From NCBI GenBank assembly GCA_905250025.1, contig CAJNOJ010000032.1, positions 481,501 to 545,500 of the forward strand: DNA of 64,000 nucleotides, given 5' to 3'. A model generated the notes under the pieces. The model saw only the letters and a program-made list of their open reading frames with translations, made no database searches and was not told where the DNA came from. This stretch comes from Adineta ricciae (taxonomy: Eukaryota; Rotifera; Eurotatoria; Adinetida; Adinetidae). Positions within the stretch are counted from its first letter, which is position 1. Every line of letters begins with the position of its first letter. Below, one piece after another: positions 1 through 64,000 of the stretch. Both the position numbers and the translations under genes were made by a program.

Positions 1-1252
1 GTTTTGATCAACCGGATAGATGGCGCTATCCCATAGATATATTTCGAATGAAATCTTGAAACTGAACGTCGAACTTTTGTCATGTCTTCGCTTTCGAACA
101 CAACATTCCTTCTTCTTTCAACTGTCACACTTCTACGTATTTCTTTTTTATCTCGATAATTATATATCCCTGCTCGACTCTTCTTTAATTCTACGTTCGT
201 ACTTTGAAATCATTAACTATAAATATCCACAGAATAGACAATTACAAAGTTTCTTTTCTATCTCTAAAATATTAATGTAGTTGCTGTGTGATTCCATAAG
301 GACTATATTGACGTCTTTTACACTATATCCATGTCAAGACATGTGTTAGATGTCTGTGCTGTCAGGAAGAAAAGATTTTCTCTTGATAACACAATCATCG
401 ACTATCATGCAAGTGTAAAAGTAGCAGATTTTACTAGTATGACGAAGAAAAAAAAAGACTCTTCCTTTCTCTCCGATGATTTCGATTGAAATATGCTGTC
501 TGGAGGGGTCGTCTTAATGAATACTAACCTTTTGTCTTTATTTTCTATCTTTTTATTTTGAAAAACTTCATTTTCATGTGCTCATCATGAATTCATATCA
601 TTTCAGTCTTTGGACGTGTCAATCAAAGCCAGATCTTCATTTTTGTCCGTCTCTATGATGTTATAAATCACCTATGAAAATCGTCTGAAATGATCGTCAT
701 CAATCCAACGTGTTAGTTATTATCCATGTTTTTCTTCTCTTCGAGAGATGACTGACAGGTTGCTTCGTCTGTCGTTAGAAGCGGATCATACAGACTGAAA
801 TAATCCTCAAAGTTCGTCATGTAAATTAACATTATTAAAATAAAATGTCGTTTCGATCGCATTTCACTGATCATCAAAGAAAAAATGCACATCTAGTTTT
901 CTTTCCTCCGACATAGTCTCTTTCTCGCTCTTTTTCTCCCTCTTTCTACATTCTCGTGTCTGTCATTATGATGTTTAATTCTTCTTTAGCCGTCGTTAAT
1001 CTCGCTCTGCCATCAGATTCACCATAATAGAGTAATAAAGAGTTAGAGAGAGAGAGAAAAAAAAAGATGATGAGTAATTACAAAACTTTTTCAAGACAAA
1101 CATTCATTTGAAAGTTTAACAAAAAGAAAGTAAGTTGACAAGTTGATGTTATATATTACACTAATGAATAGTTTAGCCTATAGAAACCTTCTTTTCATGT
1201 CGTAATTTTCTTCTTCTTTTTCTTCTTCTAGATAATGTGAAAGAGTCGAATA
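1..1252. other. Intergenic, no gene recognised
   Basis: AT-rich stretch with poly-T/poly-A tracts and a short GA-rich run near 1040-1070. Open frames here have no recognisable protein character. A pyrimidine tract ending in AG at 1231 lies 21 nt before the GPCR start and looks like a splice (cis or spliced-leader) acceptor. Confidence 0.5.
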
Positions 1253-2889
1253 ATGTCTATATCATCTTTGAATATCACAATCGATGATTTGGTGATCGAT
1301 CCCGAAGTGTTGTCCGAATCGATTCGAAAATCGTTCACACGAAATCCGTTTGATTATTATGTTAATGGTATCTGCGGATTAATTGTGTGTCTTGCCGGTG
1401 TTGTCAGTAATGCACTTAACTTTTCCGTTCTTATTCGTCGAACTATGCGTCTTTCGACTTATGTTTACTTAGCCGGTTTATGTTTAAGTGATTTTACTAC
1501 GTGTCTTTTCCTTCTACCAGGTTGTATACTCAATTCCTATCCACTCCAAGTACCAGATTATGAATTACCACGGACGTATATTTACACTCGAATATTAATC
1601 ATTTCAGGTAAAGTAAATTCGTGAATAATTCATATTTTTCAATGAAGTTTATTCCAGGTGCAATTAGTACGACAGCTCGTGTTCTTAGTGTCTGGCTTTG
1701 TGCGGCATTTACCATTGATCGATGGATAAGTAAGCAGGGCGATTGTTCTTTTTATCCTCAGTCATGCGAAGCTTTATTTTATAGTGATATGTCGGCCATT
1801 TGTCGGTCCGCTCTATTGCACAATGAAAAATGCGCGGTGTGTCACTGCAATTATCTATCTGATTGGGATACTCTACGCTGTTCCGATGATGTTTGAACAC
1901 GAACCACGTGAGGACCAGACGTTAACGGAAATCCTTTTTCCGAATAGTGAAAAGCGAATTTATCGGTATACATTGAGTGATTTTGGCAAAAATTCAGTTT
2001 TCCGTTGGACTTACGTGGTCATCAATGCTCTTGGCGTGTATGTTATCCCATTAACTACTATTATCATTCTCAACCGAAAACTATTCATATCGATTCGATT
2101 GTTGGAACGACGTTCCGAAGAGTACAACGCGCCATTACCTACCAAGCAAGGTAAGAGACGCGAACTAAGAAGAACTTCTTTGCAGAATCTCTTTCAGGTG
2201 TAACTGTGATGTTATTAGCAACAACAGTTTTGCTTATTGTTTTTCGTTTGCCATCAGCTATTATATCTGTCATGTGGCTCATTAGTGCGAAGATATTTAT
2301 CAATGAGAAGCCTCCGTTTCTCCTACGAAAGTTTCATTCCATTGCCAATTTATGTGCAACATTAAATGCTGCTACGACATTCATTATGTTCATTATCTAC
2401 GGAACAAAATTTCGTTCAGAGTTCACGAGTATCTACTGCTGTTGTGTCAAGAAGACCAACCCGGAAAAGAATCTGAACGGAAATACCATCGATCCAAATA
2501 TAAAAGATATTCTTCCTAATGATAATGACGTCAACGAACAAGATCTCAACAATCAGATCAATCCTTTGCCAATCGGCCGGTTGAATCAAAACAGTCGTCA
2601 GACGAATGCTCGGCACAGTAGCAGTGCCACAGTGTCCACAACTACGGCATCCATTGCATCATTATCCTCTTTACGTCGTTTAAGAAAACAACGACGCAAT
2701 CCACGTTATTCTCTCGATCGCGAGCACGAGCTAATCACTCAACATCATCTGCACTACAATAACACGAATAAAAGTCTTCAACCACACTACGAACTCACAA
2801 TCCGTGAAGATGAATGCATTCATCCGAGCAATGAGATTGAAACCGTATCTTATGTTCATTGGTTTCGCAATTTAATCACCTGTCATTAG
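1253..2889 (+). CDS. Class A (rhodopsin-family) GPCR, neuropeptide/FMRFamide-receptor-like
   Basis: Four exons: 1253-1607, 1658-1729, 1785-2150, 2198-2889, giving 494 aa. The introns are 45-55 nt with GT-AG ends and consistent phases. Seen: seven hydrophobic segments. TM1 carries GVVSNALN (the conserved Asn). TM2 carries LCLSD. The TM3 end reads IDRWIMICRP, a DRY variant created across the second intron (DRW). TM6 reads VFRLPS instead of the usual CWxP. TM7 reads NAATTFIMFIIYG in place of NPxxY. A long intracellular tail (about 150 aa) rich in Ser/Thr/Asn follows. Known: receptors with these divergent TM6/TM7 motifs are common among invertebrate peptide GPCRs, including FMRFamide-type receptors. 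Inferred: a plasma-membrane receptor for a small neuropeptide coupling to G proteins; the ligand cannot be told from sequence. An acceptor-like site ends 21 nt before the ATG. Confidence 0.85.
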
Positions 2890-3461
2890 CATAAATCGCC
2901 GTAAGAATGGAAAGCCAAACGGCGTGTATATGTGCACATTCACCTCTTTTCATTGTTTGTCCGTTAGACTTATTACGTAGAGAGAAAAAACGCCAAACAT
3001 ATTCGATTCTATTTTTACATTAATCTTTTGCTCGAGTTAGATTCATAGATAAATGGAAATGCTAATCAAGACATGCAATAATTTGCCGCCGGTAGACCGA
3101 AATACAAGAAAACAAATCATGTTAGAGCGAATGCATTAATGTTATTAGATTGAATTTACTAAGACAAGGAACTGAAATTGTCGATCGTTTGGAGACGTGA
3201 GGCATTATAATACGCAATTTTTTTCTCAAAACACAACTCTATTTACATTCGATTGTTCTGAGTGTTTCTTTTATGTATTTTAACAGGCAAAATATTATTT
3301 TTGCTTTTTTCAACGATAGTGGTGGAAGAAAATGTGAAGTTCGCCAGCGAATGAAATAAATATAAAAAAATCATATGTTTTTTTCATTTTCAATGATTTT
3401 TCTCTTGCTGTTGTTGTTGACATCGTGACAAGTGGTGAATTAAACAAGTCTCCGCGACGAA
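2890..3461. other. Intergenic between GPCR and ART-TPR gene
   Basis: About 570 nt of AT-rich DNA with no coding signal seen. It must hold the GPCR 3' end and the promoter of the ART-TPR gene. A sharp poly-T/poly-A alternation lies at 3330-3400. Confidence 0.5.
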
Positions 3462-5336
3462 ATGAGTGTATTCAGTCGATTGTTTACTGGAATATGCTCG
3501 TCAAAGTCGAAAATCTTCGAAGCATCATCCATCGAAGATGACAATGATTGTCTTGACGAAGATGGCATCATTATTTGGTTAGAGAACGAAGATGATGGTC
3601 CTGATGTTCAGAAAAAATTGCAAGAATCACGGAGTGTATCCAGTCGAATTAAAACTTGTGCTAATGAAAAAGAATGCTTTGATATTATGATGAAATATCC
3701 CGATGAAAGAGCCTTTGTAATCATTACAGGCCGATTTGATGATGAAACGTTGTCTCGCGTACATCAATGGAAACAAGTGGATTCCATCTATCTCTATTCT
3801 AGAAACGATGAAAACAACAAGCGGAGAAGTGAGAGGTGGTTCAAAGTGAAAAACACTTCATCAGATATCTCGGCGATTAGTGAAACTGTTCGAGAAAATC
3901 TTCGACAATGTGAATACAATTCAATTCCCATCAGTCAGATGAAATCAATCGACAGCTTAACAACAACTCAGTGTTTCGACGAACAAAATGTTTCGTTTAT
4001 GAACACATTACTCCTACGACGAATTTTATTAAAAATTGATTTTGACAAGACCTCTATCAAAGAATTTGCTGACTATTACGAGAGAGAACATAAGAAGAAA
4101 TTAGAAATATATGATCAAGATCCACAAGAATCAAAGGACGATTCAAAAGAATATAAACGAATCTCAGAAGACTTGAAGAGAACTGTTGAATTCCGGAAAA
4201 CTTATAAGAAGAACAAAGCTATAAAATGGTACAGTGATGAGACTTTTATATACAAAACACTGAATCACGCGCTACGTCTGATGGATATTGGAACTCTCAT
4301 GCGATTTGGCTTTTTTTTGAAGGATCTTCATTTACAAATCGATGCATTACGAATCGAACAGTACAAAAAAGGACGATTTCCAAAACTGTTTGAAGTCTAT
4401 CGTGGTCAACAGTTATCAAAAGATTCACTCGATCGATTGAAAAAGACGCCAAATGAATATCTTTCATTCAATAATTTTCTATCGACCAGTTTACAACGTA
4501 AGACAGCTATAGACTTCTCCAAATCTGCAGCAAATCCCGACTTACCCCGTGTTTTGTTCATTATGCAGATTGATCCAACAATTGACTCAGCCCCATTTGC
4601 CGCTGTTGATGATATTAGTGCATGTGACGGCGAAGAAGAGGTTCTCTTCTCAATGCATACCGTTTTTCGTATTCAAAGTGTCAAAGCACCGAATGCGAAC
4701 AATGATTATTGGGAAATTCACTTAGAACTAGTCGATACGTGGGATCATAAACTGAATCAACTAATACAATTTTCTGACGAAGAAAATCAGGGACTTTCCT
4801 TGTGGGATAATCTCGGCCGATTTTTTATCATGACTAACAAGTTGAACAAAGCGGAAAAACTTTACAAGTTTCTTTTGAGAAGAGCACCAACTAAACGTGA
4901 AGAAGCCAATTGCTACAATCAACTCGGTCAGATCAAAGATCAACTATGTGAATATGATGCAGCAATGACATATTTAGAACGGTGTCTCAATATTCTAAGG
5001 TTAACTGGTCACGAAAATCCAGCTGATTTAGCGAGTTGCTACACGAATATCGGTGCTGTCCACGCTCACACACGTGATTATGAAAATGCATTTAAATATC
5101 ATCAAGCGGCATTGAAGATTCGCCTCGAAGCTCAATGTCCAGATCAAGTTGATCTTGCTAGTTGTTATTATAATATGGGTTTTATATGCAAAGACATGGG
5201 TGACTATACCAAAGCACAAATACATTTCGAAAAAGCACTGATTCTTCGAAGGAAATATTTGCCGAACAATCATCCTCATATATCTGAAGTTGAAGAGCAA
5301 CTGTTATCCGTCCGTAATCCATTAGGCGTACAGTGA
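3462..5336 (+). CDS. ADP-ribosyltransferase (ART, R-S-E type) with C-terminal TPR repeats
   Basis: Single exon, 624 aa. N-terminal about 260 aa: acidic then charged, of unknown fold. ART domain at about 250-415: YRGQ gives the conserved Arg at 314, NFLSTS gives the STS motif at 341-343, and DGEEEVLF gives the ExE pair at 391/393. This is the R-S-E signature of arginine-specific NAD+:protein mono-ADP-ribosyltransferases. C-terminal 440-615: about four TPR units (repeating ASCYxNxG / KAxxxxEKAL patterns) resembling kinesin-light-chain TPRs, probably for protein binding. No signal peptide or membrane segment, so cytosolic. Known: ART-TPR proteins are expanded in bdelloid rotifers. Inferred: it modifies arginine on a TPR-recruited partner; the target is unknown. 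Polyadenylation-like AATAAA lies at about 5390. The active-site residues are intact, so it is probably catalytic. Confidence 0.9.
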   Translation: MSVFSRLFTGICSSKSKIFEASSIEDDNDCLDEDGIIIWLENEDDGPDVQKKLQESRSVSSRIKTCANEKECFDIMMKYPDERAFVIITGRFDDETLSRVHQWKQVDSIYLYSRNDENNKRRSERWFKVKNTSSDISAISETVRENLRQCEYNSIPISQMKSIDSLTTTQCFDEQNVSFMNTLLLRRILLKIDFDKTSIKEFADYYEREHKKKLEIYDQDPQESKDDSKEYKRISEDLKRTVEFRKTYKKNKAIKWYSDETFIYKTLNHALRLMDIGTLMRFGFFLKDLHLQIDALRIEQYKKGRFPKLFEVYRGQQLSKDSLDRLKKTPNEYLSFNNFLSTSLQRKTAIDFSKSAANPDLPRVLFIMQIDPTIDSAPFAAVDDISACDGEEEVLFSMHTVFRIQSVKAPNANNDYWEIHLELVDTWDHKLNQLIQFSDEENQGLSLWDNLGRFFIMTNKLNKAEKLYKFLLRRAPTKREEANCYNQLGQIKDQLCEYDAAMTYLERCLNILRLTGHENPADLASCYTNIGAVHAHTRDYENAFKYHQAALKIRLEAQCPDQVDLASCYYNMGFICKDMGDYTKAQIHFEKALILRRKYLPNNHPHISEVEEQLLSVRNPLGVQ

Positions 5337-5501
5337 GAAATAAACAATGCGTCGTGATTCATGCACTGTTTTCTTACATATATTAAGTAATAAAATAAAG
5401 CGCGAAACAAGAAGAGATATTGTTTTTATTTCGTTAATTTCGAAGCTATTTGTCAAAAAATATGTAATTGAAACGAATGTGTATTATTTTCATAGAATCT
5501 G

Positions 5502-6842
5502 ATGTATACAACATCAACACTGAGAACTAATTCAATTGCGGAAAATTGTCGGTCGATTTTAAGACAACGTTGTCGGAATCAAAGCGATGGATTCTATAAC
5601 TTCTCTCAACAGTACGTGAATCTCTGTAAGCATTTTTCTCGATTTCACTGGGCTCTAGCTTCAAAAATTCGTCCTTCCTATTACGATACAACATAAACAC
5701 ACTCTTCTACATTTAGGAATCGTTCATATAACGTACCGAAGTCTTGTTATAACATTCCGATTCGAGTTCCATCGCAAAACCGATGCTTTGATCAACAGCC
5801 GTATCGTTGTGATATAGCTTTAAATGACAGCTGCATCAACGGAAATCTTGCCCCAATGCAACCAGTTTTGAATAAGCAAACCAGTCATATTCAATACTTG
5901 TCAATTCCATCGGCAGATTGCATTCAAATGATGACTAATTCTATTCTATGTCAAATACGTTGTAAAGTACCCGAAGAAGATGCGCGTTTACTTTGCTACT
6001 GTCTTCCATCGTTGATTCGACAGATTATGTGCAAAAGTCCATGGTTGACACCGAATGATGTCATTCAATGGTTGACTGCGGATATTCTAGTAATTTGAAA
6101 ACGTCGAATCGATTCAGACTTTCATTCTTTGTTTCTACTTGAAGAAAGAAACTATGATCGACACTGGGGACAATCAGATCGACGAACCGATGCATTCGCA
6201 TCAACAGCAGAAAATAGATCGCGTTTCGAACAACTCACCCGATAGTTTATCTTCCTATCAAGGTCGACATTCTCAAGAATCGATTGGATCCGAGTCAAAT
6301 TTTGATTCACCGATGACTAATCATACGGATCGACAAGTGAAAGGTTTTCGTCATGAATCTCGAGAACTACAGTCGAGAAAACGAATCAACAATGCTCGTT
6401 CTTCATCAACACATTCCTATCAGAGTCAATATCCAAATGATGATTCGCTATCCAATGATTCTAAACTTTCAACAAAAGAGAGAAGAAGTCCTTCGTTGAA
6501 CAAGAAGACTCCCGCTCACGATGATGAACGAAGTTTTTCATCACGTAAGACAAATATTTTCCTTAGAAAATCATCAATCGACTTGCATGTCGATTAGATT
6601 CGATTCGTTCGACAAATTCAAAGAATAATATCGAAGAAAGCCGTGTTCAACCGAAAACATCCGCGAGCCCGTCATCACGGATTCGTCTAGACTTTCCGGG
6701 CAAAAAGGATGCGAATGCAGTTCGTGACGTCGAAAAATGTTTGGCTTTTTACGAAAAAATCCGTGGTTATTTTGATGACGACGTTGCTGCAATGCTTTTG
6801 AGATGTTGTTTGTGCTATGGTCATTGTTCCGGGAATACGTGA
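5502..6842 (+). CDS. Unrecognised four-exon gene, Cys-rich ends and Ser-rich disordered middle
   Basis: Modelled as 5502-5611, 5717-6089, 6145-6544, 6598-6842 (375 aa). The phases agree throughout, and the last two introns are 55 and 53 nt; the first is longer (105 nt). I do not recognise a family. Seen: residues 1-165 have many Cys, including a segment with CQIRCKV and LLCYCLP followed by helical sequence. The middle (about 165-300) is Ser/Asn/Gln/Arg-rich and probably disordered. The last about 45 residues form a short helical Cys cluster (LLRCCLCYGHC). No signal peptide or TM. An acceptor-like AG at 5495 lies 6 nt before the ATG. An alternative is two genes, the second starting at ATG 6154; the matching phase across the 55-nt intron favours one gene. 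Confidence 0.6.
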
Positions 6843-7380
6843 AGCAGCAAAAACATACACACAAATGTTTTTCTCTTTATAGTCAACTGCCAATTTACTC
6901 TCGGTTATTAAGTAAATAAATAGAAGACAAAAATAACCGATGATAATCATTTAAATGTCAGTCGATTAGTCATGCGTTTTTGCGCTGTCCTTGAAAATAG
7001 ATCTTTAGCCGTGAAATTGTCGAAAATAGGTATGAATGGACGAGGTTTCGGATACTTTGTTTACGATATTTGTAACTTTTGGATTGACCAGTCTTTTTCG
7101 CTGACAAAGAGGTGTGTTTGTTCGGCAGTTCGCGGATTAGTTGTATATGACGTGTTGTTAGTAACGAAAAGAAAGAGAAAGAAAGCATGATCGTTTTCGA
7201 TTTTTATATAAATCGAAACTGATGTTATTGTTATTATTACCGTTGCAACTGTTACTTAAACATGAAAAACAGTTTCAATGATTCGATCGTCTTTTCTCTC
7301 TTCTTCGGATTTCGAACGTGAGAACAGAGAACACAGAGAAAAATAAAAACATATCAAAGAAATTATTTCGAAGGTGAAAC
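6843..7380. other. Intergenic, no gene recognised
   Basis: About 540 nt with overlapping open frames on both strands around 6970-7190. Neither frame resembles a protein. It probably holds the 3' end of the preceding gene and the promoter of the Pro/Tyr-rich gene. Confidence 0.45.
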
Positions 7381-8799
7381 ATGCAACTGAATCCTGCACA
7401 ACTTAGTCGAGTGCCTATCGATCCAACCCAACCATATTATTATGATCCATCTGCACCCTATCGTGCTCTGCTTAAACCACAGCCTCCTTCTCCCCGTACC
7501 ACGGTAGTTACCGAGGTGCCACCCAGTAATCCGTATCCAACTAATCGTACTCCACCACAAGTCGTACCAACTGGAATGAATACACCACAAACAAATAAAT
7601 CTCGTATACCAGAATACTACTATGTAGATAATGCGGGACCAAATAGTCACCCTTTAACTCAATCAAACTATGCAGAACCTTTCGATACATATCGCGATAA
7701 CACTGATCCTTATTTACAGCCAGTACCTGCTGCTACAAATACAAGTACCACAGGTTCATTTTATCCATACGTACCACCGACATCAGTCAATAATTCGACG
7801 TTCAATCCTGCTCAACCGGTATACACTCAACCAACATCTAACACTATGGTGGGGCCGTACACTACCACATATGTTCAACCACTATCTAATACTATGGTGG
7901 GACCTTACACTACCGCATATGTTCAACCACTATCTAATACTATGGCGGGACCTTACACTACCGCATATGTTCAACCACCAGTCAATAGCTTACCCCCTTT
8001 AGAGCGTGTTCAATTAGTGCCAACTCAACCAGTGACCGCCGTATCATATCCTAATTTATATACGGCCCCTCAAGTAGATCGTAGTGCACCTGTACCGAAA
8101 CTTCCAACATCTGATGTCCTCAACTCACACCAAAAAGATAGTAACTTAAGTCGTGTGGAAGTATTTCATTTTACTCCAAAGAAAAAAACACCACCACCGG
8201 CAGCACCTGTTGGAGTCTATGCTGTACAACCGGCAACTCAATATTATACCTATCCATACAGCACAGTGGCAACATCAACTTTACCGCATGATAACTCATT
8301 TGTCTTACAACAACCACACCCGGAATCACTGGATTACACAAATTACCCGTATCAATATTACGATTATCAACCGTATACTTATCCTCAGTATTCATACGAT
8401 CATTCGGGATACATTCATCCTTATCATAACTATCCCAATTATAGTTATCCGCCGTACAACTATCCGTATCCATCCGAATCGACGCGCTTGCCTCCATTGA
8501 AAAAGGAAGCACGTGGATCTCAAACTGACAAACTCCAAACAGCAAATCGTGCCATTTCACCTATGAATTCCCATTCCACTCCGTTCGACAAAACCAAATT
8601 TCCAGCTGTTCATCAAAGAGTTTTACTCGAAGAACGACTTCCTCTACTACCAAATAACACACACAATACACACCATCCTCATCTTCGGTCAGATGCGCAC
8701 TATCTTAGGAGTGTTTATTCGACGCCTTTGCCTGATTGTCGTTGTATACATTGTCAACGAGAACGAGCGAAAGTTCTAAACTACACTGAGGCTGATTAG
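7381..8799 (+). CDS. Pro/Tyr/Thr-rich low-complexity protein with three tandem 16-aa repeats
   Basis: Single exon, 472 aa. Seen: nearly the whole protein is rich in Pro, Tyr, Thr, Ser, Asn and Gln. Three consecutive copies of a 16-residue unit of the form PLSNTMVGPYTTAYVQ lie near residues 150-198. A Tyr-Pro block (repeated YPY, YNYP, YSYP) lies near 320-365. The C-terminus has a small cluster of Cys and basic residues, DCRCIHCQRERAK. No signal peptide, no membrane segment, no recognisable domain. Such Pro/Tyr-rich composition is seen in scaffold, structural and phase-separating proteins, but nothing here fixes a function. The coding potential is supported by one uninterrupted frame with wobble-position differences between repeat copies that keep the amino acids. 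Confidence 0.7.
   Translation: MQLNPAQLSRVPIDPTQPYYYDPSAPYRALLKPQPPSPRTTVVTEVPPSNPYPTNRTPPQVVPTGMNTPQTNKSRIPEYYYVDNAGPNSHPLTQSNYAEPFDTYRDNTDPYLQPVPAATNTSTTGSFYPYVPPTSVNNSTFNPAQPVYTQPTSNTMVGPYTTTYVQPLSNTMVGPYTTAYVQPLSNTMAGPYTTAYVQPPVNSLPPLERVQLVPTQPVTAVSYPNLYTAPQVDRSAPVPKLPTSDVLNSHQKDSNLSRVEVFHFTPKKKTPPPAAPVGVYAVQPATQYYTYPYSTVATSTLPHDNSFVLQQPHPESLDYTNYPYQYYDYQPYTYPQYSYDHSGYIHPYHNYPNYSYPPYNYPYPSESTRLPPLKKEARGSQTDKLQTANRAISPMNSHSTPFDKTKFPAVHQRVLLEERLPLLPNNTHNTHHPHLRSDAHYLRSVYSTPLPDCRCIHCQRERAKVLNYTEAD
7831..7974 (+). repeat. 48-nt coding minisatellite, three copies
   Basis: Three head-to-tail 48-nt units inside the Pro/Tyr-rich gene, each encoding 16 residues around SNTMVGPYTT. Copies differ at a few positions (TGGTGGGGCC / TGGTGGGACC / TGGCGGGACC), some silent. 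Probably a recent slippage or unequal-exchange product. Confidence 0.85.
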
Positions 8800-9304
8800 A
8801 GAAAAGATGTCTGTGACTTTATTTATGAAATTTTTTGTTTTCTTCTCTTATTTATACCAATGAGCAAAACAAATGTTTTATTTCGAAATTTTTCGTATCT
8901 TTTTACACAAAAGCATTTCTCAGATGTTTCTGTTGACTATCAGTACATACAAGATTAGAGATAAGCTCCATTATTAACGTGATATGTGGTGCTTGTTTCA
9001 ATACTATAAACTGGCAATAATCTAAAAAAATTTCAAATTTTCAATATTGTGTAGGCGATTGTTTATCGAGCTATCCTGATCACTTTGCTTTTTAAAAATA
9101 TGCATGCATATATATACACATGAGAAACCAGCCAGATGGTAGCCCACATATGTCGTTTTGTCCACCTTTATACATCTATAAAAGAGAAGAAACAAAAACG
9201 AAATCAATTCATTCTTTTCGCCAAATATTAAACGAAAGGTATGATAAGTGTGAATATAAATTTTGTGATTCGATTTTTACTAAATGATTTCATTTTCAAG
9301 AAAT
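8800..9304 (+). promoter_or_regulatory. Promoter and 5' UTR intron of the tandem-exon secreted gene
   Basis: The stretch holds a TATA box (TATAAAAG at 9177-9184). A likely 5' UTR intron at 9239-9300 (GTATGATAAG to TTTTCAAG) follows, ending 4 nt before the chosen ATG at 9305. This arrangement explains why the in-frame upstream ATG at 9284, inside the intron, should not be the start. Core TATA elements are not obvious at most other genes of the window. Confidence 0.6.
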
Positions 9305-10740
9305 ATGCATTCCCAATTGGTTATTGTTCTTCTCGTTGGTCTTGCTGCATCGTCATATGCTCTTGATCTTTCCCACGCTGACAAACGTTCACCTATTGAT
9401 GAACCACGTCTCTTTAGCTTTCTTACCGACTTCTACGCCACAGTTGTTTATCCACCACTCAACCACGTCGTCACTAGTAAGTATTATTCGTACTGAGTAT
9501 GAGCTGAAATGTTCACTATTTTATCGGCTTGTAGACTTAGCTCTTTTGGGTGCTCAAGTTTTAGCCGGTATCTCTGAAAACGGTATTCCAGCTCCTGGTG
9601 GTCGCACATTACACCTATCTGACGCTCAACTTCGTGGTTTCTTTGATGACTTATGGAACAATGCTCTCCGACCACAACTCGAAAGCACCCTTTCAAGTAA
9701 ATACAGATCTTCTTGTAACGAACAGAACTTGTTAAAAAAATAATAACTTCTCTTTAGGCGTTTCACTTATGGCTGCTCAAGTTCTCGCTGGTTTAGGAAC
9801 CAATGGTGTCAATCTCGGTAAACGCGATTTAACTGAAGCTGAAATGCGCGGTTTCCTCGATTCCCTCACTGATGCTTTCAGCAATGTTTTCACCAACGTC
9901 CTCCAAAAACCATTAGAAAACGCTCTTTCAAGTAACACATTGTAAAGTTCAATCGTTGCAATTCAAGATGAGGTTATTTTAGGTGGTGCCTTAATGTTAG
10001 CTCAAGTTCTCGCTGGTATGGGTACCAATGGTGTCAATCTCGGCAAACGCGATTTAACTGAAGCTGAAATGCGCGGTTTCCTCGATTCCCTCACTGATGC
10101 TTTCAGCAATGTTTTCACCAACGTCCTCCAAAAACCATTAGAAAACGCTCTTTCAAGTAACATATTCATACCATCTGTGGATTTTAATATGATTGAAATG
10201 TTCATTTCAGGCGGTGCTTTAATGTTAGCTCAAGTTCTCGCTGGTATGGGTACCAATGGTGTCAGCCTTGGCAAACGCGATTTAAGCGAACTCGCTGGTC
10301 GTGCTGATGAACTCCGTGGCTTCTTCGACAGTTTAGGTCAAGGTCTCTTGAACGGTTTACAATCAGTTTGGACAAATGTTCTTCAAAATCCCCTTGAACA
10401 AGCTCTTCAAAGTTAGTTAATTTATTTTCTCATTTTCATCATTGCTCCAGCACTTTTTTTGTAGGTAGCGCTCTCATGGCTGCTCAAGTTCTCGCTGGTT
10501 TAGGTACCAATGGTGTCAACCTTGGCAAACGTGAAGCTCGCGGTGTCTTCAGTGATCTTTTTGCTCATGCTACCAACCTCGTTCAAACTCAAGTTAAACC
10601 AATTGTTGAAAATGCTCTTAGCAGTATGTGTTCATTTCAATGAATATCAGCAAACATGATTTTAATTTCTTTTAGACACTGCTATCCATCTTGCCGGTGT
10701 TTTAGCTAACTTCTCGCAAAACGGAATCGGTCGTCGTTAA
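9305..10740 (+). CDS. Secreted repeat protein built of tandemly duplicated exons; possible multi-peptide precursor
   Basis: Seven exons: 9305-9476, 9535-9696, 9758-9931, 9983-10156, 10211-10411, 10465-10623, 10676-10740 (368 aa). Every intron is phase 1 and splits a Ser/Asn codon, so each internal exon is an exchangeable module. Seen: a signal peptide (MHSQLVIVLLVGLAASSYA), then ADKR, then modules of 53-67 aa. Each module has AQVLAGxGTNGVNLGKR followed by an amphipathic helix ending in ALSS. The last exon ends in NGIGRR-stop. No Cys. GKR/GRR are classic amidation plus dibasic cleavage sites. Family not recognised. Inferred: a prohormone-like precursor cut into about five amidated helical peptides of roughly 55-170 aa, or else an uncleaved helical-repeat secreted protein. 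Codons are C/T-ending and regular, suggesting high expression. AATAAA lies near 10793. Confidence 0.8.
9758..10411 (+). repeat. Tandem exon duplication (exons 3-5 of the secreted gene)
   Basis: Exons 3 and 4 are identical over more than 100 nt (about 9823-9935 matching about 10048-10160), including the splice donor. Their 5' thirds and introns differ. Exon 5 starts like exon 4 but then diverges and is longer. This pattern fits recent duplication or gene conversion of part of a module. Confidence 0.85.
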
Positions 10741-11990
10741 AAAGCGTGCTTGTGAATACTTACTGAAAAGATTTTTAGATTTTGATTTTCTAAATAAACA
10801 GATCTAATGTCTCACCAGTAATAGTCTTGTTTAAAAAGCTCAACCACCCACGCTCAGATTCCTCGCGGCAAACGAACAGAACATAATTCGTATCAGGACA
10901 CATGTCATATTCAGTCTGACAAATTAATTAATTCTATTCAAGCCCATTTCCGAAAAAAAACACAATAAAACGTGTAGTGGAGAGCGTCATACTCGAATAC
11001 GTCCTCCATTTCTCTTTCCTCCATACCGATATTTTAATCGCATTAACAGTGTCGAGAAAGACGTCAGAAACATGCTCGCTTACAGACAATTTTTCATATT
11101 GAAATATCATTGCTGCCAATCTAGCTTTTATAATCAAAGAATTGCAACGTACTATAAGTAAATGTCTTGTGCAACAGCAAATTTTTCATCTAAGGAAAGT
11201 AACTCGTCGCACGAGACTATTTTTGAACTATGATTCATCTCTCCGTCCGACCATCTGCACTTTATTCGTAATCCGACCGGGTAGAAGATTGTGCGTGCAA
11301 CTCATATTTCTCAAGTCATTTATATTAGCTATGTGTTTCCAATTAATGCGATATTTATTTTTGATGATTTCAACATCGTCGAAGCATCATTTATCAAAAT
11401 GAAAGCTAAAAATAGTCCGAGCAATGTAACTGTCAATATCAGTATTAATTAAAAGTGAGAATTTCATTTTGTATCGTGTGACGAGAAATATTTGTTGAAA
11501 CAGCACGATATCATAATCTGAAAGGTATACGGGAAACAAGAGAAATATGTCAATCAAATTCGTTGGAATCGGATTATTAATGATGCTAATTCGTAACTAA
11601 TAATCAGTAGAATGATTGAATCGTTGCATGTGGAAACTCAATGTGATCAGCCGGTCGGTAAATGATCCTGTTTCGAAGGAAAACATGTGTCTATTGTGTT
11701 ACTTCTCTAGTGTTACTAATGACACTGACAAGAAGATTTTCATGTGTCTTGCACGGAGACGAGATGGCGAGATGAAATGATTTCGTTCTCTTTTTATTGA
11801 TAACTTCAATTGATGGTTGGTTGGTATGATGAAAGAGGGAAGAGATTTACTGAACAAAAGAATTAATGAATATACATCGAGTCTTTTTTGTCAAATATAT
11901 TCAATATTGGAGAAAAAAGAGGAGAGAAAAAAAACGTGAATTTCATTTCGTATGTTTGCTTGTAACTTCTGCTTGGTGAATATTCTTTCT
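10741..11990. other. Intergenic, no gene recognised
   Basis: About 1.25 kb between converging genes. It contains the polyadenylation signal of the secreted repeat gene (near 10793) and otherwise AT-rich DNA with only short, unconvincing open frames on both strands. Confidence 0.5.
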
Positions 11991-12323
11991 TTAACTTGCT
12001 TGTCGTCGTTTTCGTTTACCCATGAGTAACATTCGACTACGTACGCAATCAGAATATTCTTGTCCGCGACCACCGGCTGGCATTTGATTGCATGGCCTTA
12101 AGATTTGTTCGTAATCGGCAGCTTTTTTGTAAAGATAGTGCTCGTTGATGAGGGGACGAATTGCATGTTGTCGTTGATAAAGCAATTGGGCCAATCGATT
12201 GAAGTCGACTTCATTGTCGTCGATGCGATCTCCGTTTAAGTGATGTTGTGATGTGGAGAAAACCAACAGCGGCATTGCCAAAGCAAGACATAAGTAAAAC
12301 AAGGTTGCAATTTGAATATTCAT
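11991..12323 (-). CDS. Small secreted protein, candidate peptide-hormone precursor with one disulfide and GKR site
   Basis: Single exon, 110 aa. Seen: an N-terminal signal peptide of about 24 residues (hydrophobic FYLCLALAMPLLVF). A charged region follows. Near the C-terminus there are exactly two mature-region Cys (ILRPCNQMP ... YSDCVRSR) 15 residues apart, then RMLLMGKRKRRQAS-stop. GKR followed by KRR is a strong amidation and convertase signature, predicting a peptide ending in Met-amide that contains a Cys-Cys ring. I cannot assign it to calcitonin, elevenin, SIFamide or another named family. Regulation: TATATAATC lies at about 12351-12359, only about 28 nt before the ATG, so the leader would be very short. 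Alternative: an ordinary small secreted protein. Confidence 0.65.
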   Translation of the reverse strand: MNIQIATLFYLCLALAMPLLVFSTSQHHLNGDRIDDNEVDFNRLAQLLYQRQHAIRPLINEHYLYKKAADYEQILRPCNQMPAGGRGQEYSDCVRSRMLLMGKRKRRQAS

Positions 12324-13250
12324 TATTGACTAGTCACTTATCTGTGCTGTGATTATATAAAAAAAAAAAGAAAAAAACAAAAATAATTCTTGAGTCCATT
12401 CTATAGATATCCAAACAATTCTAATCGATTACTCGATCAATTCCTTTCACACAAAATTCTATAAGACCTCCTGATTTTCTCTCTCATTTTCTTCGTGGAC
12501 GGAATCAAAAGTGCTTTCAATAGGAGAACAACAATACAATAGATATGAAAAATTCCATCGTCCGCAGATCGCTCAACAATGGTTTCAAAGTCGTTCAAAT
12601 GTGATACTCTAATTTCGCTATTTTTCTCTTCTTATTGAGAGGAGTTCGTTACTTATATTTAATGGTTAAGACATCAAGGCCAACGTGATCCAAGTAATAT
12701 GTGATAAGAAACACCGAAAAGCTCTTTCAAACATTATCGAGACGATGGAAGTAGGAGGAAGAGAAGGGGAGCCAAAGAAAACGATCTGCAGCTGTCTCCT
12801 AATTAAGAGTTGAGAGGAAGTTAAGTAACAAAGATGAACTCCTGACAAACCTCGTCGTCCGCTAATTACATTGATCTTATTATTTAACAGAATACGAAAG
12901 ATAATAATCGATAAATTACGATTCGATTAATAGTCTTATATGTTACGTTTACCGGAAGTATTGGAAAGGAGAAAGTGTGCATGACAAGTCGTTTATGTTC
13001 ACTTCGAAATCTTACATTTTAATGGATATGAAGAGAGAAAAAGAAGAGGAATCGGAGAGAATATGTGAGTAGGAGAGAAAAATAAGCAACTAGTTTTTTG
13101 AATATGGTGGGCGAGAACCTACAGTTGATAAAGCAGAAAACGATAGAAAATGAAGGATAGTCTAGAATAAAATGCGAGACAGAGAGAAAAAAGAAGGACG
13201 GAAATGACTTTCACATCATAGACGTCACTTGTATTTTTTCCTAATGTTAA
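12324..13250. other. Intergenic, no gene recognised
   Basis: About 930 nt between two minus-strand genes. Purine-rich runs (GAGAGAAAAAGAAGAGG-like) at 13030-13200 precede the 3' end of the deacetylase gene. No supported coding sequence. Confidence 0.5.
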
Positions 13251-14126
13251 CTAAAGCATGTTTCCGCTATCATAATCATGCATATCAGTCAATTGCTTAA
13301 ATAAAGTGTTAATCATTCGAAACTTTTGTGTATTGTTATTGAGTGTAAAGTAAAAGTATTGTTCGTTGTCTCGTGCCAATAGAGTTAATGTTTCAGCAAT
13401 AAGTCCTCCTTGGGATTTATGTTCGCCACACACCCAAAGAACAATCATTTGATAATCGGAAATCTCACTTGAACTGCTTAACTTCCATTTGCGATAGAAG
13501 CGAAATTCTGCTGACGTTTCCGCTAAAGAGTTCAATGAATAAATCGGCCGATCGCTTAACACAAATTCTGATCCTCCAATAACAATTGGAAGTTTCATTT
13601 CGTCCAATTGTTTATCTCGAAGACGTTTAATCGTTTCTAATGCTAAAAGACCCGATGCAGTATGATGACCATGCGATTGCACACTAGGTAACATAACCAA
13701 CATTAGATTATAGCCTTGTTGTCCATTTCCTGTCGTGATTGTTTGTTCAAGTAATTGAATAATCAATTCTTTATTCCATTGTTTAGACAAAACATTTTCC
13801 ACATCACGGTCGTATTTCAAATCAATTTGATCGTAGAAAAAGTATTTGCGTATACCGAGAATCTTTCCACTGCCTAACAGCTCTTGTTTACGTATTCGTG
13901 GCAAATGTTGTCTCGCGATAGTCTCATTTGATAATTGAAGACTTCCATATAAAGATTCTGATGGTGCAGAATGTTGGAAGCCACCTTCCCCATTAGTAAT
14001 GCAGACGAGATCAACACTGGCGTTTAATTTATGTGTTAGTGCATGAAGAAAACCAGAGAAAAGCGTCTCATCATCTGGATGAGCAATAACAACAAGCACA
14101 GCCAGTGTAAAACCTATCATGACCAT
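13251..14126 (-). CDS. PIG-L / LmbE-family N-acetylglucosamine deacetylase-like protein
   Basis: Single exon, 291 aa from ATG 14126. Seen: a hydrophobic N-terminus running straight into VVIAHPDDETL (AHPDDE at 15-20, the family's metal-binding motif). Then ITNGEGG near 44, an RxxE helix (RIRKQELLGSGKILGI), and SHGHHTASG near 151-159 supplying the HxxH metal ligands. Known: this family removes acetyl from GlcNAc conjugates. PIG-L acts on GlcNAc-PI in GPI synthesis at the ER, while bacterial members act on small glycosides. Length and motifs fit an active Zn hydrolase. The RKQE..GSGKILGI block and lack of introns look more like bacterial LmbE-type proteins than animal PIGL, so a transferred gene is possible. 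The hydrophobic N-terminus may be a signal anchor. Confidence 0.85.
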   Translation of the reverse strand: MVMIGFTLAVLVVIAHPDDETLFSGFLHALTHKLNASVDLVCITNGEGGFQHSAPSESLYGSLQLSNETIARQHLPRIRKQELLGSGKILGIRKYFFYDQIDLKYDRDVENVLSKQWNKELIIQLLEQTITTGNGQQGYNLMLVMLPSVQSHGHHTASGLLALETIKRLRDKQLDEMKLPIVIGGSEFVLSDRPIYSLNSLAETSAEFRFYRKWKLSSSSEISDYQMIVLWVCGEHKSQGGLIAETLTLLARDNEQYFYFTLNNNTQKFRMINTLFKQLTDMHDYDSGNML

Positions 14127-15934
14127 TGTCACCTGCTGTTTTTTGTTGTTTCGCTTCTTATATATATATATATATTATTTATCGAAAGATTATACATGTA
14201 AATAATAAAATAATTCATTAATCGCTTTTCAAAGGTCATTCGCGAACATTTGGAAAGACTAAAATATCTTTTCGATCGCGTTCGTTGTACCTAGGAGTGC
14301 ACTGAAAGACTTATCCCCTCGATAAAACGAAACTTTCCTGCACCGAGTCATGATGATGTTCATGGGAAGATCTGGAATGTTACATACACATCGTCGATAA
14401 GACACTTCATTTTGCTTGAATAGAAATGTAATATATTTCTATGACTTAGTTTTATTAAAACCCTAAGAATAGTTAATTAAAAAAAAACAGCATATTCGTT
14501 GTCGTGTTCTCTTCTCTTGGACGTTTGACGTGAGGAGAATATGTTATAACAATAAGAAAATTTATTAACTATGGAATTAGTCTGTTCATACTGTGTGAAT
14601 ACAAGAAATAGAAAATAAGAATGCACTGGCAGAATTATCGTTTAGATGAGAAGATATTCTGCTGAGTTATGCAAGGATTGTGAGTCATTTAATTAGATTT
14701 GCAAATGAAATATATCTTGAACTATAAATATAGGTTAAATGTTCGTGAGAAAATGACAGGTGAACGGAAATTTCCACATTTTTTATTACAAGAAAGGATG
14801 ATGATGACGTTTTTTACATATCGTCAAAAGTTATCAAGTAAATGATTTCTATTGAGAATCGTTCTACCTTAGCAGAAAGTTACAGTTGTGTAAAAGTTTC
14901 GAGCCAGTCTTCATTTTTTCATAGTGATGATTTCAAATGAACGATTACATTGCCTGTTTTGCTATGTATTTCGTGAAATTTTGGCTCCCACGTTGATATC
15001 AACTAACTCGGAGTTTACGGCGCTGAACATACAAGTACGCCACCTTTCGAAAGGACGTCCTTATTATTGCATTGGTTTTAGTTTCTATCTTGACCTTGGC
15101 GGAACTCGAATGATAAACAAACTAGATAATCGTTAGCATTATCCATGGATTGTCAACTGTTGTACAGAACTTGTTCATCAACGAAACTTTATTCGAAATC
15201 GAATCGATCATTTGTACGTATAATTTGCTTTTTTTATTTAGTTACGATATTTTTCATCTCAAATATGTCATAAAACCGTGTGTATGAGAGCAAATCGTCC
15301 ATTTCGATGTAAAAATAAATGTTGTAACATCACAGTTCGAAGAATTCTGATGTAACATAGGAAAGAAGGGACACTTCCTTGAACCACGTGTTACGTAAAA
15401 ACGTGCTGTTAGTGACCGCAATTACTCCTTCTTCTTCTTCTTCTTTTTTTTCTTCATATGTTCAACGTTTGTTCTGTCCATATAACAGAATGAAGAAAAC
15501 TTTCTTCGTAACAATTTTCAATGTCGTTGTGATTCTTTACCCTATAGAAGGACAGAAGAAAAAAGAGAACGTCAAACTTATCAAGTATTCTCTTGCACTT
15601 TTTTTTTTATTAAAATACGAGAGGAAGAAAAAGAACCACTATTATAACATCGATTCGTACAGTACGACAAAAGTCCTGATGCTACCTCTTCTTGCTGTTC
15701 CTCTCAAGGTTGTTTTTTTTCTCTTTATTAAATCAAAGAAGAACAGGAAAGAAAAAAAAAGGTTGAGTAGGGCCTTCATGTTCCAAGGTATGTGTGAGTA
15801 TTACATAAAAAACGCAAAGAGAAGCAGAAGAAAGAAGAAAAAAAATCAGTGGTGGTTCTCTTTGAATCGACATATCATTCGCGTTTTTTCGACACAATTT
15901 CAAAGCAAGTTGGAGTTGTACACACGTGCATAAC
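14127..15934. other. Intergenic, no gene recognised
   Basis: About 1.8 kb upstream of both flanking genes (divergent), so it holds two promoters. A (TA)n tract lies at about 14157-14175. Lys/Arg/Phe-rich frames at 15380-15930 come from A/T homopolymer runs and are not credible proteins. Confidence 0.5.
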
Positions 15935-17512
15935 ATGGAAATATCTGCAGGAGTTTTCATTCTAATCAGTAGTTTTTGTAAGTGAAGCATCGACCTTGAT
16001 GGGATCGAGGTTGACTCAATCAAACAAATAAATCTTAATTTCATTCATTTGTATTTTAGTCATCGTCAGCGATGCAAGAACAAATCCTCGGTTTGACATG
16101 CGGGATAAAGATGGAATCATCTTTGATCCTATTGCCCCACGAGCTGGTGAACGATTAATAGCGAAGTGTACGTTAGTTGGCCTCACAGATACAGACAAAC
16201 GAAGTGTGAGTACTTACATGAAAATAAAGTCACACTCATCAATCTAAATTGGCGAATACAAATTATTTTAGGTTAGTTGGGAATTACATCGTTTGAATGA
16301 TAATAAGAAATTCTTCTTGGCAACTGACGATCAAGTTTTTCAATTTGCTCAACCAACCCGTCGTCTCTACGCTGAACACGATATGGATTCAAGTGATTGG
16401 TATCTAATATTCGATCCATTAGATCGCGAAGATTATGGTGATTTAACTTGCATGTTAGCTGATACAGGTTATAATAATTCAGTCTATTTGAAACGACGCT
16501 TGGTCGTCTACAGTGAACCGTTCGTTGTACAATCATCAACAAAAGATATTGAAGTTAGCGAAGGTGATAACATACTTTTACAATGTTTTGCACAAGGTTT
16601 ACCGCCACCACAAATACAGTGGATGAAAGCAGATGCCAGTCCATTACCAGATGGAAATATTCGTGTCATTGGTGTACGTATTCGTTTTTATTATCGATGG
16701 AGAATTTTTTGTAAAAAGGATTGCTTCTAGGCTGTCGAGCTGCCAATAAATGATATTCGACAACAAGATCGTGGAATTTATAAATGCTTGGCCATTAATC
16801 TTGTCGGTTATGGTGATGTATGGACTCTTAAAGTCAATGTGAAATGTATGTAAACATAATCGTTTCAATCATTATTATATAAATCTTTGATTGTTCTAGT
16901 TCCGCCTTATATTCGATGTCCATATCCAATGGTTGGTCAGGCTGTTAGCTTTATGGTTGATATATACGTTGAATGCTATGTTCATGGATATCCTCCACCA
17001 CGCATTACATGGTACGAAGAAAAAAAACTCGATTGGGAATAATCATTTGTGTTTACAATGTTTTTTTAGGTACAAAAATGATTACGGTGGTCAAATTTCT
17101 ACGTCAATGAGTGTTGACGTACTTCGACCAATCTGGAATTCATATAAATATAAAATTGAAGCAACAATACCTGAACCAAATATTTGTACTGATTGTATTC
17201 TCTCTCGTTTAACAATTATTAATGTTGAAGCAAGCGATTTGGGCTCTTACGTCATCAATGCAACAACAAATGATAAACCTTATCGAACAGCACTTGATTC
17301 GGTCTTTGTCTATGGTACGATCTTTTCCGAAGGTCTTGTTTTTTTTAAAAATGTATTGTTTCGTTTTAGAAACGCCCGATTGTCAACAGTTTATAACCCA
17401 TCGTGATAATATCGGTTGCAAACGTATTCGTTTCACCACAAGCAAAGCACCGTCCGCGAATTGTCCATTCATTTCATTCGTCTTCGTCATTTTACTTGCA
17501 ATTTTTACTTAA
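15935..17512 (+). CDS. Immunoglobulin-superfamily cell-surface protein, probably GPI-anchored (lachesin/IgLON-like)
   Basis: Seven exons: 15935-15977, 16060-16205, 16272-16673, 16731-16845, 16900-17011, 17070-17314, 17370-17512 (401 aa). Seen: a signal peptide (GVFILISSFFIVSDA). Three Ig-like segments follow. The first has AKCTLVG...VSWEL...DYGDLTCML. The second has LLQCFAQGLPPPQIQW...GIYKCLAINL. The third has VECYVHGYPPPRITW...DLGSYVINA, whose second Cys is replaced. The C-terminus is a short Ser/Ala/Pro stretch followed by a hydrophobic tail ending at the stop (FISFVFVILLAIFT), typical of a GPI-attachment signal or a terminal TM. Known: three-Ig GPI proteins of the lachesin/IgLON group mediate homophilic or heterophilic cell adhesion, often in the nervous system. 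Introns fall inside and between Ig domains. Confidence 0.85.
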
Positions 17513-17866
17513 AAAGACCATCACTTTTTCTATCTCAATCGGAATAGTAAATCATCATATAGATTTCTTTTCGCTGCTCATAGGTTCTTTACTTCCATCC
17601 CACGGGGAATAAAAACGAAAGAAGATTATGATGAATCTTTCCATCCGTGGTGGTTTTCGAATGAACGATCTGCTTTTTTTTATCACTGGATGAGAAATAT
17701 CCTTTCGATCGAGTTTCTTTCCTTATTGTTATTGTGCATGTTCAATTGTATTCGAATGTTTCTGTGGAATTTTCTATTTTTATATTCTGTAAATAAACTT
17801 TTCTCTGTACGATTTTCATGTTTTTATTCAATGAAAATAAATAGACTTGTACTTGTTGATTATTAG
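17513..17866. other. Short intergenic region
   Basis: About 350 nt holding the Ig gene 3' UTR (AATAAACTT near 17791) and the leader of the next gene. The following ATG (17867) directly abuts TTATTAG, a splice-acceptor-like site. Confidence 0.5.
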
Positions 17867-19194
17867 ATGACTTCTATGACACGATCCTCGATTACTGGAC
17901 TTTATCATCCCAAACCTTCGAGAACGAGTTTTGGCTCACCATCACCTAGTCTGTCTTTATTAGATCATCCAAATTCGGAAACGAAAACGTCAGCCGTACA
18001 TCGGCTCTTGTATGCGGATCAATCCGGTGAAATGAATTCATTGTCTAGTGTTGATCTTACCAAAACAGCGTCGTCAACACTTGAACAATCGGTCGTTCAA
18101 GCTCAACTTAAACGAGCTATCTCGTGCAATGAAGTAATGGAAGCGAGTATGAAGCGATTACGAACTGAAACACAAAACACCATCGACGATCTGCGAGACA
18201 AAAACGAAGTAAGTACAAACATTTTCCATTCAATCGATTGTTTTCCCTTTTTTGCAGACATTGGAACGCTCTCTTCATGAAGCAAAAATCAAAATATCCG
18301 ATCTCGAACATTTACTAGAGAAATTGAAACAACCGACAATCAATTCAAATGACACCGTTACTCCACTCTCGATTTATGAGCAACAAATCAATACATTGCA
18401 AAACGACAAACTTGAACTGAAATTGCAATTGCAAAATGTAAGTTCAGAAAACTCAGCGGCCGAGTTTCATTATTTGCATGTTCGTAGAGTGAAAATTTAC
18501 ATTCGAAAGAAGTGACTCAATTGGAACAAACCATCAATGAATTGAAGCATAAACTAACCGACGTTGAAAGTCTATTGAAATTAAATCAACTTGAACAAGA
18601 CAAACTACAGAAGTTTGACGAGTTTCTTAATTTATCATTTCGATGAATCATTCTCATTTTAGTATCAACAAAGAAACAATGAATCAATCGAATAAAAAAA
18701 CGAAAGAGATCGAAGAATTGCAAAAACGTGTCATTGTAAATATTGATCTTGATCGTTTTTTTAATCTATTCAGTGAGTGGAAATCGTTCTTAGGAATTGG
18801 AATTAATCGTTTCGACACGTCATCGAACCAATGTGATTAATCAATCACTCGTTGATGACGTCAAACGAATTCATGATCTTCGATACGAAAATGAACAGTT
18901 GAAGAAAGATATTGAATTGCTGAAGTAAACATTTTTCTGACTTTCCTTGCAAATGCCTGTTTACATTTAGATTGAAATGCAATGAACGAGTTTTACATGA
19001 TGAAGAACTTCGTACTTTACGTCAACAAGTCGATAACGGTCAAAACTATCGAGCAATCATCGCCAAACAAGAAGCAGAGATTCTTGTAAGATTGAAAAAT
19101 TTATTGAATAAAATCAGAGCTTTTCTTCTGTTTTGTCTTTTAATAGAAACTTCGTGAACAGTTAGCAAATGAAAACAAACTCGATTTCATTTAA
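17867..19194 (+). CDS. Coiled-coil protein of unknown family
   Basis: Seven exons: 17867-18208, 18258-18437, 18488-18612, 18663-18735, 18794-18924, 18971-19085, 19147-19194 (337 aa); phases agree. Seen: the first about 85 residues are Ser/Thr/Pro-rich and disordered (MTSMTRSSITGLYHPKPS). The rest is almost continuous heptad-like coiled coil rich in Glu, Lys, Leu and Gln. No catalytic motif, signal peptide or TM. The architecture (disordered head plus long coiled coil) suits a centrosomal, ciliary or cytoskeletal adaptor, but this is only compatible, not shown. The stop lies 10 nt from the stop of the converging Ly6 gene, so the 3' UTRs must overlap. Confidence 0.7.
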
Positions 19195-19204
19195 TTTATT
19201 GTTT

Positions 19205-19691
19205 TTAGTTTTGTATAGTGCATCGATATAAACTTATCAGAATAAAAAATAACACAAATAAAGATGGAGATTGACGAATACTTGCATTGCAATAGTCCGT
19301 GCCGCAACAGGTCATTTGTATAGCATCCGAAGTGGTGGAACTTGGACAGTAAAAAACCGAACCTTTCGATATGAGACGACGGCCATCACCTAAATTTAAG
19401 ACTGTTTTCTAAAGGAAAATGAAGAAAATGATGGAAGCTTGATTGACAGAAAACACTTACGGTACATTGTGCGAGAAAATTCGTGTTATTCGTCAATGTC
19501 ACATAAGGATAATTTGATGTAAATGGCTCTGGACAGTCAGTACATTGATAGCACACGATGCCATTGATGATTTGAAGATCTTGAACGAAATGATGCATCA
19601 TTTTCCGAGACTTTGATGAAACAAAGGTCAGCATTAACTTACTGTGTAAAAAGAAGAGTCCGAGTAAGAACGGTTGAATGTGATGCCACAT
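19205..19691 (-). CDS. Ly6/uPAR (LU, three-finger) domain protein with GPI-type tail
   Basis: Three exons on the minus strand: 19691-19643, 19579-19461, 19408-19205 (123 aa). Seen: a signal peptide (HIQPFLLGLFFLHS). The LU start is GIVCYQCTDCPEPF. Internal Cys at LAQCT and FYCPSS follow. The diagnostic terminal CCGTDYCN comes next. Then a hydrophobic tail (SLFVLFFILISLY) resembles a GPI signal, though a short polar end (RCTIQN) follows it. Known: LU proteins are small disulfide-rich ligands or receptor modulators on the cell surface. Introns sit after the signal peptide and mid-domain, the same plan as the neighbour at 19924. The two start codons are 232 nt apart and divergent, so they may share a promoter. 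Confidence 0.85.
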
Positions 19692-19923
19692 CTATCCTGA
19701 TCTGTTTTAGTTTCAATGTTTTTGCTTTAATCGATTGTCTACAAATGATGCATTCAAGGTGAATAAATATTTTCTTCCTTCGTTCTGCTAGGAGGCGGAA
19801 GAAAAAGATTCATCGAATTTGATTTCATTTATCTTGATACCTCCACATTTGTCAATTGACATAACGTTTCTTCTTCATTTATTACACTGTATTCATTCAT
19901 CACCAAACATTTCATTCGTAATC

Positions 19924-20334
19924 ATGTTGATGAAAGGAAGTCTTGTATTTCTTTGCACGATTCTACTTTTAAGTTGTAAGTAGAGGCTTCGATAGTAAAC
20001 TCTTGCTTCTAAAGATTGATTAGGTATGGAATTTGAATGTCGACAAATTCGATGTTTCTCCTGCTCGGATTGTGCGAATTCAACTCTTGCTGTAAATGAC
20101 AACTTTATTACAACAACACGAGATACAGATCGATGCATGGTGAATGGTCTTTCTACTGAAAACTTTTCTTCTCTCATGGAAGCGAACTTTTTTTTTTAGA
20201 AAACAACAATTCTGACGAGCAAATCTGGTCAAAGACAACAGATGATTAGTCGAGGAGCGTCATCCAATTGTGCACAGTACACCAGTGAATACATAACTAT
20301 TCAATGTTGCAGTACTGATTTTTGTAATGCGTAG
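19924..20334 (+). CDS. Ly6/uPAR (LU, three-finger) domain protein, secreted form
   Basis: Three exons: 19924-19975, 20024-20139, 20200-20334 (100 aa). Seen: a signal peptide (GSLVFLCTILLLS). The LU opening is IRCFSCSDC. Middle Cys at DRCM and SNCAQY follow. Then IQCCSTDFCNA-stop. The chain ends right after the CN motif, so unlike its neighbour there is no GPI signal and the product should be soluble. Intron positions and phases match the divergent LU gene at 19205-19691, which supports origin by inverted duplication. Partner and function are unknown; secreted LU proteins often bind receptors or ion channels. Confidence 0.85.
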
Positions 20335-21461
20335 AACTTTCTATGAATTTTTTTCTTTGAAATAAAGCTCGTCTCTAATCAAATTGAACTTCTCGTAGTA
20401 GTGAGATCGATTCGAAAACAGTCAATATGTAAAACGGGGAAATGACATTACTCACCAAATATTGAAAACAAATATAATCGTGATTTGAAATCAAAAGAAT
20501 CTTTCTGTCACTTAGAACGAATCATCTATTCAAATGATGAAATATTTGACGTGTTTGGGAAGAATAATCAATCATATATAGCAGCGTCAAAATCAAAAGT
20601 TGAGCTCAACTATTGGTACTCTGTTCATCTTACCTCTAGTTTAGTTGTATCCTCAATCGTATTACACGTCGCGACATCCCTCACCCTGTATAGTATCACA
20701 ATTAGATATCATCAAATTGGTGTATTACTACACTTTCATTCAAACAAGGTGGGTAAGATGATTACGTTACTCAGTTCATTAAGTTTCCCATCATGAGAGT
20801 GTCTTTGAGAAATTAGACTGTCAGCCAAGTGTATGAAACTCTTTTCACTGAAATCCTTTATGGCTGAGTGTTACCCGGCACTTTTCGAGAGTACGAACAA
20901 GATCGGTTTTTTTATTAAAGTAGGTCTAGTAGCTACTGATGATGATAAGAAACATCTAAAGAAATTATACTTCGTTTATTATAGAAAACCAATAGGTTGT
21001 TTTTCTCTTGTAGACGCCAACTCATATTGAAGTCCGTATTAAACAAAAAAGTCGTACAGATCATCAGATAAACGAACATAGATGACGAATCAAATTAATC
21101 TTCAGAGTGTTAGCTTTTCTGTTAGTGACCAAAGACTCCTGCCCACTAGACGTTAATAGGCCGGACGGAAACAACAGAGAGCTGAGATCTGTACCGATTC
21201 CGGTTAGTGTGTGTGTGGTTGTCCTACTTCGTAATTGACAGATTTGAATAGATGTAATGAGATCTTCGTGAAGATGTTTACTTAATCGACGAGAGAAAGA
21301 AAAACACAAGACAAAATACGACCGACTTTAATCGTAGATCAAAGAGTACTGCCTGTCTGATCACTCAAGCTCACAGAGCGGTCAGACAGACGGCAGGAGC
21401 CATAGAGAACATAGCGAACGAAATATAGAAAACGAGAAGAACGAAAAGAAAAGAGGATCTC

Positions 21462-21482
21462 CATGTGGTATTGAACCACATG
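21462..21482. repeat. Perfect 8-bp inverted repeat with 5-nt loop
   Basis: CATGTGGT (21462-21469), ATTGA, ACCACATG (21475-21482). It lies 35 nt before the 12-bp hairpin, so the two stem-loops are close neighbours. Confidence 0.85.
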
Positions 21483-21517
21483 AGAGACGTGTGATGACAG
21501 AGCATGAAAGAGAAAAG

Positions 21518-21553
21518 GTTAGCGATAACTATGTACTAACTGTTATCGCTAAC
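21518..21553. repeat. Perfect 12-bp inverted repeat with 12-nt loop
   Basis: GTTAGCGATAAC at 21518-21529 and its exact reverse complement GTTATCGCTAAC at 21542-21553 can form a strong stem-loop. No flanking gene or terminator context explains it. Confidence 0.9.
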
Positions 21554-22840
21554 ACAGAGCCAGTTGATTTCCCCTGTCGAACAATCTGATACGGAAATAG
21601 CCGCTTCCGTGGTATCCCTGTGTACAGATTCTGCTGCCAACTTTACCAAACTTTTTCGACAACCGACAAGAAACCGTCATAAACGATCCTCCGATGCCAT
21701 TACGGGTTCCTAGCATTTTCTAACAAGTTCCAGCACATAAAACACAGGTTCTTGCACGCATGTCGCTAGAATACTGCTCCCGGAATCATTGTCCAAAGAA
21801 AGAAGATCGTTTACTAAATACGAAAAATGTTATATTGTGGAAAAACCAGGGAATGATTACTTGCCATCACTATTGCCTTCTCCAATTTTCGCTTTTGATC
21901 ATGACGCACATATTTGATGGATAACTGTGACCGGAAGAAGAAAAACAGATAAATTCGAAATTAATTCAATGCGATAATAATCGATAAACATTGATTTCGT
22001 GATAGGAAGGAGCGCAAAACATTCCATGTTACTCCCGTATGACTAGACAAGCGTAGACAGAGTGTGCGAAGACCAGCAAGAGGATGGACTATAACAACGT
22101 GAGTGAAAGTCATCGAAATCTTCTCTGTACGCATTAACGTTAATAGGGCCATTCTAGATGTGTCACATTCTGTAAAGCGCAGAAATCCGCTAAGAACACT
22201 AATTTTTGTTAAAATCTGCGCTTCACTTTGAAAAAGTCAAAATGCTACCAATATAGTACTATGAAACAGATTAAAAGCATTTTGATGTTATAGTATACTG
22301 AGAAAGCGTGGGCACTAATAGCACTAATCAATATGCTCTCTACCATTGATCTACTCGATAACTCCTGAAAAGCCAATTTGATTCTATTGAAATTTCCAAG
22401 CGCATACTGTTACGTCAGAATCTCGCTGGATTTCGGAGATGAGATCGATTGAACGGCTGACTCCAGAATTATAGAACAGCTTGATAATTCTCTGCGATTT
22501 CTTAGTCTTGTATGTGATACATTTTTACAACACATTTAGCTTTCGGATAAAATCCGAAGTTTTCGCATTGACTTAAATCTGCTTTTGCACTTTACATATT
22601 TATTGATTAAGATAATAAGCGATAATTAAAATGATTAACCTAAATAAACTACAACCACTGTCTTAAATCAGATCCCATGTGAAATTAAAACCAGTTGAGT
22701 TCTACTCCCAATCGAATGTTGTTCTTTCAAAAAAAAGTTAGTCAATTCCTCGAATGAGTCTTGCTTGAAGAGTACCGACAAGAAAAAGTTGGAAAGAATA
22801 ACAACTAAGTTCGTCAATGACTTCTTATCCAAGAAAGGCA

Positions 22841-22872
22841 ATACACATACTTACAAACATGTGTATGTGTAT
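22841..22872. repeat. 10-bp inverted repeat in (AC/GT)-rich DNA
   Basis: ATACACATAC (22841-22850) and GTATGTGTAT (22863-22872). The arms are alternating purine-pyrimidine, so this may be chance within a simple-sequence patch. Confidence 0.7.
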
Positions 22873-23735
22873 CGAAGATCTTCGCAGATATAATTGTGCT
22901 TAGAACATTACTCAGTGTCAAAAGTAACGAACTTACGTGTGATTGGCAGGATTGTTTGTTTTCGCTGTTAAACAACGCTTTGATTGGTAGGAATATGAAT
23001 GAAAGTGATCGATGTACATTTATATTGACGACTATTCATTTTTTCAGACGATTGAGTCAAAGTAACCAAAGAAAGAAAATGAAAGTCGTATCGAGAAATG
23101 ATGAATAAGGACAGTAGTGTCAAACTTGAAACTTGTATTCAATTATTTTAGTATGCATCACTTTCCCAAGTACCTTCAGTCGAATACTTTAATACTCGAG
23201 TAGCTGAAGTGATAGTTGAATTCAAGTTATACATGTATGTTCATTTTTTTAAATTCAATTTTCTAAAATATAAAAATAAATGAAATTCAAATTTATACAT
23301 ATATACTTATACACAACATTGATTTTTTCTCTCAATATCTTAAATTGAATTCATTTGTACTTACGAAACATTTTGAAAGTATTTCGATGAGCAAAACTAA
23401 AATATTTTTCTTATCTCATTCTCATCTTTTATTAGGATAAGTATTGAATGTAAAATCAACGAAAATATAATAAAAATTTATTAAGAATTGTTTTAATGAT
23501 ATAAATTGAAATTAGTCATTAAAATCTTTGATTATGAAATATTTATATAAAAAAACTGACTTTATTTTCGAGAATCTCTATCAAATATTCTTCATCGTAC
23601 TTAAAATGCATGTCATGGTACATAAGCAAATTTGTGTTTGATAAGAAACATAAGAGTCGTTGTGAATAGATAACAAGAAGGAGAAGATTCTGATATAAAA
23701 ATTTCTTAGTTTTTTGAATTTATTTAATATTTAAG

Positions 23736-25595
23736 ATGAAATTCTTTTGGATTTTTATACAAATAATTTCAATTTTAAATCTAATCCATTGTCAAACAAA
23801 ATGTCTTGATACATTCACAGTGACTTGTTATTGTCCAAATGAAAATCATTTAATAAACTGTATTGAAAATCAACCAACAGATGACATGTTCATTGATTGG
23901 TCAAGATTTACATTTGAATTACGAGATCATTATAGTTTTAATTTTATAAATTTCACACATTTAACGTCTTCAACATTTACAAATTTTTCATGGAAATTTC
24001 CGCAACTTAACATCATTGAATTGAATTTTCTAAATGGCATTGATGAAATTCGAGAACATATCTTCAGATTATTCGATTATACTGTTAATCCACAAATTTA
24101 TGTTCGATTCACTTCACCGAGAAATTTTCAACTTGCCGATAACGCATTTACTCCAATGAAATATTCCGAAATAATCATTGATGATATTCAAAGTTCGCCG
24201 TATGAATTCAATTTAAATGCATTTCACAATACAACTGTAAATCAATTCAGTATTCTTAATACTAAACAACTTCAGTTTCTTTCAAGTGAATCATTAATAC
24301 TGAATTGGGAAGAAATTTCAATAAATAATGGTTCAATAATCAATCTTAATCTTCTTATGGAAAGTTTATCATCTGATTATTTAGTCAAATTAGATTTCTC
24401 TTCAAGTAGTATAGTTCATTTTCCTTCTTTTGTTAACTTGTCACAATTAATGATAATCGATCTTCATGATAATTTAATTCATGAAATTCATTCAAGTCTA
24501 TTTTCAAATAAGAATTTAGTTTCCGCAATTGATTTATCATCGAATGCAATCAAACGAATTGATCCTAATGCATTTGTTCAATTAGATTTTTTAACTGTTT
24601 TAAATTTAAATAATAATCAATTACGAACATTAGGAGATGAAAATCAATCATTTTTATTTCCGTTAAAAGGAAAATTACGTGCGTTGGATTTAGCAAATAA
24701 TTTTCTTCATGATATAAATCAAATAGGAAATCTTTCTCATTTAGAAGTCTTACAATTATCTGGAAATGAAATAAAAGAATTAAATGAAAGTTCATTTAGA
24801 AATTTACGTCATCTTCAATATCTTGATTTAAGTTTCAATCAAATTCAATCAATTCATTCATCAGTTTTCGATCATACAAACATTAAACAATTGGATTTAT
24901 CGTCAAATTTAATATCTTCTTTACAAACAAATTCATTTCTCTTCAGTCTTTCATCAACACTTGACACATTATTATTAAAAAATTCTCGAAATTTATTAGA
25001 AATCAATTGGTTTGTTTTTACTAAATTAGATCAATTAAGAAAAATCGATCTTTCAGGTGTAAATAAAACAGATAAAATGTGGTTATATAATTCAAATGAT
25101 AATTCATCTTTCTATTGGAATCGTGAATATTCTTTGGAAATTCTTTTAAATAATATTCAATTTACTAATGAAGATTATTGTTTATCGAAATTAATCTTTC
25201 AAATGTTTAATAATACAATTTTATTTCTTGATCCAAATCATTCGTGTAATTGTTTTTTATTTCTCTTGAGAAATAGAATTTCTGCACAAAATTATCCGAT
25301 TTGTTTATCGAATCAATCGATTATTGATGATTTAGCAAAAGAATGTGCGAATATTGATTCATATTGTTCATCTCTATCAACCACGACAACAACAAACATA
25401 ATGACAACAACAGTAAAACGAAAAGATGATAATGAAAATTGGAAAATAATCTTAGCAATTGCAATTCCTCTATCAATTATTCTTATTCTGTTATTTTTAA
25501 TTGCATTTTTTCTTGTGAAAAGACGACGAAATAACGAAACAAAGGAAAATGTTGAGATAAAAGGAGGAATTGTGAACATATTATCTAAGAAATAA
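23736..25595 (+). CDS. Leucine-rich-repeat single-pass membrane receptor
   Basis: Single exon, 619 aa. Seen: a signal peptide (FWIFIQIISILNLIHCQ). A Cys-containing N-cap (KCLDTFTVTCYCPNENHLINC) follows. About 8-10 LRRs (LxxLDLSxNxI pattern, e.g. LQYLDLSFNQIQSIHSSVF) run from about 210 to 440. A C-cap with CNCFLFLLRN and further Cys follows, then a Thr-rich stalk. The TM segment is near 570-592 (IILAIAIPLSIILILLFLIAFF) and the short basic cytoplasmic tail has about 27 aa. No TIR or kinase domain. Known: this architecture fits cell-adhesion or recognition LRR proteins (connectin/LRTM-like). Oddities: intronless, and the codons are far more A/T-ending than in most neighbours, matching the AT-rich flank. 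Confidence 0.85.
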   Translation: MKFFWIFIQIISILNLIHCQTKCLDTFTVTCYCPNENHLINCIENQPTDDMFIDWSRFTFELRDHYSFNFINFTHLTSSTFTNFSWKFPQLNIIELNFLNGIDEIREHIFRLFDYTVNPQIYVRFTSPRNFQLADNAFTPMKYSEIIIDDIQSSPYEFNLNAFHNTTVNQFSILNTKQLQFLSSESLILNWEEISINNGSIINLNLLMESLSSDYLVKLDFSSSSIVHFPSFVNLSQLMIIDLHDNLIHEIHSSLFSNKNLVSAIDLSSNAIKRIDPNAFVQLDFLTVLNLNNNQLRTLGDENQSFLFPLKGKLRALDLANNFLHDINQIGNLSHLEVLQLSGNEIKELNESSFRNLRHLQYLDLSFNQIQSIHSSVFDHTNIKQLDLSSNLISSLQTNSFLFSLSSTLDTLLLKNSRNLLEINWFVFTKLDQLRKIDLSGVNKTDKMWLYNSNDNSSFYWNREYSLEILLNNIQFTNEDYCLSKLIFQMFNNTILFLDPNHSCNCFLFLLRNRISAQNYPICLSNQSIIDDLAKECANIDSYCSSLSTTTTTNIMTTTVKRKDDNENWKIILAIAIPLSIILILLFLIAFFLVKRRRNNETKENVEIKGGIVNILSKK

Positions 25596-26092
25596 ATTTT
25601 CCCCAATTCTATCGTTTGTTTTTTCTTGTCAAATTCGTGAATTTTCAAATCAATATTATGAAGATTTACCGAACAAAAAAGAATATCAATATGTGAAATA
25701 TTCTCGTGTAAAAAAACAAAGTAAGACAAATGAATTAAAGTAAAATAAGTTTTCACGAAAAATTCATAAATAGATTTTACTAACATACTTATAGACTGTT
25801 GCAAGATCCTTTCCTATTCTCCCCGCGAATTTCAGATGAAAGCATACTGTAGAAATTTTGTACATACCGATTGATGAAAAAATATCTGGATGAATTTCAC
25901 CCACAAGTGATACTCATATTACCTATTTGCAACCATTTCGGTCTATTGGAAAACAAAACGATGTTCATATCTGTTCGTATTTTCTTTATTTGTCAATACA
26001 TTCTCATGATGAGATATTTTATCTTATTTGATTTCATAAACTAAGTACAACATTTACTAAATGCTTTCATACACAATATTTACACAGATGAG
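25596..26092. other. Intergenic between converging genes
   Basis: About 500 nt of AT-rich DNA with the 3' ends of the LRR gene and the minus-strand coiled-coil gene. No supported coding sequence. Confidence 0.5.
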
Positions 26093-26834
26093 TTAGTCAT
26101 TCGATTCAGATGGCATTGATCGTATACGTCGATAGGTTCGTTGGCTTTTCGTTCGAGATGGAGTCGATACAATGCGATGTAATGGTTGTTCATATTTAGC
26201 ACGTAAACGTCGTTCGAATTTGAAAAAATTTTTCCGTTGTAATTTCAATTGTTGTTTTAATTGTCGAAAATTGAATCGATTCTTTCGTATTAATACAGAA
26301 TATCGCTTGCGAAAATGATATTTATCTTTCAATAAACGAGCTTCGAGTTGAATCTGAATGTTTTCATTGATTAATTTTCGAGCTTCATCCTCCAATCGAG
26401 CACTCTCAGCTTGAAGATGTGCAGTGGTCAATAGTAATTCGTTGAGTTCGTCATCTAACGAGAAGAAGGAGAACATGAGATTCAATAGAATACTGGAATC
26501 AACTTACGAAGTTGAGCAAGCAATTGGTTATATTGTTCATTGGCTGTATTATCAACTTGTTTATTATCAATCTAAATATGAAAAAAGTGTTCTTGTTTGA
26601 GAGAGGATGTTTTTTCTCCATAGAGAACGTACTTTTCGTTCTCGACACATAATGAAATGTGATTCAATATCTACAAAAAGAAAAATATCGAAAGGTCATG
26701 AAAAAAAAACTCGTTCAAAATAACAAATTCTACGATTAGATCATCAATACTGTGATAACAACGTTAAGTCTTGTAATTGAGATTACAGTACGAGCCTCGG
26801 GTACATTTTCTTTTGGTGTACGAATCGATCGCAT
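26093..26834 (-). CDS. Small basic coiled-coil protein, unrecognised
   Basis: Modelled with four exons: 26834-26792, 26670-26633, 26571-26508, 26454-26093 (168 aa). The three downstream exons are secure. The first exon uses a weak GTACTG donor and a 121-nt intron, so the N-terminus is provisional; ATG at CREK-like MCREREK-type sequence in exon 2 is an alternative. Seen: a heptad-like helix (ELNELLLTTAHLQAESARLE) through about 110, then an Arg/Lys-rich helical tail (FRQLKQQLKLQRKNFFKFE) and a disordered basic end. No known domain. Divergent from the gene at 27151 with 316 nt between starts. Confidence 0.55.
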
Positions 26835-27150
26835 ACGTGTTTGTTGTTACTGTGTTTAATCACTAGATAAATAATAAGCAAAGAACGAAAAATATTAATC
26901 TCAATCCATCAGTTCTCGTTCGACTATTTCAAACTAAACATTTTCACCGTCTAATTTACTTCGTACTTTCTCGGAAACACACTTATCGAACTCACGCCCT
27001 AGACAAACTACCTCTCTTCTTATGAATATTAATTGATCAGAAAATTAAGATTAGCAAAGGTTAGAGATTAGTGTATATCTCTTATATATACAGCTATAGA
27101 TATGTCAATCCAACATTTCAAGTTCGCTTACGTCAAACAAGTAACAAACA
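26835..27150. promoter_or_regulatory. Shared divergent promoter region
   Basis: Short AT-rich gap between two divergently transcribed genes. A TATATATA-like stretch (CTTATATATACAG near 27079-27091) lies about 60-70 nt before the plus-strand ATG. Confidence 0.4.
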
Positions 27151-27873
27151 ATGACCTTTAGCGACATGTTAACAACTTCACCGAAATCATTTCGATGTTC
27201 TTCAGTTAGCAATCAATTGAATCAAACAAATCAACAGGGGAAACTCAAACGATTGAATACGTCGATATTAAACTTAATCTCTCGTTCTCAACAAATCGAT
27301 TCTTCCAAAAAACTCAATACAAATGCACAATTAGCAAAGCAACAAGTATTTCTTCATCCGCCATCTGCACTCTCGAGATCAATTTCGAACAAATCAGTTA
27401 CATTTGCATTAGTCTTCGATGAAATGGACATTCCAACAAAAGAACCTGAAGCCAATGAGGATTCGATTCTCGTGGTTCCAAACAAATACGTGACGAAGGG
27501 AAACGATGCCAATATTGAGCCATATCCATTTCGGTCAGAGATTCCTTTCGATTGTTTGATTAAATCGAATTCATCAACGAATATCATCGACTGTCATGAA
27601 CCTAAAAAGAAATTTTTGAATTTCCATCGACAAAAAAAAGTTCGTCATCCAATTGAAGTCTCTTCGATTAACCGATCAACATCAGTTCCAGTAATCAATG
27701 AACAACAGCAACAACAAAAATCATCAAAGAAAATCTCACCGTATCGACGTATGAAATTCTCGTCCTTCACTCGTTTTCTTCAATCATTCGCCAAACATTC
27801 AAATGATCATCCCAAATCAAAGTCTTCGATAAAACCCACCACGTTCCGAAAATATTCCGAAATGTTTTACTAA
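27151..27873 (+). CDS. Unrecognised basic, Ser/Asn/Lys-rich protein
   Basis: Single exon, 240 aa, no family recognised. Seen: mostly disordered Ser/Asn/Gln/Lys sequence with a poly-Gln patch (NEQQQQQKSS). A moderately conserved-looking core reads SVTFALVFDEMDIPTKEPEA near 84-103. The C-terminus is basic and aromatic. No signal peptide or TM. The uninterrupted 240-codon frame with ordinary codon use, an ATG close after a TATA-like site and a spaced 3' AATAAA (near 27942) support a real gene; function unknown. Confidence 0.6.
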   Translation: MTFSDMLTTSPKSFRCSSVSNQLNQTNQQGKLKRLNTSILNLISRSQQIDSSKKLNTNAQLAKQQVFLHPPSALSRSISNKSVTFALVFDEMDIPTKEPEANEDSILVVPNKYVTKGNDANIEPYPFRSEIPFDCLIKSNSSTNIIDCHEPKKKFLNFHRQKKVRHPIEVSSINRSTSVPVINEQQQQQKSSKKISPYRRMKFSSFTRFLQSFAKHSNDHPKSKSSIKPTTFRKYSEMFY

Positions 27874-28063
27874 CGAAAGAAACATACTTATCTTGTTCGA
27901 ACGCCTTCTCTTTTTCTCTTGTATATAAAAACGTGTTCATTCAATAAATCATTTGTAGAATGACAAACTAATCCATAAAATACCCAAAAACATAGAGGTC
28001 AGTATTGTCGTTCTCTATCTGTCAAGTTATTAGATTCGACAGCATTCATTCTTCGTTTCAACA

Positions 28064-28843
28064 ATGACAGAAATAGTACAAAATCGTATGTTAGGAACTC
28101 GTCGTAAACTAGAATTACTTCTACAAGAAATGGATACGATATGTCGAGAAATGATTGTACAAATGCACAATTCAACAACGAATCGGACGGCAAATGTTGA
28201 TATCCAAGCTTTAGTTGATATGTTTATCGAACGACAAAATCTGCTAACTGAACAAATTGCCGTTGTTCGACAGCATGAAGAATTAGAACGACAATTGCAA
28301 CTAAAACGTGAAGAAATCCTTAAATGTGAACGTGCCTTACGGTGTTTACACACATATTTATTACAAGCCGTCCAAGTTCTTTCGTCAGCTGTTTATCAAG
28401 CGCGTGAGAAATTGGATAATATTCGTCGGGCGAAGAGTTTTCCATCGGAAACAATTATTCGATATGCACATCAACTAGCGATATGTTACTCGACGACGGC
28501 ACCAGAAAATTGGCAACAAGGAGATATTCGTCGTCCTTTTCCAACAAATCTCGATATGACACGTGGTTTACTCGGTCGAATCAGTGAACAAACACTACAA
28601 AAACAACAGCAACAGCAAACTAATCTACAAAATCCAACAATCAATACAACAACGGTGGTAGATTCAAGCGTTCAACAAAATGTACCGACGACATCATCAT
28701 ACACACCTGTAACAACTGCTGTACGACCCCCGAAACATGATACAACGTCGTTTGCATCGGATATTTTCTCAGGAATGTATGATGAAGCGACAAACACCAA
28801 CTTTTCGTCGAGTGATACCGATTCGGACGATGATTTGCTGTGA
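28064..28843 (+). CDS. MED4: Mediator complex subunit 4
   Basis: Single exon, 259 aa (human MED4 about 270). Seen: an N-terminal coiled-coil bundle (KLELLLQEMDTICREMIVQM and later LERQLQLKREEILKCE). Then the diagnostic MED4 block: IIRYAHQLAICYSTTAPENW, followed by GDIRRPFPTNLDMTRGLLGR near 165-184. The tail is Gln/Thr-rich and acidic (SDTDSDDD). Known: MED4 is a middle-module subunit of Mediator, linking transcription factors to RNA polymerase II in the nucleus. Length and motif order match the family. The C-terminal low-complexity tail is typical and probably disordered. Confidence 0.92.
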   Translation: MTEIVQNRMLGTRRKLELLLQEMDTICREMIVQMHNSTTNRTANVDIQALVDMFIERQNLLTEQIAVVRQHEELERQLQLKREEILKCERALRCLHTYLLQAVQVLSSAVYQAREKLDNIRRAKSFPSETIIRYAHQLAICYSTTAPENWQQGDIRRPFPTNLDMTRGLLGRISEQTLQKQQQQQTNLQNPTINTTTVVDSSVQQNVPTTSSYTPVTTAVRPPKHDTTSFASDIFSGMYDEATNTNFSSSDTDSDDDLL

Positions 28844-29245
28844 TTAGATAATTTTTCTTTACAAAATCAATCATTAAATGATCTGTAGTCGTTCAGACGG
28901 CTAGCTTTCATATGTTTAGTGGAAGTGATGTTGAGTGCTTTGGCATTATTGAAGTTACTGTTGCACCATTGTTAGACAGATGACGCTAGAACCGAATATC
29001 AACATATGTTGCCATAGATTTTCAATAGCCAAAGAAAAAGAAATGATTAGATGAAGAAATTTTTGTTTGATAAAATGCAATGGATGACAGATTGCATTCT
29101 TCATTGACATATCGACCAGTCATTGTTAAAAAGAAAACGAGAAGCATTCATTCGTATATTAAAGGTGAAATCAAACACAGCGACGTGTAAGCAAAGAGAA
29201 AAAGAAAAGAAAAACGTCAGTTTTGAGTTTATTTTCATTGCCAAT
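28844..29245. other. Intergenic
   Basis: About 400 nt between MED4 and the aldo-keto reductase gene. No supported coding sequence; a longer in-frame upstream reading frame at 29123 lacks protein character compared with the normal AKR N-terminus. Confidence 0.5.
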
Positions 29246-30334
29246 ATGGCAAAAGAATCCTGGACCATTGAATCGCGTTTGACACTTTCTGATCATCATA
29301 CCATTCCACGATTAGGTAGGATTAGGATTTTAGATAAATCGGTATCGAATTCATGTTCGTTTACTGAAGGTCTTGGTACGTGGAGAAGCGAACCGGGTAA
29401 AGTTCAAAATATAGTCAAGGAAGCGATCTTAGACCACGGTTATCGACATATCGACGGTGCATGGTTGTATAAGAATGAAACGGAAGTCGGAAATGGTATC
29501 CATGAAGCTATTGAACAAAGTCAAGGTAAAATTAAACGCGAAGATTTATTTATAACAACAAAATTATGGAATCAAGTAAAGATCGTTTACATCACTTCAA
29601 ACTGAATTTGCCTTATTTTCTTTGAGCATCATGTACCGGAAGATGTTGAATGGGCGATACATGATAGTTTACAAAAACTTCGCCTGGACTATGTCGATCT
29701 TTATCTTATTCATTGGCCTATTGCGTTCAAACGAATGGAAGAAAACGTATGGTCGCAAAATGAAGATAAAACTGTTCGTTACTATGCAGAAGGCGTCACT
29801 CTTGCTGATACATGGAGAGCTATGGAGAAATTAGTTGATGCGAAATTGGTTCGTTCGATTGGTTTGTCAAATTTTAAACCATCAGAAATCGACGAAATTC
29901 TTCAAATTGCCCGTATTAAGCCTGTTGTTAATCAAATTGAACTGCATCCATATTTGAATCAGCAAGTCTTGCGTGATTATTGCGCTAAACAGAACATCAT
30001 TGTTACAAGTTACAGTCCGTTAGCAAATCTCAAACGACCCAATGAACCCGACGAAGAAGTTTCTCCGTTGTACAATCCGATCATCCAAAAAATTGCTAAG
30101 ACGAAAGAAAAAACAGCAGCACAGATCATTCTCCGGTGGCACCTTCAACACGGTTTGACCGTTATACCGAAAACTGTCACATCGGAACGTCTGCATGAGA
30201 ACAGTCAAGTTTTTGATTTTGAATTAACAAATGAAGAAATGAATCAAATCGATCAGTTAGAGAAAACAAATTATCGACGATTTTTCAATCCAGCCGTTTT
30301 ACCACCGGCAGATCGACATGTTTTCGAACGATAA
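29246..30334 (+). CDS. Aldo-keto reductase
   Basis: Three exons: 29246-29315, 29370-29575, 29627-30334 (327 aa, normal for the family). Seen: [10 protein letters not shown], then the catalytic tetrad Asp52 and Tyr57 ([14 protein letters not shown]), Lys88 (TTKLWN) and His121 (YLIHWP). SIGLSNF follows near 163. The NADPH-binding region has VTSYSPLA and [13 protein letters not shown]. The C-terminus ends in [16 protein letters not shown]. Known: these enzymes reduce aldehydes and ketones with NADPH in a TIM barrel in the cytosol. The motif set fits the AKR1 aldehyde/aldose-reductase group. The start was chosen at MAKESW, since the first intron splits the Gly after IPRL exactly. Substrate not deducible; a role in lipid-aldehyde detoxification is plausible. 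Confidence 0.93.
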
Positions 30335-30496
30335 TCACTTTAATAAATAAAAGCTGTGTCTCACACAAAGATTTCAACACATTTTTCTCGATTGCAGGCT
30401 TTTATCTTCTTTATCAAAATAAAGATTGTGTGCGCATGTGCTTGTCGCAAAATAGATAATATTAACATCGCTCCAAAAGAATAAAATCACATCACA

Positions 30497-31549
30497 ATGG
30501 ACGAGCAAAGTGTTCGTTTGTTGGATAATTTAGTCAACGAAGATTATCATTCGAGCGGACCAGGAGTAGCGATACTGATAGTAATTAACGATCAGATAGT
30601 TTACCAACGTTGTTTGGGTTTGGCAAATCTTGATAAAGAGGAACAAATTACACCTGAAACTAACTTTCGTCTGGCATCATTAACAAAACAGTTCACTGCC
30701 TATGGCATTATGTTACTCGAACAACAAAACAGACTATCAAGAAATGACGCGCTCGGGCGATTTTTCTCGATGGAATTTCAACGAAAGTGTCCGTATCTTA
30801 GTAGAGATGTCAAAGTTCAACATTTATTAGAACATTCGTCAGGAATACGTGATTATGAAACATATGATTCGAATGATCATTCACAATGGTCTGATTTCGA
30901 TGTTCTAAATGTCCTCACCGATGAAACATATTTCATACCGGGTACGCATTATCGCTACAGCAACACCGGCTATATTCTATTAGGTTTAATCATCGAGACT
31001 GTTTCTGAACAATCATTGAATCAATACTTCGACGAGAATATCTTCCAACCATTTCATATGAACGCAAGCATTCTCTATGATTTCGATCGAACTGTGATCA
31101 TCAATCGAGCTCTAGGTTATATTGAACAAAGAAATGAAGAAAAATACGACCTGTGCGATCAAAGTACAACAAGTGCAACTAGAGGAGATGGTGGTATTTA
31201 TATGTCTTTGACGGATTATCTTCAATGGTACTACCACTATCCAATTTTATCAGCGAAACCATTTCGAATCGATGAAGCACCATTGGAAACATATTATTAC
31301 GATCTTGGTTGGTTTTTGACCGATTCTAATGGTAAAATTCATTTACATACAGGAAATTCATGCGGTTTTACTCATCAGGTATTTCGCATTGATGATGAGG
31401 AACGAAAAGTTCTTGTTTTATATTTAACAAATCTTGGAGAGAACAATCAACGAATCGAAAAGTTCAATCGATTAATTGTAGAAAAACTACCCGAGTTAAA
31501 TCCAAACAATACAAATCTTTTATGGGATATGGTAGGATTGACAAGATGA
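30497..31549 (+). CDS. Beta-lactamase-like serine hydrolase (class C / PBP4* family)
   Basis: Single exon, 350 aa. Seen: the three catalytic motifs of the serine beta-lactamase/penicillin-recognising fold: Ser61-x-x-Lys64 (FRLASLTKQFT), Tyr154-Ser-Asn156 (YRYSNTGYILLG) and His-Thr-Gly 284-286 (HLHTGNSCGF). The supporting VQHLLEHSSGI block sits near 107. No signal peptide, so cytosolic. Known: family members are esterases, peptidases or amidases; animals have LACTB, but this sequence reads like bacterial serine hydrolases. It lacks introns while its neighbour has them. Inferred: a horizontally acquired hydrolase; the substrate is unknown and antibiotic hydrolysis should not be assumed. It follows the AKR stop by 162 nt on the same strand. 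Confidence 0.88.
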   Translation: MDEQSVRLLDNLVNEDYHSSGPGVAILIVINDQIVYQRCLGLANLDKEEQITPETNFRLASLTKQFTAYGIMLLEQQNRLSRNDALGRFFSMEFQRKCPYLSRDVKVQHLLEHSSGIRDYETYDSNDHSQWSDFDVLNVLTDETYFIPGTHYRYSNTGYILLGLIIETVSEQSLNQYFDENIFQPFHMNASILYDFDRTVIINRALGYIEQRNEEKYDLCDQSTTSATRGDGGIYMSLTDYLQWYYHYPILSAKPFRIDEAPLETYYYDLGWFLTDSNGKIHLHTGNSCGFTHQVFRIDDEERKVLVLYLTNLGENNQRIEKFNRLIVEKLPELNPNNTNLLWDMVGLTR

Positions 31550-32856
31550 AAAAATATGAATACCGTCGTTCACACTGTTGTGGATCTTGTCGATTTATAT
31601 CTCGTTTATAGTTTTGTTTAGTAGTCAGTTCGAAGCGTTTTCTTGACTTCTGACATATCGTTGACAATCACAGAATTCGTTTCATAGTACTTGAATAAAA
31701 GGAACAATTGTTAATTTCGACACAAGAAAAAGCAAGTTGAATAATTCTAAATAACATACTTGAACAGAAATGTATGTATGTAATCGAAATTCGTGGGTGA
31801 GGGTGTAAGGGTTTCATTGAGTAACGCATCCATATACGAAATAGGATGAAATGATATTCTGATAGATTCCATTGATTTAAGAAACTTTTATTTGTGTTTG
31901 GGTAGAACTGAGAGGAAAATTTTAACTTATGAATAGCCCTTGAAGGCTCTCTAATAAGGGAATCATTTAGCGGTGAATATCGTTCTCTGTTTGACAGTAT
32001 GTTTCTTATTCAGAATCTTCGAATAGACTGATCTAATACGACTTTAACAGTTAGGCTTTCAAACACTGATTCAATTCTAAAAGTTTCTCTCTTCGAAAAA
32101 AATTAAGAAATGAAATATCTCGCACTACTCTGATCAGTTGGCTAAGACTTGGTGGACAAGCGTCATAGATATGTGTACAGCCTGACATACTTCAACTAGT
32201 TTTCTTTCGAACAGTTTTTATGAATCGAGCAATATGCAATTCTGGATTAACGATAGGCCTCTCGCATTTTTTATCTTTTATAATCAACTCTGACCAATTC
32301 CGGCATGAAAATTGAATCAATGTGGATTTTTTCCATTAGTAACAACACTTCTATTTTGATCAATGTTGTACGTAAATAAATTTCCCCACGAATAAAGGAG
32401 TACAAGAGAAGACCTTATTTCTCTTCGATCTGCTTAAGTCTTCAAAAAAAGACATGACACATACCCTGAAGTTGATCAGTGACATTTGTAAGTCCTCATA
32501 GAATTTCCATAAGGTTATCATTAGAAATACGCGTAATAAATTTTCAAGTTGATATCAATGAAGAATAGTGCAAATTTATTGAATTAAAATCTGTTTTGAC
32601 AAACAAAAAACCTGTTCATAAACAATCGGTGCTGATCACTCATCTTCTACATCAAAGAATGCTATGAAAAAAAATTCTTTCATACAAATTGGAAATAAAT
32701 AAATATATATATATATGTATAAGAGATTAAAGATTAATATTCATATCTGTGTAAATATATAAAGAGGAAAACGCGATACATTTCTTATCGACTGGAGATC
32801 AAAAATAATATCTGTCTATAGGTTTAATTGAGAAAAATCTTGCATTAACGTACTGA
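31550..32856. other. Intergenic between converging genes
   Basis: About 1.3 kb AT-rich DNA containing a (TA)n patch near 32700-32716. No coding signal or recognisable repeat element seen. Confidence 0.5.
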
Positions 32857-34346
32857 TCACGTCCGATGTCGGCAAACAGGACAAATACCTGTAATAGATA
32901 ACCAAGTGCGAACACATTCTGAATGAAAGAAATGTCCACATTGAAGTTTTTTAACGTGTTCATCGATTTTAAAGCTCGTTTGACATATTGCACTAAACAC
33001 AAACACAAAAGATTCGATTTGAACAAAACTAAATACGTATATACCATTCAGTTTGATTGTACGGATCAGGTTCTTTACTAAATAACACCACGGGGATGGC
33101 ATCAATACCTGCTTGAGTCGCTGGTGGATCTCGAGGAATATGCACAGGAGCAGACGATAACCAATTCTAAATAAATCGAATGTCTCAAAATTCGATGCCT
33201 TCATTCATTTCTTACTCGTATAACTTCGAGAAGTGGAACAGTTACCGACGCTGGCAAACAATAACTTAAAACAAATCCGAAGAACACTCCGACACAGCAA
33301 AGAATTAAAAATAATGGTACAGCTACCAATGGCGTCAACACTCGTATCCATTCCCATATTAGCAGAACTCGATATAGTGCCGGCGCATCAAGGCGGCAAG
33401 GTTGGCCCGAGCGTGGATGAAATAAAAACAAAGCTCCAGCCGCAAGATAATAAATAATAACGAACGAAGCAAAATAAGTTAGAAAATATTGAAAAGCATA
33501 ATAATATGAATAAATTCGACGTCCACTAGTTAATCGATTACATAATTGACTAATGAGACCATTGATGATGTGTATAGCTGTTGTACAACTGAATATAATC
33601 AAACCAATTGATCCATAGGTTTTCAACGGTGCGCCTGTATATAAACTCGATGCATTTCCATAAATACACGTGCTTTGCTCGACATTTCTCATTGCTAAAC
33701 TTACGGAAAGAAAATACATTCCATTAACAAATAGAACAAAGGATATAATGAAGCATTCAAGACGACATGAACGCCGTTGAGGTAGAACTGGTTTAGTCGG
33801 CGGCATAATCATAAGTAGAATGGTACTGAAACAAACCATCCCTACACAAAATCTCATTGTTTGACATTCGATATCTTGCGGAATATTTGAAATAACGATG
33901 TGCCCGATACCGAAGAGAACAGGTATTAGTTTAAAAACGAGAAAAAGGCTGCGTAATGATGAGACACGTCGTGATTGTTCAGATTTTTCTTCTTCAGTTA
34001 AGCGATGATGACTCGGTAGAATACAACGAAAGAAGTTTAGAAAAATAATACCAAAATCGATTAAATAAAATACTAATAATGTTAATGTTGTCGATGTGAG
34101 ATTATTTGATATGTGACATGTCTGATCACCTTGGTTGAGTCCAATCAAGAGAAGAATAACATCAAATACTCGATAACATATATGAAGCAAACCTCCACCA
34201 AACATTTGATCACAATGAACGAACAGTCTGATCCATCCGGTTTCGTTCGTACGCGTTCTTGTTGTGTTATTGTCTCCGAGTTCAACAGAATCTTCATTTG
34301 GTTCAGATGTTGTTCGAGATGGCATCATGGCAGATTCCGTAGACAT
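32857..34346 (-). CDS. Multi-pass membrane RING-H2 E3 ubiquitin ligase
   Basis: Three exons on the minus strand: 34346-33216, 33166-33045, 32992-32857 (462 aa). Start taken at MSTESAMMPSR. Seen: a polar N-terminus (about 55 aa). Then roughly eight hydrophobic segments follow between 60 and 375, including YAFQYFLTYFASFVIIYYLA and VPLFLILCCVGVFFGFVLSY. A C-terminal RING-H2 finger is completed across the last intron: ECAICQTSFKIDEHV, LQCGHFFHSECVRTW, ICPVCRHRT-stop. All eight zinc ligands are present. Known: membrane RING-H2 ligases ubiquitinate ER, Golgi or endosomal clients with E2 enzymes. The finger lies at the extreme C-terminus. I cannot match it to a named ligase. Confidence 0.85.
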
Positions 34347-34941
34347 TACCAAAGAGGACAAAGAATACGCGACACGTCGTCTAGAAGAAGAAAAAAGGAG
34401 TCAATGCCGGTGGAATATGAGAAAAAAATGTGTGAACAAACGATGATATTAATTAATCTTTAAATAATAAAAAAAAACTTTCATGAATTTCCTTTTTCAT
34501 CCCACATTGTCTGTGAGCTAGAAAATAAGATGCAGTTTAGAGAGAGAAAACCATTTTGAATTTTAGCGTAAGATCTCATCAGCTGTCAGCATAGACGCTA
34601 TTTTTATATTGAACAAGATCAAGAGAAAAAGGTTTTTTGTCTTTCGATGATGTAATGTGCAAAAAAAAACTCAGTCATTCGAATGTTTAAATAAACGTTT
34701 GAGTAATTTACACGTTAGTCGTTGGTAACATTATTGTAGAAAAGAACGTGAAGAAGGAAGAGAAGGAAATGAATGTTTGAAAAACGATTGCTATAGGTTA
34801 ATTCGATCGACCAACCAATTAAATCAATAATCCATAGTGGCATTACAATCGATGCAAGTATAACATGATGATGACCCCAGTTAATCGAAAAAAATGTACT
34901 GAGACTACCGATGTTACTTTGTACTATTTGAATCCTTGGCA
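34347..34941. other. Divergent intergenic region
   Basis: About 600 nt between the minus-strand RING ligase start and the plus-strand carrier start, so it should hold both promoters. A short hydrophobic minus-strand frame (34963-34715) overlaps the carrier's first exon and is not supported. Confidence 0.45.
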
Positions 34942-36118
34942 ATGGAGAAAAAAGAAGTCTCAAAAATAACTAAAAAAGAACCAGTTCGTCAAGAACGATG
35001 GTATTTCGGTGGTTTAGCTGGTGTACTAGCTGCATGTTGTACACATCCACTTGATACACTTAAAGTTCAACTACAAACTCAACAACGTGCTGACTATGGA
35101 CTCATCTGTATGGAATAGCTTTCTAACTTTCAAGCATCTTGAAAGTTTCTGTTTTTTTAGCTATGGCAGTTAAAGTCATACGTGATGATGGCTTCTTAGC
35201 ACTTTATAATGGCTTGTCGGCATCATGCTTACGTCAAGCGACATATACTACGACACGTTTTGCAATATATGGTGCTGTAAAATCGATGAGAACAGATTCC
35301 AATTTGAGTTTTGTAGAAAAAATTAGTCTTGCTGCTGGTTCCGGTGCGGTTGGTGCATTCGTTGGTTTGTTGAAAAGTTTCACGTTCAATTGACAGAAGA
35401 TCACTTGTCGTTGTCGAATCTATTTAGGTGCACCGGCTGATCTTGTCAATGTTCGTATGCAAAATGACTGCAAATTACCGAAAGAGAACCGTCGAAATTA
35501 CAAACACGCTATCGATGGTATCGTTCGAATCTGTCGCGAGGAAGGTCCTAAAGAACTGCTCAATGGTAAACTAATCTTCAATATTCTCCTAAGCTATGTT
35601 CTTCTCGTCTATTCAGGAGCATCAATGGCTGTTGTTCGTGGAGCTTTTGTCACTGTGGGTCAAATTGCGTTCTACGAACAAGCCAAACAACTTCTATTAG
35701 CTAGCGGTTATTTCAAAGACGATATCGTAACTCATTTTAGCTCAAGTTTTCTTGCCGGTACATTCGTTTAGTACCATCACAAGCATAAAAAGCATGTTTT
35801 TGTTTGCTTTTTCAGGTGCCGGTGCCACGTTATTGACAATGCCATTGGATGTGATGAAAACTCGTTTGATGAATGCCCCACCTGGAACTTATAATTCAGT
35901 TTTCGATTGCTTAAAAGATATCATGAAAGTTGGCCCTAGCGGACTATTCAAAGGGTTCATTCCAGCATTTATCCGTTTAGGTAAGAATTTGTTCGTTTCT
36001 ATGTTTGAATAGAAAATTCATCAAGTTTTTTTCTATAGGTCCACACACAATTTTAATGTTTATCTTCCTCGAGCAATTGAAGAAAAACTTTGGTTATATC
36101 AAAAAAGAAAACCAATGA
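34942..36118 (+). CDS. SLC25A10: Mitochondrial carrier, dicarboxylate carrier type
   Basis: Six exons: 34942-35107, 35161-35364, 35428-35565, 35617-35757, 35816-35980, 36039-36118 (297 aa, normal for the family). All introns are phase 1. Seen: three mitochondrial-carrier repeats with signature motifs HPLDTLKVQLQTQ, APADLVNVRMQND and MPLDVMKTRLMNA. Six TM helices. FAIYGAVKSM follows the first matrix loop. The order PLDTLK / PADLVNVRMQ / PLDVMKTR is the pattern of SLC25A10 (DIC), which exchanges malate or succinate for phosphate or sulfate across the inner mitochondrial membrane. UCP-like carriers are the nearest alternative, but the PADLVNVRMQ motif and length favour DIC. Confidence 0.9.
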
Positions 36119-36419
36119 TCATATTCATTTAACTTTTGATCATCGTTTCTTTGTCGAATTTTCCTTTTTGAATCGATTAACAGTTGCTCAGTCGTATTAG
36201 CCGTAGTAGTATTCCTAAAGAATAACTAGAACTGTATTCCTCCTCTTGAATCTTTCGAACAGAAAACATCATCTTTGGAATTTTTTTATTTTGTCGCTTT
36301 TTGTTTTTCTTCAGCTGTATTGCTATTTGTAGGATGTTTCATGAATGGAATAAATATCACACAGATCTTCTTTATTTTCAACTAATCAAAGTCGCGTTTG
36401 ATTTGATTTCTTTTAGAAA
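36119..36419. other. Short intergenic region
   Basis: About 300 nt between the carrier and GTF3C4. Ends in a pyrimidine-rich acceptor-like site (TTTCTTTTAG ending 36416) 3 nt before the next ATG, suggesting trans-splicing. Confidence 0.5.
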
Positions 36420-38483
36420 ATGAAAAAACCGAATAGAAATAAATCAATATCTTCATCCATTCCATCAAACACATTGCCCAGTACTTTTCCAGCTGATTTA
36501 GAACTGTTCAGTTCGTATTCTCATGAACAAGTTCATATCTACGATAAACTTTCTTCAAGTATTTCATCCATTTGTGAAGTAGCCTATTGTACATCTGAGG
36601 GAATCATCATTTGTGCACCTCAAACGTATCAACGACGATCATCATCTTCACAAAATCTATCATCTTCTTCGTCTTCGATGCTTATCTCTCGGATAGCATA
36701 TCCATTTCAATCGACAGATCAAACTAATTCTATTTCGATCAATTCTTCTTCGTATATTTTCTTCCAGAAAATCAAAACTCAACACCTAACTCGTCTATAT
36801 GAAGCTTACAAACGTCGACCAACATCATTATCATCGTTCGATCGATTACTCTGTTCAGATATAGTGCAATACAAAGGCTTTCGACGATGTTCGTTTTCTC
36901 CATGTGATATCATATTCAATCAGGGTCAGAGCATCTTAGCGTGCATAACTTGTGCTCATGAAGTGTTCATTTATGAAATCATTTCCTCGTCGAGACGCTT
37001 CTTTCTTTCCCAATCATCGAATTTGAAATTTGACTTAACTAAATACCTTTGTGAACGTGTGCAACTCGACAAATATCTACACGACTCTGATAAAGAACAA
37101 GATTATCGACTACTTTACTTCCATCTTACGACGAGTATCCTTTGGAATCAGAATGGTACGTTATTATTTCAATTGCAATACTCAGGTCATGTGATTATTT
37201 GGAAATTTGATCGATTGGAAAAAGAAATTCTATCGATTATTGATACAAACATTTGCAAACCACTAGCGATGACATGGAATGATCAATGTCAGATTTTACT
37301 CGTTATTGGCAAAGAGAATCAACGGAAATTGATTCGAATTGACCAAATGAAAGTATTCGATATAACTATTAAAGAGAATGATTATATGAATGCTGAACTT
37401 GCGGAACTAATAGGAATAAATGATAAATCTTTATTATTAATTGAAAGTAAAATGAATTATTGCATCAGTTATGAAATCTCACTCAAAACTAATCAGGTAA
37501 TGAGATTATCCTTACTTTTCATTACTCACATTAATTTTTAGTCGTATGAATGCGCTCAAATCGATCATCGTGTTCTTCCGTCATCGATTGTTGGTTTTCA
37601 TCATCAACATTCTTCTCTACTAATCGGTTGCGAAGATGGTTCGATACATTCTGTGACTATCTCTCGTCAAACACCTCCAATTATTCGAGATTTGAAGCCA
37701 ATGGCTACTGGCCAAATCAAATCCTGTTCACGTAAACCATTACTCCTTCGTCATTTTCATCTATCATCGAATAATTTACTCCTCGCGCGAGTCTTTTACT
37801 CACCTATTGTTTCGCCGAATGTCAAATTTGGTTTCGTAATCTGTACATTACATCGCTGGTCATCAACGTTAACCTTCGATGACATTATCGAAAATTTCTT
37901 AGCAAGAATCGATACACCACTATGGAAATCGTCAGATGAATTAGCTGTGATTTTAAATGAAGTTACTCGTGGTACGACGCATCATTATCAACAGAAAAAG
38001 AGTACAAACGACAATTTTCTTTCACTTCAACGATTATGTCGTTTGAATAATCTACTCAACAATACCAAACAGTTACAAATACTCGAGAATCAATTGTTAC
38101 AAAATTATCGACATCAATTAGCACAGATTTTCACTTTACATTTCTCGAAAACAGTTTCGAAACTTTCTTCGATTGAAGCATCGATTTACAATCTTTGTTG
38201 TAAAGACGATTCATTAGATTTATTACGATGTCCTTTGTGTAATTCGACATTAACATTGGCGAATAATGATCTGACATCATGTGCCTGTGTGAATAAACAC
38301 ATTTGGCCACGATGTTGCCGAACGTTATTACCATTAGCACTGGAAAATGCTCAAACGTGTTCATTATGCGATCGGACAATAACAGTAATTGATGTCAATG
38401 ATGAAAATTATACTCATTTTGCAAAATATAAAGATAAAGAATTGAAATTTTTATTTTCATCTATTTGTACTTATTGTATGTGA
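36420..38483 (+). CDS. GTF3C4: General transcription factor 3C subunit 4 (TFIIIC90) homologue
   Basis: Two exons: 36420-37496 and 37542-38483 (672 aa; human protein 822). Seen: a WD/beta-propeller-like N-terminal half with repeated hydrophobic strand patterns (e.g. TSILWNQNGTLLFQLQYSGH, PLAMTWNDQCQILLVIGK). The C-terminal zinc-binding module near 590-650 has RCPLCNST, CACVNKHIWPRCCRT and CSLCDRT. The (H/K)xWPRC core is characteristic of the zf-TFIIIC domain. Known: TFIIIC90 is part of the TFIIIC complex that recruits TFIIIB and RNA polymerase III at tRNA and 5S genes. Assignment rests mainly on the zinc module plus the propeller; the propeller alone is weak. Confidence 0.8.
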
Positions 38484-38816
38484 TGAAATTTAATAAAAAA
38501 AAATTAGGAAAATCCTGATAAAAGAATGCAGATACACACGATCGTAAGAAGTACTTACCATATCTTTCAAAGGTACCTTGGTAGGTTTGTAGAGAGTATT
38601 CATATTTACCGAAATGTCATAGCTGTTGAAGTATAACGTTGGAAAAGTTTCCATCTGATTTAAGATAAACAGCTAGTGCCATCTGTTCCCTTAGATATAT
38701 GATTGGAGTTATCTGAGAAAGTTTCGAGACTAGATATATTTCTATTGTAGATGGATGACCGACGGTAAACTAAACAACTTTTTTTTGTCTCATCATCTTA
38801 AAATTCAAATTCTATT
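38484..38816. other. Short intergenic region
   Basis: About 330 nt, AT-rich. Leader of the first SLC10-like gene; no coding sequence seen. Confidence 0.5.
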
Positions 38817-40532
38817 ATGTGGCTTCAACTGACGATTTTAACAATATTTTTCGTCTCTATCTTTTCTGATACATCGTCTCCAGCATTGTTACCATGCTCT
38901 TTAACTTGTCTTAACCAAACACACACGTCACCCAAACCAGCAGTGTTCTTTATCAATGATACCACTGAAAATGTATTCATCTTTTTTGCGATTAATTGTA
39001 ACATCACAGATAATCTAACATATGCAAATGTGTCAATATCAATTGATAATACACGTTCAATTGAAATTCAAAATACTCTTCCATTAAATCTTCTTTCATT
39101 CGATCCAATATTTCAAAATTTGACATTCAATTTAACTGTTCATGGTACTCTTCTCGGTTACAGTCGTATATATTTACATGCTGAGTATCTCAATCAATCG
39201 AAATATGCATTTAATTACACAAACAACCTCAGTATTGACTTTGCCGTGAAACGAAAAAGTACAGTACTTGATACAATCTTTACTGTTGTTGTGATTATCT
39301 TGGTTTGTATCGGAACGTTCCTAATTGGTTGCCGACTGAAAACACAGAATTTATATGCAAATATACGTCGGCCTGTTCCCATACTTATTGGTTTGTCAAG
39401 TCAATTTGTATGTTTACCGTTAGTAAGTTGAAAAAGTTTTCGAATGTATTTGTGCTCCTCAATGAATCGCGATTGTTTTAGTTGGCTTATGGCTTGGCTA
39501 AGTTGGCGAAACTTGATTCATCAACAGCGATTGGATTGTTATCAACTGGTTCAGCACCAGGTGGTGGTGCATCGAATATGTATACAGCAATGTATGGTGG
39601 CGATGTTGATCTTTCGGCTTCGATGACATTCGGTAGTACAATACTTGCATTTGGTTAGTATATCGGTTTGTTTTGAACGATTTGAATGTTATCATTTTGT
39701 CATTTTGAAGGTACATTTCCTTTGTGGATCCTTCTATTAGGTCGAGAATTTATCGATACGCACAATGTACACTTTCCGTAAGTATTTTGTGGAATGACTT
39801 GGATAGAAGATGTTTGCGAGAATGTTCTAGGTGGGAAAATATGTTTGCAACATTGATTTGCTTAATTGTGCCAGCTGGTAAGAGAGAATTGAGAAAAAAT
39901 AGCTAATTGAATTGAATTGGAAGGTATTGGTCTGTTACTTCGTTGGCAAAAGCCTGGAATTGCCGATCGCTTCACTCGATTTCTTCGATTTATCACATTA
40001 TTCTTTATTTTATATATCTTAACCTTCGGTATTTATACTAATCTCTACGTATTCAAATTGATCAATTTTCGAACTGTAATCGTCAGTGCGATTTTACCAT
40101 ACAATGGTTTTCTTATTGGATTTCTCTTATCACTCATCACTCGACAAAATAGAGAACGTCTCATTGCCATATTTATCGAAAGTGGTACGTCATTATATCT
40201 CGCCTTTAGCTAAATAACGTTTCTCTTCCGTTAGGTTTACAAAACACAGGCGTGGCCATTTTTTTTCTTCGTCTATCTCTTCCTCAACCTGACAGTGATC
40301 TCGCTATTGTTGTGCCAATTTTTGTACGTAACATTTCGTGTTCGTTTATCCATCTTCTCATTGACATTTCTTTCAGGTTGCTATTGCAATCCCTATTCCA
40401 CTTCTGATTATTTATACATGCTTAAGTATTTATCGACGTTATCAAAAACGACATGATCTAGTAACAACCATCAATGAAGAACGCAATCAGGCACATTATG
40501 AACAATTACCTAATAGTGATAATGAACAATAG
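38817..40532 (+). CDS. SLC10-like sodium/bile-acid symporter family protein, copy A (P3-like)
   Basis: Seven exons: 38817-39422, 39482-39653, 39711-39777, 39831-39877, 39924-40184, 40235-40323, 40377-40532 (465 aa). Seen: a signal peptide and an N-terminal extracellular domain of about 140 aa with many NxT/S glycosylation sites. Then about nine TM helices. The conserved BASS-family stretch is GLLSTGSAPGGGASNMYT, followed by GGDVDLSASMT. Later: GTFPLWILLLG, GLQNTGVAIFFLRLSLPQ. Known: BASS/SLC10 proteins are Na+-coupled organic-anion transporters; the glycosylated ectodomain resembles SLC10A3 (P3), an orphan. Substrate unknown. It lies 79 nt upstream of the paralogue B on the same strand, so the two may be one operon-like unit. 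Confidence 0.88.
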
Positions 40533-40611
40533 TTTCTTTCTTTCTGTTAATTAATAAAAAAAAAGATTTGTTACTTATTCGGGCTTTTTCTTTCTAGATG
40601 GTTTAGGATAA

Positions 40612-42297
40612 ATGACGAAGTTCATTATTATTTCGTTGATTTTCTTCGCCTTACAATTTTCTTCCTCTCAGTCGTGCGACATTCAGTTTGACGATGTCGA
40701 TGACCATGAAGTCATTCGTCGTGTGCACGAACGTGACATTTTTAATGCTACAGGGCAGCTGAAGTTTTGTCCATCGGCACTCATCGTACAGAATGTATCA
40801 ATAACAAATCCACTATTGAAAAGATTGAGTATTCTCAATGTTACTTATTTTATTGAGCTGAATCGAATCAACATCACTGCACTGGCCCGTCTGATTGGCT
40901 TCGCACCATTGACAGTGCATCTGTATTTTGAAAATACTAATAAGTTTAAGTAAGAAAGATTTCTTGTCTGATGAATCAAACTGTTATCTGAATAGATCTG
41001 GTCGTGTTTTATCGCCAAACGTCACCAATGAACAGGTTCTTTGCGCACACTCCTCTCCGGATCGGACAGAAATTCTTCGAAATTGCCCAAAACTTCAATA
41101 TAAAGATGGATTTTATGTTCTTAATCATACAATTAATATTGCAATAAAGCGACATCAATCCATCATTGATGCTTTATTCACTGGTGTGGTAGTTATGCTT
41201 GTTACTGGCGGCACATTATGCATCGGTTGTGGATTGGAAATCGAACAGTTGAAAAATAATTTCAAACGGCCGATTCCATTGATTATTGGACTCTTCTGTC
41301 AAATTGTATATTTACCATTACTATCCGTGGCAATATCGAAAATTTTTCGATTAGACGATCCGACAAGCTTAGGTTTGTTATCAACAGCGAGTACACCTGG
41401 TGGTGGCTCATCTAACATTTATACCGCATTGCTCGCTGGAGATGTTGACCTTTCAGTGTGTCTAACATTTATATCTACAACAGTAGCATTTGGTACATTT
41501 CCTCTTTGGATTTGGTCTCTCGGGAAGACTTATGTCGATTTTTCTAAAGCAAAATTTCCCTGGTGGAGTATGTTTTTGTCGATGATAACCTTGTTTCTTC
41601 CAGCTATGACTGGATTGTTACTGCGTCGATATCGACCAGTATTAGCACATCGAATCGCTCGTTTCCTCAATCCGATTGCCGTTGGTAAGTTTCAACTTCT
41701 CTCTCCAATCAAAAGGAAATCCTCAAATGACTCTTTTATTTTCAGGTTATCTCGTCTTCATTCTAACATTTGGAGGTACATTGGATTTTCTTCACAGGTT
41801 CCTTTATTCCATCATTTTCCGTTTTAGTTTATATCAATATGTATATCTTCTACATCATCGATTTCAAATCCATTGTTGCTTGTTGTTTTCTCCCCTGGCT
41901 TGGCTTTATTGGAGGGGCAATTGTATCATTAATTGGAGTTCGGGATAAGAAAAAAACAATTGCAATTTGTATTGAAACAGGTATTCAAAATACGGCTGTT
42001 GCAATCTTTTTCCTTCGCTTGACATTTCCTCAACCGGAAGCCGATGTCGCTCTGGCTAACCCGATTCTTGTCTCAATGGCAACACCAATCCCATTCTTAG
42101 TCTTGGTTGTGACTCGATCGTTGATGAAACGATTTACTTTTTGCCGAAAATTTCTACCGAAGAAAGCTCAACGGAAAGCCGAAGAGAATGGTGCGAAAGA
42201 AGATAAACCTGAAAAAGCGTTAATTAAAGAACTACTCGACGAAAATAAAACGGACGATCAACAACCGGCTAGTCAGATGGAAAAAACCTCACTATGA
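40612..42297 (+). CDS. SLC10-like sodium/bile-acid symporter family protein, copy B
   Basis: Four exons: 40612-40949, 40996-41684, 41746-41775 (only 30 nt), 41828-42297 (508 aa). Seen: a signal peptide (FIIISLIFFALQFSSSQ). A glycosylated N-terminal ectodomain of about 180 aa, with Cys-containing loops. TM core with GLLSTASTPGGGSSNIYTAL, AGDVDLSVCL, GTFPLWIWSLG and GIQNTAVAIFFLRLTFPQ. A charged C-terminal tail of about 55 aa (Lys/Glu-rich). Copy A is its clear paralogue, yet none of A's six intron positions occurs in B, and B's three introns are absent from A. An acceptor-like site (TTTCTTTCTAG) ends 14 nt before the ATG. Substrate unknown. AATAAAAAATAAAA follows near 42390. Confidence 0.88.
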
Positions 42298-42501
42298 ACA
42301 CTCCTCATTTGTTGTACGTCGATTTTGTATTGTTTATTTTGTTGAACTTTAACCCAAATAATGTGCTTCAGTTCTATAGATTATTATTCGAATAAAAAAT
42401 AAAAAACAAAGTTTCATGTAAGCCGAATAAGCAATGGACTTTCAGGCAAGAAGAAAAAATAGACTTTACACAAGACAGCGAAATGAGAGCATGTCCGTTG
42501 T

Positions 42502-44454
42502 TTAAGGTGGACTGGTGACAAGACCGGCAACACCACGGCCTAGTTGTTGACCAGCGACAGCACTTTCCAATGGTTTGAAGCCAATTTCTTCAACAGGAAT
42601 ACCAAATTGACGTAGTTTGGCTTCGTAAGTTCGAAGAATATCATTATGAGCTTTGCAAACACGTGCTAATTCGTATTGTAGATCACGAATCTAAACAAAG
42701 AAATAGATAAGTGACTAAATCCGTAGTTTCTTACCGATGTATTCTTGGCGTCGAGTACTTCCTAGAAACAAACGTCGATTAGAAAGCAAATTTCGGAGAA
42801 AGAATGAAACTGACCTCGAGTTTTCTTGTCACAACCGAAAGTGAAGCTGGATCAAGATTGGACGCCGAGAGGACTTCGTTCAATTGTGCTTCTTTCTTTT
42901 CCAAACTATCTGCCAATGTGCTTAGTTTCTTTTCTAATAACAAATTCTTCAGACTGCTCTTCTGTTGAACTTCATTGATAGCTTTAACAAATTTATTGTA
43001 AAGATCGTCGCGTTCTTTTTGAATCTGAAAGAAAATCCTTTGTTGTCAACGGAAGTAGAGTTTACAACACTCGAACTTACGATTTCAAATCGTTGCAACA
43101 AAACTTCATACTCCCATTGTGAGTTTTTCAATTCGCCTTCGGTATTTTTCAACAATTTCTTCGTGCTCTACATCAACAAGTTCGTTATACGAAGAAAAAT
43201 AGTCATCGAAACTATTCCGTACCTCTTGTAGATTTCTCATTTTCTCGAAATTATCCGCTTTGTGTCTGAGAATTTCCATTTCTTTTTGTGCGGCTTCCAA
43301 TGGCTCACGCATCTTGCGATTTTCGCTTTCCAATTCATTCATTCGTTTCTGTAGACGTTCTTCATCTTTCTTCTTGTTTTCGATTTCAGTCTAAACAAGA
43401 AAATCTTATCCAAACAAAAGTCAACTAGAGAGGAAATCTTACTTTCAATGTATTGATAAGACTCAGATTGTTCGTTGTAATATCATTGTAATAATTCTTA
43501 ATATCGCTGAAGGCTTTTTCATGATTACGTAAGAGATCGTTGATTTGTTGATTTTTTCGTTCTTCGATTTCATGGATTTCGGTTTTACGACGTAATTCCA
43601 TTTCCTCACGGAGATCGCGTAGTTTCTTCTCGTATTTTTCTTCGATTTCGCGAGCTTGTCGTAGAAAGTCGTCACGTAATTTGGATATGTACGTTTCATT
43701 TGTCTAGTAAAGAGAAGAATATTATGTGTCAAGCGAAAGAATCTGATCGATTAAACAAACCTTTTTCAAATTGCGAACGACTTCCTGTTGAGCCAGTTCT
43801 TGATCTTTCATCTGAACTTTGAGTTCACGTTTTTCCTTCCATGTGGTGTTTTCCGTTTCATTATGTGTCTCTTGTGCGACTTTCAATTCAGCGAGTGTTT
43901 CAGCTTTCAACTCCGCAATGTTATTCTGTTGTTCGTAGAGCAAATGTTTGACTTTTTGTTTGTAAACCTGAAAATGAGAATGATGCATTGGAAAGTTTTG
44001 ATCAAGTCATCTGACTTTGATTTCAGCTTGATGCTGTTCTTCCGCATCTTCTAATTCTCGGTCTTTGTTTCTCAATTCCGCCTTTTTCTCTTCGAGTTGC
44101 CGCTTGGTGATTTCCCAAAATGTACTGATACGATCACGCTCCAATTGAAAATAATTTCGCTCTTCACGTTCATGATCAAGTTCTTCACGAATACGACCCA
44201 AGTGGTCTTCTAATTCCTCCTTGGTCATCTGCAGATTTACATAAAACAAAATCGGTGTGAAAAAGATATAGAAATAAACCATTGATCTACCTCAGAGACG
44301 GGACGGCCATCGATGATGGTTGGTCCTTTCGATGCCTTCTTTCCCTTTTTCTTCTTGCCGCCTTTCTTCTTTGGAGCCTAAAAGACATTGATTGTTAATA
44401 AGAAACTTTCTCGTTGTCTCGGCTGGTAATTAGAGTTGAAAGCAAACTTACCAT
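42502..44454 (-). CDS. GAS8: Dynein regulatory complex subunit 4 (growth arrest-specific 8)
   Basis: Ten exons on the minus strand: 44454-44452 (only the ATG), 44377-44291, 44228-44016, 43967-43761, 43703-43443, 43390-43223, 43167-43081, 43024-42815, 42761-42735, 42690-42502 (483 aa; human GAS8 478). All internal junctions are phase 0. Seen: a Lys-rich start ([19 protein letters not shown]). Then continuous coiled coil, with the family hallmarks [57 protein letters not shown] and [20 protein letters not shown]. The end is [20 protein letters not shown]. Known: DRC4 is an axonemal nexin-DRC component controlling dynein activity in motile cilia, which fits a ciliated rotifer. Confidence 0.95.
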
Positions 44455-45510
44455 AACAGTGATCTACAACAGAATAAAATTTTTATGTTTACAGAAGAGA
44501 AAAAAATATAGTTCATCGACACCCTTCGTCTTCTAGCAACAGCCTCTTCCATTACAATTCTACTCTTAGAGGTCATTAAGCATCATCGAGTGCGATTGGC
44601 TGAAATTGTCAATTGCTGCATTTTATGAATTTGTATGATCTCCGGCAGATATACACACCGTTGAAAGCATACCAGAAGAGTTTTTTATTTCGTGCACTTG
44701 ATAGTTCTGTAACAGAATGAATGTACAGAGAGGGAGAGAGATGTCAAGTCACAAGAAAGTGGTGCTTGCTGACAACTTCTATGAGATAGTAATACTTTCG
44801 AATAGTCATATAGGTTCATCAGCATTATTGTGGCTTTCACTTACAGATCACTCAAGAATAAGCAGTCGTGCATAAGAACATATTCTTATAGGAGAATCTT
44901 AAAGGTTGTGCTGATCTTTTCTGACTCTAAAGGATTGTTCTCTTCAAAAGTTGAAAATATCATAGAAGACAGATAACACAGCACCTGGAATATCTACATA
45001 GTTTTTGTGAAATTGAATGCGGTAGAGAGGTGACATCTATAATTTGTACGCGAATAAACTAAGAATAAAAGACAGGAAATGGATTTTCCTTTGAAAAAGT
45101 CATAAATGTTGATATTTGTTCGGAAGACATCCCTATCACAGATCATCATAGTGACATTGCTTTGATTGGATTTCTATGAATGTATTCACGGAAGAAATCG
45201 TGATGAAAGAGCGAGAGAAGAGTCATTTCGAGAGCGTAGTGCAGTGTGGCTTTTAGCTTTAGAACATGAGCAATGAGTAATATTCTTATTCTAATCAGTA
45301 TATATTTCTCTCTTTTATTCTCTAACAATCTGCAGTGCATTTGTGAGACTGCATCCACTTGATTAGACCAATTCTTGAAAGATCGACGAGACGAGTTGAA
45401 TATTGATCCGCAAAGTTCTTGTTTCTTTTTCATAAAATTAGATAAGATAGTGTTTGACTACCTAACCTCTTATGAAAGAATTTTTATCTTTCTACTTCAG
45501 ATCCGATTCA
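44455..45510. other. Divergent intergenic region
   Basis: About 1.05 kb between GAS8 (minus) and GSKIP (plus); should contain both promoters. The GAS8 ATG has an acceptor-like site 9 nt upstream (TTGTAG), and GSKIP has one ending 45500. No supported coding sequence. Confidence 0.45.
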
Positions 45511-45918
45511 ATGAGTCAAAAACCATCAGGTGAACAAGGTGATTTCATTGCCGAAGCTCAGCTAGCCATCGACGACGTTGGCGCTGGCATCGTTGCTGTT
45601 AAAGAATTATCAAAGCGTTTGAATGATCCTTCCGATATTACAACAGCTTACATCAATATAAAGTCCAACAAGAACAAAGAATTTTGCATTGAACTATCAC
45701 CGAAAGGTTATCGTATCGTTGGCAATCAATTCGATGATAAAAGTCAACCATCAGCAGTTTATTACGAATCTCTTCAAGCACTTCTAACAAACGAATCCAA
45801 ATCTTATGTCGATAGTTTTGCAGAAAGTTTACAACAAAAATTATTCGCAGCTCAACAGCAAAAAAGCGACAACGACGACGATGATGATGATGGCGAAAGC
45901 GCTAACGTTAAACAATAA
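45511..45918 (+). CDS. GSKIP: GSK3-beta interaction protein domain protein
   Basis: Single exon, 135 aa (human GSKIP 139). The start MSQKPSGE lies 10 nt after a splice-acceptor-like CTACTTCAG; the frame extends further upstream but only through intron-like sequence. Seen: the conserved fold: FIAEAQLAIDDVGAGIVAVK, AYINIKSNKNKEFCIELSPK (matching the family's AYINVxTxExxxxCLEL), GYRIVGNQFD, YYESLQALL, and a SYVDSFAESLQQKLFA helix that is the GSK3-binding region. An acidic Asp-run tail replaces the usual C-terminus. Known: GSKIP binds GSK3-beta (and PKA in vertebrates) and tunes Wnt/GSK3 signalling. The N-terminal PKA-anchoring helix of vertebrates is not evident. Confidence 0.85.
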   Translation: MSQKPSGEQGDFIAEAQLAIDDVGAGIVAVKELSKRLNDPSDITTAYINIKSNKNKEFCIELSPKGYRIVGNQFDDKSQPSAVYYESLQALLTNESKSYVDSFAESLQQKLFAAQQQKSDNDDDDDDGESANVKQ

Positions 45919-46037
45919 ACAGTTCGTTCCCTTTTCTTTTCTTCTGTCTGATTTTGATCTTGTATATTTTAACTAACCGAAAAAGAAAGATACGTGTGCT
46001 CGTGCATAGTTTACATTCAACACATCTCGTATTCTAG

Positions 46038-47399
46038 ATGGATCATCGCAAAGTTGCACCAATGGAAATGTATTCCGTTGCTCGGCATCAGTTGGAATTT
46101 TATAAGAGTGTTCTTTGTTATCTCCGATTTCATATGCCATCCTTCTCTCTTTCACAATGGCAAACTCGCATCGAACAAGCTATACGTTCGACAATCACCT
46201 CCCATCCACGTTTACGTCTTCAAGTTGACCTTGCACGAAAAGAGCCCTTTTATATCGTTCTACCGATGGATGTTTTCGATGTATTGCCACTGAGAATTCT
46301 TGAGAGAACGCATGACGATGAAGATAGAGAATTCTTAGAAAACGTCGTATCTGATGAATGTAATACTGGTTTCCCATTTAATTCAACTTCACCTTTGTGG
46401 CGTGTTGTGCTGATCGTCCCGTCTCATGGGAATACGGTGGATTTGATTTGGACGTTCAGTCATGCACTGGCCGATGGAATATCAGGAATGGCTTTTTTCA
46501 CGAGTTTTGTTCGGTGTCTAGCAGAAAAACCTACTGTCGCCTTTTCTCTCGATAACGATCAACCGACGCATGAATTGATACCATACAAATTACCTCCATT
46601 GTCTTCATTGATTATGAAAATCATGGAAAATCTGATTTTGCCAGGTTTTCTCAAGCAATATTTGTTTCCACAGACTTTTTGGGCTGGTAATATTCAATTA
46701 ACTGGTGATGAGCGGAATCGAACACAGCAAGTGTCATTTCAAATACCTGGTGATTTACTTGATTCGTTGCATAAAAAATGCCGATCGAAACAAACGACAG
46801 TTCATGCCGCTCTCTTGGCTTCTTTTATTCTAGCCGTAACTGATGTGTTTGGCAAGAAAAATATGGAATTCTCTTGTGGTTCTGCAGTAAATATGCGACG
46901 TTTTTGTCAACCAGTGGTTTCCAACGAACAACTCGGTATCTTTGTTTCTGGCGCACATAGTTATCATTACATTCCTTATGATGAACATCTATTCGATCTC
47001 TTTTGGCCATTAGCTTGTCAGATCAAAGAACAAATTACTCAAGAAATCGAAAATGTAATTATTCCTTTCGTTCACACATTGAAATTTGTCTCCGATTGGA
47101 AAGAAATGCTTATTAAACACCGAAAGACCTCTCTAAATGGTTATCGTAGTAGCGTGGAAATTTCAAATTTACTCCGTTGGACATTCGAAACAACCGATCC
47201 AACATGGAAAGTCCTCTCCGGCGGTTTCGCTCAATCTGCAAATCTCGTTGGTGGCACATTTGTTATCAGTGCAGTGACCGTCAATGACATTTTAGAAGTA
47301 ATTGTGGGCTTTCAAGAGCACACGTTTAATGATGTTGACCAAGTGAAACTGATGAAGAATCGAATGAAGACGACTCTAGTCGATGCTATCTCCCTATAG
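46038..47399 (+). CDS. HXXXD acyltransferase (condensation/alcohol-acetyltransferase-like)
   Basis: Single exon, 453 aa. Seen: an N-terminal half typical of the chloramphenicol-acetyltransferase-like fold (MYSVARHQLEFY, ITSHPRLRLQVDL). The catalytic HxxxDG is at 142-147 (WTFSHALADGISG). A second-half block has TTVHAALLASFILAVTDVFG, CGSAVNMRRF and LSGGFAQSANLVGG. No signal peptide or TM. Known: the fold includes non-ribosomal peptide condensation domains, wax-ester/DGAT and alcohol acetyltransferases; all move acyl groups using the His. Inferred: a free-standing acyltransferase of non-animal style, perhaps transferred from a microbe. Acyl donor and acceptor are unknown. The ATG directly abuts TATTCTAG (ends 46037), and the gene follows GSKIP by 119 nt. 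Confidence 0.8.
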   Translation: MDHRKVAPMEMYSVARHQLEFYKSVLCYLRFHMPSFSLSQWQTRIEQAIRSTITSHPRLRLQVDLARKEPFYIVLPMDVFDVLPLRILERTHDDEDREFLENVVSDECNTGFPFNSTSPLWRVVLIVPSHGNTVDLIWTFSHALADGISGMAFFTSFVRCLAEKPTVAFSLDNDQPTHELIPYKLPPLSSLIMKIMENLILPGFLKQYLFPQTFWAGNIQLTGDERNRTQQVSFQIPGDLLDSLHKKCRSKQTTVHAALLASFILAVTDVFGKKNMEFSCGSAVNMRRFCQPVVSNEQLGIFVSGAHSYHYIPYDEHLFDLFWPLACQIKEQITQEIENVIIPFVHTLKFVSDWKEMLIKHRKTSLNGYRSSVEISNLLRWTFETTDPTWKVLSGGFAQSANLVGGTFVISAVTVNDILEVIVGFQEHTFNDVDQVKLMKNRMKTTLVDAISL

Positions 47400-47756
47400 G
47401 ATAGACGCGACCAACGTCAACTATTCTTTCAACGGCTGACCTTTGTACGTTTACTGGCGTCCTCTGTCAGTTGTATTTTTATTCTTTTTCGTCCTTTCAG
47501 ATGTGAGAGAGAGAAAAAAGCTGAATAGATATATGCGCCCATGCTACTGAATGTTTTATTCCTTCTCTCATTCATTGGATTCGCTGTATTTTTCTTTTCT
47601 ACCCAGTAGACAGATCGATCATTGTTTGACCGATTCATTCACATCGTTCTTCTCTTCTTCAACGTCCGTCTGCCCGCAATAACTTCCGTTACTGCTTCTC
47701 TTTCTGCCAATATACGTAGTTGTACTAGTTCATTTTAGATATAGAACGCGACGATC
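47400..47756. other. Short intergenic region
   Basis: About 360 nt, T/C-rich near the HP1 start. An acceptor-like site (CATTTTAG ending 47738) lies 18 nt before the HP1 ATG. No coding sequence. Confidence 0.5.
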
Positions 47757-48936
47757 ATGGTGAATACATCTTCAAAAAAACGCCCTATGGAACATGGCTC
47801 AAGTAGTGAAGAGTCCGAATCTGAAAATGAGTATCAAGTCGAGGCAATTATTGACAAGCGTACAAAAGGAAAAAAAGTGCAATATCTTCTCAAATGGAAG
47901 GGCTATTCCGATGCTGATAATACTGTAAGTACTAATGTCAATAGTACTCGATTGGCCAGCGAGAGAGTCGTATATGGAGGTAATCGATTTGTCACAGATG
48001 AATTCATGTGTTAACGAGATGATTGGGAGGTTAATTGTATGATGTGAGAAAGGTGATTATCACGTTGAGTTTTTGTCTTTTAGTGGGAAAATGAAACAAA
48101 TATGAACTGTCCTGATCTCGTTCGAGAATTTGAAGAGAATTACAAGAAGAATAATACTGAAAGAAAATCAAATGGAAAAAACGAATCGAAGACGAGAAAA
48201 CGATCGACAAAATCGAAGAAAGCTAAAGTCGAAGCAAGCGACGAAGAAGATCATTCAGATGGAGAATCATCAAAAGCCAATGACGACGAGTCCGGAAAAA
48301 CTCGTGATCACAATGTCAGCAGTGCGTCGACTACTGCGACCCATGAAGAATTGATGACGAGTAATTGTGAATCGCTGGAAAGAACTCGTCTTCGATCAGC
48401 ATGTAAATCTCTGCTCATCAAGTACACTCTTCATGCATAGACTGTCATTTTTTTTTATAGCAAAGACCGAAAGTGCCAATGGGGAAGTCGTTCACGAAGT
48501 CAAGGTATCGACAAATAGCGACTATGACAAAACAACGAACAATGGCTTCGAACTAGTTAATAGATCTTCACCAGTTAAAGAGAATAGTGCCAATGAATCA
48601 CCAGTAAATCTTCGTCTTCGCATTACACCAAGTGCTGCATCGTCACCATCGATCACATTGAACGATAGTGATAATAATAACAACATGAACAACAAGTCGA
48701 CAGTAGAAAATGAAGTTAACAACCATAGTCATGACCTTGAGGCATTCGAAATGATCAATGACGATGAAGAACCAGTGGAGAAGATCGAAGGTGTCCGAAA
48801 TGATCAAAATGGAATATCTTTTCGTATTAAATTATCCGGAAAACCCGAGACAGAATGGATGTCGGCGAAGGTTGCCAATCGAAAATATCCGCAAGCTGTA
48901 ATCGCTTTCTGGGAGAGTCACGTCGAATTCACATAA
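47757..48936 (+). CDS. Heterochromatin protein 1 (CBX-like), long hinge
   Basis: Three exons: 47757-47924, 48084-48402, 48461-48936 (320 aa; typical HP1 about 180-210). Seen: a chromodomain near 25-75 (EYQVEAIIDKRTKGKKVQYL, KWKGYSDADNTWE, MNCPDLVREFEENY). The aromatic cage residues Tyr, Trp and the NTWE turn are present; the first intron falls inside NT|WE. Residues 80-270 form a very long hinge, first Lys-rich (NLS-like KTRKRSTKSKKAK), then Ser/Asn/Glu-rich. The C-terminal chromoshadow domain ends with AKVANRKYPQAVIAFWESHVEF. Known: HP1 binds H3K9me2/3 and dimerises through the shadow domain to build heterochromatin. The chromoshadow N-part (GISFRIKLSGKPETEW) is divergent. The hinge is 3-4 times the usual length. 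Confidence 0.9.
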
Positions 48937-49519
48937 TCAACTCGGAATCAACATGCTCTTTTGCTTTTCGTTGTACATAATGTATCTTTTTTTGTATATA
49001 CCTATAGATTATTAATTGTAGCATGTTAATTCATAGAGTTCTAAGTATTCTGCTTCCACTATAGATAATACATCTTATTTGTAATAATTAATCATTATTT
49101 GTCGTGTTTTGAAAAAACAGAGAGAATAAACTCGTCGGCTCTTTCGGATTCGATTTCTTTTGATCTGTTCGAGCACAAATTGAAAATCACTAATCATTTT
49201 CTATGTCATTGGAAATGAGAATTTTGCTTTATAGTTTATCGAATCTAATCACTGATGATGAGATAAGCAAAATAGTTTCTTTTCTATTTAAACATGAAGA
49301 AAGAGAAAGTTTGATATGCAACTGAAATACAATGAAAAACACACGCACACACAAGAGAGATGCATCGACCGGTGCAGCATTATTCGGAACACGAACGGAT
49401 GGGACTGAATTGAAAGAAACTCGATGAATTCCTTTCGCAAGAGGAATTTATCTGACAGAAACCATTCGTCTGTCAAAGATTAGTCGCATTGTTTGATCGC
49501 TGGACGGAGCAGTATCTTG
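48937..49519. other. Intergenic between converging HP1 and Cav3 genes
   Basis: About 580 nt containing the HP1 3' UTR (AATAAACTC near 49126) and the Cav3 3' end. No supported coding sequence. Confidence 0.55.
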
Positions 49520-52500
49520 TTATTGATGTATCTTTCTGTTAATGATCATACCACTTGATAGAGGTTGATTATCATCGGTATCATTGTGAATAGAACGCTG
49601 CGAGTATTGTAATGACGAACGAGCGGATTGTCGATTATGATTTCGTTTGTAAGTTGGGAAGAGATGTGTCTGTTGCTGATTCTCATTCGTTCTTCGCAGA
49701 CGAGTCGGAACTGTATTGGAACGATGATGAGAAATTGTCGGACTTGTGCGATGTAATGTGAGTGTGCTCGTATGGGTGCTTGATGAAGAATGAACATCGT
49801 TGGCTAGACTAATTTTTGTGAGGAAATCGTTCGATTTTGAAATAGTGATTGTTGATAACGAAGAAGTTTTCGTTAATGATCTAGATTTGCCTAAAAAACA
49901 CGATCAGATATATAAGAATAGAAAGTGGTGTGACAAGAATTAAAACAAACCTTGCTGTTCATCTTCGTCCGTTACTCCGACGATCGAATGAAATGTGAAA
50001 TTTGGTGGTAATGATAATTGTTTTGTCAATGGAAAAAAGTGCATGTTATTCTCATTGAGAAACTAGAAGAAAAATGGTGAATAGCTAAACAGATCAGAAT
50101 GAATCGTCGTTTACATCAAGTTCTTTGTCATCGAGTAAGGGATGTTCGGCATAGTTTCGATCTTGTGCATCCGCTTCTAGCTGCCGTTCGATTTCTTCGT
50201 CGATTTCTGCATCATCGGCCAGCATACGATTGGATTCCTAGAAAAGAATATGTCTTTACTATGAAATCACTAACTTTCGTGATTTACATCAAGCTTCTTC
50301 ATTAAGACAGCAACGACAACATTGACAAGAACGAATTGAGCCATAAGAACGAAAATAACAAAATAAACTGGAGCTATAGCAGTCATAAAATGATTTTTGG
50401 TAGCATGTGGTGAGTCATCCTGACGAAGTGCATCCTATATCGTCAAAGAAGAAACCTGAACATCGGAAATGACTTTCTTTAAGAAAATATCTACCTTCAT
50501 AATTCCGTTCCAATTATCACCAGTTGCAATACGAAACAATGTTAAAAATGCCATACCGAAGTCTTTGAAATGTGCATGTTTATCAAGTCCATTACACGGA
50601 CGTTCATCACTACATTCTAATTTACCAAATAATTCCACGCCGAGTGCGGCGAATATGAAGAAAAGAAGGAAAAATAAAAGACCCTAAGCATTCAATGAAT
50701 AGAAATCAGAATGAATGCAATAAAATGCTACACCTACCAAATTTCCAACTTGAGGAAGAGCTTGAATGACTGTATCGAGTAAGGCTCGAATGCCTTTCGC
50801 CATTTTCAATAATTTAAGCACTAAAACATCAATGAGCAAATCTGATTGAACGTTTTCGCTTCCTTCCACCATACCTCGCGCAATTCTCATTACTCTCATC
50901 ACACGTATCAGTGTTGGATTGATTGGAAGTACTTGTCCACTTTTCATTTTCTCCATCACAATACCCGCTATTGACAGAACAACGATGACTGTGTCCAACT
51001 GATTCCATCTACGATCAAATCTCATAAAACTTCTTCTGAAAACTTCTTCTCGTCTTACTTCTCTTTGAAATAACGCAATGGTCCTAAAGCGATGATTTTC
51101 GAGATGGATTCCAGTATAAAAACACTAGTAAACACGAAATTACAATAATCTAACGCCGTATCGATTTCCTAGAAAACAAAACGAAAGATTTCATCCAATA
51201 AAAGCTCAACGAAATCTCACTTGTGGCATTAAATAGAATTCTAATGACATTGTCACAACATTTAAACCAATAACAGCGGCGATAATTAAATCAAAATATT
51301 TACTACTACATATATCATGTAAACGTCTTCTCCAGGGCGAGAAATGTGCGTAATATGGTATCTCTCTCATCCGTCGTCGTTTCCGTTCGATTTTCTTCGC
51401 ACGTTTAGCTGTTCGTCGTGCCTTTTCTTCTCGTTCTTGCTCAGCACGGCATTTATGAAAGTTTTCCACAACGACACCGACGAACATGTTCAAAACAAAG
51501 AAACCAACAAGTAATAGAAATGAAATGAAATACACCAATTTCGCTTCATTATAATTTCTTATCGGTTGCCGATCAACATCAACAGCATCGATGCCATTAT
51601 ACATGATTTGTACCCAACCATCACGTGAGGATAAAACGAATAGAGCAAGTAATGCCTATGGGTGACATGAATTTCGAACGAAGTTTCTATCATTTGAAAA
51701 ATGACTTACTTGACCTAAATTATCGAAATTGTATTGCTGGTTTTTCCAACGATGATCGGGCATATCAAGGCATTGTTGACGCGTTGTAACATTACGAGCA
51801 AATAGACCTTCACAGTAGTAGAATTTGCCTTTGAAAAGCTAGATAAAATCAAGTAAAATTTAATTCATTCCACAATGAAGATTTACTTGAACACCCAAGA
51901 TACCAAAGATGATGAAGAATGTACAACAAATAACAACAATATGACCGATAGGTCTCAGCGATGACATCAATGTTTGTACTACGAGTTTAAGACCTGGTGC
52001 ACGGCTGATGACTAGAAACCGAAAAGAATCCGGATAAGATCAATGAATATTCATTTTCTAACCTCTCAGCGGTCGTAATGTTCGTAAGAGACGAAAAACT
52101 CTCAGCATGCTAAATATTCGTGTTGCTGCATCCGACTCAACGTTCGGCATGTGTGTTGGTGTTGCCGGCATTGGTCCCCGATGCATTGTTAATAAATCAA
52201 CGATTGATATGATCACTAGTGAACCATCCATAACATTCCATCCTGTATGGAGATAAGCATTTGGTCCCCACAACAACCCGCAAGCGATCACTTTTGTCAT
52301 CATTTCAATGGAAAATATCACTGTGAATATGTAATTTGTAATGTTCAAGAAATATCGTTCCTAGGAAAACTTCGATTTCTAGTTGAATTAGTGAGAACGA
52401 TAGATGACATACGGTGCTGTGTGCTGGAATTGACGGACGTTCCATGGCGAGTGTGATACAATTGAGTGCGATGAAGAAGAGAATTGCATAGTCGAATGAT

Positions 52501-55500
52501 TTTCTCACGATTAAACGTTTTAAGAATTGTCGAAATCTAGAAAAGACGATTGCTGAACTTTTAATAGAGATGTCTTTGTTGAAATTACCGATTTAAAGGG
52601 GAGAACAGATAAAGTGAATAATCGTTTCGTTTCTCGAGATATCTGAAGAATTGTTCATTACAGATGCGAATGCAGCATAAACGACCCAGCTAGAAGTAGA
52701 GAACCCAAATTTTTCGTCAAATCTCATTGATTAACTTACTCCTATTCTCTTTTGAGATTTTTCTTTTCCTGTTTCATCTACTTGCATATCGCTTTGATCA
52801 TTGATAATTGCTTGCATTGTAGAGTCCGTATCAACGACAAGTCGTATTGAATTATCTGAGACTGACGGTTGTTCGTGATGTTCAGGTGTACCGTACAAGC
52901 TCGGTGTTTCCATCTGTACAATAGGATTGGACGATTCATCTATTGCTGATCGTCGGGAATCGGTCAATGTCTCTTCCTGAGTACTGGAACGTTTTCTTAA
53001 TGGTCGTTCAGGATTTAGAAAGTTTTCGTGTGGAGAGGAGTTGCCCTCGACAGTTGAATATGGTCGAGGTTTGTGAAAACTCGCTGGCCGCTTCCGTATA
53101 GTATTATCAAGAGGATTTTTAACAACAGCTATTGTATAACTTCGTTTCAACGGCACGGAAAAGTCTGTCGATTGCTCAAACGATTCGTTTTGTGTTGATC
53201 CGAAACATGTGTGAAAGCTTTGACTAGTCATCGATGATGACGGCGATTGAGGTTGGGACGAACGTGTTTTAATGATTGATTTATATGGCGACGCAGTTGA
53301 GTTTGAAAACGTATGGATACGTGGTCGATTTTCGAGAATACGTAAACTAGCATCATCCTCGTTACTGATGGCAATTCGTGGGATGCTCATGATTTTTACT
53401 TCTATTCGAGGAGAAAAACAAATCGATGAGGATCACAATTTGAAATATGAGTTACCGCGAGTTCGTGGAAGTTTAGTTTCTTTATTACTAGCATTTTCGT
53501 CCGTGATCAGTTCGTGTGGGTTTGCTGGTACTTCAATATCACCGGTAAAGAGCGCTTGTGTCTAGTTAACAAAAGATTCATTTGCATATGAATAACGATC
53601 CTTTCGTCTCTCCTTACTTTGAATGGATCTGCTCTGGCTAATCTATCAGTACTGCTTCCCGCTTCCGAAGCACCGCTTCCTTTCTGAATTGAATAGAAAA
53701 AGAAGACTTTTGAAATCATTAGATGAGACAAACAAATATTTACTTCGGTGGAGAATCCTTCGACAAGAATAGCAACTAATAGATTAAACAAAACATAGTT
53801 TCCAAATGTCATCAATGCAATGAAATATAAAGCTGCCCAAGCACTTGTTTTTTCCATTCCATTATAAAGGACTTCGTTCCAGTCTTCTTGAGTCAACACC
53901 TAAGATGACCAAAGAACACATTAGATAAAATAACGCACTATTCCGACGACGAAACATTCAAAGCAGGGCGCGAACAAACCGATGCAGAACAATAGCGAAC
54001 ATTTGTTTTTAAAAAAAAAACAGGGTAATTCGTCTTCTTTACAGATTATCTATACCTGAAAGACAGTTAGAACTGCCCCGGTTAATGTATCGAAGTTTTT
54101 TCTCTGTTCCACACAAGTCAAATCTTTGAGATTTGTACTCTTTTTCAAGATTTCATATTCACTACATGTACAACATCGACATTTCATTTTTATTTCTTGT
54201 CTGGACGTTAAATTCAATGCTTCAATTGTCGAAAATTCACCGCCAAACAAATGCATACCAAGAATACTATAGATAGACAGGCGAACATCAACAAAACAAT
54301 ATAGAAAGCGAACGAGAACGAGCGATAGTGAGAGACAACATGGAGGATTATCTGATTACTTGAAAAACGGTTAGAATAGCCCATAGAAGTGAATCGAAGT
54401 TCTTTCTCGAACACTCAAATTCCAGTTTTCCACTATGTTTTACTTCGATATATTTGCAAAATTTGCAGCCGAAAAGATTCATTCCCAAAATACTGGAGAA
54501 GAAAGTTTTTAATTCGATTAAACATAGAACAAACAAAGGGCAAATGTTCCAGCAAAAACTTACCTAAAGATGAAGATAAATAGTAACAACAAGGAGAAGA
54601 ATGTCGCGACATTATCCATTGTTTTAAGCATAACAACCTACAGCAAAACAAAATGTCATTGTTTAAGTTCAAAATTCCTCGTCCGTTTAATCAAATCATC
54701 AGCATGGGATTCCTTGTCAAGATCAGAGAAGTCATTCTTATTCGATCAATCACTTGCTGATCAAAGATAACCTTGACAGGTACTCACCAATTGCCTTCGT
54801 AATGTTGGCATAAATCTCACTAATTTCAATACTCGTAATAGTCGAAATGTTCGCAACACCGATAAACCACTATTCTTGTTTCCTTGTAATTCAATCACGC
54901 TCATTAAAACAATTCCGCCATCGAATAAATTATAAGCACTTTTGATGTATTTCAAACATCCATCGGCGATGATTTTCAAAACCATTTCGATTGCGAATAG
55001 GGAAGTAAAGACTAGGTTACTATATTCCAATGCATTGGTTAATTCTATGGGTTGACCGTGATACTCGATGCCCATCGATAAGGTATTGACGACGATTGCG
55101 GAGAGGACGATGCGGCGAAAGTATTTACTAGCGACGAAATTTGAAACATGTTTTCGAACGACGAGAAAACGCGACCAAATGTATCGATCACAGCATATAG
55201 AAAATTTCGATTTTGTTTTAACATGATGATATTCTTCATCAGACTCTTCGTCATCATCCTGATCATCCGAATGAATAGTAATATCATTTTTATGAACGCA
55301 ATTGCATGGACTGTCTTCGAATTTGACCGGTGAATTATTCAACGTCAATGTATTGTCAAGTTCAGTTGTGATCAAAGGTAATTGTGGAACACTTTCGATA
55401 TCGATTATTGCATTCGGCGTGTGAATTGGATCGATGATATCAGATTGTTCCGGACTAGCTGCAGGTGCGTCAGCAAATGACGGACAAAGCGAAGGAGGTG

Positions 55501-58081
55501 TGGGGAAAGACATCGAATCAGTCAATTGATGATATCGACAGTTCGGCTGATGATTGATATGAACTGTTGGCAAAATAGATGAGTTCTCGTATAAACTTGA
55601 ATTGACACATCCTTCAGTCGGCGTTGATCGATTATTGAGTTTTTCCCTTCGACGACGTTTCTTCATTTCAACTGAACGTTTTTTACTGGCCTAAACAAAA
55701 ATAAATCTTTTTTCGAAAGTCTTCTAACGGAAGTGGTGATTCTTTTGTTTACACGAAATGTTCTCAATGCCTTCTAGGCTTCCAAAGCAGGTGGTTAGCT
55801 GATTAGTTGCATCGAAATCGCCAGAGGGAAAGTCTAACTCATACATCGAATAAAAGAAATCTACTATTGGAAAACGAAATACTATTAGTGGGAAAATCGC
55901 ATTACTTCAAAGTCAAGTTCCTAATCGACGAGCATTTTTCTCGAAGTACAGCTTTTATCTGACGAGAATCTAATTCTGATTGACATCGGATGTATTAACT
56001 AAATATTTCATGTCAAAAATCATTATGCGACCGGTTTTTTTCCTTATCCTCCGCATCACCTTGGAATGTGAACAACATCTCTCAATTGTCAGAAGAACTC
56101 TCGACCTCTACATCATGCTAGACCAAAAGAGAAACGCAGACGTACTTTCGGGTGTTTTTCACGATAATTCTTCCAATATATATGCAACCGTTTCTGCCCA
56201 TGTTTCCACAGACGTTCGACATATTTGATTGTTTCTTCCCAACACGAACCCGGCTCATCGCTTAGTAACGTGCTTGATGAGCGGGAAAAACGTCGTCGTT
56301 CAGCCAGCATTCTTTCCGTTTCACGTTTTTTCGTTTCGCTGAATTGCGTGGCGATAACCACAAGGCATAAATTAATCATAAAAAACGAGCCAATAACAAT
56401 CAAACAAACAAAATAAATCCAATCCCAAAATGAATGAGCATCTTGAATATAATACATTATATTCACCCAACTTTCCAGACTGATTATCTAGCGAAAGAAG
56501 GAGAACTAAAGATGAAGGAAAGAATGAATTGCTCACTTGAAAAATAACAACCCAAGCTAATCCAATATTATCAAAACTAATCGAACCGGAATAGGGATTT
56601 TTATCAGAGACATTACAGAATTTGTAATACTGATTCCAATTAATACAACCATTAATTGATTTATTTGGATCTTCGGAGATTTCTTTTTTAACTGTATAGA
56701 AATCCAATTCACACGTGAGATTTCCTTTTCGTAATTTGGGTATTTCGGAGCATTTCGTCATTCCATTCGACTGTGGATGCGAACAAACGAATGAATCTTG
56801 ATCCGGTGGCATATAGAACGGTCGATATTGAAAATCTCTACAAGAAAATAAATAAAAACGAAGCAAATATCACATCGACATACTTGAACAATGGATGGTC
56901 GAATTCGGTCGTTATGTTTGGTTGTAGAAAACAACGATTGCGTAATAGACCTTTCCACAATTGTACACCAACAATACCAAAGATGAAGAAGACGAAAAAA
57001 CAAAGAAGTAAAACATTTCCAAGCATTGGCAATGTATCAAGTAGTAACATGACCAGTATACGCATGGATGGGACACGATTAATCGCACGTAATGGACGAA
57101 GAACACGAATCGTACGAATTGCTGATAAACTTAGATTATCACCTGGAATAACTGACTCGATTAGACTAAAACGAGAAACATGAGAGAATAACTCAGAAGA
57201 GAACGCGCGGATGAATACAAAGGTTCATTAATTCTTTTTCACCTTGAAACAGAAGGTTATTCTAAAACAAGATACTAACACGTTCATGAAATGAAAAACT
57301 AGACTAATCGTGGTCAAACGCACTGGATAACTCCTCGCAAAGCGATTCCTATCAGTTCAATCAATATGTATATTGTTACTACGACAAACAATGGTTTAAG
57401 TCACGATGACACCAAGATTTCATAATAAGATCTTATTAGTACGAAGAATAATTTATTCAAGGAAAAAGAACATGCTCTCGTCGGAAATTTATCAATAAAA
57501 CACGCAATTCTATCAGAACATCTGACTTACCCAGTAACAACAATAAAACAATCTAACCGGTTCCATGTATCAGCTAAATACGTTCCTTTACCAAATATGC
57601 CCATAGCTGTCATTTTGATACACATTTCAATAGTAAAAAATGCAAATATAAAATAATCCGTTGCTTGTAACCAAATACAACGCGCTGTATCACATTTCTT
57701 TGTACCTTGAAGACCCAAAAGATGTTCACATGGTTGATACATTCCAAGTGTTATACAATTGAGTAGAATAACGAACATACTGATCCGTTCGAACCATGGC
57801 CATGTTATGATACGTAAGCATTGATATCGTGGTGTACTAGTTTGTTTAAGGCAATAGAAAACAGTTTCCACAAAGCCGGGATATGGTAATTCGTTCTCGT
57901 CAGTTTCTTCAAGATTACGTGAACGCGGTAAATCGGAAAGGATATTTGTTGATGCACGTTCTTGACGAAAACGGTCAGTTTCGTATAGACGTGTATCATT
58001 ATTTGGTATGGTAATGATCGTCGGTGACAACGGTTGATTTATATTATGATTAATTGTTGTTTGCAAATGATTCTTATCCAT
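49520..58081 (-). CDS. T-type (Cav3) voltage-gated calcium channel alpha-1 subunit
   Basis: Twenty-six exons on the minus strand, 58081-57531 first and 49890-49520 last, about 2022 or 2048 aa depending on the alternative exon. All four homology domains are complete, each with an S4 of repeated Arg. Selectivity-filter residues are Glu ([11 protein letters not shown]), Glu ([12 protein letters not shown]), Asp ([13 protein letters not shown]) and Asp (TGDNWNGIM): EEDD, diagnostic of T-type channels. Other hallmarks: [33 protein letters not shown] and [20 protein letters not shown]. The I-II linker starts with a basic helical segment resembling the Cav3 gating brake. Known: T-type channels open near rest and drive rhythmic firing. 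Exons 7a and 7b look mutually exclusive. Start chosen at MDKNHLQ, 28 nt after an acceptor-like site (TTCAG). Confidence 0.95.
54056..54266 (-). other. Cav3 alternative exon 7b (domain II turret, long form)
   Basis: 211 nt, encodes 70 residues beginning [16 protein letters not shown], including [11 protein letters not shown] and ending LTVFQ. Five Cys. Same entry and exit phases as 7a (both lengths leave remainder 1 on division by 3), so either, but not both, keeps the frame. Separated from 7a by 93 nt. Confidence 0.88.
54360..54492 (-). other. Cav3 alternative exon 7a (domain II turret, short form)
   Basis: 133 nt, encodes 44 residues beginning [17 protein letters not shown] and ending LTVFQ. 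Three Cys. Enters in phase 2 and leaves in phase 0. It forms the extracellular S5-P loop of domain II just before the filter exon TQEDWN. Flanked by AG at 5' and GTAATC at 3'. Confidence 0.88.
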
Positions 58082-58521
58082 GATCGTGCACGAGTTGTTG
58101 CTGCATGATCTGAATAGAATTGAGGGCAACAGCGGCCGACGAATGCGCACCTAAGTTTGATGTTCCATGTTCTGGGAAGAAGAAATATTTTGATCCAGAC
58201 GTACGTCAAACCGATAATGGAAACTAATCGGTTAAAAAATGAAATTGCCCATTAATCCATATCAAATATTGCAATCGTTCGTGATCTAAAACAAAGACAG
58301 TGTGAAATGTTTCGTTTGGTAAATAGACATATCTCATTAGTTTATTTTGATTACATAATAACATTCACCATGTCGAATCTCCTGGGAAATTTGACAATTT
58401 TCTCAGACCAATATGTTGTTAATGATGGCGACTGACAATAGAAATAGAAACACACATATATATTTTTTTTTCTTTTTCTTTCTATTTGCCCGTTTGTTTT
58501 CTCAAGCAAGTTAAGGATTTA

Positions 58522-58629
58522 AAAAAAAACGAGAATTTCTGTTTTCTTCTCATAGGAACGTTAGCGATCAAGGAAAAAATGGAAAACGCGAGAAACAACA
58601 AGAAAGAAAGAGAAATTCTCGTTTTTTTT
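58522..58629. repeat. Exact 19-bp inverted repeat with 70-nt spacer
   Basis: AAAAAAAACGAGAATTTCT at 58522-58540 and its exact reverse complement AGAAATTCTCGTTTTTTTT at 58611-58629. The inner flanks are also partly complementary (GTTTTCTTCT versus AGAAAGAAAG). Could be a hairpin element or a small palindromic insertion; no target-site duplication was recognised. Confidence 0.85.
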
Positions 58630-61600
58630 ATGATATAGTTCGGTCTATACAATGGAAACATTGTTTTTTTTTGGAAAAAAAATTAGCGCATCTACTATGC
58701 AAGACATTTCCATTTGTTATGGTTCCTCTTATTCTCTTTATGTGTGTATGTGTGTGTCAATCGAACATAGAATGACTTATACAGCCAGAGAGGAGATTAA
58801 AACTCTCGATTTACTCGGTGTTGTTTTTGCGCTGAAAGAAGAACAGCCGACAAGTTGTCTCATTGAGATTTCAAACAATTGACACAGAATTGAGGCAATA
58901 CAAAAGAAGAAAAACGGATAGACAAGATCTCGACACGATAAATTTCGTGTTATGATTAATTACACGACGACAATAACAACAGAAAATAACATACAACTAG
59001 ATAATGATTGAGTTAGCTTTTTTAACGACTAATTAGAACATTGATGTATCTAGGAAGACCCTGATGAGAGAAACGTAAACTCGACTTTTCCATTGTGTTT
59101 CGTGTTAACAGATGATTTTCAAGAGAGAAAAAAAACTAGGCAAAGTAAAATGACATTGCCCGAGGTTGAATATGATTAATTTCATCATGTTGTCAACCGA
59201 CAATGACGATGATGCTAGAAAATGAATCAAGCCTCGTAAAAAATAACTGGCATGATTTCGGAATGCATATATCTACGTAATCCGTGTAGGCGAGAATGTA
59301 AAAAATGAGCAAAACTGTTATGATTAGTTTTGTTCTCGTTAGACAAAGTCTATTTGGTTCGGTATATTCCAATACTTGTCATTCTTCTTCTTCTTCGTTG
59401 TGTTCTAGTGCGAGAATTTAACTTTCTGTCAGTTAGAGCATTGCATGATAGAATCTATAACATCATGGCAAGGCATGTTTCTATTGCTTGCTATTAAAAT
59501 CTAACTTAATAAAATTAGAAGTCACGCGTAGAGTCTGATCTGATCAACGAATCCGATTCACTTGCTGTCAGCAATCATTAGGGAGAATCGATGCGAAGAC
59601 GAGCAAATCTTATTTTGCTGAAAAGCGTGATGAAGACGACAACGATGACAATAATATTATTGTTGATTGTCCCACGCGATTGATCGTTTCTATATCTTTC
59701 ACGAGTAACAAATTTCTCTCGTTTTCTTTGTAGGCTGTTAAAGAATCAACAAAAAAAAATAACTCGACGCCGATGAGCGACAGATCTTCCAAGTACAAAC
59801 ATACACTGCAATGCGATAAACCTATTAAAATGACGGATTTCCTTTTCTTTAGCTTAAGATACAAAGACTACTAGTTCGTATTCATTTCTAAAACAAAATT
59901 AGCTTTTTGACATGTCGACAGCGAAAGCGTGGAACAGTAGAATTCTCTCCAATGATACAATAGCCAATTTCCTTAATAATACAGCAAACCTTCTCGTTCA
60001 CTTTTTCTTCTTTTCTTTTTCTTTGTTGGACTAAACGCAAACAAAGTAGGAGCTCACCTTACCCATTTGTCATGTCTACAAAAAAAACAACAACGATAGT
60101 TTGCTGTTCTCTACACGAGGTAGTATTCCCCTAATAGACCTCTTTTTTTCCTTACTACACTGCCGCTTTTATTGAAACTACTTCAGAACCTTCGCCTAAC
60201 GCCTTTTTTTTCGTAAATTTTCTCTCGGCATCTTCTCTTGTTCGGCATCTCCTTCTATTTCTCATGCTTTCTTCGTATACTATGGTGTTGCCTTATCGTT
60301 CAGTCATTCAAAAAAGGAAATTAATTATTATGTTCTCTCTTTCTTTCATTCTGTCGAGTTTTTCCTGCGTTACATCTCTCTTTCTTCTTGCATTGTTTGA
60401 CACTCCTATCCATGAAATGCTTTCACTACTTGCTGATCTATTTGCAAGATTAGCGCCTTCCTGTTGATTTCCATTCGAAATGAAAATCCTACATACACTT
60501 TGATCGTCAAACTAAAAACTGATTATGACTACGAGCAAACGACCGTGTCTTAATGTTCGATTTGTTCTTAACCAGACTTACTCTTGAGATTATCATCATT
60601 ATCACTGTCATCGCTTCATTCTCGTACATTGGGTGTGAAAAAGATCGTTCTCCGATGTAGCTAGAGAAAGAGAAAAGATAGAACAAGAAAAAAGATCACA
60701 AAATAATCCTAATGATATAAAAGGGAAAATAACTTTGTACAGAAAATCCATCTCTTTATTACAAATGTCATGATCTCCTCTCACTTTGTCACGAAATGAA
60801 GCCAGCCGAAACTAGAATGCTTTTGTGCTTTCCTCCTTTGATTCACATATTTAATCGATAATTTACTTGCATGTTAGTGCCATTATCGGATCTATCATCG
60901 AACTTTTATATATCTATAATAACAATGATCACGATTTTCCTACACCACCAGAGACAATACGACGAAATGCAGTATAACATAAAGAACGGCGCGAAGAAAG
61001 GAAAAATAGCAAAGAAAAAGACAAGAAGAGAGAAAGATGTAGCAAAAAAAGAAGGATCTCATCAAATCGAAACAAACATGTCATCTATACTCACACACAC
61101 ACCGACTAAATCCAGCTGAGTGCACTAACAACAACAATAATAGCAAGCAAAACAGTTACTACTAAACATCTGGGAGTGATTGAAAATAACAGCGCGAATA
61201 GACAGAAAACAGAGCAGACGCATTAGAATATTGACTGGCATTTAGGTTCTTTCTATCATAAAGCAATAGAAAACGCATTTGTAAACGTTTTCATTTGACA
61301 CGATGTCTCCGACGAACTCATCAACGAGTTCTCTTCTTCGTACTCTTCATATTTATCGACATCAAAAATAGCAATTCCACTTAATGTCACACAAATCGAT
61401 TGAAAGTCACTAATAAAATTGCACAATTAATTCTCCCCATAGTTTTTTATTGATATTCAGCGTAAACTCACTGTCATATTATTTCACGAGAAACAACATG
61501 AATATATTAACCTCTTTTGACATTGTCGGATAAATTGACTATTAGAAAAAAGAGGTCCATTAAAAAAATGAGAAAAACGATGCAGACAAAACTCGACATT

Positions 61601-62750
61601 TATGATGATTGGTATCCATTCGAGATAACTAATAATGGCATTTAGTAGAACAAAAAAATCTCACAAATATGATGGAATCGATCATAGGAAAACACTTTTT
61701 CGGCACAATTACAAAATCTATCTCATCGAGATCATCAATTACGAGACTGACGGCATTCTTTTTCATTCCAACAACTAATTTTTCCGATTACCAGAATTAG
61801 TTGGATAAACACTCTAACGAAATGGATGTTTATTCAATTGTAAGTTGATTAGAAGGTAGAAAATCTTCTTTCAATCATGTAACACGATCTATACGTTTAT
61901 TCAGTCAAAACATCGCTTCTAATTACAGCTAAGTGCTGACTTGTGTTTGAAACATCTCGCGAAATTGGATCTTAGACTTTTATTCTTGGAAGATAATTAA
62001 AAAAAAACTAATTCAGTTGCAAGGATAAAATAACTTCACATATTGAACAAAAGACAACGTCACAACCAGATAATTTATTCTCAATTTGAACAAATGTCTT
62101 CCACCTACAGCGCAAAACCATTTCAAATGAATTCAACGTGGTTAAGATCGAGTATGTAGATGTCGCTAGAGTCGATTTGCTGAGTGTGTATAATTCTCAT
62201 GTTGGAAAGATGGCGTGAATGCTTCGCTCGATGTCATCACGTCCCTGTGATGATCATGTCTTCGAATCCATCGGAAAGTTCTTGATCTTGTACAAATGAA
62301 GTCAACAGTTCGGAATCCATTAGCATAGAAACTATCTGCCTTTCTTCGGTTAATTAATCTACAATTAGATTCGTGTATGCAAGTTGATCAAATAAATCGT
62401 AATGAAAAGAAAGAATCTCCGTTTGAAAAGTCCTCAATTAGATGTCAAGAATTTCATCTTCAATTAACAGACAATAATCTTCTGATTATATTAGCAATGA
62501 TATTAGCATCTTGCTTTCACAAACTTCTATTTACTCAATCAATCATCAAAAGTTATTCTTTGTGTACGCAGCAATCCGACGACGAGATCAGTGATTTTTC
62601 AGTTTTCTTTTGCTCGGATCATTCTCGAAATTCGACGAGACTGGTTTTTAATGAGAAATACTTTCTAACGACGATCCATCATCTTCATCTGCTAGTCTTG
62701 ATGATAGATTGATTTCTTTTGTTCTTTTGCATGCAATAGTAAGAGAGTCG

Positions 62751-62776
62751 AACAACAACAATAACAACAACAACAA
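62751..62776. repeat. (ACA)n microsatellite
   Basis: AACAACAACAATAACAACAACAACAA-type simple repeat of about 26 nt, with one interruption. Ordinary simple sequence. Confidence 0.85.
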
Positions 62777-64000
62777 GATAATCACACATGTGTGTTCTGC
62801 AGTTAGATGAATAACTCCGAGGTGTATGAGAGGCTAAATCTATTCAATAGGAGACGATTAACCTTAAGACTGATTGGCATGAGCAAAGGAAGTAAATCAT
62901 CATTGTCCATTTCTGAATGCCCATCTGTTTTATTCTTCCCCTTCTCTCTCTCTCTTTATGTTTGTGTTCGACGTGATCATTATAAATACAGCAAATCAAT
63001 AGACAGAGAGAAATAAGAAGAGGAGCAACAACAATATGGATAGATAGATGATGCCCTCAACCCTCCTTGTTGGACATAAATAAACGCCATTGTTCCGGAC
63101 AAAATATAACAGAAATAGGGTAAAAAGACGAAGTTATCAGCAAGTAGGCATCAACTTTCTTTCTTTTCTCGCTCTTCGAACGAGAACAGCAGCAGCAGCA
63201 TACATCAACTTCGAGCAGGCACCTCGAAAATGATTAGCGTCGTATGTAAAAATGAACAACGATGTTGACTTTTCCCTCTCTCCCTTGATACACAAATATA
63301 TACGTATCGACATTACACAAAACTCCGTAGAGATTCCAACGGAAGGAGATATTGAATATATATATATTTCTATGTGTTGATGTAATATATTGTGTAAAGA
63401 GCTTTAGTGACTCGAAATTGTGAGCATTCTCCATGCTTGGGCACGTATTGGGAAATCATCATGATCATCATTTCGCTCAGTAAATATATGTGCGTATGAA
63501 GTAGGCGAATAATTCATCATTTCTTCTGAGAAGAACTTATCGATTTTTATCTTCAACAACCATTAATCATTTCGCGAGAAAAACATGACAGTATAAATAG
63601 TTCAATTTTAGCAAATTCTTTTCTGTTTTCATTCGAAATTGTGATTACAAAGTAGGCAGTCATTTTCTTCATTCGTACTCACTGAGTTCGCCTTGTAGAA
63701 GTGACGACTTCAACACTTGTTTAATCTGTCATATCGAAAGAAGAAGAAGAAGTACAAAATACTCGCCGAGAATGTCTATATATCAGATGACCACGAACAC
63801 TGACTAGCTCGCACATTCAATTATCTCTCTAAATAAGAAAAAAAAATCGAAAGAAAGAGAAGATTCATCTGTTTCTTCTCGTGATCGGACACGACAGCGA
63901 ATTACTATTGTACATTGATGCACTCTTTTCTTCATTTCTCCTCCGCCTTCTTCTAGTAAACATTGGATTAGTCGCGCGCGAGTGCGAGAACGAGTTCGTA

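Follow-up and report, generated by a model that had tools for sequence, protein, structure and literature searches.

A T-type (Cav3) calcium channel gene of the bdelloid rotifer Adineta ricciae carries two adjacent, homologous exons for the domain II turret, one short and one long, which, judged by their sequences, represent the exon 12a/12b pair of protostomes in this species. We put at about 0.6 the probability that both exons are genuine and used as alternatives, and that the choice tunes gating, redox or metal sensitivity, probably with no lysine-based Ca2+/Na+ flip. That the pair is a real one of the 12a/12b type is very probable; that no lysine-based selectivity switch operates within it is likely. 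The gene lies in a 64,000-nucleotide stretch, the window (C32:481501-545500, where C32 is the contig), and the searches for its relatives covered the whole genome, i.e., 130 Mb in 1033 contigs.

From about position 58150 to 50273, the minus strand of the window encodes a four-domain channel (Table 1). Pores I to IV read SLESW, QEDW, SSRDGW, and GDNW, which is an EEDD ring with an Asp directly after the domain II Glu. The series E, E(D), D, D is likewise found in five further copies, on contigs C159, C5, C2, C123, and C321. Among PDB entries, the piece with the short turret matches alpha-1I, alpha-1G, and alpha-1H best (186.3-188.8 bits; best Cav2, 115.5), the piece with the long turret matches T-type subunits at 188.3-193.3 bits (129.4 for the best Cav2), and the paralog called gene 3 below matches T-type subunits at 180.4-191.4 bits, against 139.3. 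The ring and the best matches bear out the earlier note, which had taken the gene for a Cav3 T-type channel.

Table 1. Features of the Cav3 gene, in positions of the window (slash, exon-intron boundary).
Feature	Position	Strand	Remarks
Domain I pore reading frame	56116..56487	-	SLESW, first E of EEDD; exon ends approximate
Domain II S5-ending exon, common 5' neighbour	54564..54637	-	Ends with AG of split Ser codon
Short turret exon, 12a-type, 133 nt	54360..54492	-	CxxC...C; switch-position Lys codon 54404-54402
Intron separating short and long turret exons, 93 nt	54267..54359	-	Donor CAA/GTAATC; acceptor CTATCTATAG
Long turret exon, 12b-like, 211 nt	54056..54266	-	CxCCxC...C; switch-position Lys codon 54100-54098
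Domain II pore exon, common 3' neighbour	53744..53899	-	Filter Glu; beacon Asp codon 53884-53882; S6
Domain III pore reading frame	51209..51655	-	SSRDGW, third residue D; exon ends approximate
Domain IV pore reading frame	50438..50683	-	GDNWNGIMK, fourth residue D; extends beyond exon 3' end into intron
Domain IV L6 loop and S6 reading frame	50273..50434	-	L6 without cysteine

The turret exons stand between a common S5 exon and a common pore exon, the latter with its 5' end at 53899 and including VLTQEDWN. The S5-to-short, short-to-long, and long-to-pore introns measure 71, 93, and 156 nt and are all GT-AG. The short exon holds 44 full codons and the long exon 70, in addition to a Ser codon split by the entry intron. 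The first base of each turret exon is the last base of that Ser codon, and each 3' end is a codon boundary. That is, both exons are entered in phase 2 and left in phase 0, and each by itself codes for a complete stretch of domain II from the end of S5 to P1. Two alternative turret exons of 44 and 70 codons, with identical entry and exit phases, had been proposed from the window; the proposal proves correct, with both of its stated ends exact to the base.

The frame separates the possible products. With either turret exon joined singly, the frame is kept. Joining the short exon to the long one leads to a stop after 78 residues from the S5 exon, and skipping both leads to a stop after 26; the outcome is the same in all four genomic copies that have both exons, in agreement with the earlier claim that inclusion of both would break the frame. 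The layout is thus one of mutual exclusion, i.e., adjacent homologous exons of equal phase, with a broken frame from both or none (4/4 copies). Because the frame runs into a stop whenever the two exons are both used or both left out, we infer exclusive use, and the pair would consist of true, alternatively used exons. A working transcript would take one turret exon, and a transcript with both or none would be discarded. Steric exclusion through a too-short inter-exon intron was considered and rejected as the means, as that intron measures 93 nt here and 285-286 nt in gene 2, and introns of 47-52 nt occur in the gene 3 model.

The short exon has four genome matches at E <= 0.001 (E 1.2e-25 to 6.1e-22) and the long exon six (E 1.9e-42 to 9.3e-25), all at Cav3 loci, and chance similarity is rejected on this ground. 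The domain II pore exon finds the six Cav3 loci plus four weaker matches to other channels. The copies fall into three pairs, C32/C159 (gene 1), C5/C2 (gene 2), and C123/C321 (gene 3), with mean DNA identities over BLAST pieces of 94.0%, 95.1%, and 93.7%, respectively. Between genes, C32 and C5 share 76.0% identity over 10 pieces, of which some overlap owing to a repeated part of C5, and C32 and C123 share 67.7%. We infer that each pair consists of allele-like copies of one gene, three genes in total; the snail Lymnaea stagnalis, in contrast, has a single Cav3 gene, LCav3. At C5:289001-299000, the domain I exons of gene 2 occur twice, around runs of N, which is probably an assembly artefact. 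Both copies of gene 3 read SSKDAW in domain III in place of SSRDGW.

Genes 1 and 2 carry both turret exons, and gene 3 carries the long one only. In the gene 3 model, the long exon is flanked by introns of 52 and 47 nt, so that there is no space for another exon. The 12a/12b pair is known in flatworms, nematodes, arthropods, molluscs, and annelids (PMC9694082), and some species have 12a alone or 12b alone (PMC4436565). Because the pair is reported across protostomes, it is simpler to suppose that gene 3 has lost the short exon.

The pair of LCav3 occupies the same place as the rotifer pair, namely, from the end of S5 to P1 of domain II, before the selectivity filter, and there too a short turret with three cysteines is paired with a long, Cys-rich one. 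Exon 12a is defined by a length of 38-46 residues and a CxxC...C motif (PMC7382465), the motif being given as CxC....C in PMC4436565. The short rotifer exon, with 44 codons and GCKFC...C, falls within this definition, and in 4/4 copies it has the Lys of 12a, at Cys+3 and 20 residues before the beacon. It differs in that the intraturret Cys pair of LCav3-12a (C1054-C1064) encloses 9 residues, whereas that of the rotifer exon in the window encloses 14.

The long exon is a looser fit to 12b. Like 12b, it is longer than 12a and lacks a Cys directly after FG, the place of Cav3.1 C889; it reads FGGEF or FGGQF in 6/6 copies. However, 12b is defined by 48-55 residues and C...CxC...CxC (PMC7382465), whereas the rotifer exon has 70 codons and CxCCxC...C. 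The earlier note had contrasted three cysteines in the short exon with five in the long. This count is right for gene 1, i.e., the window and its partner copy, but the long exon has six cysteines in the four copies of genes 2 and 3, the sixth being replaced in gene 1 by a Ser (codon 54232-54230). Since the Cys framework of the long exon differs, the 3-versus-5 match with snails is partly a coincidence. A further departure is that the 12b exons of molluscs and nematodes have a neutral residue (A, M, S, or T) at the switch position (PMC9694082, PMC10120453), whereas Lys occupies it in all four long exons of genes 1 and 2. The suggested likeness to the known 12a/12b exons thus stands for the short exon in length, motif, and Lys; the long exon resembles 12b but departs from it in codons, cysteines, and Lys.

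The switch position deserves closer attention. In LCav3, the switch residue is K1067 in 12a and A1078 in 12b (also printed A1089), and the beacon is domain II D1098 in 12b numbering (PMC9694082). It follows from A1078 and D1098 that the switch residue precedes the beacon by 20 positions, and the rotifer position was set by this numbering. At that position, Lys is found in the short exons (4/4) and long exons (4/4) of genes 1 and 2, and Pro in both gene 3 copies; the beacon Asp is kept in 6/6 copies. In the snail, replacing NMDG+ with Na+ gives a gain of about 15-fold with 12a versus 2-fold with 12b, and changing the 12b Ala to Lys makes the channel Na+ permeant, with a 13.5-fold gain versus 2.3 (PMC9694082). 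Because both rotifer turrets carry Lys above an intact beacon Asp, exon choice probably does not move the channel from Ca2+ to Na+ by the published lysine switch. Within the genome, a neutral switch residue is found only in gene 3, the separate gene with the long turret alone, and if there is a Ca2+/Na+ split at all, it may run between genes.

The domain IV L6 loop (D4L6) is the second element tied to Na+ passage. Invertebrates with 12a are reported always to have an extra D4L6 Cys pair, the loop raises Na+ passage, and the two Cys pairs of the snail loop support strong Na+ permeation (PMC7382465). Two L6IV cysteines are counted among the core cysteines of all four-domain channels (PMC6259924). 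A search for D4L6 cysteines in the rotifer Cav3 copies found none in any of the six, unlike in LCav3; if true, a Cav3 pore lacking any domain IV L6 disulfide would depart further from the plan common to four-domain channels. At six Nav-type loci in this genome, the domain IV pore is followed by two cysteines, in PPDC...GDCG. With Lys in both turrets and D4L6 cysteines absent in 6/6 copies, the earlier suggestion that one gene makes a Ca2+-leaning and a Na+-leaning channel finds no support. The broader suggestion, that the switch extends to rotifers, survives in part: alternative exons 12 are present, but as a pair that lacks the published Ca2+/Na+ lysine contrast.

What, then, would the choice of exon do? 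Most likely, it would alter the disulfide-strapped turret. From the snail channels, it may be reasoned that the choice would also decide whether the voltage-sensor bridge uses the 12a-type Cys after FG or another Cys, and that an altered bridge would change gating and sensitivity to redox, Zn2+, or Ni2+. Snail 12a slows all measured kinetics relative to 12b (PMC9694082), and loop-cysteine mutants alter Zn2+ and Ni2+ block (PMC7382465). A figure legend states the contrary, that 12a equals 12b in biophysical properties (PMC7382465), so that papers of the same group disagree on kinetics. The differences that remain between the rotifer exons, i.e., the Cys straps and probably the voltage-sensor bridge, point to gating, redox, or metal sensitivity, and a change in these would be likelier than a Ca2+/Na+ switch.

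Human Cav3.1-3.3 (PDB 6kzo, 9ayg, 7wli) are an instructive comparison. They share the domain II QED beacon and RKNFD at the turret end; like the short rotifer turret, they have the Cys after FG in the 12a position, and like genes 1 and 2, they have Lys at the switch position. Unlike the rotifer channels, they have one turret Cys and two D4L6 cysteines, and a single turret form is described for them (PMC4436565). Cav3.1 and Cav3.2 have been measured as highly Ca2+ selective (PMC9694082). Since human channels with the Lys include these two, selectivity is not set by Lys alone, and the snail rule does not necessarily apply to channels other than those of the snail; both rotifer isoforms may thus be Ca2+ selective. 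This would be a special case of the preferred reading, in which the turret tunes gating, redox, and metal block only, and we rate it just short of an even chance. Besides the shared Lys, it is favored by the finding that a snail channel with both human loops is Ca2+ leaning (2.27; PMC7382465), and the rotifer D4L6 has fewer cysteines than the human loop. Conversely, the Na+ gain remains at 7.9 when snail 12a is combined with the human D4L6 loop (PMC7382465), and the short rotifer turret retains its CxxC...C straps.

If the snail rule is applied instead, so that Lys means Na+ permeant, both turrets of gene 1 come out as Na+ leaning and gene 3 as Ca2+ leaning. The Ca2+/Na+ decision of bdelloids would then have moved from splicing to gene choice, with genes 1 and 2 Na+ leaning with either turret, exon choice setting speed and metal or redox sensitivity, and gene 3 Ca2+ selective. 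We regard this as rather unlikely. Cnidarian Cav3a and Cav3b (PMC9694082, PMC10120453) do carry a Ca2+/Na+-related difference between genes and not between exons, which in the rotifer is only a possible reading; in one cnidarian gene the beacon Asp has become Asn, whereas the rotifer keeps Asp in 6/6 copies and varies the turret residue.

It is unlikely that the pair acts as in snails, with a short-turret Na+-leaning and a long-turret Ca2+-leaning pacemaker channel from one gene. The short exon does share the length, CxxC...C, and Lys of 12a, the long exon is longer, Cys-rich, and without the 12a Cys after FG, and the pair occurs in the five phyla listed above (PMC9694082). These points are weighed against Lys in both turrets, given that Ala-to-Lys turns snail 12b Na+ permeant, and a D4L6 without cysteines. 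In addition, the genome has DEKA Nav1-type genes, which makes a substitute Na+ channel less necessary; with six such loci, it is not evident that a T-type channel has to supply Na+ current. Still, the two turrets could differ in selectivity through their fold despite the shared Lys. The long-turret Lys may not reach the beacon Asp because of the 70 codons and the different Cys framework. The six DEKA loci, among the loci examined, are on C105 (two, about 31 kb apart), C129, C55, C244, and C116, with the pore motifs QDYWE, CGEWI, FKGW, and TTAGW.

The splice signals and the substitution pattern bear on whether one turret exon is a relic or rarely used, with no real switch. The S5 exon donor is TAG/GTAAGT. 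The short exon has a pyrimidine-rich acceptor and a CAA/GTAAT donor in 4/4 copies; the long exon has an acceptor poorer than that of the short exon and a CAG/GTA donor. These differences are possibly part of the choice mechanism. Among intronic words common to all four copies of genes 1 and 2, the longest is 8 nt, in two introns, and one of these two words is the acceptor itself; in the long-to-pore intron, no common word reaches 8 nt. When genes 1 and 2 are compared, the short exon shows 8.7-9.7 replacement changes over about 108 sites and 20.3-22.3 silent changes over about 27 sites, the long exon has a dN of 0.26-0.27 and a dN/dS of 0.21-0.28, and the pore exon has no replacement differences in 50 codons. 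This purifying selection indicates that both turrets are retained as protein, the long one less strictly. A relic would be in keeping with the CAA/GTAAT donor, the poor pyrimidine tract of the gene 2 long-exon acceptor, the want of a short exon in gene 3, and the animals with only one of the two exons (PMC4436565). However, both exons are open, with consistent phases and GT-AG introns in 4/4 copies, and both are under purifying selection at high silent divergence, which makes a relic most improbable. A pseudo-exon was rejected on the open frames, splice sites, and dN/dS.

That both exons are usually spliced in tandem into one long turret is hardly credible, for although the 93 nt between them and the 47 and 52 nt introns of gene 3 indicate that spacing alone is no bar, the tandem product has a frame shift and stop in 4/4 copies and either exon is a complete stretch by itself.

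The exon 12 turret system thus gains a rotifer, and with it a natural test of the lysine selectivity model: the same Lys in two differently strapped turrets, Pro in a paralog, and a Cys-less domain IV loop. A full-text literature search found no paper on rotifer T-type channels, and the word "rotifer" is absent from the main texts of PMC7382465, PMC9694082, PMC10120453, PMC4436565, and PMC6259924.

The host, taken for a bdelloid, was also considered through genomic marks. The telomere word TGTGGG was dropped as a bdelloid mark (38 matches vs. 44 for the reversed control), the control being uninformative because the reversed word reads the same repeat. A 23-nt spliced leader is found in bdelloids and not in the monogonont Brachionus (PMC1925144). 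The exact word of the Rotifera consensus (PMC3795323) has no match in the genome; 41 sites have one mismatch, which in every case is T in place of the first G, and with up to three mismatches there are 46 sites in total (five with two or three), against none for a reversed-pattern control. Multiple diverged gene copies are the norm in bdelloids (PMC1925144), and the candidate spliced-leader sites together with the three pairs of diverged Cav3 copies support a bdelloid host.
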